Shown piece after piece: positions 1 to 64,000 of a stretch of 64,000 nucleotides of DNA. Position 1 is the stretch's first letter, and each line of letters opens with the position of its first letter. The DNA lies in NCBI GenBank assembly GCA_016218825.1, contig JACRCV010000056.1, forward strand, positions 62,001 through 126,000, given 5' to 3'. Source of the stretch: Deltaproteobacteria bacterium. Lineage in GTDB: Bacteria > Myxococcota > XYA12-FULL-58-9. A program made the translations under genes and the position numbers. The notes below the pieces were generated by a model. The model was given only the letters and a program-made list of their open reading frames with translations, did not search any database and was not told the DNA's origin.

Positions 1-3000
1 GTTGGCGGCGCAGCGGTTCGGCGGCAGGCCGGTGTTGCCGGCGACGCCGAAGTCGCAGTCCTCGTAGCTCGGATCGCGCACCGCGTCACCACAGACGTTG
101 GCGCGGGCGAGACAACCCGGCATGCAGGTGCCGTAGGCGCCGTCGTTGATGCCGTCGTCGCAGACCTCGGGGCCGTTCAGGGCGCCGTCGCCGCAGCGCG
201 GCCCCAGACCTCGGCAATCGACCGCGCAGTTGCCGGCGGCGCCGTAGCTGCCGTTCGCCGCGCCGCTGTCGCAGACCTCGCCGAGCGCGCCCTGGGTGTA
301 GCCGTCGCCGCAGCGGGCGCTCTGACAGCCGGTCGTGCACAGGCCGGTGTTGCTGTTGCTGACCCCGAGGTCGCATTGCTCGCCGAGATCGACGATGTGG
401 TTGCCGCAAGCCGGCGCCCGGCAGGCGCTGTTGCAGGTGGCGGTGTTCCTGACCGTGCATTGGTGCAACGGCGTCGCGGCGCAGTCGGTCGCCTCCGTCG
501 GCACCAGGCAGGCCGTGACGTCGTCGTCGCAGGTGCCACCCAGGTCGCAGGTCTCCGGCGCCTGGACCACGCCGTCGCCGCAGTTGAGGAGCTGGCAGGT
601 GGCGCTGCAGTTGGCGCCCGGCGGATCGCACTGCTCGGGCCAGGTGACGAGGCCGTCGCCGCACACCGTTTCGATCGTGCACGTGGCGCTGCAGCCGTCA
701 CCGCTGCGCGCCGTACACGGCAGCGCCGCGCCGCAGTCGGCGGTCGCCGCGTCCACGCTGCAGGTCGCGTTGTCGGTGCACCGGCCGGCGTCGTCGCACT
801 GCTCGGTGCCTTGGACGATGCCGTTGCCGCAGTGGCCGGTGCAGGTGGCGGTGCCGGTGTTGAGGAAGCCGGCCAAGGTCAGCATGTAGTTGGACTGCGT
901 CGTGTGCCGTTCGGCGTTGAAGAAGTCGATGGCGTACAACCCCTTCTCGTAGATGCCGAAGCGGTTGTCGGTGATGATCTTCAGGGTCGGATCGACGGCG
1001 CTCGACAGCGTCACCGACCCGCCCGCGGGCCCGTGCACCCCACCGATGTCGACCGCCAGCACCCCGTTGATGTACACCCAGACGTCGTCGTCGCCGGTGA
1101 AGCTCAGGGTCTCGCCGCCGCGGTACTGGAAGTAGGTGTGGAACTCGCTGGTGAAATGGAAGTCCCGCGTCCGGCCGCGGGTGTTGCCGAAGCCGTCGGC
1201 GACGCAGTTGCCGCCGTGCGCGGTCGCGCAATCGGAGTTCTGGGTGCAGAGGAAGCCGTCGAGGCATCGGCCGCCGACGCAGCTGCCCGCCCCCCCGTGG
1301 GTCCGGCAGTCGGAGTTCTGAGCGCAGACGAAGTTGTCGGCGCAGCGGCTCGCGATGCAGAGCGCGGCGTCGTGGGTCAGGGCGCAGTCCGAGTTCTGGA
1401 CGCAGATGTAGCCGTCGGCGCAACGGTTGAGCACGAAGAAGCCACCGTCGTTGCCCTGCGAGAAGTCCGCGGAGTCGTAGCGGTAGGTTCGGCCGGAGGC
1501 GTCGAGATCGACGCGCTGCCGGACGTGGATCGTCCGCTGCACCGTTTGGTTGACGCCGGCGGTGTCGTGATACCAGGGGGCAAAGCTGGTGGCGCTGGCG
1601 ATGCACGCCGTCGGGCCGCTGCAGGTGTTCGGGGTGCAGTCGGCGTTCACCGCGCACGCGGTGTTGGTGACGGTGCAGCGGAACGGCGCGTAGGTCGGCG
1701 TGCTGTCGGCGGCGGTCCGTGGCTGCACCAGCCCGGTGTAGTTGCCGCAGATCCCGGTCTGCTCGAAGTCGGGGTGGCCGTAATAGAAGCAGCGGGCGCT
1801 GTCGCAGCGGGTGACGCAGCGCTCCAGGCACCGGCGCCGGCACTGCTGGTCACCGCCGTGGCCGGTGCATTGGCCGGCGGGGTTGGTCGAGCAGTTGAGC
1901 CCGTCGGCACACTCGCGCTGTCCGGAGGTGCAGTCGGCGTCCTGGGTGCAGGCGGTCGTCATGTCGCCGCAGAACCGCCCCACCGCCTTGCCGAAGCAGT
2001 CATTGTCGGTCGTGCAAGCGGCGCCGTCGCCGCACGTCCCTGGACCGGTCCCGGCGCAGGCCGCGTCGTTGGTGCAGGTGGTCGTCATGTCGGGGCACAA
2101 CCGGGTCTGGCCGGTGCAGTTCGCGTCCGCGTTGCAGGTGGTGGAGTTGTCGTAGCAGCGGCGCTCCGACACCAGGTAGCCGTTGCCCGACGTCCGACTC
2201 CGCTCGGTGCGGCCGCGGAAGTCGCGCACCGTCAGCGGGATGTCGATGAAGCGCGGGTTGGTGAAGTCGGTGCAATCCCAACCCGGCTCCACGGTGCACG
2301 CCGACGAGCAGCCGTCGCCGGAGACCTTGTTGCCGTCGTCGCACTGCTCGCCGACCGCGACCAGCGTCTTGCCGTCGCCGCAAGTCGGCCGGCAGTAGCT
2401 GCCGGTGCCGCTCGGGAAACACTCGAACATCGGCTCGACCCTGCAGGTCGGGCCGCAACCGTCGCCGGCGCGCGCCACGCACGGGTAGTTGGCCTGGACG
2501 ATGGCGCTGCACTGGGAGTCCAGGGTGCAGGCGGTGAAGTCCTTGTCGCCGCAGTGCTTGGAGCCGCGATCCGAGGGGCAGTTGGTCGCGGTCTCGCCGG
2601 TGTCGTTGGCGCCGTTGCCGCACAGGCCGGTGCCCGCCTGGAAGGTGCAGGACGCGGAGCAGTCGGCGATGCAGCTCGTGCACTCGTCGAGCTCGCAGAC
2701 GCCGTTGCCGCAGCGTGAGGCGCAAGTGTCGAGGAGGCTCTCGCACTGCGCGTCGGCGGCGCAGCGGGTGTGCGCCACGTCACCGCAGTGCCGGCCGTCG
2801 TCGCACGGCTCGGCGCTCTGGCGGATGCCGTCGCCGCAGATCGGCGCCAGCGCGGTGCACCGGCAGCCGGCGCTGCCGCTCGCGCCGCACAACACGTCGG
2901 GCAGACCGGGGCAGACATAGCCCGCCTCGAGCGCGCAGGTCGTGCCGCAGCCGTCGCCGGCGGCGGCGTTGCGGTCGTCGCACTCCTCTTTGCCTTCGAG

Positions 3001-6000
3001 GATGCCGTTGCCGCAGGCCGTGGCGTGGCAGGGGCTGCACGGCCCGCAGTCCGAGGCGCAGCTGCCGCAGAGCTCGCCAAGACCGCAGGCGCCGTTGCCG
3101 CACGCGCCGTTACACTGCGCGCCGCAGTCGGTCGCGTAGGTGGTGCACTCGTCCTTCTCGCACACGCCGTTGGCCGCGGCCGGGGTGCAGGTGTTGCCGG
3201 CCTCGAGCAGGCACAGCGGGCTGCAACCGTCGGTCGCCGCGCTGTTGCCGTCGTCACACTCTTCGACCCCCGCCCGGAAGCCGTCGCCGCAGGCCTTCGA
3301 GGTGCAGCGCTGCCTTGCGATCGGGCAGGTCCAGCCGGGCTCGACCGTCGAACAGGTGGCGTCGCAACCGTCGCTCGAGCGCGGCGTGCAGGTCCAGGCG
3401 ACGTTGGCGAGCCGGCAGAACGCGTCGTCGCTGCAGCGGGTGACGTTGTCGTCGCACAGGCCGCCGTCGTCGCAGGCCTCGGTGCCGTCGAGGACGCCGT
3501 TGCCGCAGCTGCTGAGGAGCTCGCAGGGTTGGTTCAGGCCGCGACAGACGTAGCCGGCGGCCACGGTGCAGTCCTTGGTGCAGCCGTCCACCTGACAGGT
3601 GCCTTGCGCGAACGCGCTGCAGTCGGCGTCGACGTCGCAGCCGCGCGCCGGGTTCAGGCTGCAGGTGCCGCTCTTGCCCACGCAGCGCCGCGTCGAGTCC
3701 GCGGGCGCCAGAGCCTGGCAAGCGGCGTCGGCGCTGCACGCGATCGTACTGTCGTGGCTGCACTTGCCGCCGTCCTCGCAGCTCTCGCCCGTCAGCTTCA
3801 GGCCGTCGCCGCAGTGCAGGCTCCAGGTGCAGTCCGAGCGGCAACCGGCGTAGGCGCCGGTGTTGGCGGCGGTGCCCAGATCGCACTCCTCGTAGCCGGG
3901 GTTCGGGGCGCCGTCGCCGCAACGCGGACCCAGCGTGCAGTCGGTGTTGCAGCCGTCGTACTGGTTGTCCTGGTTGGCGCCGCCGTTGTCGCAGGTCTCC
4001 GGCGGGTCGATGCGGAGGTTGCCGCAGATCGTCGTACACGGCGCACCCACCACCGGGCACTCGAAGGTCGCCTCGACGAGCCCGCAGTCGGCCCGACAGC
4101 CGTCGTTGGACCGCGGGGTGCAGGTGAAGGCGGGGTCGATCGCGACGCAGGTCGCGTCCGCAGTGCAGAACGTCGTGCCGTCGTCGCACCGGCCGCCGTC
4201 GTCGCAAGTCTCGCCGGCGTTCAGCACGCCGTTGCTGCAGGTGAGCTGACACGGCGCCCCCACCGTCGGGCAGCTGTAGCCGTTCTCCACCAGACAGATC
4301 GCCGCGCAGCCGTCGGCGTCGACCGCGGTGCAGACGCTACCGTCCGCGCAGTCGAGGCCGGTCGTGGTGCAGCCGCTGCCGTCGGTGCAGCGGCCGCCGT
4401 CGTCGCAGAGCTCGCCGGGATCGAGGCGGGCGTTGCCGCAGTTCAGGATGCACGCGGCCCCGGCGGTCGGACACGAGTAGCCGTCCTCCACCGACCTGCA
4501 GTCGGCGGCACAGCCGTCGCCACCACCGGTGCCGGCGTCGTCGCACTGCTCGGTCGGGCGATTCACGACACCGTCGCCGCAGCGCGGCGCGCGGCTGCAG
4601 TCGGGGTTGCAGGTGCCGTAGGTGCCGTTGTTGGTGCCGTTGTCGCACTGCTCGTAGGCCGCGTCGACGGTGGCGTCGCCGCAGCGCGGCGCCAGGGTGC
4701 AGGTGTCGCGGCAGCCGCCGTACACCCCGGTGTTGCCGGCGCTCCCGAGGTCGCACTGCTCGGCCCCGTCGAGGCGGCCGTTGCCGCAGATCTGGTCGCA
4801 GCCGAGGCCCGGGACCGGGCACTCGTAGCCGAGCTCGATCCCCGCGCAGTCGCCGGCGCAGCCGTCACCGGAGACGATGTTGCCGTCGTCGCAGCTCTCG
4901 CCGGCCGCCGCGTCCAGGTTGCCGTTGCCGCACAACGGCCGGCAGGGCTGACCGACCATCGGACACTCGAAGCCGGCCTCGATCAAGCAACTGACGCCGC
5001 AGCCGTCGCCGGCCCGCGCCGCGCAAACGCTGCCGTCGGCGCAGCTGGCGCCACCGATGGTGCAGGCGGCGGCGTCGCTGCAGCGACCGCCGTCGTCACA
5101 GGTCTCGGCGGCGTCCAGGCGACCGTTGCCGCAGTTGAGCAAGCACGGGGCGCCGGGCGTGCGGCAGGTGTAGCCGGGCTCGAGCGCGCAGCCGCCGTCG
5201 CAGCCGTCGCTCGCCACCAGGTTGCCGTCATCGCAGGTCTCGAAGGGCGCGGTGCGGACGCGGTCGCTGCAGAACGGCGCCAGGGTGCAATTGGCCCGAC
5301 AGGTGCCGTACGAGCCGTCGTTGAGGCCGTCGTCACACACCTCGAACGGCACGTCGATTTGCTGGTCACCACAATGCTCGGCCAGGGTGCAGGTCGCGCT
5401 ACAGCCGCCGTAACCGCCGGTGTTGCTCGCGGCGCCGTTGTCGCACTCTTCGCTGCCGTCGAGACGGCCGTTGCCGCAGATCAGGTTGCAGGCACCGCCG
5501 AGCGCCGGACACTCGTAGCCGCCTTCGACCGCGGCACAAGCGGCGTCGCAGCCGTCGCCGGCGTCGCGGTTGCCGTCGTCACAGACCTCGCCGCCGTCGA
5601 CCACACCGTTGCCGCACAGCCGGTAGCACGGCAGACCGGCGACCGGGCAGTCGAAGCCGGGCTCGGTCTGACAGGCGGCGCTGCAACCGTCGCCCCCGCC
5701 TGCCGCGCAGGGGGTGCCGTCGGCACACGGGGCGCCGCCGACCGAGCAACCATCACCGTTCAGGCACCGACCGCCGTCGTCGCAGGTCTCCAGCGCGTCC
5801 AAGCGGCCGTTGCCGCAGTTCCGCAGGCAGGGCGCGCCGGCGGTACGACAGGTGAAGCCGGGCTCGGCGTGGCAGGTGGCGTCGCAGCCGTCGAGCGCGG
5901 CGCTGTTGCCGTCGTCGCAGCTCTCGTCGGGCGGGTTCAGCCGGCCATCGCTGCAGAACGGCGCCAGGGTGCAGTTGGCGCGACAGCTGCCATACGAGCC

Positions 6001-9000
6001 GTCGTTGACGCCGTCGTCGCACTGCTCGAAGGGCACGTCGATGAAGGTGTCGCCGCAGTGCGCGGCGCGGGTGCAGGCCGCGGTGCAGCCACCGTAGTCC
6101 CCGGTGTTGCTCGCCGTGCCGTTGTCGCACTCCTCGGTGCCGTCCAGCCGGCCGTTGCCGCAGATCAGGTTGCACGCCCCGCCCTCCGCCGGACACTCGT
6201 AGCCGCCCTCGACCGCGTTACAGCCGGCAGCGCAGCCGTCGCCGTCGTCGTGGTTGCCGTCGTCGCAGCTCTCGCCGGCGTCGACGACGCCGTCGCCGCA
6301 CAGCAGCTGGCAGGGCTGGCCCAACAGCGGGCAGCGGTAGCCGCTCTCGAGCTGACAGCCGCCGTCGCAGCCGTCGGCGGCAGTGGCGTTGGCGTCGTCA
6401 CACTGCTCGCCCGGATCGAAGCGGCCGTTGCCGCAGTTGAGCACGCAGGGCTGGCCGGCGGTCGGGCAGCTGTAGCCACCCTCGATCGCGCACAGCGCGT
6501 CGCAGCCGTCGGCTGCGACCGTGCCGCCGTCGTCGCAGCTCTCCTGCGGCGCCGTGACCCGGCGATCGCCGCAGAACGGCGCCAGGCGACAGGTCGGCCG
6601 GCAGGTGCCGTAGCTGCCGTCGTTGGTGCCGTCGTCGCAGGATTCGTAGGGGCTGTCGGGCTGACCATCGCCGCACCGCGGCGCGAGCCCGCAGTCCGGC
6701 ATGCAGGTGCCGTAGCTGCCGTCGTTCATGCCGTTGTCGCACGCCTCCAACGGCAGGTCGATCTGAGCGTCGCCGCAGTAGGGGGCGCGGCGACACAACG
6801 CGGTGCAGGTACCGTAGCTGCCGTCGTTGGTGCCGTCGTCGCACTGCTCGAAGCTCGCGGCGACCACCCCGTCGCCACAGCGCGCCGGCAGCGTGCAGTC
6901 CGCCTTGCAGGTGCCGTAGGCGCCGGTGTTCGCGGCGCTGCCGAGGTCGCACGTCTCATCGGGGCTGTCGAGGGTGCCGTCACCGCAGCGCGGCGCCATC
7001 GTGCAGTCGGCGTTGCAGCCGCCGTAGGCGCCGGTGTTGGCCGCGGTGCCGAGATCGCACTCTTCGTAGCCGGCGTCCAGCTGGGCATCGCCGCAGTGCG
7101 GGTTGAGGGCGCAGGTCGGGCTGCAGCCGGTCTCGCCGTAGCCGGCGACGTTCAGCGCCGTCCCTAGATCGCAGGCCTCGTAGCCGGCATCGACGACCGC
7201 GTCGCCGCAGCGGGGCGCGAGCGTGCAGTCGTCGTTGCAGCCGCCGTAGTCGCCGCTGTTGGCGATCGCGCCCAGATCGCAGGCTTCGAAGCCGCCCTGC
7301 AGGCCGCCGTCACCGCAGCGCGGCGCCAGCGTACAGTTGGGGTTGCAGGTGCCGTAGCTGCCGTCGTTGGTGCCGTTGTCGCACTGCTCGGAGGCGTCGA
7401 CGGCTCCGTTGCCGCAGTTCGGCACGCACGGCTGGTTGGGGGTCGGACAGGTGAAGCGGGGCTCGACGGTGCACACCGCGCTGCAGCCGTCGAGGTTCTG
7501 GCGATTGCCGTCGTCGCAGGTCTCCGGCGCATCGAGGCCGCCGTTGCCGCACTCGAGCTGGCAGGGCGCCCCCGTGACCGGACACGAGTAGCCGACCTCG
7601 ATCTGCAGGCAGTCCGCAGCGCAGCCGTCACCATTCGCGAGGTTGCCGTCGTCGCAGGCCTCGGCCGTGTCGTGAATGCCGTTGCCGCAGCGAGCGATCG
7701 GCACGCACGCCGTCCCCGGGCTCGGGCAGACGAAGCCGGCCTCGACGCTTCGGCAGTCGGCGGCGCAGCCGTCGCCGCTCCAGCGATTGCCGTCGTCGCA
7801 GCTCTCGGCCGCGTCGACGATGCCGTTGCCGCACCAGTCAGCGAGCACGCACCGGGCGCCCTCCACCGGGCAGACGAAGCCCGACTCCAAGAGACAGGAC
7901 ACCGAGCAGCCGTCGTCGCTGCGGCGGTTGCCGTCGTCACAGCCCTCGGCAGCGTCGAGGAGGCCGTTGCCGCAGACGTCGACGGGCACGCAAGCGCCGC
8001 CCGCGATCGGGCAGACGTAACCGCCCTCCACCTGGCAGCCAGTCGCGCAGCCGTCGCCGGCAGTGGTGTTGCCGTCGTCGCAGACCTCGCCGCTCTCGAC
8101 GCGGCCGTTGCCGCACACGTCGCGCGGCACGCACGGCGCCCCCGCGGCGTCACAGACGTAGCCGGGCTCCATCTGGCAGCTCGCGGTGCAGCCGTCGCCC
8201 GGGGCGGTGTTGTCGTCGTCGCAGCTCTCACCGATCTCGACGAGTCCGTTGCCGCAGACCCCGAGCAGCACCCACGGGGCGCCCGGATCCGGGCAGGCGA
8301 AGCCGGCCTGCGTCAGGCAGGTGGCCGAGCAGCCGTCGCTGCCGACCGTGTTGCCGTCGTCGCAGGTCTCGCCGACGTCGATGATGCGATTGCCGCAGAC
8401 GCCGAGGCGGACGCAGGCGCTCCCCGGATCGGGGCAGGCGAAACCCGGCTCCACCCGGCTGCAGTCGGCGCTGCAGCCGTCGCCGGCCACGGTGTTGCCG
8501 TCGTCGCAGGACTCGCCAGGGTCGAGGGTCTGATCACCGCAGCGCGCCGCGACCAGGCAGCGGGAGCCGGGGATCGGACAGACGTACCCGGTCTCGATCT
8601 GCCGGCAGTCGGCGCTGCAGCCGTCGCCGGCCACGGTGTTGCCGTCGTCGCAGGCCTCGCCGGGGGTCGCCGCGCCGTCGCCGCACACCGGCGGAATCAC
8701 CGGCACGCACGCCGCGCCGGGCGTCGGACAGCTGTAGCCGCTCTCGACGCCCGCGCAGTCGCCGCTGCAGCCGTCACCGGAGGTGGTGTTGTGATCGTCA
8801 CAGCCCTCGCCGGCGTCGACGACGCCGTTGCCGCACGCCGGCGTCGGCGCCGGGGTGCAGGGGCTCCCCGGGAGGTCGCAGACGTAAGCCGGGTCGACGG
8901 CGCGGCAATCGGCGGCGCAGCCGTCGCCGTCCGTGGTGTTGCCGTCGTCACAGACCTCGCCCGCCCCAAGGACGCCGTCACCGCAGGCGTTCAGCGCCGA

Positions 9001-9072
9001 CTCCGGGACGACGAGGAGCCCACCACAGCCGGGCGCCGCGAGGCACACCGCCAGCAACAAACTGCGCCTCAT
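1..9072 (-). CDS. Giant DUF4215-repeat / fibro-slime surface protein (3' end beyond window)
   Basis: The frame opens at ATG 9072 behind a GGAGG Shine-Dalgarno and reads 3,024 codons to the window edge with no stop, so the C-terminus is missing. The N-terminus is a short lipoprotein-like signal (MRRSLLLAVCLAAPGC). Most of the chain is a tandem array of DUF4215-type modules of the form CGNGxxDxxExCDDGN...DGC...C, many closed by a GYxCPxxGxxC segment. A shorter module type carries NDGSYGTC or NTGxYGGC. Between about 2250 and 880 (residues about 2275-2731) lies a fibro-slime domain: it opens with IPLTVRDF, continues through HPDFE and FHFTSEFHTYFQYRGG, and holds the GDDDVWVYINGVL core and the FFNAERHTTQSN end. 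Cys-rich CxxDxxC modules interrupt it. More DUF4215 modules follow. Likely a disulfide-rich, calcium-binding surface or matrix protein; its function is unknown. Confidence 0.9.
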   Translation of the reverse strand, partial: MRRSLLLAVCLAAPGCGGLLVVPESALNACGDGVLGAGEVCDDGNTTDGDGCAADCRAVDPAYVCDLPGSPCTPAPTPACGNGVVDAGEGCDDHNTTSGDGCSGDCAGVESGYSCPTPGAACVPVIPPVCGDGAATPGEACDDGNTVAGDGCSADCRQIETGYVCPIPGSRCLVAARCGDQTLDPGESCDDGNTVAGDGCSADCSRVEPGFACPDPGSACVRLGVCGNRIIDVGETCDDGNTVGSDGCSATCLTQAGFACPDPGAPWVLLGVCGNGLVEIGESCDDDNTAPGDGCTASCQMEPGYVCDAAGAPCVPRDVCGNGRVESGEVCDDGNTTAGDGCATGCQVEGGYVCPIAGGACVPVDVCGNGLLDAAEGCDDGNRRSDDGCSVSCLLESGFVCPVEGARCVLADWCGNGIVDAAESCDDGNRWSGDGCAADCRSVEAGFVCPSPGTACVPIARCGNGIHDTAEACDDGNLANGDGCAADCLQIEVGYSCPVTGAPCQLECGNGGLDAPETCDDGNRQNLDGCSAVCTVEPRFTCPTPNQPCVPNCGNGAVDASEQCDNGTNDGSYGTCNPNCTLAPRCGDGGLQGGFEACDLGAIANSGDYGGCNDDCTLAPRCGDAVVDAGYEACDLGTALNVAGYGETGCSPTCALNPHCGDAQLDAGYEECDLGTAANTGAYGGCNADCTMAPRCGDGTLDSPDETCDLGSAANTGAYGTCKADCTLPARCGDGVVAASFEQCDDGTNDGSYGTCTALCRRAPYCGDAQIDLPLEACDNGMNDGSYGTCMPDCGLAPRCGDGQPDSPYESCDDGTNDGSYGTCRPTCRLAPFCGDRRVTAPQESCDDGGTVAADGCDALCAIEGGYSCPTAGQPCVLNCGNGRFDPGEQCDDANATAADGCDGGCQLESGYRCPLLGQPCQLLCGDGVVDAGESCDDGNHDDGDGCAAGCNAVEGGYECPAEGGACNLICGNGRLDGTEECDNGTASNTGDYGGCTAACTRAAHCGDTFIDVPFEQCDDGVNDGSYGSCRANCTLAPFCSDGRLNPPDESCDDGNSAALDGCDATCHAEPGFTCRTAGAPCLRNCGNGRLDALETCDDGGRCLNGDGCSVGGAPCADGTPCAAGGGDGCSAACQTEPGFDCPVAGLPCYRLCGNGVVDGGEVCDDGNRDAGDGCDAACAAVEGGYECPALGGACNLICGNGRLDGSEECDNGAASNTGGYGGCSATCTLAEHCGDQQIDVPFEVCDDGLNDGSYGTCRANCTLAPFCSDRVRTAPFETCDDGNLVASDGCDGGCALEPGYTCRTPGAPCLLNCGNGRLDAAETCDDGGRCSDAAACTIGGASCADGSVCAARAGDGCGVSCLIEAGFECPMVGQPCRPLCGNGNLDAAAGESCDDGNIVSGDGCAGDCAGIELGYECPVPGLGCDQICGNGRLDGAEQCDLGSAGNTGVYGGCRDTCTLAPRCGDATVDAAYEQCDNGTNNGTYGTCNPDCSRAPRCGDGVVNRPTEQCDDAGTGGGDGCAADCRSVEDGYSCPTAGAACILNCGNARLDPGELCDDGGRCTDGSGCTTTGLDCADGSVCTAVDADGCAAICLVENGYSCPTVGAPCQLTCSNGVLNAGETCDDGGRCDDGTTFCTADATCVAIDPAFTCTPRSNDGCRADCGLVEATFECPVVGAPCTTICGNLRIDPPETCDNGGANQDNQYDGCNTDCTLGPRCGDGAPNPGYEECDLGTAANTGAYAGCRSDCTWSLHCGDGLKLTGESCEDGGKCSHDSTIACSADAACQALAPADSTRRCVGKSGTCSLNPARGCDVDADCSAFAQGTCQVDGCTKDCTVAAGYVCRGLNQPCELLSSCGNGVLDGTEACDDGGLCDDNVTRCSDDAFCRLANVAWTCTPRSSDGCDATCSTVEPGWTCPIARQRCTSKACGDGFRAGVEECDDGNSAATDGCSPLCLLEAGNTCTPAAANGVCEKDECTTYATDCGAQCNGACGNGACGLGELCGSCASDCGPCSPCHATACGNGILEGKEECDDRNAAAGDGCGTTCALEAGYVCPGLPDVLCGASGSAGCRCTALAPICGDGIRQSAEPCDDGRHCGDVAHTRCAADAQCESLLDTCASRCGNGVCELDECTSCIADCSASCTFQAGTGLCGNGANDTGETATNCPSDRGSKHCGDKDFTACTLDSQCSAIVQANYPCVARAGDGCGPTCRVEPMFECFPSGTGSYCRPTCGDGKTLVAVGEQCDDGNKVSGDGCSSACTVEPGWDCTDFTNPRFIDIPLTVRDFRGRTERSRTSGNGYLVSERRCYDNSTTCNADANCTGQTRLCPDMTTTCTNDAACAGTGPGTCGDGAACTTDNDCFGKAVGRFCGDMTTACTQDADCTSGQRECADGLNCSTNPAGQCTGHGGDQQCRRRCLERCVTRCDSARCFYYGHPDFEQTGICGNYTGLVQPRTAADSTPTYAPFRCTVTNTACAVNADCTPNTCSGPTACIASATSFAPWYHDTAGVNQTVQRTIHVRQRVDLDASGRTYRYDSADFSQGNDGGFFVLNRCADGYICVQNSDCALTHDAALCIASRCADNFVCAQNSDCRTHGGAGSCVGGRCLDGFLCTQNSDCATAHGGNCVADGFGNTRGRTRDFHFTSEFHTYFQYRGGETLSFTGDDDVWVYINGVLAVDIGGVHGPAGGSVTLSSAVDPTLKIITDNRFGIYEKGLYAIDFFNAERHTTQSNYMLTLAGFLNTGTATCTGHCGNGIVQGTEQCDDAGRCTDNATCSVDAATADCGAALPCTARSGDGCSATCTIETVCGDGLVTWPEQCDPPGANCSATCQLLNCGDGVVQAPETCDLGGTCDDDVTACLVPTEATDCAATPLHQCTVRNTATCNSACRAPACGNHIVDLGEQCDLGVSNSNTGLCTTGCQSARCGDGYTQGALGEVCDSGAANGSYGAAGNCAVDCRGLGPRCGDGALNGPEVCDDGINDGAYGTCMPGCLARANVCGDAVRDPSYEDCDFGVAGNTGLPPNRCAAN

Positions 9073-9218
9073 CAGGAACCTCCGCGAACCATCATCTAGT
9101 GTTACCATCGACCCGTTGGGCCCGCCGCCCGACCACGACGTGGTGTCGACCCGCCGCCTCGCGGCGTTGGAATTTCAGTTGACAAACGCGGGGCGTCCAC
9201 CGACGCCGGGGCGCCTGG

Positions 9219-9644
9219 TCACTCGCGGCTGCGGCGTCCGGAGCGTCGAGGGCGGGGCGCTTTGTCCACCGCGGCGTCGGCGATCTCGGTCTCGACCTTG
9301 GTCTCGTGGCCGCCGGCGTCGACGAAGCGGACCTCGGCCCGCACCTGGACCTTGAGCCCCATCAGGGCCTTGCGCACCGCGCCCGACAGGTCGACGCCCT
9401 TGAGGAAACCTTTGACCTCGGCGCTCACCGCGCGAAACAGCTCCTTGCGGGTCCTGTCGGTCTGCTGCGCCAGGTAGGTCAACGCCTCTTTCGGCAGCCG
9501 CATCTCGGAGAGCGCGCTGCGGATCCCTTCCTCGGTCATGAACAGCGCCGAGACCCCGGAGACGAACGCCTTGCGCAACGAATCCGAGAGGCCGCTGGCG
9601 CGCGGCTCGTCGTCCCCGAGGTCGTCTTTGAACTCGTCAACCAT
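9219..9644 (-). CDS. Small conserved-looking protein, phasin-like
   Basis: A 141-residue soluble protein without signal peptide or membrane segment. The central part (residues about 18-95) is predicted helical and amphipathic, with TEEGIRSALSEMRLPKE followed by a stretch beginning YLAQQTDRTRKELFRAV. It ends in a basic tail (PRPRRSGRRSRE). The helix pattern and the EGIRxALxExxLPKE segment resemble phasin/PHA-granule-associated-like proteins, but this is only a resemblance. The ATG lies inside the end of the upstream lipoprotein gene (8-base overlap), so the two are translationally coupled and probably share the mrp operon. No function assigned. Confidence 0.75.
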   Translation of the reverse strand: MVDEFKDDLGDDEPRASGLSDSLRKAFVSGVSALFMTEEGIRSALSEMRLPKEALTYLAQQTDRTRKELFRAVSAEVKGFLKGVDLSGAVRKALMGLKVQVRAEVRFVDAGGHETKVETEIADAAVDKAPRPRRSGRRSRE

Positions 9645-10170
9645 GCCGATGATTCCTCAGCGCCGCGCCGCAGCGCGCCTGGCGACTCTTGACCGCAGCG
9701 GGGACGCCCGCCGCCACCGCGGTGACCTCGAAGTCGAGGTCCAGGGTGTAGCAGTTGCTGTATCGGCCCGCCTTGTCGACGAGCTGCAGCCCGAGGCGAA
9801 CGGTGGTGCCGCTCCGGACCGTGCTGGCGAAGCGCAGCGCCATCCACAGGCTGCCGCTCTTCTCGCTCAGGCCGACGCCGCTCTGGCGGAAGACGTCGGT
9901 GAGCTCCTGCTCGGTCGGCTGGGTGTCTTCGTTGAGGTAGAAGTCGGCCTTGCCGGAGCCGAGATCGCCGTCGTCGTCGGTGAAGTCGGCGCCGAGGATG
10001 ATGGTCCAGGGGTCGCCGGGCACCTGCTCCGGCACCAGGAAGAAGTTCTCCAGGACCGGCGCGCCGCCGCCTTCCTGGCGATCATTGCCGCCGCAGCGGG
10101 TGTCGCCGCAACCGGCGCCGAAGGCTGCGACGCCGGCCGCGAGCGCGACGCTCAAAGCCCCGCGCAGCAT
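9637..10170 (-). CDS. Predicted lipoprotein
   Basis: A 177-residue protein with a lipoprotein signal peptide (MLRGALSVALAAGVAAFGAGC, lipobox FGAGC), so it should be membrane-anchored in the cell envelope. The mature part begins with a Cys/Gly-rich stretch (GDTRCGGND). A beta-rich domain follows, containing the acidic run ADFTDDDGDLGSG and a closing strand YTLDLDFEV, compatible with an immunoglobulin-like or carbohydrate-binding-like fold. I do not recognise a family. It starts 3 bases after the stop of the HAD lipoprotein gene and overlaps the start of the next gene by 8 bases, which indicates an operon. Confidence 0.8.
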   Translation of the reverse strand: MLRGALSVALAAGVAAFGAGCGDTRCGGNDRQEGGGAPVLENFFLVPEQVPGDPWTIILGADFTDDDGDLGSGKADFYLNEDTQPTEQELTDVFRQSGVGLSEKSGSLWMALRFASTVRSGTTVRLGLQLVDKAGRYSNCYTLDLDFEVTAVAAGVPAAVKSRQARCGAALRNHRHG

Positions 10171-10173
10171 GGG

Positions 10174-11547
10174 CTAGGGGCGACCCTCGGCGAAGAGCGA
10201 CGCCTCGGTGCCGTCGAACTCCACCGCGACAAGACGGCCGCCGGCCTCCTCTTTGCTCCGCGCCACGAAATCCGGACGGCCGTGAATCATGAAGCCGAGC
10301 CCCGCGGCCTCGGCGAGCATCGAGAAGTCCGAGCGGGCGCTGTCGCCGAACGCGAACAGGGGCGGCGCCTCCAGCCATTGGCGGACGATGGCGCCCTTGG
10401 TGTAGTAGGCGCTGTCTTTGACCTCGCCGGTGTAGTGGCCGTCCTTCACCTCGAGGACGCTGCCGACGGCGCGGTCGGTCGGGATGCCGAGCTGGCGCGC
10501 CGCCTCCACCGCCAACAGGTCGAAGGTCGCCGACAACAGGTGTGGCTCGATGCCGCGCTCGTTCAACAGCCGGACGACGCGGCGCATGCCGCAGCCGTCG
10601 TGGTCGTCGTAGATCTGGGTGCGATAGGCCGCGAACCGCAAGGCGCCGGTCGTGAACGTCGCCGCCGCGGCCGCCGCGCCCTCCGCGGTGCTGACGCCGG
10701 CGAGCATCGTGACGATGAGGTAGAACATGTCCTTCGCCGACGGCTTCGCGGCCTCGGCGAGGGTCGCGTCCGACCACAAGGACAAGAGCAGCGTCGCGTT
10801 CTTGAGCGCGCTGTTGTTCGCGACCGCGGCCCGGTCGATCCCGGACAGCTTGCTCAAGAGCTCCTGGAGCTTGGGGTTCGCCGCGTCGCGGATCAGCTTG
10901 CGCTCGATCAGCACCGCGAGGACCGGATCCATGATGTTGCCGTCGACCACGGTGCTGTCGAAATCGAACACCGCGACCGGCGCCAGACCGGCGCCCTTGA
11001 GCTTCTCCAGGCGGACGCCCTCCACCGCCTTGCAGATGTCGGCCGGCTCGACCTTGTCGTGCAACGCCGCGGGAAACAACGGCAGCAGCACGCCGCCGAA
11101 CGCCTCGGGCTTGGCGTCGGTCGGGCCGTCGAGCGCCGCCATCCGCACCTGCAGCGCCCGCCAGCGGGCCTCGATCGCGACGACCGTCAGATCGTCGTCG
11201 GCGAGCGCGCCCAGATAGAGCGCCCCGTCCTTGACCACGGCGGCGGTGAGCGCCGGCGCCGCCTTCTCCTTCGGCCCGTGGTAGAGCCCGGCGGCGACCG
11301 CGGTGCTCTTGCCGCGCTTCTTGAGCTCGGCCTGCGCCTGATCGGCGAGCGCCTGCAGCGCCGTGGCATCACCGGCGTCGAGGCGCTGGTCCCCGGTGAC
11401 GTCGAGGTCGGCGAGCGATCGCCTTGCCGGGTCGTCGGTGCCGACGTTCTTCAAACGAGCCAGGTCCTTGGACCAATCGACGGCGGGGGCGCACGCCGCG
11501 GCCGCCAGGACGAGCGCAGCGAAGGAGCAAAACGGTCTGAGAGTCAC
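10174..11547 (-). CDS. Exported HAD-superfamily phosphatase lipoprotein
   Basis: GTG start at 11547 with TAGGAAC upstream; 457 residues. A lipobox (LVLAAAAC) ends the signal peptide. Residues about 40-62 contain DVTGDQRLDAGD, a calcium-loop motif like half of a dockerin or EF-hand. The C-terminal half is a HAD phosphatase. Motif I is FDFDSTVVDG (Asp195 and Asp197), motif II is the Ser of LLSATFD, motif III the Lys of YTKGAIVRQW and motif IV GDSARSDFSML. The closest general pattern is phosphoserine-phosphatase-like HAD enzymes, which hydrolyse small phosphate esters; here the enzyme would act outside the cytoplasm. It lies 25 bases downstream of mrp and 3 bases upstream of the next lipoprotein gene. 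Substrate unknown. Confidence 0.85.
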   Translation of the reverse strand: MTLRPFCSFAALVLAAAACAPAVDWSKDLARLKNVGTDDPARRSLADLDVTGDQRLDAGDATALQALADQAQAELKKRGKSTAVAAGLYHGPKEKAAPALTAAVVKDGALYLGALADDDLTVVAIEARWRALQVRMAALDGPTDAKPEAFGGVLLPLFPAALHDKVEPADICKAVEGVRLEKLKGAGLAPVAVFDFDSTVVDGNIMDPVLAVLIERKLIRDAANPKLQELLSKLSGIDRAAVANNSALKNATLLLSLWSDATLAEAAKPSAKDMFYLIVTMLAGVSTAEGAAAAAATFTTGALRFAAYRTQIYDDHDGCGMRRVVRLLNERGIEPHLLSATFDLLAVEAARQLGIPTDRAVGSVLEVKDGHYTGEVKDSAYYTKGAIVRQWLEAPPLFAFGDSARSDFSMLAEAAGLGFMIHGRPDFVARSKEEAGGRLVAVEFDGTEASLFAEGRP

Positions 11548-11572
11548 AGCATCGTTCCTACGGCGAGCCTCG

Positions 11573-12394
11573 TCAGTTCGACACGATCTTCAACGCCCCT
11601 TGGCGCCGCTCGCGCACAGCGTCGTCAGCGTTGATCTTTTGTACGGCCACCTGGAGGGTGTCGGCAATGGCAAAGAACGCTTTCGCCGACGCCGCCTCCG
11701 GCGCCTTCAAGACGATGGGCAGACCGGTGTCGGAGGCTTCGCGCACCGCGGTCTCGATGGGGATGCGGCCGAGGAAGGGGATGTCGAGGTCGGCCGCGGC
11801 GCTCTCGCCGCCGCCGTGCGAGAAGATCTCGTGGCGGCTGTCACAGGTCGGGCAGATGAAGTAGCTCATGTTCTCGACGAGGCCGAGGGTGCGGATGCGG
11901 ACCTTGTCGAACATGCTCTTGGCGCGGATCACGTCCGAGAGCGCCACGACCTGGGGTGTCGTGACCAGGACGGCGCCGGTCACCTTGAACTTCTGCGCCA
12001 GCGTCAGCTGGATGTCGCCGGTCCCGGGCGGCAGGTCCATCACCAGGTAGTCGAGCTCGCCCCACTCGACGTCGGTGACGAACTGGGTGACGGCCGAGGC
12101 CAGCATCGGGCCGCGCCAGATCATCGCGGTGTTGGGGTCGACCAGGTAGCCGATGGACATCAGCTCGATGCCGTGCTTCGCGATGGCCTTGAGCCGCTTG
12201 CCGTCCTCGGCCTGCCGCGGTTCGGCGTGGCCGAGCATCGTCGGGATCGACGGACCGTAGACGTCGGCGTCGAGCAGCCCGACTTGCGCCTTGCGCGCCG
12301 CCAGCGCCAGCGACAGGTTCACCGCGACCGTCGACTTGCCGACGCCGCCTTTGCCGCTCGCCACCAAGATGATGTTCTTGATCCCGCCCGTCAT
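11573..12394 (-). CDS. mrp: Mrp/NBP35-family P-loop ATPase, iron-sulfur cluster carrier
   Basis: A 273-residue protein starting at ATG 12394 with GCGAGG about 6 bases upstream. An in-frame extension upstream is not supported. The deviant Walker A motif GKGGVGKST is at residues 14-22, followed by the LLDADVYGPSIP switch typical of ApbC/Mrp and by VMDLPPGTGD. Two conserved cysteines in FICPTC match the CxxC that bridges an Fe-S cluster in the Mrp dimer. The N-terminal MIP18/DUF59 domain found in many longer Mrp proteins is absent. The family loads Fe-S clusters onto apoproteins in the cytoplasm. It is the first gene of the leftward set that includes the HAD lipoprotein. Confidence 0.95.
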   Translation of the reverse strand: MTGGIKNIILVASGKGGVGKSTVAVNLSLALAARKAQVGLLDADVYGPSIPTMLGHAEPRQAEDGKRLKAIAKHGIELMSIGYLVDPNTAMIWRGPMLASAVTQFVTDVEWGELDYLVMDLPPGTGDIQLTLAQKFKVTGAVLVTTPQVVALSDVIRAKSMFDKVRIRTLGLVENMSYFICPTCDSRHEIFSHGGGESAAADLDIPFLGRIPIETAVREASDTGLPIVLKAPEAASAKAFFAIADTLQVAVQKINADDAVRERRQGALKIVSN

Positions 12395-12455
12395 CGTAAC
12401 CTCGCTCTCCCGCCCGACTCGCCCCTCCATACAGTAAAGCGCCGGGAGAACAAAC

Positions 12456-12477
12456 GCCCGCGTCACGCCCGCGTCAC
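12456..12477. repeat. 11-bp tandem direct repeat upstream of mrp
   Basis: GCCCGCGTCAC occurs twice without spacer in the divergent region between mrp and the CesT-like gene. An 11-bp period places both copies on the same face of the helix, as expected for paired protein-binding sites, but no regulator is known. Confidence 0.4.
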
Positions 12478-12567
12478 GTCTCGTCAGCTCGGAGCCCGCG
12501 GAAGGGCGGCAGGTGACGGTTGACCGCGCAGCCGCATCGGTAGGGCTGACGGCCGCGCGCCGATATT

Positions 12568-12596
12568 TTGGCGTACCTGCACCCACACGGTATCCT
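12568..12596 (+). promoter_or_regulatory. Candidate sigma-70-type promoter for the CesT-like/cysQ pair
   Basis: TTGGCG and TATCCT (each 4 of 6 to consensus) are separated by 17 bases. The expected transcription start falls at about 12603, almost on the ATG at 12606, and no Shine-Dalgarno is visible. The transcript would therefore be leaderless or nearly so. Confidence 0.4.
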
Positions 12597-12605
12597 GACA
12601 CCCAC

Positions 12606-13007
12606 ATGACCCCAGAACACATCCAGACACTCCTAGAGTCCCGCTTCAAGAACGTCGTCCAAGTGCAGGACCGCTTTGAGGTTTCGGTGGGCGCGATGCG
12701 CCTCATCGTGATGGCCCACAGCGACACCGACCGTCTGCGGATCATGGTCCCGGTGGCGGCGGTGGATCACGCCGACGCCTCCACCTTCCAGCGCCTGCTC
12801 GAGGCCAACTTCATCACCACGCTGGACGCCCGCTACGCGATCTACAGCGGCATCCTGTGGGCGGTGGTCCTGACCCCCCTCGCCATCATCACCGAGCACG
12901 TGTTCGAGATCGCGGTCACCGAGGTCTTGCAGCTCGCCGGCAACACCGGCAGCTCCTACTGCGCCTGGCCGTCAGGGACCAGCGCCCGCTTCGCGCAGCT
13001 CCACTGA
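12606..13007 (+). CDS. CesT/YbjN-like small protein
   Basis: A 133-residue protein starting at ATG 12606; the in-frame upstream extension from 12513 is AT-poor and lies in the promoter region. The order of elements fits the CesT/YbjN chaperone-like fold (helix, strands, long helix): an N-terminal helix MTPEHIQTLLESRF, strands VSVGAMRLIVMAH and RLRIMVPVA, and a central FQRLLEANF helix. The assignment rests on pattern only. In type III secretion the fold serves as an effector chaperone, but no secretion genes are present here. It is followed at one base by cysQ and appears co-transcribed with it. Confidence 0.7.
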   Translation: MTPEHIQTLLESRFKNVVQVQDRFEVSVGAMRLIVMAHSDTDRLRIMVPVAAVDHADASTFQRLLEANFITTLDARYAIYSGILWAVVLTPLAIITEHVFEIAVTEVLQLAGNTGSSYCAWPSGTSARFAQLH

Positions 13008-13008
13008 C

Positions 13009-13845
13009 ATGCGGCGCGCCGACTTCGCCCAGGAATTGGCCGTGGCGACAAGGCTCGCCCGCGCCGCCGGCGCCGCCATCCTCGAGGTCTACGCCGGCCG
13101 GGTCGAAGTCGCTTATAAAGGAGGCGGGACGAGCGACCCGGTCACCGACGCCGACCGCCGCGCGAACGCGATCATCGTTGAGGGTCTTTCGAGAGAGTTC
13201 CCACAGGACGCCATCCTGGCGGAGGAAACCGTGCCGGAGATCGCCCGGCATCAGAAGCCGCGCCTGTGGTGCGTGGACCCCTTGGACGGCACCCGCGAGT
13301 TCATCGACAAGAACGGCCAGTTCGTCGTGATGATTGGCCTCGCGATCGACGGCCTCGCCGCCTGCGGCGTGGTGTATCAACCCACCGAGGACTTGCTGCT
13401 CGCCGGCGGCGGCGGTGAAGCGTTCGCCGAGGTCGGCGGCGCGCGCCGGGCGCTCTGCCCTACCCTCACCGCCGACCCGAGGCAGGCGCGGATGATGGTG
13501 TCCCGCTCGCACCGCAGCGCCACGGTCACCAAGGTCGCAGCGAGTCTCGGGATCAGCAACGAAGAGCCGCTCGGCAGCGTCGGTCTCAAGGTCAGCCGCG
13601 TCGCGACCGGCAGCGCCGACCTCTACTTGTCGGTCTCGAACCAGACGCACGAGTGGGACGCCTGCGCCCCGGACGCCATCCTCACCGCTGCCGGCGGTAC
13701 CTTTTCGGATTGTCTGGGCAATCCGCTCCGCTACAACAAGAAGACCACCCAGACGCCGTACGGGATCCTGGCGACCAACGGGCCGCTGCACCAGAGCGTG
13801 GTGCGGGCCCTGGCCCCGATCGCCCGGGAGCGCGGCTGGGGTTGA
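13009..13845 (+). CDS. cysQ: 3'(2'),5'-bisphosphate nucleotidase CysQ (inositol monophosphatase family)
   Basis: A 278-residue cytoplasmic enzyme. It carries the family metal-binding motifs: EE of ILAEETVPE, DPLDGT in WCVDPLDGTREF and WD in HEWDACAPDAIL. The DGTREFI sequence is typical of CysQ rather than of plain inositol monophosphatase. The family hydrolyses 3'-phosphoadenosine 5'-phosphate, the by-product of sulfate assimilation and sulfotransferase reactions. Length and motif order are normal. The stop of the preceding gene is one base upstream, so the two are probably one transcript. The gene converges on the minus-strand lipoprotein gene ending at 13918. Confidence 0.9.
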   Translation: MRRADFAQELAVATRLARAAGAAILEVYAGRVEVAYKGGGTSDPVTDADRRANAIIVEGLSREFPQDAILAEETVPEIARHQKPRLWCVDPLDGTREFIDKNGQFVVMIGLAIDGLAACGVVYQPTEDLLLAGGGGEAFAEVGGARRALCPTLTADPRQARMMVSRSHRSATVTKVAASLGISNEEPLGSVGLKVSRVATGSADLYLSVSNQTHEWDACAPDAILTAAGGTFSDCLGNPLRYNKKTTQTPYGILATNGPLHQSVVRALAPIARERGWG

Positions 13846-13917
13846 CCTCAGCCTGAGCCTACCGGCAACCGCCGCCTCGCACGACTCCCCCCGCGGCGCG
13901 CGGCGGCTGGCACGGCC

Positions 13918-16900
13918 CTACAGACAGGCGGGGAACAGGCCACCGTTGGCGCAGGTCCCCGGGGAGAACGCGAGCGCCGGCGGCAGCGTGGTGTGCAGCA
14001 CGAAGCCCTGGGTGTTGTCGCCGTCGATCGCCCGGTTCAGCGACTGGTTCTTGTCGCCCTCCGAGCCGTAGCTCATGTAGTCGATCTGCGTCGTCCCCAC
14101 CGCCCCGGGACAGTCGAGGGAGATCGTCGAGCCGGCGTTGGCCAGCGTCAGGCCGTTGTTGGTCGCCGGGAATGCGACGAAGACCTTGGCGCCGCCGAAG
14201 GAGCCGATCGGGGTGCCGCCGCCGAAGACCACCACGCCGTGCCGGTCCTCGACGAAGTTGGCGGTGGGATCCAGCACCGCGGGCCACTGGTGCCGGACCG
14301 CGCCCTTCACGGTGAGGGTGCAGTCGGTGAGATCCAGCGTCAATCCGGAGATGTTGGTGATCTCGATGAACTCGTCCTCGTGGTTCTGGGAGTCGTGGCC
14401 GCCGTCGCCGTTGGCGTCGCCGTAGGCGCTGGGAGAGAGGTAGGGGTCGGCGAACACCTCGTTGATCACGAGCTCGCCGGCGAGCGGCGCGGGCGCCACC
14501 AGGCTCTCGCAGTCGTCCCCCACCCCGTTGCCGTTGGCGTCCAGCTGCTCCGGGTTGAAGACCGTCGGGCAGTTGTCGGCCGAGCCGAGGAAGTAGCTGC
14601 AGCCGTCGGTGCCGTCCTGGACCCCCGGATCGCAGACGCCGTCGTTGTCGTCGTCGGCGTCGCAGGCGTCGCCGATGCCGTCGAGGTCGTTGTCCTCTTG
14701 CCCCGGGTTCGCAAGGCGCGGGCAGTTGTCGAACTCGCCTCCCGGCGCCGAGCAGACGCCGGGCGCCACCGCGCCGACGTCGCAGATGCCGTCGTTGTCG
14801 TCGTCCGGATCACAGGCGTCGCCGTCGCCGTCGCCGTCGTTGTCGGCCTGAGCGGCGTTCGCCGTCGTCGGACAGTTGTCGTGAAGCGTCGTGCACTGCC
14901 CGAGCACCGGCGCGCAGATCCCGGGGTTGCAGACCTGGTCGTCGTCCTGGTCGGGATCGCAGGCGTCGCCCACCGCGTCGCCGTCGGCGTCCGCCTGGTC
15001 GTTGTTCACCGTGGTCCGGCAGTTGTCGCCGACGAAGCCGCAGGTGCCGGCGATCGGCGTCGCGACCCCGGGGTCGCAGTAGTCGTCGTTGTCGTCGTTC
15101 GGGTCGACGTTGTTGGCGAGCGCGTCGTGGTCGGGATCGGCGGCCGGGCCGTCGCTGTCGTCGCGATCGACCTCGTCCATGACGCCGTCGCCGTCGGCGT
15201 CGGCGGTGGCGCTCTCGATCGCGTCGATGCGGCCGTCGCAGTCGGCGTCGGGCGGCAGCGTCGGGTCGACGACCTCGGCCAGATCACCCTTGCCGTCGGC
15301 GTCGCTGTCCGCGAGCCCGGGGTTGGTCCCGAGCAAGAGCTCCTGGGAGTCGGTCAGGCCGTCGCCGTCGGCGTCGTCGGGGTTGGCGTTCGGCGGGCCG
15401 TAGTCGGCGTCGACGCGCGGCGCGATCCGGAACTGACTCCAGGCGTAGAGGATCGGGCCGACGACGAACCCGAACTGATCGCCGACGGCCGGGGTCTTCG
15501 CCGCGGCGCGGGTGCTGACGATCAGCGGCACCAGGCTCGTCGACGCCGAGGACTCCAAGACCGAGAAGTCGCTGTACTGCGGCGTGGCGCCGGCCTTCGA
15601 CTGCACCCCGGTGGCGGTCACCACCACCTGGCCGAGGCTGACGAGCACCCCTTCGTAGGGCTCGGCGAGGGTCGCGGTCGACAGGTCCTGGGTGATGAGC
15701 GGCGTCGGCGCCACCGCGGCGATCGGGAACGACGCGCAGTCGCCGTTGCTCGCCGGGGTGATCTTGCCGAACACCAGCTGCGAGTAGTCGAAGTACTCGT
15801 TGTAGAAACCGACGAAGTTGACGCGGTCGCCGACCGTGATCGTCGGGGTCGCGGTGTTGGTGTACACCTCGATGCCCTGCCACTGAGTGTTGGCGGGCGG
15901 GAACGCCTGCTGGACGTAGAACGCGTGCTTGTTGCTGTCGTAGGTGATGAGCCCGGTGGCGATGGTCACGCACTGGATCTTGACCCGCAGCGTCGTCTGC
16001 CCGGTCGGGATCGTGACCGCGGCGTGCCCCGGGTCGCTCGGATCCTGAATCGCCTTGATCGTGGTCGCGATCGGCGCCGGGCAGACCTCGATCGCCGGGT
16101 TCTTGCTGCAGTCGGGGTCGGCGCAGTCGATCTTGGTGTCGTTGTCGTTGTCGGCGCCGTCGTTGCAGGCGGCGTCGGTGTTCTCGCCGGAGACCGCGCC
16201 GCAGACCGTGACCGCCGGCGTCGTCTTGCAGTCGTTGTCGTCGCAGTCCTTGAAGCCGTCGCCGTCGTTGTCGAGCAGGTCGGAGCAGCGCTCGTTGGTG
16301 GTTTCGGTGCACGGGCCGATGCCGCGGCAGTCGCGGTCGGCGCAGTCGATGTACGGGTCGCGATCGTTGTCGAGGCCGTCGGCGCACGCAAGGGCGGTGT
16401 TCTCGGAGTGGTCGTTGCAGCAGGTCGTCGGGCTCGCGGCGCAGGTCGGCATGCCGGCCTGCGCGAAGCACTCGGTGTCGCGGCAGTCGGTCGCCTGATC
16501 GTTGTCGTCGTCGCGGCCGTTGGTGCACAAGGTCACGGTGTTCTCGCCCAGGCCCGCCTGGCACGCGGGCACGCAGTCCTTGCAGCCGCGATCGGCGCAG
16601 TCGACCTTGCTGTCGGCGTCGTTGTCGATGCCGTCGCCGCAATCGGCGACGCTCTTCTCCTGCCCCGGGCAGACGGTGACGCCGCAGCCGTACTTGCAGG
16701 CGAAGTCGGCGCAGTCGGTGAAGGTGTTGCCGTCGTTGTCGATGCCGTCGGCGCACAGCGCGTCGGCCATGCTCGGGTTGCTGCCGGTCTCGCCGCAGAA
16801 GGCCAGCCCCGAGCAGTCGAAGTCCTGGCAGTCGGCGAAGGTGTCGCCGTCGTTGTCGATGCCGTCGTTACACAGCAGGTCGGTGTTCTCGATGCAGCCG

Positions 16901-17682
16901 GCGAGCCCCTCGCAGTCGCGGTCGGCGCAGTCGACGTACGGGTCGTTGTCGTTGTCGATGCCGTCGGCGCAGTTCGCGGCGGTGTTCTCCGACTTGTTGT
17001 CGCAGCAGGTGGCCGGGTTGGTGGCGCAGTCCGGCATCCCGGCGAGCCGCACGCACTCGGTGTCCTTGCAGTCGGCCGCGGTGTCGCTGTCGTTGTCGAG
17101 GCCGTCGGTGCACAGCGCCAGGGTGTTCTCGCCGAGCCCGGCCTGACAGGCGGGCACGCAGTCCTGACAGCCGTAGTCCGTGCAGTCGGCGTGGCCGTCG
17201 CCGTCGTTGTCCTGGCCGTCGGCGCACTCCTCGGGGGTGCGCTCCGGCACCGGCTTGGTGGGATCGAGGCAGAGGGTGACGAGGCAGCCGTACTTGCAGT
17301 CGTAGTCGCCGCAGTCGACGTAGCTGTCGCCGTCGTTGTCGATGCCGTCGCCGCAGTACTCGTCGGTGTTCTCGCCGCAGCCGAGCATCAAGCAGTCCGG
17401 GTCCGCGCAGTCGGCGGCGCCGTCGTTGTCGTTGTCCTGGGTGTCGTGGCACAGCGCCACGCTGTTCTCGCCGCCGCCGCGGCACACGGTGACCGTCGCG
17501 GTGGTCACGCAGTCAGGGTCGTTGCAGTCGGTGTTGCCGTCGTTGTCGTCGTCGGCGCCGTTCTGGCACAAGGTGTCGGTGTTCTCGGCCTTGCCCTTGC
17601 CGCCGCCGGGGGGGGTCGTGTTGGCGCCGGTGCAGGAGACGAAAGCCGCGAGGCTGGCCAGGAGCAGTATGCGATAAATCAT
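13918..17682 (-). CDS. Calcium-repeat lipoprotein with OB-like and lamin-tail domains
   Basis: Start chosen at ATG 17682 (1,254 residues), which places a signal peptide (MIYRILLLASLAAFVSC) at the N-terminus; the longer frame to 17739 lacks this logic. Residues about 25-530 are tandem acidic Cys repeats of the form DGIDNDGDxxxDCxDxDC. Residues about 530-757 form a beta-rich region resembling the OB-fold part of extracellular nuclease-type proteins (TTLRVKIQCVTIATG, VGDRVNFVGFYNEY). Residues about 770-1060 are thrombospondin type-3-like calcium repeats (DADGDGLTD, DNDGDGDGDACDPDDD). The C-terminus, from GELVINEVFADPY at about residue 1070, is a lamin-tail domain. No nuclease catalytic domain is visible. 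Probably a calcium-rigidified surface protein of unknown role. Confidence 0.88.
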   Translation of the reverse strand: MIYRILLLASLAAFVSCTGANTTPPGGGKGKAENTDTLCQNGADDDNDGNTDCNDPDCVTTATVTVCRGGGENSVALCHDTQDNDNDGAADCADPDCLMLGCGENTDEYCGDGIDNDGDSYVDCGDYDCKYGCLVTLCLDPTKPVPERTPEECADGQDNDGDGHADCTDYGCQDCVPACQAGLGENTLALCTDGLDNDSDTAADCKDTECVRLAGMPDCATNPATCCDNKSENTAANCADGIDNDNDPYVDCADRDCEGLAGCIENTDLLCNDGIDNDGDTFADCQDFDCSGLAFCGETGSNPSMADALCADGIDNDGNTFTDCADFACKYGCGVTVCPGQEKSVADCGDGIDNDADSKVDCADRGCKDCVPACQAGLGENTVTLCTNGRDDDNDQATDCRDTECFAQAGMPTCAASPTTCCNDHSENTALACADGLDNDRDPYIDCADRDCRGIGPCTETTNERCSDLLDNDGDGFKDCDDNDCKTTPAVTVCGAVSGENTDAACNDGADNDNDTKIDCADPDCSKNPAIEVCPAPIATTIKAIQDPSDPGHAAVTIPTGQTTLRVKIQCVTIATGLITYDSNKHAFYVQQAFPPANTQWQGIEVYTNTATPTITVGDRVNFVGFYNEYFDYSQLVFGKITPASNGDCASFPIAAVAPTPLITQDLSTATLAEPYEGVLVSLGQVVVTATGVQSKAGATPQYSDFSVLESSASTSLVPLIVSTRAAAKTPAVGDQFGFVVGPILYAWSQFRIAPRVDADYGPPNANPDDADGDGLTDSQELLLGTNPGLADSDADGKGDLAEVVDPTLPPDADCDGRIDAIESATADADGDGVMDEVDRDDSDGPAADPDHDALANNVDPNDDNDDYCDPGVATPIAGTCGFVGDNCRTTVNNDQADADGDAVGDACDPDQDDDQVCNPGICAPVLGQCTTLHDNCPTTANAAQADNDGDGDGDACDPDDDNDGICDVGAVAPGVCSAPGGEFDNCPRLANPGQEDNDLDGIGDACDADDDNDGVCDPGVQDGTDGCSYFLGSADNCPTVFNPEQLDANGNGVGDDCESLVAPAPLAGELVINEVFADPYLSPSAYGDANGDGGHDSQNHEDEFIEITNISGLTLDLTDCTLTVKGAVRHQWPAVLDPTANFVEDRHGVVVFGGGTPIGSFGGAKVFVAFPATNNGLTLANAGSTISLDCPGAVGTTQIDYMSYGSEGDKNQSLNRAIDGDNTQGFVLHTTLPPALAFSPGTCANGGLFPACL

Positions 17683-17781
17683 GGGTCGGGATGCTTGGTC
17701 GGATTGACGCGAACTGTCAAGGGGCAATGCGAACGGCAATGCGACGGGGTCTCGGCGTCGAGCTCGAGGCTGCGCTTCGGC

Positions 17782-18027
17782 TCAGCCGCCCTTCTTCACG
17801 CCGCCCGGCTTGGTGACGCCGGCCTTGTCGAGGACCTTCTTGGTCGCGACCGCGTTGCCGACGAGCTTCGCCGACGTCTGCCGCTGCGTCTTCTCCATCC
17901 GGTCCTGTTGGGCCTGGGAGGCGGAGCTGGCGCCGGTCATCGCGACCTGTTGATTGAGCTGGGCTTGGGAAGGTGCGCCCCCCACCCTCGCGAACGCTGC
18001 CGGGTTCATGCCAAAACCGATGTTCAT
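17782..18027 (-). CDS. Small hypothetical protein (81 aa)
   Basis: Starts at ATG 18027 with a good GAGGGAG Shine-Dalgarno. The sequence is low in hydrophobic residues, rich in Gln, Ala and Ser in the middle (QAQLNQQVAMTGASSASQAQ), and ends in a basic Gly-rich tail (KPGGVKKGG). It has no signal peptide and no recognised motif. It sits between the cyclic-nucleotide-binding gene (84 bases upstream) and the large calcium-repeat lipoprotein gene. Function unknown. Confidence 0.65.
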   Translation of the reverse strand: MNIGFGMNPAAFARVGGAPSQAQLNQQVAMTGASSASQAQQDRMEKTQRQTSAKLVGNAVATKKVLDKAGVTKPGGVKKGG

Positions 18028-18111
18028 GACTCACTCCCTCTGTCCTTAGTATCGCGCTATCGGACGGGGGGTTGCGTCGCAGATTGTCTAATCTATTCGC
18101 CTGGATGGATG

Positions 18112-18558
18112 CTAGAGGCGTTCCAGGAGGTCGCCTTGGACGGCCTCCAGGCGGCGCTCCACTGTCTGGAAGATGTTGAGCATCAGCTTGATGCAGGCTT
18201 GCGGCTTGGTCTTCAGGACCTCGTTGAAGTCGGCGCGGCGGATCTCGACGAGCTTGCAGGCGGTCTTGGCGCGGGTGCCCACCCGCCGGCGGCCGTGGCG
18301 CACGAGCGCGAGCTCGCCGAAGCTCGCGCCCGGACCGAGCCCGGTCACGGCCTTCTCGCCGGTCTTGGCCGCCACGAACACCTCGACGGTGCCCGACAGC
18401 ACGATGAACATCGCGTCGCCTTGCGAGCCCGGCAGGAAGAGCGACAGCCCCTGCGACAGATCCCGCTCGCGGCACAGCTGCGCCATGATATTCAACCCCG
18501 CCTCGGTGAATCCGGCGAAGATCGCGAGAGGTTTGAGTATTTCGGCCGAGACCGGCAC
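18112..18558 (-). CDS. Single-domain cyclic-nucleotide-binding protein
   Basis: A 148-residue protein starting at GTG 18558 (VPVSAEILKPLAIF) with GGGGA upstream. It is a complete Crp/Fnr-type cyclic-nucleotide-binding beta-barrel: LAIFAGFTEAGLNIMAQ, then SGTVEVFV, then the phosphate-binding cassette GPGASFGELALVRHGRRRV, then the C-terminal helix. There is no DNA-binding HTH and no catalytic domain, so it probably acts by protein contact. The Glu of FGEL and the Arg-rich stretch after it match a cassette that could bind cAMP or cGMP. It starts 17 bases after the TPR gene's stop codon, suggesting co-expression. Confidence 0.85.
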   Translation of the reverse strand: MPVSAEILKPLAIFAGFTEAGLNIMAQLCRERDLSQGLSLFLPGSQGDAMFIVLSGTVEVFVAAKTGEKAVTGLGPGASFGELALVRHGRRRVGTRAKTACKLVEIRRADFNEVLKTKPQACIKLMLNIFQTVERRLEAVQGDLLERL

Positions 18559-18575
18559 GTTCGGGTCCCCGCGGC

Positions 18576-19571
18576 TCAGGGCGCCGGGCGCGGCGGCGGC
18601 GCCAACGTCGGTGCCGGCGTCACCGGCGGCTTGGGGGCCGCGAGCGCCGCCTTCTTTACCCGGTCGTCGGCGAACGGCGGCAGATCTGCGCCGGTCTCGA
18701 GGGCCGTGAGGTAGTTCCGGGCCATCGGCGAATAGCGGCTGTTCTGGGCCGCAATCTCTTTGAGGATCTTGGTGGCCTCGTCCCTCTCGGCCAGGCGCGC
18801 GAGCGACGTCGCCAGCTGATAGCGGGCATCCTCGGCGGTGGGCTTGTCCTCCTCGGTGCCGAGCACCTCGCGCAAGAGCGGCACCGCCTCGTCGAAGCGC
18901 TTCAGGTTGTAGAGCGTGGTGGCGAGCGCGTAGCGCGCCTGCGGCACCACCTTTCGATCCGGATCCAGGGCGATCGCCCGCCGCAGGTCCGGCAGCGCCG
19001 CCTCCGCCCGCCCCTGCGCCAGGATCACCCGGCCGGCACGCAGGGCGGCTTCGGCCATGCGGCGACGAAACTCGGCGAGCCTCTTGCCCGCCACCTCTTT
19101 GGCGAGCGGCCCGAGGCTGTCGAGGTTCACCTTGTCGAGCAGCTCGGCGGCTTCCTTCTCCTGCCTGGCATCCAGGCGGTTGATGATCTCGAGCGCGATC
19201 TTCTCCGCCCCGCGCCGCTGCTCCTCGGCCCGCTCGAGCGTCGACAGCCGCTCGGTCAGCGCCTGAGTCTCGGTGGCGGCCTTGGCCCGCGCCGCCGCGG
19301 CGTCCTCGCGCGCCTCCTTGAGCTTGGTCTCGGTGTCGTGGGAGCGGACCCCGTAGATGAGCAGTGACGCCACCACGATCACCACCGCGACGATCACGTT
19401 CATCCCGAGCGACGCCATGCGGGTGCGGCGCTCGAGCAGATCGAAGCGCTTCTCGAAGGTCTTGACGTCGAGGGCGACGTTCTTGACCTGATTGTCGGTC
19501 TTGATCGCCTGGTTGCGCGCCTCGACCACCTCGCGCTTCAGGTCCGTGAGCTCCCGCCCGAATTCCTGCAT
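18576..19571 (-). CDS. Membrane-anchored coiled-coil/TPR protein
   Basis: A 331-residue protein starting at ATG 19571, just downstream of tRNA-Lys. Residues 1-45 are a charged helix. One transmembrane segment (MNVIVAVVIVVASLLIYGV) is near residues 55-75, and a long coiled coil rich in Glu, Ala and Lys follows (about 80-160). The C-terminal half holds several TPR-like helical repeats (ALPDLRRAIALDPDRK, YALATTLYNLKRFDEAVPLL, YQLATSLARLAERDEATKIL). It ends in a Pro/Ala-rich tail. TPRs mediate protein contacts, so a scaffolding role at the membrane is likely. The frame extends open far upstream through the tRNA, so the longer start is rejected. Confidence 0.82.
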   Translation of the reverse strand: MQEFGRELTDLKREVVEARNQAIKTDNQVKNVALDVKTFEKRFDLLERRTRMASLGMNVIVAVVIVVASLLIYGVRSHDTETKLKEAREDAAAARAKAATETQALTERLSTLERAEEQRRGAEKIALEIINRLDARQEKEAAELLDKVNLDSLGPLAKEVAGKRLAEFRRRMAEAALRAGRVILAQGRAEAALPDLRRAIALDPDRKVVPQARYALATTLYNLKRFDEAVPLLREVLGTEEDKPTAEDARYQLATSLARLAERDEATKILKEIAAQNSRYSPMARNYLTALETGADLPPFADDRVKKAALAAPKPPVTPAPTLAPPPRPAP

Positions 19572-19606
19572 CCCCGGCCTCGCTTGGCAACAACGTCCCG
19601 AGTTGT

Positions 19607-19682
19607 TGGTGGGGCGTCCGGGATTCGAACCCGGGGCCACCGGATTAAAAGTCCGATGCTCTACCGCCTGAGCTAACGCCCC
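19607..19682 (-). tRNA. tRNA-Lys (anticodon TTT)
   Basis: A 76-base cloverleaf on the minus strand. The acceptor stem is GGGGCGT/ACGCCCC, the D-arm GCTC...GAGC, and the anticodon stem TCGGA/TCCGG encloses the loop CTTTTAA (anticodon TTT). The T-arm is CCGGG-TTCGAAT-CCCGG and the CCA end is encoded. It lies between birA and the TPR gene. Confidence 0.97.
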
Positions 19683-19738
19683 ACCGTCGGGCCCGAACGT
19701 AGCGGCGCGACGGCCGCGGGTCAACCGGCTCTGCCGCG

Positions 19739-20671
19739 TCACCCGACGAGCACCAGGCGACCGCTGCCGATCGGCTCGGCTCGACCCCGCAGGCGCAGTC
19801 GCAGATCGGCGTCGATGCCGTCGACGACCCCGGTCGCGAACGGCTTGCCGCGGGTGTCGGCGTCGGCGCCCTCGTCCCAGAGCTCGACCGCCCGGCCGAT
19901 GACGACCGAGTGGTCGCGGTAGCTCTCTCCGATCGCCTCGAGCTCGCCGGCCTCGATCTCGGCGAGGCGCGCCGACAGGCTTTGAAGCACGGCGCCGAGC
20001 ACCGGCGCCAGCTCGACCGCCGGCAGCCATTGCCGCAGCGCGGAAACGGCCGGGACAAAGCGGGTCGGCGGGACCGGCGGCGCCACCGCGACGTTCAGCC
20101 CGACGCCGAAGAGCACCGCGCGGCTCTCGACGCCGACGCTGTGCAACAGCGTCAACGCCCCCGCCACCTTGCCGCCCTCGATGAGCACGTCGTTGACCCA
20201 CTTGGTGCCGGCGGCGACCGCGCCTTGGGACAGCGCGCGCACCGCGTCACACACCGCGACGCACGGGAGCATCGTCAGCGCCGGTGCGGCGCGCTGCAGA
20301 TCGACGGCGAGCGGAGCGGCGACGCTCAGGTAGAGGGTCCCGGGCGGCGCGAGCCACGACCGCTGCCGCTGGCCGTGAAAGCCGCGCCCGGTCACCGCGA
20401 CCGCCGCGACCGCACGCCCCGGCGCCGCTCCCTCCCGGACCCAGCCGTTCAACAGATCGAGCTGGGACGCCTGCGCCTCGGCCACGATCGCGAGCGTCGA
20501 AAAGCGGCCGGCGTCCGGCGCGATCGTGGCGCCGACCGGGTGTCCCGGCGCCAGGGCCTCCCAGAGGCGTTGCTCCGGATCGCTGAGCGTCGCGCCGCAA
20601 GGCGGCGCCGGCGCCGGCCGTTCGCCCAACAGCGCGCGCAGAGCGGCCACGTCGTCGTACAGCACTCGCAT
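19739..20671 (-). CDS. birA: Biotin--[acetyl-CoA-carboxylase] ligase
   Basis: A 310-residue cytoplasmic enzyme. Catalytic motifs of class I biotin protein ligase are visible: the biotinyl-AMP loop GRGFHGQRQRSW (family GRGRxGRxW), LAPPGTLYLS, KWVNDV and GKVAGALTL. A C-terminal SH3-like domain follows (about residues 255-310). The N-terminal DNA-binding HTH of E. coli BirA is absent. An N-terminal extension of about 85 residues precedes the catalytic core, and it is longer than in plain monofunctional ligases. The enzyme attaches biotin to carboxylase carrier domains. It is 22 bases downstream of the alpha/beta hydrolase gene in the same direction. Confidence 0.9.
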   Translation of the reverse strand: MRVLYDDVAALRALLGERPAPAPPCGATLSDPEQRLWEALAPGHPVGATIAPDAGRFSTLAIVAEAQASQLDLLNGWVREGAAPGRAVAAVAVTGRGFHGQRQRSWLAPPGTLYLSVAAPLAVDLQRAAPALTMLPCVAVCDAVRALSQGAVAAGTKWVNDVLIEGGKVAGALTLLHSVGVESRAVLFGVGLNVAVAPPVPPTRFVPAVSALRQWLPAVELAPVLGAVLQSLSARLAEIEAGELEAIGESYRDHSVVIGRAVELWDEGADADTRGKPFATGVVDGIDADLRLRLRGRAEPIGSGRLVLVG

Positions 20672-20693
20672 CGTCGCTCGGGCGGGAGCCGGC

Positions 20694-21497
20694 TCAGGGC
20701 GGCAGGCGTTCGGGGCGCAGCTCCGTCAAGAAGGCGCTGAGCGCCTCGTTGAACACCAGCGGCTGCTCGAGGTTCGACAGGTGCCCGGCGCCGGCGATGC
20801 GCACCACCTTGGCGCGCTTGATCTGCGCCGCCATCTGCACCGGAATCTCGGGGGCGATGTAGCTGTCGTCGTCGGCCGCGATCACCAGGGCCGGGCAGTC
20901 GATCTCGGCGAGGAGGGCGCTGGAGTCGGCACGCGCCGCCATGCCCCGCTGCGCGGCGGCGATCCCGGCGACGGTGTTGCCACGGACAATCCGCTCGATC
21001 TCGGTCGCCACCGCCGGGATCGGCACCGGGCGCTGCAACCGCGCCTGCACCTCGGTGAGCACCCAGTCGATGCCGTGCTCGAGCGCCTGGCGCGCGAACG
21101 TCTCGCGGCCGGCGCGGGCGTCGTCGGTGTCGGCGACCGCGCGGGTGCTCGCCAACACCAGACCGCCGATGCGGTGCCGGTGCCGGCGCCAGAAGGCCAA
21201 CGCGCCGTAGCCGCCCATCGACAGGCCGCAGACCACGACCTTGTTGACCCCGAGGTGATCGAGGACCGCGGCCGCGTCATCGGCCATGATCTCCATCGTC
21301 AAGACGTCGGGCGCCGGCCGGCTGTCACCCAGGCCGCGGGCGTCGGGGGCGACGACGCGGTAGTGTGCCGACAGCGCCTCCACCTGCGGCAGCCACATCT
21401 CCTTGTGCAGCGGGAAGGCGTGGAACAACAACAGCGCCGGACCCCGGCCGGCGTCGAGGTACGAGAGCGACAGCTTGCCGAGCGCGACGTTCGCCAT
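20694..21497 (-). CDS. Alpha/beta hydrolase (enol-lactonase-like)
   Basis: A 267-residue alpha/beta hydrolase without signal peptide. Visible elements are the oxyanion region LLLFHAFPLHKEMW, the DxRGxGxS loop (PDARGLGDS), the nucleophile elbow GLSMGG, an acid in ADDDSYI and the catalytic His in GAGHLSNLEQP. The pattern resembles 3-oxoadipate enol-lactonase and related esterases, but the substrate cannot be read from sequence. Its ATG directly follows the TAG of the 1,238-residue protein gene (TAGATG), so the two are translationally coupled. That link to the wall-directed cluster may be functional or just positional. Confidence 0.88.
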   Translation of the reverse strand: MANVALGKLSLSYLDAGRGPALLLFHAFPLHKEMWLPQVEALSAHYRVVAPDARGLGDSRPAPDVLTMEIMADDAAAVLDHLGVNKVVVCGLSMGGYGALAFWRRHRHRIGGLVLASTRAVADTDDARAGRETFARQALEHGIDWVLTEVQARLQRPVPIPAVATEIERIVRGNTVAGIAAAQRGMAARADSSALLAEIDCPALVIAADDDSYIAPEIPVQMAAQIKRAKVVRIAGAGHLSNLEQPLVFNEALSAFLTELRPERLPP

Positions 21498-24400
21498 CTA
21501 CAGCCACTCGGCGGCGATGAAGTCGGTGTCGAGCTTCTTCAAGAAGGCTTGGGCGCGGTACAGGAACTGGCTCGGCGAGCAGGGCGTCGTCTGCGCCGGG
21601 TCGGTGCCGGTCATGATCCGCCAGGCCGGATCCTCGATGGTCTCGTAGGCCACGCCGTCCGGCAGCTGGTTCACCGCGGCCTCGATGCGCTGCAGCATCG
21701 CCAGCACCTGCTTGCGCGACATGCGCTGCAGCTCGGCGCCGGCCGGGAAGCGCTCGGCGACGTGGTGGCGCGCCAGCAGGCTGTTGAACGCCACGATCGT
21801 CTGGCCGTACCGCTCGGCGAAGAAGCGCCGGACCTCGGCGTAGTAGATCAGGAACAACACCTGGCCGCGCTGCTTCTGGAGCTCGCGCACCTGGTAGTCG
21901 GGATCGGTGCCGGTGCGAAACTCCTCCGGCATCACGTAGCTCGAGTCGCGCTCCTGCCGCTGCCGGTGCTGTTGGTACTGCTGGGCGCGCTGCGTCCAGC
22001 GCCCGAGGACGCCGTCGACCGCGTTCAGGTACTCGCGCAGCGCCCCGGTGTGGTGCTCGGCGGGCGGGTTCTCGAAGCCGGCCTCCTGGGCGTCGAAGTA
22101 CTTCTTGAAGGTCTGACGCTGCGAGAACGCCGCGATGTCGAGCTCGTCGGCGCCGTGCGCGGTGCGCATGGAGTACTCGGTGGCGGGCGTGAGCTTGAAG
22201 AGCTCGCCCTCGGTGCCGTCGTTTTTGCGGTAGCGCACCCAGATCGAGGCGTTCTGCTCTTTGATGTAGTTGTCGCGCGCGTAGGCCTCGGTGATCGCCG
22301 TGGCGCCGGTCTTGTCCGGGAGCTTGCCCTTGGCGATCTGGGCGAAGAGGCGCCCGGTGCGCAGCAGGTTCTCGTCCGAGCTCTGCGCCTTCTTGCCCGG
22401 CGCCGAGTACATGAAGCCGGCGGCGCCGAACACCGCCGGGAACATCGGCTTCCACAGCGTCTGCGCCCGGTCGGGGGTGACGTTGTAGCAGTTCAACAGC
22501 TGCAGCTTCTCGATCTCGGCGGCCGCCCGCGGGAAGGTCTTCGCCCATTCCTGCAGCGTGGTGTAGTCCAGGCGGCCGTTCGGGCCCCAGGTGCTCGTAC
22601 CGCCGGAGTGGCCGGAGAGCACCAGCCAGTCGAAGTCGATCTCGCCCCGCTCGGCTTTGGCCATGTAGGTGGCGAGGGCGGTCACGTCCTTGGCGTCGCC
22701 GTCGGCGGGGCCGATGACGACGGGCTTGGCGCCGCGCTCCTTTGCCAGGGTCTTGAAGCGCTTGAGCTCGTCGGGCACCTCGGAGTTCAACCACAACATC
22801 ACCATGGTCTTGGGGCGGCTCTTCGCCGTCAGGCTCGGTGGCGACCACTCGATCAGCCGCCCCATCGTGGCGGCGTCCACACCGCGGAAGCTCCCGGCGC
22901 CGCTCAATCGCTTGAAGCGCGCCAGGGCGTCGAGGGTCGCGGCGTCCATCGTGCCCGACAGCGGCAGACGCTCGCCGAGGACGAAGTTGAGCGTGTGTTG
23001 AACGCGCTTCACCAGCTCGCCCTTCGAGCCCTGGAGCAGCTTGTCGCGCCCCTGGAGCACGGCGAGGGTGGTGCGCTCGAGCGCGCCGCCGAAGAGCGCC
23101 GGGTTGTCGATGACCGGGACCTGCCGGAAGCGCCCGGTCTCGCCCTGCACGCCGCTCTCCGACCACAGCGGCCGCGGATCGATCTCGTAGGTCTTGCCGC
23201 CGACCGCCACCCGCACCACCGGGCCGCCGAGGTTGTCGCCCTCGACCACCGGGTTCTTCGGGTTGGCGGCGTCGAAGCTCCACCGGCCGCTCGTCACCCG
23301 GGCGCCGCCCGTGGCCGCGACCTCGAGGCGCTCCGGCCGCCCGGTCTCCGACACCCGCTTGAGCTCGATCTTGCCCTGCGCCTCGAGGCCGAGCTCCAAG
23401 CGCTCGGTGCGCCCGAAGGCGTCGCGCGGCTTCACCGCCAGGAGCCCCTTGGCGCCGTAACGGGCCGAGCCCTTGATCCGAATGCCGGCGCCCCGGATCT
23501 CGACCCGATCCGGCAGCACCAGGATCGCGTTGCCCTTCGGCCAGACCGCCGGCACCGCGTCGAGGAAGGTGGCGCCACCGGCGTCCACCTCGACCTTGCC
23601 CCACGACAGGGTCACCGCCGTGTCGGGCAACAGCGCCGTGACCCGGTCACCCTTGATCTTGACGCCGCCCTTCTCGACGCTCACCGAGTTGCTGCGCGGC
23701 TCGCGCTCGATGCGCAGGTCGTCGCCGACGATGGTCACCTCGCGCTCCGCCGGCGCCTGGGTCACCGAGACCCCGGCGCCGACCTCGTAGGTGGCCGGCG
23801 GCCGGAAGCGGTACGCGGTGAAACGGCTGCTGTCGGTCGAGAACGCCAGGCCGTCGATGCTGACGTCGCTGTAGCGCGAGAAGCCGACCGGCTGGCCGTC
23901 TTTGAGCACCACGCCGCCGCGGGTCACGACGCCGTCGCGGCTGCTGACGCCCTTGAGGCTGATCGGGTTGTCGTCCACGAGCTTGACGACCGTCGATTCG
24001 GGATCGAGCTTGATCGAGCCCTTGAGGACCCCTTCGGCCTTCCCGTCCCGGAACACCACCTTCAGCTCGCCCTTGCCCTGCCTGACGATGGTGCCGTCCG
24101 GGAGCTCGGCGTCGGTGAGCGCGAACTTCAGGGTCCGGAGCTCCGCCGGGCTCTCCTCGTGACCCATGAGCGACGTGGGCCCCCCGGCGCCGACCATCGA
24201 CATCGTGAGCTTGACGCCCGGGCCGGCCACCAGGGTGTCCTTCGTGGTCTTGACGTTCACGCCGCTGCCCGTGGCCTCGAGACGCACCAGCTCGGACCGA
24301 TAACTGCAGCCTTCGCGGAGCTCGACCCGACCGCCGACGAGGCGCAGCTGGCCGCTCAGCGTCGCGCCGCCCGGCAGATGCAGGGCGTCGCCCTCGATGA

Positions 24401-25214
24401 CGAAGTCGCCCAGATCGCCGATCTTGGTGATGCTGGTGTTCTTCGGCAGCTTCAGCCGCAGCGACCAGTCGTCGAGCTCCCACTCCACCGGCTCGTCGAA
24501 GGTGATGTCGGCGAAGCTCTTCGAGCCGCCCGCGGGCGCGGCGTTGTCGGTCTTCGCCACGGTCGACAGCGCCGTGGCCCGATCGGCCGCGGACATCCCG
24601 AGCAGGTACTCGGGGCGCTCGAACGCCTGTTGCAGATCGTGCCAGCGCGAGCGCGCGGTGTTCGAAGCGCTGGCGTAGAGGGCGGCGCGCTCCGCGCCGC
24701 TCATCGCCTCGATCGGACCGACCACCGCCGCCATCGTCGTCAGCAGCTCCGCCTGCAGGCTCTGGAGCTTGGTGCGCTTGGCCTCGAACTCGGCGCGATC
24801 GACGCCGGCGTTCGGCCGCAGCTCGCCGCGCCCGAGGGCCGAAGGCTCGGCCTGCGCCCACAGCCAGTCGCCGACGTCTCGGAGCTGGCGCTGCGCCTCG
24901 AAGGCGTCGTACGCCGACAGCTCGAGCTCGGCCTGTCTCTCGGCGAGCTTGTGGAAGCCCTCGGTTCGCACCGGCTTGCTCCGGATCGCGCTCAAGGCGT
25001 CGGTGGCCTTGAGCTTCGCCAGGCGGTGCATCAGATGGGCGCGCGTCACCGGGTTGAAGCCGTCCGTCGACTGCTCGCAGGCGGCGACGATGCTGTTCAC
25101 CTTGTCGACGGTGATGCCGCCTTGGGCGGCGATCTCCATCAGCTCGTTGAGCTCGGTCACCGACAGGATCTTGTCCCGAAGCCGCTCGCGGATCGCAGTC
25201 ACCAAGTCGGTCAT
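21498..25214 (-). CDS. Large leaderless protein with PG-binding and CHAT/caspase-like peptidase domains
   Basis: A 1,238-residue protein starting at ATG 25214, with no signal peptide or membrane segment. Residues 1-230 are mainly helical. Residues about 240-700 are beta-rich with short repeats (GGATLSGQLRLVGGRVEL, EIRGAGIRIKGSARYG). Residues about 731-790 form a PG_binding_1-like domain (SKGELVKRVQHTLNF, LSGTMDAATLDALARFKRL). Residues about 800-960 resemble clan CD peptidases, closest to CHAT: a hydrophobic strand ends in WLVLSGHSGG (His869), and 40 residues later another strand ends in LQLLNCYN (Cys909), matching the His/Cys dyad layout. The C-terminal about 240 residues are helical. The dyad assignment is inference from motif and spacing. 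The gene lies among other peptidoglycan-related genes, and its stop abuts the alpha/beta hydrolase start. Confidence 0.8.
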   Translation of the reverse strand: MTDLVTAIRERLRDKILSVTELNELMEIAAQGGITVDKVNSIVAACEQSTDGFNPVTRAHLMHRLAKLKATDALSAIRSKPVRTEGFHKLAERQAELELSAYDAFEAQRQLRDVGDWLWAQAEPSALGRGELRPNAGVDRAEFEAKRTKLQSLQAELLTTMAAVVGPIEAMSGAERAALYASASNTARSRWHDLQQAFERPEYLLGMSAADRATALSTVAKTDNAAPAGGSKSFADITFDEPVEWELDDWSLRLKLPKNTSITKIGDLGDFVIEGDALHLPGGATLSGQLRLVGGRVELREGCSYRSELVRLEATGSGVNVKTTKDTLVAGPGVKLTMSMVGAGGPTSLMGHEESPAELRTLKFALTDAELPDGTIVRQGKGELKVVFRDGKAEGVLKGSIKLDPESTVVKLVDDNPISLKGVSSRDGVVTRGGVVLKDGQPVGFSRYSDVSIDGLAFSTDSSRFTAYRFRPPATYEVGAGVSVTQAPAEREVTIVGDDLRIEREPRSNSVSVEKGGVKIKGDRVTALLPDTAVTLSWGKVEVDAGGATFLDAVPAVWPKGNAILVLPDRVEIRGAGIRIKGSARYGAKGLLAVKPRDAFGRTERLELGLEAQGKIELKRVSETGRPERLEVAATGGARVTSGRWSFDAANPKNPVVEGDNLGGPVVRVAVGGKTYEIDPRPLWSESGVQGETGRFRQVPVIDNPALFGGALERTTLAVLQGRDKLLQGSKGELVKRVQHTLNFVLGERLPLSGTMDAATLDALARFKRLSGAGSFRGVDAATMGRLIEWSPPSLTAKSRPKTMVMLWLNSEVPDELKRFKTLAKERGAKPVVIGPADGDAKDVTALATYMAKAERGEIDFDWLVLSGHSGGTSTWGPNGRLDYTTLQEWAKTFPRAAAEIEKLQLLNCYNVTPDRAQTLWKPMFPAVFGAAGFMYSAPGKKAQSSDENLLRTGRLFAQIAKGKLPDKTGATAITEAYARDNYIKEQNASIWVRYRKNDGTEGELFKLTPATEYSMRTAHGADELDIAAFSQRQTFKKYFDAQEAGFENPPAEHHTGALREYLNAVDGVLGRWTQRAQQYQQHRQRQERDSSYVMPEEFRTGTDPDYQVRELQKQRGQVLFLIYYAEVRRFFAERYGQTIVAFNSLLARHHVAERFPAGAELQRMSRKQVLAMLQRIEAAVNQLPDGVAYETIEDPAWRIMTGTDPAQTTPCSPSQFLYRAQAFLKKLDTDFIAAEWL

Positions 25215-25275
25215 GATTGCCTGCCCTCGCTATTCGTCGCCGTGTTCATCGTTCACCCCACCGGTCGCCGGTCGC

Positions 25276-26628
25276 CTACGGCAGCACCACGATCGTGTCG
25301 CCGACGCCGAGGTCTTGCAGCAGCCGGTCGACGCCGGAGTTCGCGATCGCGATGCAGCCCAAGGTCCAGTCGGTGGTGCCACCGCCGCCGTGCACCTCGA
25401 CGAGGCCGCCCAGGCCGGTGCTCTGCGGCGGCTCGGTGCAACCGTCCTGCGCCGCGTTGATCGACGTCTGCTCCGCCGCGGTGATGAGCGGCGGCACCGC
25501 GTTCAGCCCCCGGGTGGCGTCGGCCTTGTCCGGATAGCTGAGCAGGAACGCCTTGTAGAAGCTCGACGGGTTCACCAGCCGCGGGATGTAGAACACGCCC
25601 TCGGGGGTCTTGCCGTCGCCCTGCTTGACCTTGTCGCCGGTGGGCGCCGAGCCGAGGCCGGCCTGGAAGTTGGTCGCCAGCGCGCCGGCGTTGCAGAGCG
25701 CGACGTTGCGCGCCGCCTTGTGCACCACGATGTAGTGATCCTTCGTGGTGTCGCAGGGCGACAAGAGCTCGCCGGCCGTGCCCCACGCCGCGGCGCAGTC
25801 GGGGGCACCGACCGTCGAGTCCCAATTGGCGGCCTGGGCCGTCTGCCAGCAGGCGCCGACGCTGCTCAGACAACCGTAGTTGTCGCCCTGGCGGCACTGG
25901 CTCGGCATGCCGCAGCGCTTCAGGCACGCGGTCGTGGTCTCGCCCTCGAACTGGACGCAGGTCGAGCCCGAAGGACAGCCGGCGACGTCGCACATGATCT
26001 TGGAGCAGTAACCGCCGGTCGCCGACAGACACGACAGGTGCGCGCAGTCGCTGGCGACGGTGCAGGCATCGCCGATGTCGAAGGCGGGCGCGGCCTCGCC
26101 GGGCCAGCGCTGGATGTCCACCGGCAGACAGACCGGGAACAGGCGGTCCGACTGGTTGTAGCGCCGGCGCAGCACGCAGGCGTAGCCCGGACGACAGCCG
26201 GAGGGCGACTTGTCGAAGTCGCACTCGCTGGCGCACAGCGGCTGGCCGTTGGCGTCGATGCACCGGCTCATCGTGTTGAGGGTGCCGGTGTAGGTGGTGT
26301 CAGGGCAGGTGTAGGCCGAGGCCCCCTGGTTGCACGCCTGAGTGCAGAAGCCGTTCGCGAAGCCGGTCTGCAGGCACTGCGGCGTCTGGTTGAAGCTCGC
26401 GTTGTCGCACTCGCCGGGGTTTTGGCAGGCGCCGCCGATCCAGCCGGTGTTGATCTCGACGCCCTGTACCGGGGGCATCGGGTCGCCGCCGTCGTCGTCG
26501 CCCCGGCCGTCACCGTAGATGGTTTGGCCGGAGGGATCGCCCTCGGGGCTCACCTTCTCCGGCCCGGGGTTGCCGCCGCACGCCGCAGCCGCGGCCACGG
26601 TCCACACCATGAAAACCCGCTTCACCAT
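25276..26628 (-). CDS. Cys-rich lipoprotein with C-terminal L,D-transpeptidase (YkuD) domain
   Basis: A 450-residue protein with an AGAGG Shine-Dalgarno. Its lipoprotein signal peptide is MVKRVFMVWTVAAAAAC. Residues about 45-255 hold many CxxxxxC segments (CQNPGECDN, CASECDFDKSPSGC) typical of the Cys-rich lipoproteins in this genome. From about residue 285 a YkuD catalytic domain begins (YIVVHKAARNVALC, GKTPEGVFYIPR). It ends with the active-site pattern EVHGGG (His413) and DWTLGCIAI (Cys425). The family cross-links peptidoglycan or attaches proteins to it through a Cys thioacyl intermediate. Placement beside the PG-binding proteins supports a wall role. The fusion of a Cys-rich region to YkuD is unusual. 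Confidence 0.9.
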   Translation of the reverse strand: MVKRVFMVWTVAAAAACGGNPGPEKVSPEGDPSGQTIYGDGRGDDDGGDPMPPVQGVEINTGWIGGACQNPGECDNASFNQTPQCLQTGFANGFCTQACNQGASAYTCPDTTYTGTLNTMSRCIDANGQPLCASECDFDKSPSGCRPGYACVLRRRYNQSDRLFPVCLPVDIQRWPGEAAPAFDIGDACTVASDCAHLSCLSATGGYCSKIMCDVAGCPSGSTCVQFEGETTTACLKRCGMPSQCRQGDNYGCLSSVGACWQTAQAANWDSTVGAPDCAAAWGTAGELLSPCDTTKDHYIVVHKAARNVALCNAGALATNFQAGLGSAPTGDKVKQGDGKTPEGVFYIPRLVNPSSFYKAFLLSYPDKADATRGLNAVPPLITAAEQTSINAAQDGCTEPPQSTGLGGLVEVHGGGGTTDWTLGCIAIANSGVDRLLQDLGVGDTIVVLP

Positions 26629-26643
26629 CGCAATAACCTCTCG

Positions 26644-27627
26644 TCACCGCTCCAGGCGCGGTGGGACGATGTCCACGTGCGCGTGGTGGATGTGCTCATT
26701 GTCTAGGACCAGCTTGTCGGCCCAGGGCTTGCTTTCGCGCTTGGCGCGCTCCAACAGCTTCGGATCGTTGAAGAGAATGCGCTCCACCTCGGGCTGGCTC
26801 GCGAACGCCTCGATCATCACGAACATCGTGTCGCGGTCGTAGTCGGCCCAGCCGACGTGGGTGCCGATCTGTTGCACCGCGTCGCCGCCCTTCTTCGGCA
26901 GCCGCAAGTCGATGTCGAGGCCGTTGCGGTGCGTCTGGTGCTCCGGGATGCCCTTGCCCTTCGCGAGCACGGTGCCCTGCTTGCGGCTGATGTCGTTCAC
27001 CATGATGCGAACGCCGCTCCCGCTCGCCTGCTTGTCGAGGTATTTCTGATAGCGCTGACCGGCCTTGTCGACGACCTCCAGGGTCTTCGCCGCCCCCCAG
27101 TTGTAGCCGTCGCGATCGATGCTGACCCAGCCGGGGCCGCCGGGCGCGACCTCGACCCAGCGCGGCGCGTCCTTGTGAAACAGCGCGCGGCCGAGGTCGT
27201 TGTTCGCCGCGACCTTGTCGGCGAGGTCGGTCCACTGCTCTCGGCCGGCGCACATCGAGGCGAAGATCTTCAGGTAGCGCGACACCTCGGGGCGGAAGAC
27301 CCCGTCGGCCTTGACCGGAAAGCCGAGCTCGGCGAGGCGCTTCTGGATGACGCGGACATCGTCGGTGCGGTTCGTGGCGCGGGTGCCGACCGTGGCGGCG
27401 AGCGGGATCTCGAGAGAGCGCGACGCGCTGCTCGAGGTCATCGCCGGCGCCGGCAACGGCAGCCCTCCGCGCTCCGGGATCCGGCCGCAGTGTTTCGCTG
27501 GCGGCAAGCGCACCACCCCGGCGGCGGTGGTCGAGGTCGACGCCGTGCTCCGATCACACTCCTCCGCAGCCACCATCTTCCTGGTCGCGGTGGTCGCGGT
27601 CAAAGCTGACACCGGATCGTCGGCCAT
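26644..27627 (-). CDS. PG-binding protein with LAS-type (MepA/M15-like) endopeptidase domain
   Basis: A 327-residue protein from ATG 27627. It has no signal peptide; the first 85 residues are Thr/Ala/Ser-rich and look disordered. Residues about 88-125 resemble a peptidoglycan-binding domain (DDVRVIQKRLAELGF, VKADGVFRPEVSRYL). The C-terminal part carries LAS metallopeptidase zinc motifs: H-x6-D in HRNGLDID (His233, Asp240) and H-x-H in HHAHVDIVPP (His315, His317). These match penicillin-insensitive murein endopeptidase MepA and M15 enzymes, which cleave peptidoglycan cross-links. It is 15 bases upstream of the L,D-transpeptidase gene and probably in one operon with it. The lack of a secretion signal is odd for an enzyme whose substrate is outside. 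Confidence 0.85.
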   Translation of the reverse strand: MADDPVSALTATTATRKMVAAEECDRSTASTSTTAAGVVRLPPAKHCGRIPERGGLPLPAPAMTSSSASRSLEIPLAATVGTRATNRTDDVRVIQKRLAELGFPVKADGVFRPEVSRYLKIFASMCAGREQWTDLADKVAANNDLGRALFHKDAPRWVEVAPGGPGWVSIDRDGYNWGAAKTLEVVDKAGQRYQKYLDKQASGSGVRIMVNDISRKQGTVLAKGKGIPEHQTHRNGLDIDLRLPKKGGDAVQQIGTHVGWADYDRDTMFVMIEAFASQPEVERILFNDPKLLERAKRESKPWADKLVLDNEHIHHAHVDIVPPRLER

Positions 27628-27738
27628 GCGTCTACCCTATTGTTCTTACTCCAGATTCAAACACATGGCCCGGACGAGTCAACCCCAAACTGCACCGCGC
27701 GGCAGACGCCGTGGGGAGACGGCTCCGACGCCAGCGGC

Positions 27739-28134
27739 CTATTGCGACTCCGCCTGCTTCTTCTCCAACAACCAGGCGATCTTCTTGAACAACAGGCCGA
27801 AGTGCACCGGCTTGGTTTCGTATTCGGCGGCGCCGAGCTCCAGACCGAGCAGGCGGTCGGACTGGCCGTCGCGCGCGGTTACGAAGATGACAACGGCCCC
27901 TTGGGTGATCCCGGCCTTCTGCAGGCTCACGAACACGTCGCGGCCGTCCATGCCCGGCAGCGAGATGTCGAGGAGGATCACCTGCGGCCGTTCCTTGGTG
28001 GCGACGTCGACCGCGTGCAGCCCGTTGCCGGCGACGAAGACCTCGTACCCCTTCGCCTTGGCGTAGATGGCCATCGCCTTGGAGATATCCGGATCGTCTT
28101 CGACGACGAGGATCTTGGTCGGCGCGGTGCTCAT
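27739..28134 (-). CDS. Stand-alone response regulator receiver domain
   Basis: A 131-residue single receiver domain from ATG 28134 with GGAGG upstream. It shows the acidic pair (VVEDDPD), the phospho-acceptor Asp in VILLDISLPGMDG, the Thr in IFVTARDG and the Lys in YETKPVHF. No output domain follows, so it works like CheY or DivK-type regulators through protein contact. It is transcribed away from the LAS-peptidase-like gene at 28325 across a 190-base region with two inverted repeats. It lies 111 bases upstream of the MepA-like gene, so it may belong to the same transcript. No cognate histidine kinase is in the window. Confidence 0.92.
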   Translation of the reverse strand: MSTAPTKILVVEDDPDISKAMAIYAKAKGYEVFVAGNGLHAVDVATKERPQVILLDISLPGMDGRDVFVSLQKAGITQGAVVIFVTARDGQSDRLLGLELGAAEYETKPVHFGLLFKKIAWLLEKKQAESQ

Positions 28135-28185
28135 GAGGCCTCCAGGGCGACGGGCCAGTGCCGGGAACGACCGGCAACATACCGA

Positions 28186-28260
28186 GCCGGCAGCGAAGAC
28201 GCAAACGGGATCCGCTGCCGGCCTTGGGCGCGAAATTGGGACTCGGCAAGAACGCCCAAG
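28186..28260. promoter_or_regulatory. Two adjacent inverted repeats in a divergent intergenic region
   Basis: GCCGGCAGCG (28186-28195) pairs perfectly with CGCTGCCGGC (28213-28222). Immediately next to it CTTGGGCG (28223-28230) pairs with CGCCCAAG (28253-28260). They lie between the divergent response-regulator and LAS-peptidase-like genes. They could be operator sites or RNA hairpins in a leader; the sequence alone does not decide. Confidence 0.5.
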
Positions 28261-28324
28261 AATCCCCCTGAATTCCGGCAACGTTCGCGGGCGGGCCGCC
28301 GATAACCACGGTGAGGCACTCTAG

Positions 28325-29503
28325 ATGCGTGACCAAGGCGCCCAAGCTGCGAGCGGCTTCCCCCGGGGCCACCCGCAGTACCGCTTTCGCGGTCGGGCCA
28401 CGAAGGACCTGGGCGTGGAGCCGCGGCGGGCGCTGGCGGTGTTCCGAGCGCTGAACCTCGCCGACGACGTCACCGGCAGCCACAAGCTCCTGTCGTTCGC
28501 CGGCCGGCGGGTCGGAGACGACCGCGCGGCGCTGGTGATCGCGCCCTCGGACTGCAACGCCCTCGCCGTGTCGCTGCGCGCCGCCGGTTACCCCCTCAAC
28601 GACGACGGCATCCGCGCCTTCAAGATGGAGCGCGGCTTCTCGGACGCGGTGCGCATCGGGCCCGACGTGGCGCGCGCCTACGCCCGCTTCGTCGGCGGCG
28701 TCGAGACCAAGCTCAACGTCGGCGCCCAGGAGTGGACCCGCCTCTCCGAAGAGGTGAAGAACGCCGTCAGCCTGTTGCTGCTCATCGGCCGCCGGCCCGA
28801 GATCTTGACCGCGGTCCGCGCCGCGCTCGGCATCCGCGACGCGGCGTCGGCGCCCCAGGGCACCATCCTCGTCGGCAGGGTCTCGGGCGAGCGCTTGGTT
28901 GAATGGGCGCACGTCCACGGCTGGGCCCTCGATCGGCACGGCCTCGCCCGCATCGCCCGCGCCCGCGGCGCACCGACCGCGACCATCGACGAGGACCTGA
29001 GCCGCTTCGTCGCGAGCGCGGTGCGCTGCGTCGGCGAGCCGACCCACGACTACAAGCGCCTGGTCGGCGAAGGGCACACGCTGAATCGCCGCACGGTCTT
29101 CATGTTGAAGGCCGCGGAGCGCCTGCTGCCGCGGGAGGTGCGCTTCCGGGTCCTGCAGGGGTCGTACCTCGGGGGCGTCGAGCGCGGCGCGCACCCGCAC
29201 ATGGGCGGCGGCGTCGTCGATCTGGCGGAGGACGGGCTCGAAGCGGAGAACATCGAGCGCGTGGTGCAGGCCTTGAGGAGCGTGGGCTTCGCCGCCTGGC
29301 ACCGGACCCGCTCCGACCACCCCCACATCCACGCGGTGGCGATCGGTGACCGGGAGCTGTCGCCGGCGGCGCGCTGGCAGGTCAACGCCTACTTCGCGGG
29401 CCGCGACGGCCGCAGCCGCAAGGACCGTGATCCGCACCGCCACGTCGAGGTCGCGCTGCCGGCGTGGGTCACGAAGTACCGCATCGGTGCCGTCGACCCA
29501 TGA
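28325..29503 (+). CDS. PG-binding/LAS metallopeptidase-like protein
   Basis: A 392-residue protein without signal peptide. Residues about 80-120 look like a PG_binding_1 repeat (AVSLRAAGYPLNDDGIRAF, then SDAVRIGPDVARAY). The middle region is helical and unrecognised. The C-terminal third carries zinc motifs of the LAS fold: H-x6-D in HMGGGVVDL (His292, Asp299) and H-x-H in HPHIHAVAIG (His334, His336). This agrees with D-Ala-D-Ala carboxypeptidase or endopeptidase relatives, though overall similarity to the 327-residue protein at 26644 is low. It is divergent from the response regulator, and its stop overlaps the start of the GNAT gene (ATGA), so those two are coupled. Activity is inferred from motifs only. 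Confidence 0.8.
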   Translation: MRDQGAQAASGFPRGHPQYRFRGRATKDLGVEPRRALAVFRALNLADDVTGSHKLLSFAGRRVGDDRAALVIAPSDCNALAVSLRAAGYPLNDDGIRAFKMERGFSDAVRIGPDVARAYARFVGGVETKLNVGAQEWTRLSEEVKNAVSLLLLIGRRPEILTAVRAALGIRDAASAPQGTILVGRVSGERLVEWAHVHGWALDRHGLARIARARGAPTATIDEDLSRFVASAVRCVGEPTHDYKRLVGEGHTLNRRTVFMLKAAERLLPREVRFRVLQGSYLGGVERGAHPHMGGGVVDLAEDGLEAENIERVVQALRSVGFAAWHRTRSDHPHIHAVAIGDRELSPAARWQVNAYFAGRDGRSRKDRDPHRHVEVALPAWVTKYRIGAVDP

Positions 29504-29967
29504 CCGACGATGCCGCGTCGATTCGCGTCGCGACCCTCAACGATCTCGACACGGTGGTGACGCTGATGGAGGAGCTGGTCGCCGAGCTCGGGCCGCCGGA
29601 GCTCGCCTGCCGGCTGCGGGCGCGCCTCCGCCCCGATCTGCACCGCGCCCTGCAGTCACCGGCGGTGCGCGTGTTCTTGGCCGCGATCGGCGGCGAGATC
29701 GTGGGCTTGAGCCGCGGCGACGTCTTGAGCCTCGACCCGATCTTCCGGCTGCGCGACGACCAGCGCTGCGGCTACATCGACCAGATGTACGTGCGCGCCG
29801 GCTTCCGCCACGCGGGGCTCGGCAAGCAACTGCTCGGCTGCTGTGAAGCCTGGTTTCGCGAGCAGGGCATCGGCCACGCGTTGCTGCACGCCGCGCCCCG
29901 CGCCGCGCGCTTCTATGCCCGCGAGGGGTACCTGCCCAATCGGGAGATGTTCAAGAAGCTGATGTAG
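29500..29967 (+). CDS. GNAT-family N-acetyltransferase
   Basis: A 155-residue single-domain GNAT protein. The start is taken at ATG 29500, which overlaps the TGA of the preceding gene in ATGA. The acetyl-CoA-binding segment is IDQMYVRAGFRHAGLGKQLL, close to the RxGxG/A motif A (R-H-A-G-L-G). A C-terminal ARFYAREGYLP is typical of the family. The acceptor substrate cannot be inferred. Coupling to the LAS-peptidase-like gene suggests a shared transcript. Confidence 0.88.
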   Translation: MTDDAASIRVATLNDLDTVVTLMEELVAELGPPELACRLRARLRPDLHRALQSPAVRVFLAAIGGEIVGLSRGDVLSLDPIFRLRDDQRCGYIDQMYVRAGFRHAGLGKQLLGCCEAWFREQGIGHALLHAAPRAARFYAREGYLPNREMFKKLM

Positions 29968-29981
29968 AGGGTCGGGGCCCG

Positions 29982-31838
29982 CTAGGCGCCGAACAACGCC
30001 GCGACCTCGCGGGCGGACAGGATCCTGACCACCGGCCGACCGTGCGGGACTTGGCGCTGTAGATCGACGCCGTCCAACGCCGCGAGCAACGCCGGCAGCC
30101 CGGCCGGGCTCCACGCCCCGCCTCTCTGACGAACGGCACCGAGCGCCGCCCGCCCGAGCAAGCGCGCCGTGGCCGCCGCGCCCAAGAGATCGACGCCGGC
30201 CGCCTGAAGGACCGCGAGCTCCGCGATCAGCTCGCGCCCGAGCTCGGCCGCGTCGGCGCCGCCCAGGTCCTCCGGGACGGCGCGCAGCGCGAAACGGTCC
30301 GGGCCGATGGCCTCGAGCTCGAAGCCCACCGTCGCGAGCACCGCCGCGCTCGCCGCGACGAGCGCCGTCTGTGGACCCGAGGTCGACACGATCGCCGGCA
30401 ACACCAACGAGGTGCGCGCGATCTCCCCCGCCGCTCGTGCCGCCGCCAGGCGCTCGTACGCGAGGCGATGCAGGGCCGCGTCGCGGTCGACGAGCACCAG
30501 CGCGTCCGCGGCCGCACAGACGATGACGTTCTCGAAGGCCAAGCCCAGCGGCACGAGGCGCGCGAACCGCCCCAGGGCAATCGAGTTCTCGCCCTTTTGA
30601 TTCCCGGCGGGCGCCTCGCGCCCGTCCTCCCCACCCCCACCCCGGAGCGTCGCCTGCGGCGCCGCTCTCGGCCCGCCCCCGGGTGGGGCGGGCAACATCG
30701 GTCCACCTCGATTGAATCGGGCCCGGGCGTCGGAGAGCGCCACCCGGGCCGAGAGCGCTGAGACGCGATCGGTGATCGCGAGCCGGCGCGAAGAGGCAGC
30801 GTGCTGCCACGGCGCCGCCGTCAACAGCTCGCTGACCGCGCCCTCCACCAGGCGATAGATCCGCTCCGGCTCGCGAAAGCGAACCTCGAGCTTCTGCGGA
30901 TGGACGTTGACGTCGACGTCGGCGGGCGGCAGCTGCAGATGGACGATGGCGAAGGGCGAACGCCCCGGCGCCAGCACCGCTCGATACCCCTCCAACAGCG
31001 CCCGCTGCAGCATCCGCTCCCGAACGTAGCGACCGTTGACGAAGAAATAGAGCCCCCGGCTGTCGGCGCGCGACGCCGCGGGCGGCGCCGCCAAGAGCGA
31101 GACGCTGGCCGCGTGATCGGCGCGCCCCACCGAGAACAGCGCCGGCACCTTGGGGCCGAGCGCCGCGTAGCCGCGCTCAAAGGCGGTGGCCCGCTCGCTC
31201 AGATCCAACAGCCGCCGCCCGCCGGCCACGACGATCACCCCGCCGCGGCCGGAGCCGAGACAGACCCGCAGCGCCGCCTCCACCGCGTGCGCCTGCTCGG
31301 TCGCGACCGAGCGCATGAAGGCCCGGCGCGCCGGCGTGTTGAAGAACAGGTCCGCCACCTCCACCGTCGTCCCCACCGGGGCGCCGACCGCGACCACGCT
31401 CTCGACCCGCCCGCCCGCCGCCGTGAGCCGGGTCGCGACGCCGTCCTGCGGCCGCCGACTCGTGAGCGTCAGCCGCGACACCGCCGCGATCGACGCCAAC
31501 GCCTCGCCGCGAAACCCCAGGGTGCGGATCGCGAACAGGTCTTCGGCGCGCCGGAGCTTGGAGGTCGCGTGGTAGAGCAACGCCCGCGGCACGTCGGCCT
31601 TCCCCATGCCGCCGCCGTCGTCGCTGACCGCGATCCGCGCCAGCCCGCCGTGCTCGAGGCTCACCTGCACCAGCCGGGCGCCGGCGTCGAACGAGTTCTC
31701 GAGCAGCTCTTTGACGATGGAGGCCGGCCGCTCGATCACCTCGCCGGCGGCGATGCAGTTGATGACGTCGTCGTCGAGGAGCGCGATGACGCCGTCCGCC
31801 GGGCGCCCGTCACTCCCCGCTGGCGGCGGCGCGGTCAT
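29982..31838 (-). CDS. mutL: DNA mismatch repair protein MutL
   Basis: A 618-residue protein; ATG 31838 places the conserved start of the GHKL ATPase domain (VINCIAAGEVIERPASIVKEL) normally. ATP-binding motifs ELLENSFDAGA, DDGGGMG and GFRGEALASI are intact. MutL couples MutS mismatch recognition to downstream nucleases. The C-terminal dimerisation domain is present, but the endonuclease motif DQHAxxE is degenerate (DRDAALHRLAYE). The Cys before HGRP in the last motif is also missing (VPHGRPVVRIL), so nicking activity is doubtful. The interdomain linker contains an in-frame copy of an interspersed hairpin repeat (30594-30693). It is 26 bases downstream of the FHA-GGDEF gene. Confidence 0.95.
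   Translation of the reverse strand: MTAPPPAGSDGRPADGVIALLDDDVINCIAAGEVIERPASIVKELLENSFDAGARLVQVSLEHGGLARIAVSDDGGGMGKADVPRALLYHATSKLRRAEDLFAIRTLGFRGEALASIAAVSRLTLTSRRPQDGVATRLTAAGGRVESVVAVGAPVGTTVEVADLFFNTPARRAFMRSVATEQAHAVEAALRVCLGSGRGGVIVVAGGRRLLDLSERATAFERGYAALGPKVPALFSVGRADHAASVSLLAAPPAASRADSRGLYFFVNGRYVRERMLQRALLEGYRAVLAPGRSPFAIVHLQLPPADVDVNVHPQKLEVRFREPERIYRLVEGAVSELLTAAPWQHAASSRRLAITDRVSALSARVALSDARARFNRGGPMLPAPPGGGPRAAPQATLRGGGGEDGREAPAGNQKGENSIALGRFARLVPLGLAFENVIVCAAADALVLVDRDAALHRLAYERLAAARAAGEIARTSLVLPAIVSTSGPQTALVAASAAVLATVGFELEAIGPDRFALRAVPEDLGGADAAELGRELIAELAVLQAAGVDLLGAAATARLLGRAALGAVRQRGGAWSPAGLPALLAALDGVDLQRQVPHGRPVVRILSAREVAALFGA
30594..30693 (-). repeat. Interspersed hairpin repeat, full-length copy inside mutL
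   Basis: On the minus strand: hairpin 1 (GCCCGCCCC/GGGGCGGGC, 9 bp, 30671-30693), a spacer with GGGGTGGGGGTGGGGAG, hairpin 2 (CGGGCGC/GCGCCCG, 30608-30624), then GGGAATCAAAAGG. The same order occurs at 50890-50983, and the last part at 42975-43009 and 51167-51232. It encodes an in-frame Gly/Pro-rich stretch in the MutL linker. Confidence 0.7.
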
Positions 31839-31864
31839 CGGTGGCGTCGACTCGGGCGGCAGAC

Positions 31865-32755
<891 letters not shown>

Positions 32756-32767
32756 GTCCTCGAACGC

Positions 32768-34126
32768 CTACGATTCCTGGGCCATCGCCTCGCGCCTGGC
32801 GACCCGTGCTACCTCAGCATCATAGCCGACCTTGCCGAGCAGACCCAATGCCATCCGCTTGCTTGCCTCGATCCCGGGCTGGTCGAACGGGTTGATACCC
32901 ATCACGATCCCGGCGGTGGCGCAAGCCGCCTCGAACAACAGCAACAGTCCCCCGAAGCCGGCCTCGTCCAAGACCGGCACCTGGACGTCGATGACCGGCA
33001 CGCCCGCGTCGAGCAGGGCCGCGCGGGTGCCGCGGCGCTCGGCGTGCAGCAGGTCGGAGAGCTCGCGGCCGTGGAGGAACTCGAGCTCCGGGTGATCGGC
33101 GAGCTCGTCGGGGATGGTGAGCGAATGGCGGGTCTGTTTGACCGACAACAGCGCCACCACCTTGTCCTTCGGGCCTTCGACGAAGAGCTGCAGCTGCGCG
33201 TGCTGGTCGGTGGCGCCGAGCGCCGGGATCGGCGTCTGGCCGTGGTGCACCACCTCGCCCAGGCGGTTGACGCGCTTCGCCAGCGACTCGGCCCACAGCT
33301 GCACGAACCACTGCGTCGTGACCCGGAGCGCGTCGCAGTACGGCATCAGCACCAAGGAGGTGCGTCCCAGATCGCGGTGCGCGAGGTAGGCGCCGGCCGC
33401 GAACAGGCAGGCGGGGTTGTGGAGCACGTCGTCGCCGGTGACCCGGCCGAGCATCGCCGCGGCGCCGTCCAAGAGCGCCTGGATGTCGATGCCCAAGAAC
33501 GCCGCCGGCAGCAGGCCCACCGGGGTCAGGACGCTGTAGCGACCGCCGACGTTCGTCGGGATCTCGAAGGCGCGGATCCCCTCGCTGTGCGACAGCTCCC
33601 GGAGCAGCCCGTTCTCCGGATCGGTGACGAAGGTCATCCGCGCCCGGGTCTCGCCCGCCCCGAGCGTCACCCGGAACCAGCGCCGCATGATGAGCATCAG
33701 CGCCAGGGTCTCGACGGTCTTGCCGCTCTTGGTGATCGCGACCATCGCGGTGCGCGCCGGATCGAGGTGCTCGAGCAGCACCGCGAAGGTGTCGGGATCG
33801 ACGTTGTCGACGAAGTGCACCCGGAAGGGTCGGAGGACGAGCGGCGCGAGCGCGGCCACCAGCGCCTGACCGCCGGTCGACGAGCCGCCGATCCCGAGCA
33901 CCACCAGGTCGTCGGCGAGCGAGCGCAGGCGCGTGACCTCGGCCAGGATCGCCTTCGCGACCTCGCGGTTGCCGGCGACGTCGTAGAAGCCGACGTCCTG
34001 GCCGCGGCGACTCATCAGCTCGCGGTGGGCGTTCTTCAGCTCGGGCTCGATCGCCTCGAGGCGGTCGTGGCCGACGCCGCCTTCGCAGACCGGGGCGAAC
34101 AGGCCGTCGATGCAAACTTTGATCAT
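32768..34126 (-). CDS. pgi: Glucose-6-phosphate isomerase
   Basis: A 452-residue enzyme. ATG 34126 is preferred over the in-frame TTG two codons upstream because GAGG is placed well for it. Sugar-isomerase SIS motifs are visible: VLGIGGSSTGGQAL, MVAITKSGKTVETLALM, PTNVGGRYSVLTPVGLLP and the C-terminal VMGINPFDQPGIEASKR typical of PGI. It interconverts glucose-6-phosphate and fructose-6-phosphate in the cytoplasm. The length is in the range of the shorter bacterial PGI class. It heads the pgi, FHA-GGDEF, mutL gene group. Confidence 0.95.
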   Translation of the reverse strand: MIKVCIDGLFAPVCEGGVGHDRLEAIEPELKNAHRELMSRRGQDVGFYDVAGNREVAKAILAEVTRLRSLADDLVVLGIGGSSTGGQALVAALAPLVLRPFRVHFVDNVDPDTFAVLLEHLDPARTAMVAITKSGKTVETLALMLIMRRWFRVTLGAGETRARMTFVTDPENGLLRELSHSEGIRAFEIPTNVGGRYSVLTPVGLLPAAFLGIDIQALLDGAAAMLGRVTGDDVLHNPACLFAAGAYLAHRDLGRTSLVLMPYCDALRVTTQWFVQLWAESLAKRVNRLGEVVHHGQTPIPALGATDQHAQLQLFVEGPKDKVVALLSVKQTRHSLTIPDELADHPELEFLHGRELSDLLHAERRGTRAALLDAGVPVIDVQVPVLDEAGFGGLLLLFEAACATAGIVMGINPFDQPGIEASKRMALGLLGKVGYDAEVARVARREAMAQES

Positions 34127-34230
34127 CTCCAAGCCTCGCGCCCACCGCCCCCCGGACGCGGGCGGAGACCCTCAATCGCCGAGGGTGTGCCTCCGCCTGC
34201 TGCCCGTGAGCCCGCCGCTGGTAGCTCGGG

Positions 34231-36648
34231 TCAGTTGACCGTGACGTTCAGACTTTGAACCGCGAAGCCGGTCGTCACGTCGAGCAGCGTCCCCAACGTC
34301 GTGCCGTTGTTCGCGGCCAGGTCGTCGAGCGTGCTGCCCGGCGCCCGGAAACGGATGTGGGTGATGTTGATCTCGCTGTCGGCGGTCGGCGCAAACGGAT
34401 CCGGCAGCGGGTTGCCGGAGGCGACGCTCGCCGGCACCTGCGGCGCGGTGAAGGTGCCGCCCTCGGCGGGGTAGAACACGTTCCAGCGGGTCGTGAGCCC
34501 GATCCAGTCCGGGTTGCTGGTGTCGGTGTCCTTCACTTCCTTGGTCGCCGCCGTCACCCAGTGCACCTGGGCGTCGGCGTTGGCCGTCACCGTGAAGGTG
34601 CGGCCGAGGGTCGTCGTCGGCTCGGCCGGGAAGCTCGGGAACGGCACGTCCAGCTGGGTGCTGGCGCCGACCGTCGGCTCGGCGCGGACCACGGTCGCGG
34701 TGACGCGGATGGTGTTCGACTGGGTGCTGTCGGCGAGAGCGCTGATCGGGAACGACAGCGCGATCGTCAGCCACTCTTGATCCTCCAGGCCGCCGTGGGC
34801 CTTGGCGTGGAACATGCCGACGTGGTCGGTGGCGAGCTCCGAGGTCGGGACGCCCGGAGGACAACCGTTCTTCGTCGGATCCGGATCGTACTGGCACGGC
34901 AGGCCGCCGTTGATGTGGCCGTCGAAGTCGCCGGGGTAGTTGGTCCGATCCAGGCAGTGGGTCGTGGTGCAGTCGAGGCCGGCGGTGATGCCGAGCGGCA
35001 CGAAGCCGTAGCCCTTGGAGTTGACACCGGTCAGCACCACCACGCCCTCCATCTTCCGGCCGTCGGTCGCCCCCGGGTCGGCGGGCAGCGCCGCGACCTG
35101 GAGATCGCTGAACGACAACAGCGGCTCGCGGATCGCCAGCTTGCCGTACGGCGAGCCGGTGTCGAGCAACGGGAAGTTGCCGGTGGGATCGGTGCGGTTC
35201 GGGCCGTACTCGTCGTCGATGTAGTTCTCCCACGTCGACAGCGCCACTTCCTTGGCCGGCAGGTCACCCTTGACGCCCGAGGCGAAGCGGGCGAACAGCG
35301 GCAGCAGGTTGTTGAACACCGCGCCGAAGTCCAGGGTCACGCCGCAGTCGCCGTCGCAGGTGCAGCCGGCGTCGCAGACGTTCTGGGTCGCGTCGCAGGT
35401 GCACTCCGACAAGAACGGCGTCAGGACGTTGATGAGCCCGGAGAGATCCGCGATCTCCACCTCGCCGCCCATCCCCCAGGCGTAACGCCGCCCCGGCTGC
35501 ACCACGACGTCGAAGTGCGACTTGATCGGGTTGGTGGCGAGCGACAACACCACGCCGCCGGGGAGCGGCGACCACTGGTTCGAGATGATCCCGGGGATGT
35601 CCACCTTGTAACAGCCGGCGGGATGATTGCCGTTGGCGTCGACCTGCGAGCAGTTGGCCTGGGTGATCGGGCCGACGAAGAGATCGAGGTCGAAGTTCAA
35701 CAGGGTCTTCAACAGGAAGCTGCCGGAGATGATGCCGAACTTGATGGTCTTGGCGCGGCCGCCCAACACCAGCTTCTCGTAGGTGCTGTAGTCGGGCTTG
35801 CCGGTGAAGCCGGCTGTGGTCTTCGGCACCTTGCGGGCCGCGAGCGGGATGGTCACGTCCGAGACCTTCGCCGCGTCCAGGCCGACGATCGACAGGTAGT
35901 TGTAACCCGGCGCGAACACGCTCACGGTGTAGGCGCCGGACACCGGGTTCGCGGTGGTCACGATGCCGTTGGCGCCCGAGGTCAGGGTCTCGTCGGGGTT
36001 GCCGTCGCCGGCGCCGAGGTCGACGTAGATGGTGGCCCCGGCCACCGGCTGCGCGGTGCGATCGTCGGCGACGTAGAACCGGACCTTGCCGCCGCCCGCG
36101 GCTGCGCCCTGATGGACCAGGCTCGCGGTGCAGGTGGCGTAGGTGCCGGCCTTCGCGGTCAAGGTCGCGGTGCCGGCCGATCCCGGGCTGGCGGCGGTCA
36201 GCCGGCCGGTCGTCGACACGGTGAACAGCGAGGTGTCGTCGATGGTGTAGGTGAAGGTCGAGCCCGGCAGCGGCAGGCCGCCCTTGGCGGCCAGGACCAC
36301 GCTGACCTGGGTCTCGCCGCCCGCGGCGAGCGCGATGGTCGGCGTGCCGGTCGCCTCGAGCTCGCCGGCGCCGTTCACCACGTGGCAGTCACAGCCGGTG
36401 AACTCGCACTTCTCGGAGATCGAGGTGCAGGCGCGCGAGTCGGCATCACAGAACGAGCCGTCGCCGCACGAATCCGGGGTGCAGCCGAACACCGCGCAGC
36501 AGCCGCTCTCGCAGGTGTAGCCCACCGCGCAGTCCCACGGCACCGCACACGCCTGGGCGTCCCCGCAGCTGGTGGTCTCCGTCTCGTCGCCGCCGCAACC
36601 CGAAAGGCCGATGGCCAGCATGGCAACGCACATCCCAACATGTCGCAT
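34231..36648 (-). CDS. Large Cys-rich lipoprotein with Ig-like domains
   Basis: An 805-residue protein. ATG 36648 has a GGAGG Shine-Dalgarno and gives a clear lipoprotein signal (MRHVGMCVAMLAIGLSGC); the frame upstream to 36708 is not used. Residues about 20-85 are Cys-rich (CESGCCAVFGCTPDSCGDG). Residues about 90-180 resemble a bacterial Ig-like domain (GGETQVSVVLAAKGGLPL, FTVSTTGRLTAASPG). Residues about 185-280 look like a carboxypeptidase-regulatory-like beta-sandwich (AGATIYVDLGAGDGNPD, YTVSVFAPGYNYLSI). The remainder is beta-rich with one inserted Cys cluster (CDATQNVCDAGCTCDGDC). No enzyme motif is seen. Likely an outer-membrane surface protein; function unknown. Confidence 0.85.
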   Translation of the reverse strand: MRHVGMCVAMLAIGLSGCGGDETETTSCGDAQACAVPWDCAVGYTCESGCCAVFGCTPDSCGDGSFCDADSRACTSISEKCEFTGCDCHVVNGAGELEATGTPTIALAAGGETQVSVVLAAKGGLPLPGSTFTYTIDDTSLFTVSTTGRLTAASPGSAGTATLTAKAGTYATCTASLVHQGAAAGGGKVRFYVADDRTAQPVAGATIYVDLGAGDGNPDETLTSGANGIVTTANPVSGAYTVSVFAPGYNYLSIVGLDAAKVSDVTIPLAARKVPKTTAGFTGKPDYSTYEKLVLGGRAKTIKFGIISGSFLLKTLLNFDLDLFVGPITQANCSQVDANGNHPAGCYKVDIPGIISNQWSPLPGGVVLSLATNPIKSHFDVVVQPGRRYAWGMGGEVEIADLSGLINVLTPFLSECTCDATQNVCDAGCTCDGDCGVTLDFGAVFNNLLPLFARFASGVKGDLPAKEVALSTWENYIDDEYGPNRTDPTGNFPLLDTGSPYGKLAIREPLLSFSDLQVAALPADPGATDGRKMEGVVVLTGVNSKGYGFVPLGITAGLDCTTTHCLDRTNYPGDFDGHINGGLPCQYDPDPTKNGCPPGVPTSELATDHVGMFHAKAHGGLEDQEWLTIALSFPISALADSTQSNTIRVTATVVRAEPTVGASTQLDVPFPSFPAEPTTTLGRTFTVTANADAQVHWVTAATKEVKDTDTSNPDWIGLTTRWNVFYPAEGGTFTAPQVPASVASGNPLPDPFAPTADSEINITHIRFRAPGSTLDDLAANNGTTLGTLLDVTTGFAVQSLNVTVN

Positions 36649-36820
36649 ATTTTCCTCCGGCGCAGTCTTGCTCGCGAGAACCTTCAGACGCCGACGGCCG
36701 CGCTTCATGCGAGAGCCGCCGATGCCGGTCTCGGCTGGGGCGGCACCTTAGAAAGGCCGGCGCGCCTCGTCAAGCGGCAAATGACGAGCCGCGTCAGCGG
36801 CCGAGCGTCGAGAGCGGCGG

Positions 36821-37690
36821 CTACGGAGGCAGCAACAACAGCGGATTCTCGGGGCTGACGCCGCGCCGGACCTCGAAGTGGAGGTGCGGCCCGCTGGCGT
36901 GACCGGTCTCGCCGACGCTGCCGATGATCGTGCCGAGGCTTAGGCGCTGGCCTCTGCGCACCGTCATCCGATCGAGGTGGGCGTAGACGGTCACCAGGCC
37001 CTGGCCGTGGCGCACCAGGACGAGGTTGCCGTAGCCGCCCTGCTTGGCGGCGTAGATCACGTCGCCGCCGGCGGCGGCGCGCACCGGGGCGCCCTTGGCG
37101 GCGCCGATGTCGATGCCGTCGTGGGTCCGACTGCCACGCTGGCCGAAACGGGAGGTGATCTGACCCTGCGCCGGCCACGCCAGCGGGTAGCGCCGGCTCT
37201 TCTCACCGCCGCTCGCGGTCGCCGGACGGGGCGACGGCGGCGTTGCGAGCTTCGGCGGGGTCGAGCTCAAGCCTGAAGGCGTCGGCACCGCGGCCGGCGG
37301 CGCCCCCGGATCTTGGCCGGCGACCGGCGGCGACTCGCGGTTCGGGTCGCGGGGGACCACGAGGCGGGCCCCGGCGCGCAGATCCTGCGGCCGCTTCAAG
37401 CCGTTCGCCCCCATCAGGCGGTCGACCGTGGTCTTGAATTGGCGGGCGATGCTCCACAGCGTGTCGCCGCGCTGCACCGTATAGGTCGCGGGCGGCGCGT
37501 CCGCGTCCGGCTGGGCGTTGACGACCGCGAGCCCGGCCGGCGCCTTTCGGCTCGAGATCTTGCCGTTCACCGCACCTACCGGCCCGTGGGCGCAGGCGAC
37601 GGCGAACGCCGAGCCGAAGACGAGAGCTGCCGCCCGCCCGCCGCGGCGCGGCGGGGACAGTCGGCGGGCACACACACACTGGGTTCGCAT
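36821..37690 (-). CDS. NlpD-like LysM + M23 peptidase-domain lipoprotein
   Basis: A 289-residue protein from ATG 37690, with a signal peptide ending in FAVAC, a plausible lipobox. A LysM domain spans about residues 75-118 (YTVQRGDTLWSIARQFK) and binds peptidoglycan glycan. A Pro/Ala-rich linker follows, then an M23 domain with both zinc motifs: HDGIDIG (HxxxD) and GPHLHFEVR (HxH). Unlike E. coli NlpD, whose M23 site is degenerate and which activates the amidase AmiC, the zinc ligands look complete, so it may be an active endopeptidase. It follows surE, as nlpD does in many proteobacteria. Confidence 0.9.
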   Translation of the reverse strand: MRTQCVCARRLSPPRRGGRAAALVFGSAFAVACAHGPVGAVNGKISSRKAPAGLAVVNAQPDADAPPATYTVQRGDTLWSIARQFKTTVDRLMGANGLKRPQDLRAGARLVVPRDPNRESPPVAGQDPGAPPAAVPTPSGLSSTPPKLATPPSPRPATASGGEKSRRYPLAWPAQGQITSRFGQRGSRTHDGIDIGAAKGAPVRAAAGGDVIYAAKQGGYGNLVLVRHGQGLVTVYAHLDRMTVRRGQRLSLGTIIGSVGETGHASGPHLHFEVRRGVSPENPLLLLPP

Positions 37691-37758
37691 GGAGGCGGTT
37701 CTCCTACCGCCCCCTACCCTACGCCGGTCGGTCTCGAAGGCCAGTTTTCTGCCACGGC

Positions 37759-38598
37759 TCAGGCGCGCGGGTGCGGCGGATAGGCGAGCGGCCCGCTGCC
37801 GAGGTTGTCGGCGGCGTGCTCGAAGCCCGCGATCAGCAAGTCGCGGGTCTGCGCGAACGAGCGGTAGTCGGTGAGGTCGTAGTGGATCGGCGTCAGCGAG
37901 GCGTAACCGGCGGCGGTGGCGTTGTTGTCGGAGTCGGCGATGTTGTCGACGCCGGCGCGATCGCCGCCGATCCAATAGTAGGGCTTGCCGCGTGGATCGG
38001 TGCGCTTGCTGACCGAGTCCGACCAGTCGGTGTAGCCGAGGCGGCAGAGCTTGACGCCCTTCAACGCCGCGCGCGGCACGATCGGCACGTTGAGGTTCAA
38101 CACCACGCCGCGCTGCATCGGGCGGCTGGCGACCGCCGCCGCGATCTTGGCGCCGAGCTCGGCGGCGACCGCGAACTCCTCGGTGACGAAGCGGGTCGGG
38201 CCGCTGTCGGACAGGCACAGCGACACCGCGACCGCCGGGTAGCCGAACAGCGCCCCCTCCATCGCCGCCGCCACCGTGCCCGAGTACAGCACGTCGTTGC
38301 CGAGGTTCGGGCCGTGGTTGATGCCGCTCACCACCACGCTCGGCGGCGCGGTGAGCAGGTGATGCAGCCCGAGGTAGACGCAGTCGGTCGGGGTGCCATC
38401 GACGACGTACTGCCGCACGCCGAGCTGGCGGATGCGCAGCGGCCGCTGCAGCGAGATCGCGTGGCTGGTGGCGCTCTGCTCGCGATCCGGCGCGACGATC
38501 CAGACCTCACCGAGCGCGGCGAGGGCCGCGGCGAGCGCCTGGATGCCGGCGGCCTCGAAGCCGTCGTCGTTGGAGAGCAAGAAGCGTGGGGGTTGCAT
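37759..38598 (-). CDS. surE: 5'/3'-nucleotidase SurE
   Basis: A 279-residue cytoplasmic nucleotidase. All SurE signatures are present: metal-binding LSNDDGF, APDREQSA, GTPTDCVYLG and SGINHGPNLGNDVLYSGTV with AAMEGALFG. The family dephosphorylates 5' and 3' nucleoside monophosphates and is linked to stationary-phase survival. The next gene in the same direction (69 bases on) is nlpD-like, matching the surE-nlpD neighbourhood known in proteobacteria, although pcm and rpoS are not here. The tRNA-Pro gene lies 15 bases upstream. Confidence 0.96.
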   Translation of the reverse strand: MQPPRFLLSNDDGFEAAGIQALAAALAALGEVWIVAPDREQSATSHAISLQRPLRIRQLGVRQYVVDGTPTDCVYLGLHHLLTAPPSVVVSGINHGPNLGNDVLYSGTVAAAMEGALFGYPAVAVSLCLSDSGPTRFVTEEFAVAAELGAKIAAAVASRPMQRGVVLNLNVPIVPRAALKGVKLCRLGYTDWSDSVSKRTDPRGKPYYWIGGDRAGVDNIADSDNNATAAGYASLTPIHYDLTDYRSFAQTRDLLIAGFEHAADNLGSGPLAYPPHPRA

Positions 38599-38613
38599 GG
38601 CGTGAACGGAAAA

Positions 38614-38691
38614 TGGTCGGGGCGAGTAGATTTGAACTACCGACCCCTTGACCCCCAGTCAAGTGCGCTGACCAAACTGCGCTACGCCCCG
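38614..38691 (-). tRNA. tRNA-Pro (anticodon GGG)
   Basis: A 78-base cloverleaf on the minus strand. The acceptor stem is CGGGGCG/CGCCCCG, the D-arm GCGC...GCGC, and the anticodon stem CTTGA/TCAAG encloses the loop CTGGGGG (anticodon GGG). The T-loop is TTCAAAT and the CCA end is encoded. It lies immediately upstream of surE. Confidence 0.97.
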
Positions 38692-38727
38692 ACCGCGGCC
38701 GACCATATGTGAACGCTCGGGCAGAGG

Positions 38728-39396
38728 TCAACTGGAACCGGAGGCTGCGGCAGCCCCGGTCTTGTGGCGCAGCATCTCGATCGCGATCGGCAGCACCGAG
38801 ACCACCACGATCGCGAGCGCCACCAGCGAGAAGTTGTTCTTCACCAGCGGCACGTTGCCGAACGCATAGCCGGCGCCGACGCAGACCGACACCCAGACGA
38901 CGCCGCCGCCGATGTTGTAGAGCGCGAACTTGCGGTACGTCATCGACGCCGCCCCGGCGACGAAGGGCACGAAGGTGCGGACGATCGGCACGAAGCGGCC
39001 GAGCGCTATCGCCTTGCCGCCGTACTTCTCGAAGAACGCGTGCGCCCGATCGAGGTGCTTGCGGTTCAGCGCCTTGTGCCAGAAGCCGGTCAGATCCTCG
39101 GCCCGGAACACCCGCGGCCCGACGTAGCGCCCGACCGAGTAGTTGACCGCGTCGCCCAGGATCGCGGCGACCGCGAGCAACACCCCGACGAGCCACGGAT
39201 CGAGCCCACCGGCGGCGGCGATCGCGCCGGCGGCGAACAGCAGGCTGTCGCCCGGCAAGAACGGGGTCACGACCAGGCCGGTCTCGCAGAACACGATGGC
39301 GAACAGCAGGCCGTAGATCCAGACGCCGAACTGCGCGACGAAGTCGGCGAGGTGACGGTCGAGGTGCACGAAGAGATCGATGACGGTCGTGATCAT
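38728..39396 (-). CDS. DedA-family membrane protein
   Basis: A 222-residue integral membrane protein; ATG 39396 is chosen over the upstream TTG. Conserved DedA features are the re-entrant segment CETGLVVTPFLPGDSLLF and the motif GRFVPIVRTFVPFVAGAASM with its essential Arg residues. A long C-terminal transmembrane helix (SLVALAIVVVSVLPIAIEML) follows. Family members act as undecaprenyl-phosphate or phospholipid translocases/scramblases in the inner membrane. It is transcribed away from the ABC-F gene; an inverted repeat sits in between. Confidence 0.93.
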   Translation of the reverse strand: MITTVIDLFVHLDRHLADFVAQFGVWIYGLLFAIVFCETGLVVTPFLPGDSLLFAAGAIAAAGGLDPWLVGVLLAVAAILGDAVNYSVGRYVGPRVFRAEDLTGFWHKALNRKHLDRAHAFFEKYGGKAIALGRFVPIVRTFVPFVAGAASMTYRKFALYNIGGGVVWVSVCVGAGYAFGNVPLVKNNFSLVALAIVVVSVLPIAIEMLRHKTGAAAASGSS

Positions 39397-39417
39397 GATG
39401 GTGCCCCGGAGCAAAGC

Positions 39418-39443
39418 ATGGTTGCCCTGGGCGCTGCAACCAT
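39418..39443. promoter_or_regulatory. 8-bp inverted repeat between dedA and ABC-F genes
   Basis: ATGGTTGC (39418-39425) and GCAACCAT (39436-39443) are perfect inverted copies around a 10-base centre in the short divergent region. The half-site spacing of 18 bp centre to centre suits a dimeric regulator spanning both promoters. A regulator is not identified. Confidence 0.4.
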
Positions 39444-39484
39444 CGCCGCGAGGTCGCGCTCCCCTTTACGCCTTTCGCCCGGTC

Positions 39485-41140
39485 GTGCTACCTAGCGCGC
39501 CCTTGATCCGCTTTGACTCCATCTCCAAGCAGCACGGCCATCAGATCCTGTTCGTCGAGGCCTCGGCCACGGTCAATCGCGGCGAGAAGGTCGGCCTCGT
39601 CGGGCCGAACGGCGCCGGCAAGTCGACCCTGTTTCGTCTGGTGACCCGCGAGGAGGAGCCCGACGAGGGCCAGGTCGTCATCGACCGCGGCGTCAGCGTC
39701 GGCTACTTCAGCCAGGACGTCGGCGAGATGCGCGGCCGCTCGGCGGTCACCCTGACCATGGACGGCGCCGGCGCCGTCGCCAAGGTGGCGGCGGAATTGC
39801 ACGCGCTCGAGCAAGCGCTCGCCGATCCGGCGCGCGAGGCCGAGCTCGACCTGCTCGTGGAGCGCTTGGGCCGGGTGCAAACCGAGTTCGAGCACCTGGA
39901 CGGCTACGGCCTCGAGGCGCGGGCCCGCGAGATCCTCGCCGGCCTGGGCTTCTCGCAAGCGATGATGGACGACGACGTCGGCCGCCTCTCGGGCGGCTGG
40001 AAGATGCGGGTGGCGCTGGCGCGCATCCTCCTGATGCGCCCGGACGCGCTGCTGCTCGACGAGCCCTCCAATCACCTGGATCTGGAGTCGATGATCTGGT
40101 TGGAGGAGTTCCTCGCGGGCTACGCCGGCGCCATCCTGATGACCTCACACGATCGCGAGTTCATGAACCGGGTGGTGCACAAGATCATCGAGATCGACGG
40201 CGGCGAGCTCGGGAGCTACTCCGGCGACTACGACTTCTACGAGAAGAGCCGCGCGGTCCTCGACACCCAACAGCAGGCGCAGTTCGATCGCCAGCAGGCG
40301 ATGCTCAAGAAGGAGCTGGCGTTCATCGAGCGCTTCAAGGCCCGCGCCTCGCACGCGTCGCAGGTGCAGTCCCGGGTCAAGATGCTCGACAAGATCGAAC
40401 GGGTCGAGCCGCCCAAGCGCAAGAAGAGCGTGGTGTTCAACTTCCGGCCGCCGCCGCGCAGCGGCGACGAGGTGGTTCGCCTCCAGGGGGTGCACAAAGG
40501 CTTCGGCGCCCGGCGGATCTACGCCGACTTCTCCCACGTCCTCAGGCGCGGCGAGCGCTGCTGCGTGTTGGGTATCAACGGCGCCGGCAAGTCGACGCTC
40601 TTGAAGATGGTCGCGGGCGAGGCGACCGCCGACGCCGGCAAGATCGAGCGCGGCGCGAGCGTCAAGCTGGGCTACTTCGCGCAGCACGCGATGGATCTCC
40701 TCGAGCCGGAGTTGAGCGTCTGGGACACGCTGTCGCAGGCCTTCCCGCAGGCGACCGTCGGCACCCTCAAGACCCTGGCCGGCTGCTTCGGCTTCTCCGG
40801 CGACGAGGTCCAGAAGACCTGCCGCGTGCTCTCGGGCGGCGAGAAGGCGCGCCTGGTGTTGGCGCGGATGCTCTTCGATCCGCCGAACTTCCTGGTGCTC
40901 GACGAGCCGACCAACCACCTCGACGTCGACACCAAAGAGATGCTGCTCGCGGCGCTGAGAGACTATGAGGGCACGATGCTGTTCGTGTCGCACGACCGCC
41001 GCTTTCTGGCGGCGCTCTCCAACCGCGTCCTCGAGCTCACCCCGGAAGGTGTCGTGCCCTACGGCGGCGGCTACAGCGAGTACGTCGCCAAGACCGGCCG
41101 CGAGGCCCCGGGGCTGCGCGCGGCGCCGGGTCGTGGGTGA
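39485..41140 (+). CDS. ABC-F family ATPase
   Basis: A soluble protein of about 551 residues with two ABC ATPase domains and no membrane segments. The first has GPNGAGKST, LSGGWKMRVALA and LLLDEPSNHLDLES. The second has GINGAGKST, LSGGEKARLVLA and LVLDEPTNHLD. The linker (DYDFYEKSRAVLDTQQQAQF and the charged helices after it) is the P-site tRNA interaction motif region of ABC-F proteins, which act on ribosomes. The start is uncertain: GTG 39485 and TTG 39503 are both possible, no Shine-Dalgarno is clear, and the conserved sequence begins at LIRFDSISKQHG. The C-terminus lacks the extra coiled coil of Uup. Confidence 0.92.
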   Translation: MLPSAPLIRFDSISKQHGHQILFVEASATVNRGEKVGLVGPNGAGKSTLFRLVTREEEPDEGQVVIDRGVSVGYFSQDVGEMRGRSAVTLTMDGAGAVAKVAAELHALEQALADPAREAELDLLVERLGRVQTEFEHLDGYGLEARAREILAGLGFSQAMMDDDVGRLSGGWKMRVALARILLMRPDALLLDEPSNHLDLESMIWLEEFLAGYAGAILMTSHDREFMNRVVHKIIEIDGGELGSYSGDYDFYEKSRAVLDTQQQAQFDRQQAMLKKELAFIERFKARASHASQVQSRVKMLDKIERVEPPKRKKSVVFNFRPPPRSGDEVVRLQGVHKGFGARRIYADFSHVLRRGERCCVLGINGAGKSTLLKMVAGEATADAGKIERGASVKLGYFAQHAMDLLEPELSVWDTLSQAFPQATVGTLKTLAGCFGFSGDEVQKTCRVLSGGEKARLVLARMLFDPPNFLVLDEPTNHLDVDTKEMLLAALRDYEGTMLFVSHDRRFLAALSNRVLELTPEGVVPYGGGYSEYVAKTGREAPGLRAAPGRG

Positions 41141-41207
41141 CCACGGCGGCAGACAACGGCGTGATCCCGATGTCTCGCGCCTCCCGAGCTGTGCTAGGGT
41201 GACGGGG

Positions 41208-41978
41208 ATGGCGTGGTGGGCTCGCAGTCTGTGGGTGCTCGTGGCGATCGCCTGTGGCGCCGGGTGCAGCCTCATCGTCGGCTTTGACGCGGACGGTCGC
41301 CCCTGCGGCCCGGACAACGACGGCGACGGCCTCGGCGACTGTCTTCCGGGCTACTCGTGCATGGTGAGCAACTGCGTCGCCGACGGCTCGGTGGCGCGGG
41401 ACAACACCTGCACGACCACGGTGCAATGTCAGAGCGGCGACGTCTGCGCGGTGCCCGGGTTCGTGTGCCGCAAGCCCTGCGCCGTGCCCTTCGGCGCCGC
41501 CACCGAGTGCGGCGCCGGCATGGTGTGCGCCGTCGCCACCGACTCCCACGACGGCGTGCTCGCCGCCTGCTACCCGTCGCAGAGCGACTGCACCGGCGCC
41601 TGCGGCAACGCCGGCACCTGCGTGCTCGCCGCCGGCCGCTGCCAGGAGGGCTGTGCGATCAGCTGCACCACGACCGGCTGCAGCGACGCCTGCGCCGAGG
41701 GTCAGGGCCACGAGGACCGCACCTGCCAGCCGATCGGCACCACCGACCCGGTGCTCATCTGCCTGCCGACGCCGGCGAGCGCGTCCCCGGGCACCGAAGG
41801 TGCCGCCTGCGGCCGCCTCACCCTCCCCTGCGCCAAAGGGTTTGCCTGTGTGATCGCGACCGGCGACGCGCTCGGGACCTGCCGCCGCTATTGCGCCGCC
41901 GCCAACGCCGGCGCCTGCGCGACCCAGTGCTCGGAGACCACGTACCCGGGCGGCGCGCACTTTGGCCTGTGTCAATAG
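41208..41978 (+). CDS. Cys-rich lipoprotein
   Basis: A 256-residue protein from ATG 41208 with signal MAWWARSLWVLVAIACGAGC. Over thirty cysteines follow, in patterns such as CTTTVQCQSGDVC and CSDACAEGQGHEDRTC, and an EF-hand-like segment (DNDGDGLGDC) sits near residue 35. The composition matches the secreted Cys-rich family seen elsewhere in this window, including the Cys-rich half of the L,D-transpeptidase lipoprotein. No catalytic domain is visible. It lies 67 bases downstream of the ABC-F gene. Probably an envelope protein; function unknown. Confidence 0.85.
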   Translation: MAWWARSLWVLVAIACGAGCSLIVGFDADGRPCGPDNDGDGLGDCLPGYSCMVSNCVADGSVARDNTCTTTVQCQSGDVCAVPGFVCRKPCAVPFGAATECGAGMVCAVATDSHDGVLAACYPSQSDCTGACGNAGTCVLAAGRCQEGCAISCTTTGCSDACAEGQGHEDRTCQPIGTTDPVLICLPTPASASPGTEGAACGRLTLPCAKGFACVIATGDALGTCRRYCAAANAGACATQCSETTYPGGAHFGLCQ

Positions 41979-42035
41979 CGCGCCCCCGAGTTTGACTTCG
42001 TCCCCACCCGCCGTTACGCTTGCCAGTCGGAGCTC

Positions 42036-42965
42036 ATGAAGAATCGCCGTTTCGTGCTCGTGGTCATGGACTCGACCGGGCGCTCAGTCCGCCGCGTCGG
42101 TGTGTCGCGGCGCTCCCTCGAGATCGCCGCCGCCGTCCTCGGGGCCGTGGCGCTGGTGACGCTCGTCCTCATGGCCCACGCCGCGTGGCGCTACGGCGAG
42201 GCGGCCGAGGCGCGCGATCTGCGCCTGGAGAACCAGCAACTGGACGCCATGATCGGGCAGCTGGAGCACCAGCTGCCCGAGCTGCGGCGGCTGGCGCTGC
42301 GCTCCGAGACCAGCTTCGCGCAGCTGTGGTCGAAGAGCGGCTTGGGCGTCGAGCCGCGGCTGCTCGCCGCCGGCCCGTTCGAGAACGACGACCGCGCCCG
42401 CCTCCCCGGCAGCGATCAGGAGGCCTCGAGCCCGGTGAACGGCGACCTCCTCGACCTCGAGCCGCTGGCGCTGCCCCTCGAGCTCGAGCGCCTGCGCCAG
42501 GACAGCCGCACGGTGCAGCACGACCTCGGCGAGCTGTTGGAGTACTTCCACGACGCCGAGCGCGTCTTGTCGCACACCCCCTCGGTGAAGCCGACCAAGA
42601 CCCCTTGGATCACGAGTTCGTTCGGCCGGCGCCGCGATCCGATCCATCACGTCTGGATGATGCACAAAGGGCTCGACCTCGGCGGCCAGGTGGGCTTCTC
42701 GATCGTCAGCCCCGCCGACGGCGTCGTGATCTTCACCGGCCGACGCGGCGGCTACGGCCTGACCGTCGTCGTCGATCACGGCTTTGGGCTGCAAACGCAC
42801 TTCGCGCACCTGAGCCGCACCCGGGTCTTCGTCGGCCAGCGCGTCGAGCGCGGTGACGTGATCGCGGAGATGGGCTCCACCGGCAAGTCGACCGGCCCGC
42901 ACCTCCACTACGAGGTGCGGCAGCTCGGCCAGCCGCTCGATCCGCGGCGCTTCATCCTCGATTAG
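42036..42965 (+). CDS. Membrane-anchored M23 metallopeptidase
   Basis: A 309-residue protein. A single transmembrane or signal-anchor helix (IAAAVLGAVALVTLVLMAH) is at about residues 30-48. A coiled coil follows (ARDLRLENQQLDAMIGQLEH), then a C-terminal M23 domain. Zinc motifs are complete: MHKGLDLG (HxxxD) and GPHLHYEVR (HxH). The family cleaves peptide bonds in peptidoglycan, and the layout resembles periplasmic endopeptidases or amidase activators with a coiled coil. It lies 57 bases after the Cys-rich lipoprotein gene and converges on the merR-type gene. Confidence 0.93.
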   Translation: MKNRRFVLVVMDSTGRSVRRVGVSRRSLEIAAAVLGAVALVTLVLMAHAAWRYGEAAEARDLRLENQQLDAMIGQLEHQLPELRRLALRSETSFAQLWSKSGLGVEPRLLAAGPFENDDRARLPGSDQEASSPVNGDLLDLEPLALPLELERLRQDSRTVQHDLGELLEYFHDAERVLSHTPSVKPTKTPWITSSFGRRRDPIHHVWMMHKGLDLGGQVGFSIVSPADGVVIFTGRRGGYGLTVVVDHGFGLQTHFAHLSRTRVFVGQRVERGDVIAEMGSTGKSTGPHLHYEVRQLGQPLDPRRFILD

Positions 42966-42974
42966 AACACTCTT

Positions 42975-43009
42975 GCTTTTTTGATTCCCGCGCGGACGCG
43001 GCGTCCGCG
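42975..43009 (-). repeat. Interspersed hairpin repeat, partial copy
   Basis: On the minus strand: hairpin CGCGGAC/GTCCGCG (43003-43009 with 42991-42997), then GGGAATCAAAAAAGC. It corresponds to the last part of the copy in mutL. It lies between two convergent genes; the T-run is on the wrong side of the hairpin for a plus-strand terminator. Confidence 0.6.
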
Positions 43010-43017
43010 ACCGTGAC

Positions 43018-43563
43018 TCAGCGCTCCGGGGCCTCTTCGCCGCACATCCGGACGAGCTCTTTGAGCCCCGCCGTGAGGCGGGCCACGCGTTTGTCATCGG
43101 CGGCGCGCGTGAAGCCGAGCGGCAGCTGTCGATCCGTCGCACCGGGGCGGGCACTCGGCGCGCTCGCCGCCGCCGCCGCGCGTGCGCCCGAGGCGCTCTT
43201 GACGAGCGCGGGCTCGGCGCTCACGGTCGCCGGCGTGACGGCGACCTCCTGACCGTCCTTCGGCCGCTCACCCCCGAGCAGACGGCGGCGCGCGCCCGCG
43301 AGGGTGTAGCGCTCGTCGTGCAGCAGGCGCCGGATCTCGCGGAACACCTCGACGTCTTTGCGCCGATAGCGCCGTTGGTTGCTGACGGTCTTCGACGGGC
43401 GGATGAACGGGATCTCCCGTTCCCAGTAGCGCAGCACGTGGGTCTCGACGCCGACCAGGCCTGCCACCTCGCCGATCTTGAAGTAGAGCTTGTCGGGGAT
43501 CTCGCAGACCGACGTCGCGCTTCTCGCGCCCTCGCGACTGCGTGACAGGACCACCGGGATCAA
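43018..43563 (-). CDS. MerR-family transcriptional regulator
   Basis: About 181 residues. The start is uncertain: TTG 43563 overlaps the TGA of ihfA (TTGA), and GTG 43554 is the alternative. A MerR-type winged HTH spans about residues 27-95 (YFKIGEVAGLVGVETHVLRYW, SNQRRYRRKDVEVF). The rest is Ala-rich and probably disordered, ending in a short helix (DDKRVARLTAGLKELVRMC). No metal-binding Cys set is visible, so it is not a metal sensor of the classical type. A MerR gene directly after ihfA is a recurrent arrangement in myxobacteria. Target unknown. Confidence 0.9.
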   Translation of the reverse strand: MIPVVLSRSREGARSATSVCEIPDKLYFKIGEVAGLVGVETHVLRYWEREIPFIRPSKTVSNQRRYRRKDVEVFREIRRLLHDERYTLAGARRRLLGGERPKDGQEVAVTPATVSAEPALVKSASGARAAAAASAPSARPGATDRQLPLGFTRAADDKRVARLTAGLKELVRMCGEEAPER

Positions 43564-43871
43564 CCGTTGCTGGTGGTGCTCGGCGCCTCGGCGGCGCCGG
43601 TGTTCAGCGCTGCTTTCAAGACTTGGGACGGCTTGAACGTCAGCACGCGACGCGCCGAGATCTCGATGACCTCGCCGGTCTGCGGATTGCGCCCGACCCG
43701 CGAGCGTTTGTCGCGGATCTCGAAGTTGCCGAAGCCGCTGATCTTGATCTTCTGGCCGTGCTCCAGGCTGTCCTTCATCGTGTCGAAGACCATCTCGACG
43801 ATGTCCGCCGACTCCTTCTTGGAGAACCCCACCTTGGTGTGCACTGCTTCGACGAGATCGGCCTTGGTCAT
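43560..43871 (-). CDS. ihfA: Integration host factor alpha subunit / HU-family DNA-binding protein
   Basis: A 103-residue protein from ATG 43871 with GGAGAGG upstream. Family motifs are MTKADLVEAV, KISGFGNFEIRDKRSRVGRNPQTGE (the DNA-bending beta arm around RNPQTG) and VLTFKPSQVLK. It bends DNA by inserting the beta arms into the minor groove. The position after pheT is the classical ihfA location, which favours IHF-alpha over HU. A short Thr/Ser tail ends the protein. The last bases overlap the merR start. Confidence 0.94.
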   Translation of the reverse strand: MTKADLVEAVHTKVGFSKKESADIVEMVFDTMKDSLEHGQKIKISGFGNFEIRDKRSRVGRNPQTGEVIEISARRVLTFKPSQVLKAALNTGAAEAPSTTSNG

Positions 43872-43902
43872 GGTATTGTTCGCCTCTCCAATGATGCGTG
43901 CC

Positions 43903-43931
43903 TATATACTTTCGAGCCGGGATCGAAACAA
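43903..43931 (-). promoter_or_regulatory. Candidate promoter for ihfA-merR
   Basis: On the minus strand, TTGTTT (43926-43931) and TATATA (43903-43908) are 17 bases apart, upstream of ihfA and just after the end of pheT. The AT-rich minus-10 element stands out in this G+C-rich DNA. Confidence 0.45.
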
Positions 43932-43942
43932 GCCCCGATCGG

Positions 43943-46381
43943 TCAGCGCCGTACCTCGACCGGGAACGCCGCCTGCAGCCCGAGGACGGCCTGGTCGAAG
44001 GCGGTGTTCACCTCGACGTCGGTGAGCGTCCGCTCCGCGAGGCGATAGTAGATCGCGAACGCCAAGCTCGTGTGCGTCGCCGGGATCGGCTTGCCGCGAT
44101 AGACGTCGAACACCCGAACGTTCTCTACCACCTTCGGCCCGAGAGCGCCCCCGGCGTTCGCCGCCAGATAGGCCCGCAGCTCTTCGGCGGGGATGGTGCG
44201 TGGCGCCACCACCGCGACGTCACGCCGGGTGCCGGGGAAGCGAGGCAGCGACCGATACCGGATCGCCTCGGCGACCACCGCCTCGAGGACATCGAGGTCG
44301 AGCTCGGCGGAGAGCACCGGGCCGGTGAGGCCGGCCGCCGCCACCACGTCCGGATGCAGCTGCCCCGCGCTGCCGATCGCCTTGCCGGCGACCTTCAGCT
44401 CGGCCGCGGCCTGCGGGTGCATCCGCGGCACCGTCGCCTTCTGCAGCACCAGCGGTAGGCCGACCTCGGCGCCCGCCACCAGGTTCTCGAGCACACCGGC
44501 GAGGTCGGAGAAGTCGAGGCGCTCGCCGCGCTCGTACCAGCGTCCTTGGTGCCTTCCGCCCCAGAGCACGACGCCGACCTTGAGGGTCTCCTGCGGCAGA
44601 TCGCGATCGCGGGCGTCCTCGTCCGCCGCTCCCTGGCGCGGCGCGAAGGTGCGACCGATCTCGAACAGCCGCACGCTCTCGGCGCCGTGACGCTGATTGT
44701 GGCCGAGCACCCCCAAGAGCCCCGGCGTCAAGCTGGTGCGGAGCGCCGACAGCTCTTCCCCGAGGGGATTGCGGATCTTCACCGGCGCGGCGCCGGCGGC
44801 GCAGTAGGGCTCGTAGGCCGCCGGGCTGCCGAAGCCCCAGGTCACGACCTCGCTGACGCCGGCGGCGAGCAGCGCCTGGCGGATGTCGTCGCGGCGCGTC
44901 GACGGCAACGGCACGTAGGCGTAGTCCTGCGACGCGTCCGGCAGCCGCTCCGGCACCTGGTCGTAGCCGTAGCGGCGCGCGATCTCCTCGATCAGATCGA
45001 TCTCGCGGGTGAGGTCGGGCCGGAAGGTCGGCGCCTGAAAGCGCAGACCGTTGTCGTTGCGGGCCACGCAGCGGATCTCCAGGGAGTCCAAGAGCTGCAC
45101 CACGGTCTCGGTCGGCAGCTTGACCCCGAGGATCTGCGCCACCCGCGCCGAGCGCAGCAGGATCTCCTTCGGGGGCTCGGGCTTCTGCGCCACCTCGACG
45201 ACGCCCTTCGCGACCTCGCCCTGCGCGATCTCGGCCAAGAGCTGGGCACAGCGATCGAGCGCCTTCAGGGTCATCCCCGGATCGGCGCCGCGCTCGAAGC
45301 GATGCGACGCCTCGGTGTGCAAACCGTGCCGCCGAGCCCCGCGCCGCACCCGGGCCGGATCGAAGTAGGCGCTCTCCAGCAGCACCGCGGTGGTGTCGAC
45401 CGAGACCTCGGAGTCGCCGCCGCCCATGATCCCGGCGAGCGCCACCGGCCGCTGGCTGTCGGCGATGATCAGATCGTCGGCGTCGAGGGTCCGCTCCACC
45501 CCGTCCAGGGTCACGAGCTTCTCGCCCGCCTTCGGCGCCCGCACCTTGATGGTCGGCAGCTTGTTCTCGACCCCGAGCCGCCCGAGATCGAAGGCGTGCA
45601 GCGGCTGCCCGGTCTCGAACAGCACGTAGTTGGTGGCGTCGACGAGGTTGTTGATCGAGCGCTGACCGATGGCCTCGAGACGCTCCTTCAACCAGGCCGG
45701 CGACGGACCGACTTTCAAGTTCCGCACCACGCGCGCCGCGTAGCGCCGGCAGCCGGCGGGCTCCTCGATCACCACCCGGCACAGCGAGCTGCAGTCCGGC
45801 CCCTTCTCGGTCAGCCGCCACGGCGGCGCGAGGAGACGCTTGCCGGTCGCGGCCGCGACCTCGCGGGCGACGCCGATGTGCGACAACAGGTCGGGACGGT
45901 TCGGGGTGATGCCTAGCGTCAACGCCGGCGGCAGCGTCTTCTCGGTGACCACCGGCGCGCCGAGGACGGCGTCGGCCGGGAGCACCCAGATGCCGTCGCT
46001 CTTGTCCTCGAGCCCGAGCTCGGCCTTGGCGGCGAGCATCCCGGCGCTGTCGACGCCGCGGATGGCGCGCTTCTCGATCGCGAAGGCCGGGAGCACCGCG
46101 CCCACCTTGGCCCACGCGACCTTCTGCCCTTGGGCGACGTTGGCGGCGCCGCAGACCACCCGGGCGCGCTCGCTGCCGTCGAAGACCTCGCACACCCGCA
46201 GCCGATCGGCGTTCGGATGCGCCGCGACCTCGAGGACCTCGGCCACGACCACGCCCTTGAGCGCCGCGGCGCGGTCGACCACCGCCTCGACCTCGACGCC
46301 GGCGCGGGTCAACAAGTCGGCGAGCGCCGCGAGGGGCGGCACTTCGATGAAGTCGGCGAGCCAGTCGAGGCGGATCTGCAC
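43943..46381 (-). CDS. pheT: Phenylalanine--tRNA ligase beta subunit
   Basis: An 812-residue protein with GTG start at 46381 and AGAGAGG six bases upstream. The domain order is normal: N-terminal B1, EMAP-like tRNA-binding domain (residues about 40-150, HPNADRLRVCEVFDG), B3/B4 editing domain (about 200-370, NNLVDATNYVLFETGQPLHAFD), B5 (about 400-470, ILLRSARVAQILGV), catalytic-like domain and the C-terminal anticodon-binding FDX-ACB fold. It forms the alpha2beta2 enzyme with PheS and charges tRNA-Phe. It lies 17 bases downstream of pheS. Confidence 0.97.
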   Translation of the reverse strand: MQIRLDWLADFIEVPPLAALADLLTRAGVEVEAVVDRAAALKGVVVAEVLEVAAHPNADRLRVCEVFDGSERARVVCGAANVAQGQKVAWAKVGAVLPAFAIEKRAIRGVDSAGMLAAKAELGLEDKSDGIWVLPADAVLGAPVVTEKTLPPALTLGITPNRPDLLSHIGVAREVAAATGKRLLAPPWRLTEKGPDCSSLCRVVIEEPAGCRRYAARVVRNLKVGPSPAWLKERLEAIGQRSINNLVDATNYVLFETGQPLHAFDLGRLGVENKLPTIKVRAPKAGEKLVTLDGVERTLDADDLIIADSQRPVALAGIMGGGDSEVSVDTTAVLLESAYFDPARVRRGARRHGLHTEASHRFERGADPGMTLKALDRCAQLLAEIAQGEVAKGVVEVAQKPEPPKEILLRSARVAQILGVKLPTETVVQLLDSLEIRCVARNDNGLRFQAPTFRPDLTREIDLIEEIARRYGYDQVPERLPDASQDYAYVPLPSTRRDDIRQALLAAGVSEVVTWGFGSPAAYEPYCAAGAAPVKIRNPLGEELSALRTSLTPGLLGVLGHNQRHGAESVRLFEIGRTFAPRQGAADEDARDRDLPQETLKVGVVLWGGRHQGRWYERGERLDFSDLAGVLENLVAGAEVGLPLVLQKATVPRMHPQAAAELKVAGKAIGSAGQLHPDVVAAAGLTGPVLSAELDLDVLEAVVAEAIRYRSLPRFPGTRRDVAVVAPRTIPAEELRAYLAANAGGALGPKVVENVRVFDVYRGKPIPATHTSLAFAIYYRLAERTLTDVEVNTAFDQAVLGLQAAFPVEVRR

Positions 46382-46398
46382 GGCAAACCTCTCTGGCC

Positions 46399-47442
46399 TC
46401 AGCGCGTGTCGCCGGGCCGGAACTGCTCGAGGAAGCGCAGGTCGTTTTCGTAGAACAGGCGGATGTCGTCGACGCCCCAGCGCAACAGCGCGATGCGCTC
46501 CAGGCCCATCCCGAAGGCGAAGCCCTGGACCTTCTCCGGGTCGTAGCCCACCGCCTCGAACACCGCGGGGTCCACCATCCCGGCGCCCATGATCTCGATC
46601 CAGCCGGTGCCCTTGCACGGCCGGCAGCCGCCCTTGCCGCTGCCGCCGCATAAGGCGCAGCTGACGTCCATCTCCGCCGACGGCTCGGTGAACGGGAAGA
46701 AGCTCGGCCGGAAGCGGACCTTGCGCTCCGGCCCGAAGAGCCGCGCCGCGAACACGTGCAGCACGCCCTTGAGGTCGGCGAAGGTCGCCTTGTCGTCGAC
46801 CCACAGGCCCTCGATCTGATGGAAGCACGGGGTGTGGGTGGCGTCGATCTCGTCGTGACGGAACACCATCCCCGGCGCCAGGATCCGGATCGGCGGCTTG
46901 CCTTTCACCATCGTCCGGATCTGGACGTTCGAGGTGTGGGTGCGCAGCACCACGGCGTCGCTCACGAAGAAGGTGTCCTGGGTGTCGCGCGCCGGGTGGT
47001 CGGGCGGAAAGTTCAGGGCCTCGAAGTTGTACCAGTCGTGCTCCACCTGCGGCCCGTGGGCGACCGCGAAGCCCAACGACTCGAGGGCGCGGATGATGTC
47101 GCGCTCGACGATGCGCAGCGGGTGCGGGTTGCCGGGGACCACGCGCCGGCCGGGCAAGGTCACGTCCTGGGCGCCGCTCTCGAGCTCGTCGGCGCGGGCA
47201 TTTGCCTGCACTCGGGCGTGGGCCTCGTCGAGCGCCGCTTCGATCTTGCCCTTCAGCTGGTTGATCTTCTGGCCGGCGGCAGGCCGCTCTTCGGCCGGCA
47301 GCTCGCCCAGCGAGCGCAGCGCCAGGCCCAGCGGCCCCTTCTTGCCCAACACTTCGGCGCGGATCTCCGCGACGTCAGCCGGCGCCTTGGCGCGCCGCGC
47401 GCGGGCGAGCACCGAACGCTCGATTCGCTTGAGGTCTTCCAT
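46399..47442 (-). CDS. pheS: Phenylalanine--tRNA ligase alpha subunit
   Basis: A 347-residue protein. ATG 47442 (MEDLKRIERS) is preferred to TTG 47448. It has an N-terminal coiled coil (about 1-90) and a class II catalytic core: motif 2 region TPCFHQIEGLWVDDKATFADLKG, the conserved FRPSFFPFTEPSAEMD and motif 3 GFAFGMGLERIALLRWGVDD. This subunit activates phenylalanine. A CALCGGSGKGGC segment near residue 285 suggests a zinc-binding pair as in some bacterial PheS. It sits between rplT and pheT in the usual order. Confidence 0.97.
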   Translation of the reverse strand: MEDLKRIERSVLARARRAKAPADVAEIRAEVLGKKGPLGLALRSLGELPAEERPAAGQKINQLKGKIEAALDEAHARVQANARADELESGAQDVTLPGRRVVPGNPHPLRIVERDIIRALESLGFAVAHGPQVEHDWYNFEALNFPPDHPARDTQDTFFVSDAVVLRTHTSNVQIRTMVKGKPPIRILAPGMVFRHDEIDATHTPCFHQIEGLWVDDKATFADLKGVLHVFAARLFGPERKVRFRPSFFPFTEPSAEMDVSCALCGGSGKGGCRPCKGTGWIEIMGAGMVDPAVFEAVGYDPEKVQGFAFGMGLERIALLRWGVDDIRLFYENDLRFLEQFRPGDTR

Positions 47443-47535
47443 CGCCAAACGTCGAAGACACCACGATGCGCCCCACCTCGCGGCGGCGGCGGCGACCGGT
47501 GCCCCTACCTCTCGTCCGGATGACCGGCGCTCGCT

Positions 47536-47886
47536 TTAGGCCTGCTTCGCGACCGACGCGATGGCGGCGAACGCCTTCGGATCCGACATCGCCAGGTCTG
47601 CCAGCACCCGGCGGTCGAGCTCGATGTTCGCGGCCTTCAACCCGTGGATCAGGCGGCTGTACGACATCTGCAGCCCCTTGGCGCCCGCCGACAGGCGCGT
47701 GATCCACAGACTGCGGTACTGCCGCTTCTTCTGCTTGCGGCCCGCGAACGCGAAGGCCAGCGCCCGATCGACGGTCTCTTTGGCGGAGGCGTAGAGCTTG
47801 CGGCGCGCGCCCCAGTAGCCCTTGGCCTGCTTCAACACCCGCTTGCGGCGCCGACGAGTCTTGTATCCACCTTTTGCACGAGGCAT
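47536..47886 (-). CDS. rplT: 50S ribosomal protein bL20
   Basis: A 116-residue protein, the normal length. It opens with MPRAKGGYKTRRRRKRVLKQ and is strongly basic, with the conserved GYWGARRKLYASAKETV and LWITRLSAGAKGLQMSYS. bL20 is an early assembly protein of the large subunit and represses its own operon in several bacteria. It has a good GAAGGAG ribosome binding site and lies 20 bases after rpmI. The 90-base gap to pheS shows no obvious terminator. Confidence 0.98.
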   Translation of the reverse strand: MPRAKGGYKTRRRRKRVLKQAKGYWGARRKLYASAKETVDRALAFAFAGRKQKKRQYRSLWITRLSAGAKGLQMSYSRLIHGLKAANIELDRRVLADLAMSDPKAFAAIASVAKQA

Positions 47887-47906
47887 GACTCACTCCTTCG
47901 CGGCTC

Positions 47907-48110
47907 TCAGCCGTATGGCAACAACGACTTGGCTTTGACCGCGTCCGCACCCTCGAGGAGGCGGCTTCCACGCAGGCGACGCTTCTGCTTGCGCGACTTC
48001 CCGGTCAGAATGTGACGGTGACCCTTCTTGCCGACCTTGACGTGGCCCGAGCCGGTGACCCGGTACCGCTTCTTCGCCGACGACTTGGTCTTCATCTTAT
48101 ACTTTGCCAT
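47907..48110 (-). CDS. rpmI: 50S ribosomal protein bL35
   Basis: A 67-residue basic protein with the bL35 pattern MKTKSSAKKRYRVTGSGHVK, GHRHILTGKSRKQKRRLRG. Start chosen at ATG 48110 (MAKYKMKT) with AGGAAG nine bases upstream; ATG 48095 is a second candidate that would match the common MKTKSxAKKR start. The gene overlaps the 3' end of infC by 14 bases, so translation is coupled. Confidence 0.97.
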   Translation of the reverse strand: MAKYKMKTKSSAKKRYRVTGSGHVKVGKKGHRHILTGKSRKQKRRLRGSRLLEGADAVKAKSLLPYG

Positions 48111-48723
48111 TGCTCGCTTCCTGTACGCTCGGCGCTGGCGTCGTCGTCACCACCGGCCGCGGCGCTGCCGCCGTGACCGGAACCGCTGCCTTCCCTTGTG
48201 GCGCGACCACCATCACCATGTTGCGGCCGTCGAGCTTGGGAAACTGCTCGACCGCGCCCACCTCTTTTAGATCACCCAAGATCCGCTGCATGATGCCGCG
48301 CGCGATGTCCTGGTGCGCGATCTCGCGCCCGCGGAACATCATCGTGACCTTGGCCTTGTGCCCTTCCAACAAGAAGCGCCGGATCGCCTCGACCTTGAAG
48401 TTGTAGTCGTGGGCTTCGATCTTCGGGCGGAACTTGACCTCTTTCACCGTGGTGTTCACCTGGTGCTTCCGCGCCTCGGCGTTCTTCTTTTTCTGGGCGT
48501 ATTTGTACTTGCCATAATCCATGATCCGGCACACCGGCGGCCGGCTCTCGGGAGAGACCTCGACGAGGTCGAGCCCGAGGTCGATCGCCTTCTGCAGCGC
48601 CAGCTCGGGGGGCATGATGCCCAGCTGCTGGCCGGCCGGATCGATGACGCGAACCTCCCGAGCGCGAATGCGGCGGTTGATTCGCAGATCGGCGTCTTTC
48701 TTCTCTGGAAATGGCTTGGAAAT
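48097..48723 (-). CDS. infC: Translation initiation factor IF-3 (ATT start)
   Basis: A 208-residue protein. No ATG or GTG lies near the conserved start; an ATT at 48723 follows the strong purine tract AAGGAGGAGGAAGGAC, so the gene starts with ATT as infC does in E. coli. The N-terminal domain shows RINRRIRAREVRVID and DLVEVSPESRPPVCRIMDYG; the C-terminal domain shows VKFRPKIEAHDYNFK and GREIAHQDIARGIM. IF-3 binds the 30S subunit and rejects non-canonical start codons, which gives feedback control on its own rare-start mRNA. A 30-residue Pro/Thr/Ala-rich tail extends past the usual end and overlaps rpmI. Confidence 0.96.
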   Translation of the reverse strand: MSKPFPEKKDADLRINRRIRAREVRVIDPAGQQLGIMPPELALQKAIDLGLDLVEVSPESRPPVCRIMDYGKYKYAQKKKNAEARKHQVNTTVKEVKFRPKIEAHDYNFKVEAIRRFLLEGHKAKVTMMFRGREIAHQDIARGIMQRILGDLKEVGAVEQFPKLDGRNMVMVVAPQGKAAVPVTAAAPRPVVTTTPAPSVQEASNGKV

Positions 48724-48739
48724 GTCCTTCCTCCTCCTT
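48724..48739 (-). promoter_or_regulatory. Ribosome binding site that fixes the infC ATT start
   Basis: The purine tract AAGGAGGAGGAAGGAC ends directly before the ATT codon. It places two overlapping Shine-Dalgarno cores at workable distances. No other start codon in frame has such a site. Confidence 0.8.
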
Positions 48740-48820
48740 GTTGAAGGGCCAAACCTGGGCTCGGCCCTTGCTCTCGAATACCACACGACGCGAGGGCCAG
48801 GGCCCGCGCGCAAATTCAAC

Positions 48821-50833
48821 TCACAGACGCTGCACGTCCTGCATGCGCCTGGTCAACGCCTCGCCCGGAGACGGAGCGGCCGCGGCTTGTAGCATGAGCG
48901 CGATCGCCTGGTCAAGGCTCTGCGTCCCCAAATCGCCGCGCTTTCGCCAGCGTAGCGACACGCTCCGGGCCTCGAGCTCCTTCTTGCCGACCACCATCAC
49001 CACCGGGATCTTGTGGATCTCGGCGTCGCGGATCTTGAAGCCGAGCTTCTCGCTGCGATGGTCGGTTCGCACCCGGAGGCCGCGGGCGAGCATCAGCTGC
49101 CGGACCTCCTCGGCGTATGGGAGCAGCTCGTCGGTGACCGCGATGATGCGCGCCTGCACCGGCGCCAGCCACAACGGGAAGTCGCCGGCGGTGTGCTCGA
49201 TGAGCACGCCGATGAAGCGCTCCAGCGAGCCCAACATCGCCCGGTGGATCATCACCGGCCGGCTCTCGCCGCCCTCGGCGTTGACGTAGCTCAGATCGAA
49301 GCGCCGCGGCAGCCCGAAGTCGAGCTGCACGGTCGACAGCTGGTGCCAGCGATCGAGCGCGTCCTTCACCCGGAAGTCGATCTTCGGACCGTAGAACGCG
49401 CCGTCGCCCGGGTGGGTGCTGTAGCTGAGCTTCTCGCCGTCCAGCACTTCCTTCAGCACCCCTTCGGCGCGGCTCCACACCGCGTCCCAGCTCTCGCGCT
49501 CCGCGGTCGACAACCCGACCTCGCGGCCCAGCGACTGCGCCGGTCGGGTCGCGAAGCCGACCTGCGACTCCATGCCGAAGTGGCCGAAGATGTCCTTCAT
49601 CATCGCGATCTGGACGCCGATCTCCATCGGGATCTGGTCCTCGCGACAGAAGATGTGGGCGTCGTCTTGCGCGAAGCTGCGCACCCGCGTCAGGCCCGCG
49701 GTGACCCCGGAGCGCTCGTAGCGGTGCAGGCGACAGAAGTCGGCGATCCGGATCGGCAGCTCGCGGTAGGAGCGCTTCTGGGTGGCGTAGATCAGGGTGT
49801 GCCCCGGACAGTTCATCGGCTTGACGCCGAACTCGCGCTCGTCGACGTCGCAGAGGAACATGTTGTCGCGGTAGTGATCGTAGTGCCCGGAGCGCTTGAA
49901 GAGCTCCATGTCGACGATCATCGGTGTGATGACCTCGTCGAAGCCCAACACTTGGTAGTAGCGGCGGATGAGCTCGATCAGCTGGTTGTAGATGAACGCG
50001 CCCTTGGCGTGGAAGAACGGCATCGCCGGCGCCACCGGATGGAACGAGAACAGATCGAGCTCGCGGCCGAGCTTGCGGTGGTCGCGCTTCTTCGCCTCTT
50101 CGATGTGCGACAGGTGCGCCTCGAGGGCCTTCTCGTCCCAGAACGCGGTGCCGTAGACCCGCGCCAGCATCGGATTGCGCTCGTCGCCCTTCCAGTAGGC
50201 GCCGGCGACCGAGGTCAGCTTGAAGGCCTTGATGAGGCCGGTCGACGGCACGTGCGGGCCGCGGCACAGGTCGGTCCAGTCGCCGTGGCTGTAGGTGGTG
50301 ATAGTCTCGCCTTGCGGGATGCTCCCGAGGTGCTCCACCTTGAAGGTTTCGCCGAGACCCGCGAAGAACGCCTTGGCCTCGTCGCGGCTCACCTCGCGGC
50401 GCACGAAGGGCAAGTCGGCGGCGACGATCTTCTTCATCTCCGCCTCGATGACCTCGAGGTCCTCGGGGGTGAAGCCCTGATCGCGCTTGAAGTCGTAGTA
50501 GAAGCCGTTGTCGACCGCCGGGCCGAAGGTGACCTGGGTGCCGGGGAACAGGCGCTGCACCGCGCTCGCCATCACGTGCGACGCCGAGTGCCGCAACACC
50601 TCGAGGCCGGCGTCGCTCTTCACGGTGACGATCTTGAGCTTGCAGTCGGTCTTGAGCGGCGTGAAGACGTCGATGACGTCGCCGGGGCCGTCGCCCTGGT
50701 CGACGACGCCGCCGACCGCGTCGCGGCCGAGCTTGGGGCCGATCGACAACGCGACATCCTTGATCGTGGTGCCCGCGGCGTAGTGTCGCTGCGAGCCGTC
50801 GGGCAACGTGACTGTGATTTGGGGATCGCTCAT
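48821..50833 (-). CDS. thrS: Threonine--tRNA ligase
   Basis: A 670-residue enzyme with the normal bacterial architecture: TGS domain (1-62, ITVTLPDGSQRHY), editing domain (about 65-240, LRHSASHVMASAVQRLF with the HxxxH zinc site, YSHGDWTDLCRGPHVPSTG), class II catalytic core (MNCPGHTLIY, HRYERSGVTAGLTRVRSFAQDDAHIFC, GFATRP) and the C-terminal anticodon-binding domain. It is transcribed toward infC, 97 bases away, and leads the thrS-infC-rpmI-rplT-pheS-pheT group. A hairpin repeat occupies its upstream region. Confidence 0.98.
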   Translation of the reverse strand: MSDPQITVTLPDGSQRHYAAGTTIKDVALSIGPKLGRDAVGGVVDQGDGPGDVIDVFTPLKTDCKLKIVTVKSDAGLEVLRHSASHVMASAVQRLFPGTQVTFGPAVDNGFYYDFKRDQGFTPEDLEVIEAEMKKIVAADLPFVRREVSRDEAKAFFAGLGETFKVEHLGSIPQGETITTYSHGDWTDLCRGPHVPSTGLIKAFKLTSVAGAYWKGDERNPMLARVYGTAFWDEKALEAHLSHIEEAKKRDHRKLGRELDLFSFHPVAPAMPFFHAKGAFIYNQLIELIRRYYQVLGFDEVITPMIVDMELFKRSGHYDHYRDNMFLCDVDEREFGVKPMNCPGHTLIYATQKRSYRELPIRIADFCRLHRYERSGVTAGLTRVRSFAQDDAHIFCREDQIPMEIGVQIAMMKDIFGHFGMESQVGFATRPAQSLGREVGLSTAERESWDAVWSRAEGVLKEVLDGEKLSYSTHPGDGAFYGPKIDFRVKDALDRWHQLSTVQLDFGLPRRFDLSYVNAEGGESRPVMIHRAMLGSLERFIGVLIEHTAGDFPLWLAPVQARIIAVTDELLPYAEEVRQLMLARGLRVRTDHRSEKLGFKIRDAEIHKIPVVMVVGKKELEARSVSLRWRKRGDLGTQSLDQAIALMLQAAAAPSPGEALTRRMQDVQRL

Positions 50834-50889
50834 GGCTGGTTCTGCCTCATATCATGACCCAGACGTCACTCGCACTCTGCGGGTCCGTT

Positions 50890-50983
50890 CCCCTCGCCCC
50901 ACCCGGGGCGAGGGGGTCGGGGGAGTGGGGGTGGGGAGCGACCGCGGCGGCCGCAGCCGCCGCGGCGCGGGAAACAGACGGAA
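50890..50983 (+). repeat. Interspersed hairpin repeat, full-length copy between thrS and tRNA-Val
   Basis: Hairpin 1 is CCCCTCGCCCC/GGGGCGAGGGG (11 bp, 50890-50915). Then comes GAGTGGGGGTGGGGAG, hairpin 2 CCGCGGCGG/CCGCCGCGG (50942-50965) and a diverged terminus GGGAAACAGACGG. Order and spacing match the mutL copy, in the opposite orientation. It lies in the leader region of the leftward thrS transcript. Translated, it gives SPRPTRGEG-type peptides, a known mark of REP-like repeats. Confidence 0.65.
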
Positions 50984-50989
50984 AGGAGA

Positions 50990-51064
<75 letters not shown>

Positions 51065-51166
51065 ACAGCCACTTGGTTTTTGACCAGTGCAACGACGGCG
51101 TGATTACCTGGCCCGGCTCGAGCTGTCAAGCGCCGCGACGCGATCAGGCCAATCGACTTTCCGCCT

Positions 51167-51232
51167 CCTTTTGATTCCCGGGGGGCAACAGCGGCAAAGC
51201 CCGAGGGCTCGATCGCCCGGCGCGATCGAGCC
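51167..51232 (-). repeat. Partial hairpin repeat, possibly acting as terminator
   Basis: On the minus strand, a perfect 11-bp stem GGCTCGATCGC/GCGATCGAGCC with a 5-base loop (51206-51232) begins 7 bases after the stop of the ILEI-like gene. About 25 bases later GGGAATCAAAAGG follows. The hairpin could stop transcription, although only a short T-stretch (GGCTTTGCC) follows it. The terminal motif links it to the interspersed repeat family. Confidence 0.55.
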
Positions 51233-51238
51233 TCGCCG

Positions 51239-52381
51239 CTATTGCGCGACGCCCTGCAACCCGATGGCGGCGCCGTCGATGAGCAGCGTCGTCACCGCCG
51301 CGGCGCTGACCGTGCCGTCGGCGACCATCTCGATGCCCTTGCCGGCGCCGACCCCCGGAATGCCGATCAGCACGTAACCCTGGGTCGCGGTGAGGTTGTC
51401 GAACGCGGTCGAGCCGCCGAGCCGGTGGATTTCGACGCGCAGGCCGGCGTCCGTCGACATCGTCGAGCCGCCGTTGACGATGTTGCCCTTCGACGCGAGC
51501 AGGACGATCACGTCGCTCTGCAGGCTCGTCAGCAAGGTCACGAAGTCGGTGAGGTTCGAGCCGTAGGGGTTGTAGACGTCGGGATAGCCGGGCGCGGTCG
51601 CCTTCTGCTTCACCGCCTGCGTCGCCCGATCGATCACGACGACGGCCATGCCGACGTTCGAGACGTTGGGGGTGCCGACCAAAGGCTCGGCGCTGTTGAT
51701 CTTGATGGCGCGCGACGCCGCGCCGCCCTCGGCCTGGACGATCAGCGTCGTGACCTTGCCGGCGCTGATCATGCCGCGGATGGTGCGCGTGCTGTCGTCG
51801 GTCAACGCCTGGTTGAGCTTGGTGTAGACCTGCAGCGCGGTGTCGGCGCTGCCCTGCAGGAGCTGCACGGTCTGCGAGCAGGTGCCGCCGGCGTTGGTCA
51901 CCGCGAGCTCGTAGGTGCCGGGAGTGACGGTCGCCGGCAAGTCGAGCAAGAGCTGCGCGTCGCCGCCGGAGCAGCGATCGAGGGCGATCGACTGCGCGCC
52001 GGCGATCAGGCGCGCCGTGGCGTCGGTGAGCCGGGCGCCCTCCACCTTGAGCGCGGCGTTCACCGTGCCGTCGCCGCGGTCGCCCGTGACCCGATCGATC
52101 TGCGGCACCGCGTCGAGCGATACGCAGTAGCCTTTGACGTCGCACTGCTCGGTGACCAGGCACTGGCCCGGAGAGCTGCAGGCCTTGGGGCCGTCCGACG
52201 GGATGCAGTAGCCGTCCGCGCCGCAGGTCTCGGTCAGCGCGCACTCGGCGGTCTCCTTGCACAGCGTCCGGCATTGCTCGCCCACCGCCACCTGCCCGCC
52301 GGGACAGGTGATGGTGCTGGTCTTCGAGCCACAGCCGCCCCCGAGCACGCCGACCGCACACAGAACGACGATTCTCTTCAT
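51239..52381 (-). CDS. Lipoprotein with ILEI/FAM3-like domain
   Basis: A 380-residue protein from ATG 52381 with lipobox VLGGGC. Residues about 25-85 are Cys-rich (CKETAECALTETCGADGYC). Residues about 90-165 form an IPT/TIG-like beta sandwich. The C-terminal about 180 residues match the layout of the ILEI (interleukin-like EMT inducer, FAM3) domain: NVGMAVVVIDRATQAVKQK, then NLTDFVTLLTSLQSDVIVLL, then HRLGGSTAFDNLTATQGYVL and IGIPGVGAGKGIEM. The family is known from animal FAM3 cytokine-like proteins, POMGNT1 and scattered bacteria, where it may bind glycans. The assignment is by pattern. It is 92 bases downstream of the glycoside-hydrolase-like gene. Confidence 0.75.
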   Translation of the reverse strand: MKRIVVLCAVGVLGGGCGSKTSTITCPGGQVAVGEQCRTLCKETAECALTETCGADGYCIPSDGPKACSSPGQCLVTEQCDVKGYCVSLDAVPQIDRVTGDRGDGTVNAALKVEGARLTDATARLIAGAQSIALDRCSGGDAQLLLDLPATVTPGTYELAVTNAGGTCSQTVQLLQGSADTALQVYTKLNQALTDDSTRTIRGMISAGKVTTLIVQAEGGAASRAIKINSAEPLVGTPNVSNVGMAVVVIDRATQAVKQKATAPGYPDVYNPYGSNLTDFVTLLTSLQSDVIVLLASKGNIVNGGSTMSTDAGLRVEIHRLGGSTAFDNLTATQGYVLIGIPGVGAGKGIEMVADGTVSAAAVTTLLIDGAAIGLQGVAQ

Positions 52382-52473
52382 CGGACCCCTCGCTGCAACT
52401 CCGGCGTTCGCGTCACGACCCGGCCGTAGTCTACCACCCCGTCGCCCGGCAACAAGCCGGACGCCGGCACCGC

Positions 52474-54438
52474 TCACGGTCCGCGGAGCCGGACGGCGTC
52501 GACCCCGATGGCGCCGGCGGCGTCGCTCGGATCGACGCGCAGCCTGGTGATCGTGCCGCTCCAGTTGGCGTTGGTCGCCGTCGCGATGCGATACACGTGG
52601 GGCCGGGCGTCCGCGTTGATTGCGAACCAGAAGCTGTTGGCCTCGTCGAAGCTCGTCGCGGCCGCGGTCATAAAGTAGATCTGCGCGGCGCTGCCGGCGG
52701 CGGCGGTGGCCACGACCTCGAGGGTCGCGACCTTCGCCGCGTCTATCTGCATGGCCGGCGCCAAGAGCTGCGGATCGCCGTTCGTGGCGTCGCCCCACAA
52801 GAAGCCGCCGGCGGACGCCAGGTTGTCGACGTTCGTCGCGGCGAAGCCCTCGAGGTCCCCGGGGCGCGCGAGCTCGAAGCTCAACACGGTGTTCTCCGGG
52901 ATCGGGAAGTCGGCGCCCCACGACCAGGCGGTGTAGGCCGAGGTCTTCCAGGCGTAGCCGTTCCCCGGGTCGCACAGGATCCCGAAGCTCTTCTCGGCTT
53001 CGCTCCCCCAGGTGGCGTAGGGGTCGTCGAGCATTCGAAACCAGACGAAGCCCCAGAGCCAAGGCATCTCGGTGTGCGCCAGCATCAGGGCGCGCTGCAT
53101 CCGGTCGGCGCGCTCGCGATACCGCCCGGTGTCGCCGGCGTCGTGGTTGCCGTACTCCGAGAACAACACCGGCACGCCGGCGTCGCCGTGGTCCACCATC
53201 ACCCCGTAGATCTCGTTGTTCGGCGCCGCCCACTCGATCGCGGTCGGCGGCCCGCCGAAGTACGGGTGCCAGCCGACACCGTCGAAGTAGTCGCGCGGGT
53301 TGGTGCTCGGAAACTGCCCGGAGGCGATGTTGGTGTAGAGGCGGGTCAGGAAGGTCTTGACCGCCAACAGGCCGCCGTTGCCGTCGCCGTCCGAGGGCGC
53401 GAGGCCGGGCATGAAGACGAAGGCGTCGGGGTTCGCGGTCTTGATGGCGCGGTGCGAGCGGAACATCAGATCGGTCGTGACCGCGGCCTTCTCGGCGCCG
53501 GTGAAGCTGAGGTCGGCGTCACACGGCCCGGGGAACAAGAAGACGTCGAGGTTGGGCTCGTTGCCCGGCTCCCACACCTCGACCGTCGACAGCCGGGTGG
53601 CGAACGTGCGCCAGGCGGTCTCGTAGCGGTCGAGGAAGAGCTGATACTCGGAGCCCGCCGTCAGGTCGCGGCACGGCAAGGCACCGTAGGTCGCTTGCCC
53701 CGTCATCCAAGTCGGAAACGAATGGTCGAGGCCGATGACGGTGACACCGGCGTTCTGCAGCTTGACGATGGCGTACTCGCTCTGCACCGCACAGCTCTCG
53801 ATCACCGTCGTCGGATCGGAGAGGCAGGCGGGGATCGACAGCCACATCCGCATCACCTTCGGCGACAGCGCCAACATCTGATCGATTTGCTGGTCGAGGT
53901 CCCAGCTCTTCGGCGGCGGCGTGTTCCAGATCACCGGCTCGCCGACCCCAAAGAGGAAGCCGAGCGGTCGCGGCGCGCAGCGACCGTCGGCGCGGCACTC
54001 GTCCATGATCGCGCAGCTGCCGCAGGAGCCGTCGCAGCCGTCGTCGCCGCAGACCCGGGCGCCGCAGCTCGGCACGCAGCAGCTGTGGGTGGAGGTCCCA
54101 CAACGCCCGGCGCCGCCCTGGCACACGGCGCAGCGGCTGTTCGCCGCGCCGCACGCGAAGCCGCTCTGCGCCGCGAACGCGATGCAGGTGGCGACATCGT
54201 CACAGCAGCCGGCGCAGCTCGACGTCGGGCAAAAGCCGCCGCAGTGATCGGGGGCGCCGGCGCACAGCCCGTCGCACCGGGGCACGCACGGATCGCCGCC
54301 CGCGCCTTGATGATCGCCGCCGCCGGTGTCGCCGCCTCCCGGATCTGCGGCCGCCGGCGTGCCGCTGCGAGGCGGGTTGGGGGCGCAGCCGGCGCCGAGC
54401 GCGAGGACGGCGAGCAGGAGACCAGAGTCACGCATCAT
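52474..54438 (-). CDS. Cys-rich lipoprotein with clan-A glycoside hydrolase domain
   Basis: A 654-residue protein (tandem ATGs at 54438 and 54435) with lipobox ALGAGC. Residues about 30-140 are Gly- and Cys-rich (CGGFCPTSSCAGCCDD). Residues about 150-510 form a TIM-barrel hydrolase of clan A type: the acid/base Glu294 is in VWEPGNEPN and the nucleophile Glu428 in LFSEYGNHD, 134 residues apart. FDGVGWHPYF and GFVWFRMLDDPY support a GH39/GH5-like fold. The C-terminal about 140 residues form a beta-rich region compatible with a carbohydrate-binding module (VLSFELARPGDLEGF). Substrate unknown. The start overlaps the preceding stop (TGA then ATGATG), so it is translated together with the gene at 54439. 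Confidence 0.85.
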   Translation of the reverse strand: MMRDSGLLLAVLALGAGCAPNPPRSGTPAAADPGGGDTGGGDHQGAGGDPCVPRCDGLCAGAPDHCGGFCPTSSCAGCCDDVATCIAFAAQSGFACGAANSRCAVCQGGAGRCGTSTHSCCVPSCGARVCGDDGCDGSCGSCAIMDECRADGRCAPRPLGFLFGVGEPVIWNTPPPKSWDLDQQIDQMLALSPKVMRMWLSIPACLSDPTTVIESCAVQSEYAIVKLQNAGVTVIGLDHSFPTWMTGQATYGALPCRDLTAGSEYQLFLDRYETAWRTFATRLSTVEVWEPGNEPNLDVFLFPGPCDADLSFTGAEKAAVTTDLMFRSHRAIKTANPDAFVFMPGLAPSDGDGNGGLLAVKTFLTRLYTNIASGQFPSTNPRDYFDGVGWHPYFGGPPTAIEWAAPNNEIYGVMVDHGDAGVPVLFSEYGNHDAGDTGRYRERADRMQRALMLAHTEMPWLWGFVWFRMLDDPYATWGSEAEKSFGILCDPGNGYAWKTSAYTAWSWGADFPIPENTVLSFELARPGDLEGFAATNVDNLASAGGFLWGDATNGDPQLLAPAMQIDAAKVATLEVVATAAAGSAAQIYFMTAAATSFDEANSFWFAINADARPHVYRIATATNANWSGTITRLRVDPSDAAGAIGVDAVRLRGP

Positions 54439-55515
54439 TCACTCCACCGTCAGCGCGTAGCCCTCGAGACCCCGCAGGCAGCGGCGCGCGGCGGCCGGGC
54501 CCAACGCCAGCTCGAGGCGCACCGTAGCCTGGCGCAGCGCCAACAGCTCGTGGCGCGCACCGTTCGAATCGATGACGGTGCGACCGCTCGCGGCGACGAA
54601 CGAGGTGACGGCCGGCGACGACCCGAGCGTCAGCGGCGCGGCCGGGAGCAGCGCGAGCTCGAGAGGCGGACCGTCTTCGCCGGTGCAGCCGTAGACGACC
54701 TCGATCGCGCTCAACGGGTCCGGCGCGGTGACCGCCAGCACCCCGGTCTCCCCGGGGCGCAGCCCGAAGGCCGTGGCGTCGTCGCCGTCCACGAGCTCCG
54801 GGAGCGCGACCGGCTCGCCGGTCTCCGGCACCCAAGAGGCGGCGAGCACGAGCGGCGCCAGGAAGCTGGCGTCGGTCGGCCGGACCACGAGCGCGGCCCG
54901 GGTGCCGGCAACGACGCGCACCCGCACGCCGGTCAGCAGATCGACCGGGCCGTCGGCGTTCTGCAGGTGCAGGACCCGAGGGCGATCGATGAGCTGGAAG
55001 CCCGGCGCGCCGTCCTTGACGAAGACGCCGGCCATCACCGACCCCGGCGAAAGCACGCTCGGCGCCGGCCGCGGCAGCCGCAGCTGTTCTTTGTAGCGCG
55101 TCCTACAGTCGTCGGTCAGATCGACCACCACCAGGCTCAAGATGACCTCGTCGGGGTTGTCCTCGGCGGCGGCCAGCATCGCCAGGCTGCCGTCCTGGAC
55201 GTCGACGAAGGTCAGGGTGTCGAGCTCGACCCCGACCGCGACCTCGCCCTCGCAGCCGCGCGCCCAGGCCGCCGCGCCTTCCCGCGCTTGCTGGCGGTAG
55301 AACACCGGGGCGAAGCCGTGGCTGGTCTTCTTCGCGACCACGGCGTCGGGGAGCTGGTCGCCGTCCAGATCGCGCTCGAGGATGCCGTAGGTCGACCCGG
55401 AGACGGCGTGAAAGGCCGAGCTGTTCGCGAACGGCGCCGGCTTCTGCGGATGCGCGCAGGCCGACAGGGCGACGACGACCGCCGGCAGCACGAACCTGGC
55501 GACGACCGCGCGCAC
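54439..55515 (-). CDS. Lipoprotein with FG-GAP-like segment
   Basis: A 358-residue protein. GTG 55515, 5 bases after the acyl-CoA ligase stop, gives the signal peptide VRAVVARFVLPAVVVALSAC with lipobox LSAC. Near residue 45 an ERDLDGDQLPDAVVAKK segment resembles an FG-GAP/VCBS calcium-binding repeat. The rest is beta-rich without recognised motifs. Its stop is directly adjacent to the glycoside-hydrolase gene start. The tight packing between fadD and the hydrolase gene implies one operon. Confidence 0.78.
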   Translation of the reverse strand: MRAVVARFVLPAVVVALSACAHPQKPAPFANSSAFHAVSGSTYGILERDLDGDQLPDAVVAKKTSHGFAPVFYRQQAREGAAAWARGCEGEVAVGVELDTLTFVDVQDGSLAMLAAAEDNPDEVILSLVVVDLTDDCRTRYKEQLRLPRPAPSVLSPGSVMAGVFVKDGAPGFQLIDRPRVLHLQNADGPVDLLTGVRVRVVAGTRAALVVRPTDASFLAPLVLAASWVPETGEPVALPELVDGDDATAFGLRPGETGVLAVTAPDPLSAIEVVYGCTGEDGPPLELALLPAAPLTLGSSPAVTSFVAASGRTVIDSNGARHELLALRQATVRLELALGPAAARRCLRGLEGYALTVE

Positions 55516-55520
55516 CGGGC

Positions 55521-57317
<1,797 letters not shown>

Positions 57318-57336
57318 GATCACCCTCGAGGCCGTA

Positions 57337-57366
57337 GCTATACGAGATGCCGCGGGCCGACCGCAA
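57337..57366 (-). promoter_or_regulatory. Candidate promoter for the acyl-CoA ligase operon
   Basis: On the minus strand, TTGCGG (57361-57366) and TATAGC (57337-57342) are separated by 18 bases. The latter lies about 20 bases before the start codon at 57317. Confidence 0.4.
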
Positions 57367-57383
57367 GGGCGCGGGCGCCGCAA

Positions 57384-57412
57384 TTGACCTTGGCGCGGAA
57401 ACCCTCTAGGAC
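57384..57412 (+). promoter_or_regulatory. Candidate promoter for the lipase-fadL operon
   Basis: TTGACC (57384-57389, five of six to consensus) and TAGGAC (57407-57412) are 17 bases apart. An AGGAGG Shine-Dalgarno follows at 57423-57428, just before ATG 57433. The two candidate promoters of this gap are back to back. Confidence 0.45.
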
Positions 57413-57432
57413 ACGGGGCGCCAGGAGGACGC

Positions 57433-59607
57433 ATGCGGATCCCATTCGTCACGTTGATGGCGGGCGCGGCCTGCGCGCCGGCGATTCCGATCGACGACAA
57501 CGAGCGCCACGTCAACGACGGCCCGGTGGTCGCGTTCGACCCGGCCGCGAGCGTCATCCCGTTCCCGAACGACTGGCTCATCAAGGACGGCAAGGTCTCG
57601 TTGCCGCGCCAGTGCGGCGAGACCCCGACCGCCAAGGTGCTGCGCGAGCAGGTGCTGAACAAGCTCGACGGCTTCGGCGCCTACGAGGTGCCGCTGACGG
57701 TGACCTTCAGCGAGCCGGTCGACGCCTCGTCGCTCGAAGAGCACGTCGTCCTGATCGAGCGCGCCGTCTCTGGGGTGCCGACGAACCCGGCGACCGCCGC
57801 GGTGGTGCCGGTCGTCGCGCTGGCCGGGACCAGCCGCCGCTTCGACGCCGCCTGTGACACCTCGGTGACCGTCGACGACGCCACGCTGGTGCCGCGCTTG
57901 CCGCTTTCGAGCGCCTCGACCTACGCGGTCGTCATCCTCGACGGCGTTCGCACCGCCGACGGCAGACCCTTCAACCCGTCCACCGCCTGGGCGTTCGCCC
58001 GCCAGCCCTACAAGCCGGTGGAGATCGTCTACCGCAGCGACGGCACGCCGCAGGTGGTCAAGAACGAGACCCCGCTCGACCCGTCGACCCCCGAAGGCCT
58101 CGCCACCATCGAAGGGATCGCGACCCTCTGGAGCCTGTCGCACGACCTCCTGACCTACCTCGACGTCGCGCTCGCCTACGCCGTGAACGGCTCGGCGTCG
58201 CCGGCGTTCATGCGCGGCGACATCCTGCTGGCGTGGGAGCTCACCACCCAGACCACGACGGCGCCCCTCGACCCCGAGGTCGCGAAGAGCCCGGCGGCGC
58301 AGGCGGCGACCCTGGCCACCAACGCGGCGACGGTCGGCCCGGTGTTCGTCGGTGCGGCGCAAGTGGCCGCGGCGTTCTATGACGCGCTGCAGCCGCTCAT
58401 CGGCGTCGATCCGTGCCTGGTGCTGCGCTGCGACGCGGTCGGCGCCATCGTCAGCGGCCAGTTCGAGAGCCCGAGCTTCCAGATCAAGCTGTACAACCCG
58501 GCGGGCCTCGCGACCCCGGTGCCCGGGCCGTGGAACGACGTGGTCGATCCGGGCTTCGTCGCCAACGATCCGGTGACGATGCTCGGCTTCGTGCCGGCGT
58601 CCGAAGCGCCGCCGGCCGGCTACCCGACGGTGATCTTCGGCCACGGCCTCGGGCGCTCGAAGGAGGACCTGTTCGCGCTCGCGACGCGGCTGGCCGCGGC
58701 CGGCATCGCCAGCGTCGCGATCGACTGGGTCGATCACGGCAGCCGCGCGGTGCAGACCGGCACCTTGGCGCTCGCCGGCTGCGGCGGCACCCCCGAGCCC
58801 CAGCAGGCGCCGCAGTGCTTCGCGCCGATCCTCTCCAACGACCTGCCGAACACCCGCGACAACCTGCGGCAGACGGTGCTCGACACCCTGAAGCTGACGC
58901 GGGTGCTCGAGGCCTGCGGCACCGCGGCGTGCCCGGGGCTGCCGGTCGACAAGGAGCGCCTCGGCTACATCGGCCAGTCGCTCGGGGCGCTGCTCGGCGT
59001 CACCAGCACCGCGGTCGCGCCCGGCATCAAGACCGCGGTGCTCAACGTCGGCGGCGTCGGTTGGGTGGACGTGTTCACCGAGACCGAGACCGACGCCATC
59101 CGCTGCCCGATCATCGACTCGCTGATCGACGCCGGCATCCTCACCGGCACCAAGTGGCTGGGGATGACCGGCATCAACCCCGCGGCCCTGTGCTTGACCG
59201 ACGCCTGGCGGACCGATCCGGGCTTCGCGGGCTTCGCGATGACGGCGCGCTGGATCCTGGATCCGGCCTACGGCGCCAACTTCGTGCGGCGCCTCGCGGA
59301 CAGCGGCCGGCCGGTGCTGGTGCAAGAGGTCATCGGCGACAGCGTGGTGCCGAACGTCGCGACCGAGGCGCTCGCGGGCCTCCTGGCGCTCGACCCGATC
59401 CCGGCGCTGTTGGCCGACAGCCTCGAGCCGACGGCGACCCCCGAGGTGACCGCGGGCACCAGCGCCTGGCTGCAGTACGACAGCGGCGCCGACAACACCT
59501 TCGCGCACGGCTCGCTCTTGGCCCCCGCCGACAACGGCGACAGCGGCATGTTCGGGACCGCGCAGATGCAGACCGACGCCGTGACCTTCTTGTCCTCGAA
59601 CCTCTAG
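57433..59607 (+). CDS. VolA-type (Pla-1/cef family) lipase lipoprotein
   Basis: A 724-residue protein with a short lipoprotein signal (MRIPFVTLMAGAAC). The N-terminal part has the FDPAASVIPFPNDWL signature of the bacterial virulence-factor lipase family and a beta-rich region with an Ig-like pattern. The C-terminal half is an alpha/beta hydrolase: oxyanion segment TVIFGHGLGRSKED, nucleophile Ser516 in YIGQSLGALLG, likely Asp636 in VIGDSVVPN and His692 in NTFAHGS. Family members such as Vibrio VolA are surface lysophospholipases that free fatty acids. The next gene, 11 bases on, encodes FadL, which imports them, as in the volA-fadL pair of Vibrio. Confidence 0.85.
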   Translation: MRIPFVTLMAGAACAPAIPIDDNERHVNDGPVVAFDPAASVIPFPNDWLIKDGKVSLPRQCGETPTAKVLREQVLNKLDGFGAYEVPLTVTFSEPVDASSLEEHVVLIERAVSGVPTNPATAAVVPVVALAGTSRRFDAACDTSVTVDDATLVPRLPLSSASTYAVVILDGVRTADGRPFNPSTAWAFARQPYKPVEIVYRSDGTPQVVKNETPLDPSTPEGLATIEGIATLWSLSHDLLTYLDVALAYAVNGSASPAFMRGDILLAWELTTQTTTAPLDPEVAKSPAAQAATLATNAATVGPVFVGAAQVAAAFYDALQPLIGVDPCLVLRCDAVGAIVSGQFESPSFQIKLYNPAGLATPVPGPWNDVVDPGFVANDPVTMLGFVPASEAPPAGYPTVIFGHGLGRSKEDLFALATRLAAAGIASVAIDWVDHGSRAVQTGTLALAGCGGTPEPQQAPQCFAPILSNDLPNTRDNLRQTVLDTLKLTRVLEACGTAACPGLPVDKERLGYIGQSLGALLGVTSTAVAPGIKTAVLNVGGVGWVDVFTETETDAIRCPIIDSLIDAGILTGTKWLGMTGINPAALCLTDAWRTDPGFAGFAMTARWILDPAYGANFVRRLADSGRPVLVQEVIGDSVVPNVATEALAGLLALDPIPALLADSLEPTATPEVTAGTSAWLQYDSGADNTFAHGSLLAPADNGDSGMFGTAQMQTDAVTFLSSNL

Positions 59608-59618
59608 GAGGAGAACCC

Positions 59619-61046
59619 ATGCGCGCCCTGGTGCTGAGCTCGGCTCTCCTGATGTTCGTCGCCGCGGCGGCGCAGGCCGCCGGCTTCATGATCCCGGAGC
59701 AGGGCGCGGCGGCCGTCGGTCGCGGCGGCGCCTTCACCGCGGTCGCCGACGACGCCTCGGCGATCTTCTACAACCCGGCCGGGATCACCCAGCTTGGCGG
59801 GGTGTCGGCCTACGTCGGCTTCGATCTGGTGCGGCCGCGCTCGTCGTTCGTCGACGACACCTCCAACATCACCACCGTCGCCGACGCCCAGACCTTCTAC
59901 CTGCCGACGTTGTACGCGACGGGGCGGGTCGGCGAGCTGGTCGCGGTGGGCTTGGGCGTCAACACCCCCTTCGGCCTCGGGCTGTCGTGGCCGGAGGGCT
60001 CCCCGGGCCGCAACGTCGTCAGCGCCCAGAGGCTGCAGACGGTGTTCGTGTCGCCGGTGGTCGCGGTCGACCTGGAGCCGTGGGTCGCGGGGCTGTCGGC
60101 GGCGGCCGGCATCGACGTGGTCCCGGCGTCGGTCGAGCTCGAGCGCGACATCTTCTTCGGCTACGTGCGCGGCACGGCGCACATGGGCGGCAGCGCCCTC
60201 GGCGTCGGCGGCCGCCTCGGGCTGCTCTACAAGCCGGCGGCGCTCCAGGACCTGGCGGTGGGCCTGAGCTGGCGCACCCCGGTGACCCTCGACTTCGAGG
60301 GCAAGGCCGACTTCGACGTGGCGCCGGAGTTCCGCGGCAGCCTGCCGCAAGACGGCGACATCTCGACCCGCATCACCCTGCCGCACACCCTGTCGGCCGG
60401 CCTCGCCTACAACCCGTTGCCGCACCTCGACGTCTCGGTGAACGTCGACTGGACCGGCTGGTCGAGCTACGACCAGCTGGCGGTGACGCTGCCGGACAAC
60501 ACCACCCTGACGAGCATCCGCGACTGGCACGACAGCGTCGCGATCCGCGCCGGGCTCGAGGTCGAGCTCGCCGCGCTGAAGGTGCGCGGCGGCTACGCCT
60601 TCGACCCGACGCCGGTGCCGGATCGCACCCTCGACTTCACGTTGCCGGACGCCGACCGCCACGTGCTCACCGCCGGCCTCGGCTTGCGCCTGCCCGCCGA
60701 CGTCCAGGTCGACGTCGCTGGCCTGTACCTCCTGCCCCGCTCCCGCCACACCTCCGATTCGCCCTACGAGCCGATGGTCAAAGGGGACTACTCGGTGTCG
60801 GCGTGGATGCTGTGCATGAACGTCGGCGTCGTCCTCGGCATGAGCCCGCCGCCGGCCGCGGCGCCCGCCGAGGCTCAAAGCGACGAGGTCACCGCCGAAC
60901 CGGCCCCCGCGGTCGAGCCGGCCCCGGCCGAGGTCGAGCCGCAGGCGTCCCCGGCGGTGCCCGAAGAGACGCCGCTGCCGGTCGAAGAGGTGCCGCCGCC
61001 GCCGGCGCTCGGGCCCGGCGCCGATTCGCCGGGGACGAACCCGTAG
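59619..61046 (+). CDS. fadL: FadL/OmpP1 outer-membrane fatty acid transporter
   Basis: A 475-residue beta-barrel with signal peptide (MRALVLSSALLMFVAAAAQA) and AGGAGG upstream. The mature start GFMIPEQGAAAVGRGGAF and the conserved ADDASAIFYNPAG are FadL hallmarks. The barrel runs to about residue 405 (ending SVSAWMLCMNVGVVLGM). A Pro/Glu/Ala-rich tail of about 65 residues follows, which FadL proteins normally lack; their barrel ends at the C-terminus. The transporter moves long-chain fatty acids across the outer membrane. It lies between the lipase and the kinase, separated by 11 and 4 bases. Confidence 0.93.
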   Translation: MRALVLSSALLMFVAAAAQAAGFMIPEQGAAAVGRGGAFTAVADDASAIFYNPAGITQLGGVSAYVGFDLVRPRSSFVDDTSNITTVADAQTFYLPTLYATGRVGELVAVGLGVNTPFGLGLSWPEGSPGRNVVSAQRLQTVFVSPVVAVDLEPWVAGLSAAAGIDVVPASVELERDIFFGYVRGTAHMGGSALGVGGRLGLLYKPAALQDLAVGLSWRTPVTLDFEGKADFDVAPEFRGSLPQDGDISTRITLPHTLSAGLAYNPLPHLDVSVNVDWTGWSSYDQLAVTLPDNTTLTSIRDWHDSVAIRAGLEVELAALKVRGGYAFDPTPVPDRTLDFTLPDADRHVLTAGLGLRLPADVQVDVAGLYLLPRSRHTSDSPYEPMVKGDYSVSAWMLCMNVGVVLGMSPPPAAAPAEAQSDEVTAEPAPAVEPAPAEVEPQASPAVPEETPLPVEEVPPPPALGPGADSPGTNP

Positions 61047-61050
61047 CGTC

Positions 61051-62985
<1,935 letters not shown>

Positions 62986-63022
62986 CCTTGCGCTCTCGTC
63001 AAACCCCAGGTAACCGATAGCG

Positions 63023-63847
63023 GTGATCACCGGTGTGCTGCTCGCCGGTCTGCTCTTGTCACAGAGCGCAGACGCGGCTGCGATCGAAGACGACCTGCGG
63101 CGCGCCAAGAACGAGTACGCCTACGGCAACTACGAGAAGTCGGCGGACATCCTCCGCGGCCTGCTCTACCCGATGCGCCTGGTCACCGACGAGCAGGTGA
63201 TCGAGGCCCGCAAGTACCTGGCGCTGTCGTACTACCTGCTCGACCGGTTGGACGAGGTCGGCGAAGAGTTCGCGAAGCTGTTGCACATCGACCCCGACTA
63301 CCAGCTCGACCCGTTCACCATCGCGCCGCCGGTGATCGAGATGTTCGAGGCCATCCGCAGGCGGCTGGAGAGCGAGCTCAACGTCATCCGCCAGCTGCGC
63401 TCCGACTCGCTGCGCCAGGCGCCGGTCAAGCCCGGGCTGCAGCGGGAGATCGAGCGCCGCATCACCGAGCGCAGCGAGCTCGCGACCTTCCTGCCCTTCG
63501 GCGTCGGTCAGTTCCAGAACGGCCAGGTGAAGTGGGGCGTGGCGTTCGCGGTGAGCGAGCTGTTGCTGCTCGCGGTCAACGTCGCCGCCTACACCTACAC
63601 GGTGCGGGTCGTCGGCGACTACGAGCCCGAGGACCGCAAGCTGGTGCAGTCGCTCGCGGTGACCCAGTACAGCGCCCTGGCGCTCTTCGGCCTCGCGTGG
63701 AGCCTCGGGGTGTTTCACGCCCGGCTGCACTTCATCCCCGCGGTGGAGGCGCCGCCGACGGTGCGCGAGGTCCCGGTGACCCCGAGCCCGGGCCCGAGCC
63801 CGCGGCCGCGCCCCGGTCGCGGCCTGATGCTCACGCTCAGCTATTGA
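63023..63847 (+). CDS. TPR-like membrane protein
   Basis: A 274-residue protein from GTG 63023. The N-terminal signal (VITGVLLAGLLLSQSADA) is followed by TPR-like helices (ALSYYLLDRLDEVGEEFAKLL with a DPDYQLDPF linker). A charged helix comes next, then ATFLPFGVGQFQNGQVKWG, a motif of small membrane proteins related to DUF5683. Two transmembrane helices follow (AVSELLLLAVNVAAYTYTV and a second near residue 225). It ends in a Pro-rich PSPGPSPRPRPGRG tail. It is probably part of the kinase operon. Function unknown. Confidence 0.8.
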   Translation: MITGVLLAGLLLSQSADAAAIEDDLRRAKNEYAYGNYEKSADILRGLLYPMRLVTDEQVIEARKYLALSYYLLDRLDEVGEEFAKLLHIDPDYQLDPFTIAPPVIEMFEAIRRRLESELNVIRQLRSDSLRQAPVKPGLQREIERRITERSELATFLPFGVGQFQNGQVKWGVAFAVSELLLLAVNVAAYTYTVRVVGDYEPEDRKLVQSLAVTQYSALALFGLAWSLGVFHARLHFIPAVEAPPTVREVPVTPSPGPSPRPRPGRGLMLTLSY

Positions 63848-63878
63848 TTCTGTGAGCGCCGGCCTATAGGACAGCAGC

Positions 63879-64000
63879 ATGGCCGTACTGATCGCCGTCA
63901 CGACCGCGGGTCAGAAGCACTACCCGCTGTTCAAGAACGTCACCCGCCTGGGGTCGGACCCGAGCGCCGACATTCCCGTCAGCGGTGAGGACGTGGCCGC
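63879..64000 (+). CDS. FHA-domain protein (truncated by window edge)
   Basis: The first 40 residues of a reading frame open at the right edge. The start MAVLIAVTTAGQKHYPLF leads into NVTRLGSDPSADIPVSG, the typical beginning of an FHA phosphothreonine-binding domain. It lies 32 bases after the TPR-like gene in the same direction as the kinase, so it probably reads the output of that kinase. The remainder lies outside the window. Confidence 0.75.
   Translation, partial: MAVLIAVTTAGQKHYPLFKNVTRLGSDPSADIPVSGEDVA

Follow-up and report, generated by a model that had tools for sequence, protein, structure and literature searches.

An apparently uncatalogued family of caspase-like cysteine proteases with predicted links to the cell wall, found in myxobacteria and their relatives

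P0002, a leaderless protein of 1,238 residues encoded in a stretch of DNA of 64,000 nucleotides (the window), is a very large and divergent member of a family of caspase-like cysteine proteases that occurs in myxobacteria and their relatives and is apparently uncatalogued. The repeated fusion or adjacency of its members to wall-binding and wall-remodelling proteins points to proteolysis at the bacterial cell wall, and from the sequences we predict a wall-associated, site-specific endopeptidase that would act alongside an L,D-transpeptidase. What is new is a family within a known clan, in a new domain context; the fold itself is not new.

Clan CD enzymes are known to regulate cell death and virulence, as well as the processing of toxins and the maturation of the spore coat. 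Eight families are assigned to the clan in the excerpted text of PMC12445089, none of them described there as wall-bound, and the spore protease YabG is proposed as a further one. If our prediction is correct, a wall-binding family paired with an L,D-transpeptidase would extend caspase-type proteolysis to the cell wall of Gram-negative bacteria. It would also give a testable function to the leaderless myxobacterial proteins that carry LysM or PG-binding domains. Neither Pfam nor NCBIfam contains the family, and its members are therefore probably annotated as 'hypothetical'. A literature search combining myxobacteria, caspase-like and LysM found nothing; its coverage was incomplete, so this result is no proof of novelty.

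The P0002 gene and protein

The open reading frame of P0002 (21498..25214) proved to be genuine, with an ATG start and the predicted length of 1,238 residues. It lies on the minus strand, as do all features of P0002 described below; the preliminary description had given no strand. The frame is coding, with a GC3 of 0.94-0.98 over its full length, the same as in neighbouring genes. Hydropathy analysis bore out the described lack of a signal peptide and detected no transmembrane segment (19-residue Kyte-Doolittle maximum of 1.13, and of 1.0 within residues 1-60). An in-frame stop codon is reached only ~5 codons upstream of the ATG, leaving no room for a missed hydrophobic N-terminus.

The two motifs that had led to the proposal of a His-Cys peptidase were found at residues 867-872 (SGHSGG, containing His869) and 906-911 (LLNCYN, containing Cys909), with the spacing of exactly 40 residues that had been reported. 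His869, the predicted catalytic histidine, is encoded at 22608..22610 and Cys909, the predicted nucleophile, at 22488..22490. Both lie in a caspase-like (clan CD) catalytic core spanning residues 803-1010 (22185..22808; the end is approximate), which is followed by a family-specific, all-helical C-terminal domain (residues 1011-1238; 21501..22184) and preceded by a long N-terminal extension. No credible match to P0002 was found in Pfam or NCBIfam, nor any match in a sequence search of the PDB, and the catalytic domain of P0002 and its family lies out of reach of the sequence models of Pfam, NCBIfam, PADLOC and the PDB.

A family with an invariant His-Cys dyad

A search of 58 related genomes with P0002 retrieved three proteins whose likeness to it is confined to the C-terminal part. 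The alignment of these three was used to build a profile for a search of the phylum (195 genomes), and the enlarged alignment was then used to search genome_contigs. Residues 803-1238 of P0002 define the family, which was matched in 30 of the 195 phylum genomes by profile search and at 26 loci in genome_contigs with the enlarged alignment. Carriers are mostly Archangium and Myxococcaceae, together with Archangiaceae, Deltaproteobacteria metagenome-assembled genomes (MAGs), one MAG labelled Schekmanbacteria and one labelled Gammaproteobacteria. Viral contigs, phages and plasmids contained no close relative of P0002, which therefore seems not to derive from a phage or plasmid. The family is small and within reach of ordinary biochemistry, and in cultured Archangium species it has single-domain members of about 410 residues, such as that of Archangium violaceum (L049).

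The survey of orthologues that had been proposed earlier showed both candidate catalytic residues to be invariant in 28 of 28 homologues in one alignment and in 27 of 27 in another, and thus in all aligned full-length homologues. The histidine always precedes the cysteine, by 39-45 residues, which is the order seen in clan CD, and the catalytic cysteine is the sole cysteine of the domain in 22 of 35 members. A second conserved feature, the motif [IVL][PA]xxW[ILV], forms the very C-terminal end of the protein in 33 of 35 members, so that the helical domain ends in a conserved xW[ILV]-COOH.

Predicted fold and placement in clan CD

A structural model of residues 720-1238 of P0002 (pLDDT 67) placed strands before both the His and the Cys, and a fold search with this model returned noise only, with no match. 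The AlphaFold model of a central homologue, L040, built from a 27-sequence alignment, reached a pLDDT of 89.9 and a pTM of 0.82. Read from its predicted secondary structure, the chain begins with strand 2-7, a helix and strand 25-29; helices lead on to strand 109-113, with His115 just behind it, and a hairpin and a helix to strand 150-154, with Cys156 just behind it. A helix, strands 176-180 and 223-227 and an all-helical region follow. The His and the Cys thus directly follow two consecutive core strands, as had been proposed by analogy with clan CD. Neither of the outcomes named beforehand as refuting the assignment, a His and Cys far apart in the model or orthologues lacking them, was seen. 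All clan CD enzymes share a six-stranded sheet with the His and Cys ending strands 3 and 4 (PMC4357240), and the predicted order in L040, b1-b2-b3(His)-hairpin-helix-b4(Cys)-b5-b6, matches this arrangement. According to the same article, strand 3 of caspases is followed by a small beta element, and PmC11 has additional helices at its C-terminal end; the small element after b3 is present in the L040 model too.

A Foldseek search of the PDB with the L040 model gave the C11 protease iotapain (6nag) as the top match, with a probability of 0.96, a marginal E-value of 0.011 and a low whole-model TM-score of ~0.3. Legumains (probability up to 0.80, for 4n6o) came next, interspersed with generic Rossmann folds. 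In a library of viral folds, clostripains ranked second and third (probabilities 0.99 and 1.00), behind an uncharacterised phage protein. The modest E-values probably reflect the helical half of the model, which has no counterpart in these structures.

Profile comparisons were used to relate the family to named peptidases. Against C14 domains from related genomes, hhalign gave a score of 35.5, compared to a mean of 14.5 (sd 2.1, maximum 20.5) for 80 column-shuffled controls, and each of the two catalytic residues was aligned with its C14 counterpart. The family therefore shares with caspases, metacaspases and orthocaspases a significant profile similarity with the dyad in register, as well as SGH and ACYSG-type motifs. 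However, this likeness is seen at the profile-profile level only, with no Pfam match to PF00656 in 27 members. The family also differs from C14 in having a separate helical C-terminal domain and LysM or PG-binding fusions, and in lacking the Gly after the His. This glycine is a feature of clan CD; here the His is followed by His, Asn, Ser and similar residues, and an invariant Gly stands at +3, so that the family pattern is His-x-x-Gly instead of the His-Gly of the clan.

With C11 (clostripain, PmC11 and iotapain) the family shares a His and then a Cys ending neighbouring strands, and additional helices behind the core such as those reported for PmC11 (PMC4357240). C11 also supplied the best solved-structure match, at the marginal E-value given above, and the two viral clostripain models. 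Nevertheless, there was no Pfam match to PF03415, and the hhalign score against C11 domains of the same phylum was not significant (17.1, within the null range, maximum 23.3), although the alignment still placed both catalytic residues in register. C11 proteases also differ in lacking the wall-binding domains. The suggestion of a relationship to CHAT peptidases (PF12770) found no support, and membership of that family was rejected: there was no Pfam match, the hhalign score of 18.1 fell in the shuffled range (maximum 24.9), and the alignment was out of register, leaving only the general His-Cys arrangement of the clan in common. YabG resembles the family as a His-Cys protease whose substrates are envelope proteins, those of the spore coat, and PMC12445089 proposes to place it in clan CD; it differs in its spacing of 46, its His-Asp and its occurrence in endospore formers, and has no Pfam sequence match to the family.

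Taken together, the preliminary assignment to clan CD is supported through families C14, C11 and C13, and in view of the profile scores and the His-x-x-Gly pattern we class the P0002 family as clan CD-like, separate from C11, C14 and CHAT. A weak likeness in sequence profile was also seen to DUF6345 (PF19872), a family of unknown function: Pfam matches were under the curated cut-off (E 0.005-0.008), and hhalign scored 28.0 against a null maximum of 19.2 with the CYS motif in register. DUF6345 may be related to clan CD as well.

Wall-binding domains

The PG_binding_1-like domain noted earlier in P0002 was clear when compared by profile with PG_binding_1 domains of related genomes. It spans residues 731-787 (22854..23024) and was aligned over 55 columns with a probability of 94%. 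The hhalign score was 37.8, compared to 9.6 +/- 2.4 (maximum 19.6) for 100 shuffles and a maximum of 17.1 for other 88-residue windows of P0002 lying off 731-787. The domain falls below detection by the Pfam HMM (PF01471), to which neither the whole protein nor the fragment gave a match, and BLASTP of the segment against the neighbouring M74 protein found no similarity.

In homologues from Myxococcaceae an N-terminal LysM domain is found instead, above the Pfam cut-off in all four LysM-type homologues tested. Four Delta-type members (L036-L039) carry an EF-hand-like N-terminus in place of LysM, under the Pfam cut-off. Most family members, P0002 among them, have no export signal, and the predicted wall location therefore rests on binding domains and neighbours. 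In one member, that of L038, the N-terminus carries a hydrophobic segment with an AxA site behind it.

These domains bear on the idea that the family acts inside the cell, as a signalling or cell-death protease like the cyanobacterial orthocaspases of C14, with its wall-type domains serving another role. P0002 is leaderless, C14 is the best profile match, and several ordinary C14 proteins occur in the window genome and its relatives. We nevertheless give this idea little credence, in view of the LysM and PG_binding_1-like domains, the peptidoglycan-enzyme neighbours described below, and the hydrophobic segment and AxA site of the L038 member.

Many carriers of the family are myxobacteria, a group rich in predators. 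P0002 could accordingly be viewed as a predatory or competitive effector, in which a C-terminal caspase-like toxin domain is sent into other cells while the PG-binding or LysM part fixes it to the wall of the target. The catalytic domain does sit in the C-terminal part, the missing Sec signal would fit specialised secretion, and in bacterial polymorphic toxins C-terminal caspase-like domains are given as toxins and LysM and PGB1 as adhesion parts (PMC3482391). However, Pfam searches showed no RHS, PAAR, WXG, VgrG or other trafficking domain, and PADLOC gave no match. The C-terminal domain is uniform family-wide, with no sign of recombining C-terminal cassettes, and the loci compared held no conserved immunity-type or small neighbour gene, the recurrent neighbour being a wall enzyme. 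We consider an effector role unlikely. Nor does any result obtained here favour the earlier idea of delivery by a contractile system or release by lysis.

Genomic neighbourhood and pairing with a YkuD lipoprotein

Immediately upstream of P0002, at a distance of 61 bp, lies a gene for a lipoprotein with a C-terminal YkuD L,D-transpeptidase domain (25276..26628, minus strand), followed by a Peptidase_M74-type murein endopeptidase with PG_binding_1 (26644..27627, minus strand). An alpha/beta hydrolase gene (20694..21497, minus strand) lies directly downstream. Wall enzymes also adjoin other family members, namely YkuD in L036, YkuD and a tandem PG_binding_1 protein on either side in L038, a PG_binding_1+C39 protein in L041 and an Amidase_2 lipoprotein in L060. 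About half of the genes in this neighbour scan were chosen by eye, and for that reason no probability is attached to the pattern. Most clusters of neighbouring genes consisted of shadow ORFs that overlap the peptidase gene; the YkuD cluster (L036, L038 and L060) was an exception.

The YkuD protein of the window is orthologous, with a match over most of its length, to the neighbours of the peptidase gene in L036 (49%, E 3e-121) and L038 (45%, E 2e-99), which are genomes of two other families. The position of the YkuD gene relative to the peptidase gene varies, being upstream in tandem in the window, downstream in tandem in L036 and convergent in L038. In L060 the N-terminal part of the YkuD lipoprotein lies 4 kb from the peptidase gene and is cut by the locus end, while L037, L039 and most Myxococcaceae loci showed no YkuD neighbour in the flanks examined. 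None of seven relatives searched had a full-length copy of the YkuD lipoprotein, making chance adjacency unlikely.

In G001, a genome of the same genus, LplA, the hydrolase, the lipoprotein, a response regulator and two further genes are kept in order, with the hydrolase gene adjoining the lipoprotein gene; P0002 and the M74 gene are missing, and the lipoprotein ends before the YkuD domain. In G002, LplA adjoins the flanking gene and the rest of the locus is missing. Thus, in the four genomes checked, P0002 and the YkuD domain were gained or lost together at this or the adjoining locus, G001 having neither and the window, L036 and L038 having both. The LysM fusions, the peptidoglycan-enzyme neighbours and this recurrent YkuD partner make the tie to the cell wall, suggested at the outset, stronger than first thought.

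The same observations could be read to mean that the enzyme is a peptidoglycan hydrolase, whose His-Cys dyad cleaves stem peptides or cross-links and not protein. Cysteine enzymes of the NlpC/P60, CHAP and YkuD types act on peptidoglycan and provide a precedent, but we know of no clan CD member that does so. The predicted fold is unlike NlpC, CHAP or YkuD, and clan CD is presented as a clan of site-specific endopeptidases in PMC12445089. We consider this reading very unlikely.

Proposed function

We think it reasonably probable that P0002 is a divergent and enlarged clan CD endopeptidase of a new family that is targeted to the wall and makes specific cuts in protein, with the YkuD lipoprotein, or its products, as the likeliest substrate or partner. 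The shared core of the family, in Myxococcota and a few other bacteria, would be an alpha/beta fold of caspase/C11 type with the His869-Cys909 dyad and the helical C-terminal domain. Interchangeable N-terminal domains, LysM in Myxococcaceae and the PG_binding_1-like domain in P0002, would carry members to peptidoglycan, where the tethered enzyme may make a site-specific cut in a wall-associated protein. This could be the neighbouring lipoprotein-L,D-transpeptidase itself, or proteins that the YkuD enzyme attaches to peptidoglycan.

GPI8 and PorU are clan CD enzymes that both cut and transfer proteins. By analogy, one might imagine a sortase-like Gram-negative system, in which the peptidoglycan-bound enzyme cleaves proteins, perhaps transferring them too, and, with the lipoprotein L,D-transpeptidase, attaches or releases wall proteins, the IP[DE]xW[ILV]-COOH end and an N-terminal tag serving as sorting or export signals. 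We regard this extension as a long shot.

The N-terminal half of P0002 (residues 1-720) is nearly unique. Weak matches to residues 266-333 in f13 genomes were discarded, the proteins examined being His/Arg-rich antisense shadow frames. Only residues 356-504 (23703..24149), a module of unknown function, were found again elsewhere, with 33-34% identity to a leaderless calpain-family (Peptidase_C2) protein of G004, another genome of P0002's order. As this module precedes two cysteine peptidases that are unrelated to each other, it may serve in regulation or targeting, and the long N-terminal part that includes it probably either restrains the activity of the enzyme or determines what it cuts.

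Possible unrecognised relatives

Profile similarity to the family defined by the caspase-like core and helical C-terminal domain of P0002 was above null for the DUF6345 proteins (PF19872; loci L103-L111), with the Cys motif in register. DUF6345 may be related to clan CD without having been recognised as such. Among viral proteins, the top fold match was an uncharacterised phage protein (BFVD A0A8S5MXG5, Myoviridae sp. ctWaE18; E 1.2e-4, prob 1.00), which is probably C11-like and has gone unrecognised.

Terminal sequences and associated modules

Nearly all family members end in the motif IP[DE]xW[ILV]-COOH (33/35 by a loose pattern), and the C-terminal residues of P0002 are IAAEWL (window 21501-21518, minus strand). 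An ORF in genome G138 (L034:1333-1974) encodes the helical C-terminal domain alone, without the catalytic core, and is either a remnant or a stand-alone domain.

Many leaderless members (L040-L048, L050-L054, L057, L059) open with a short conserved tag, for example M-P-[DN]-[RP]-[IV]-x-x-[RN]-P, and continue into a linker rich in P and T; the tag could possibly serve in export. A similar N-terminus (MSSPRIGS) was seen in a leaderless neighbouring protein unrelated to the family (L047:3318-4631).

The Cys-rich lipoprotein of the window genome (window 25276-26628) carries a YkuD L,D-transpeptidase domain, and the version in the same-genus relative (L134:3027-3956) is without it. The module at residues 356-504 of P0002 also occurs in a leaderless calpain-family (Peptidase_C2) protein of genome G004 (L002:1159-2994, identical to L070).
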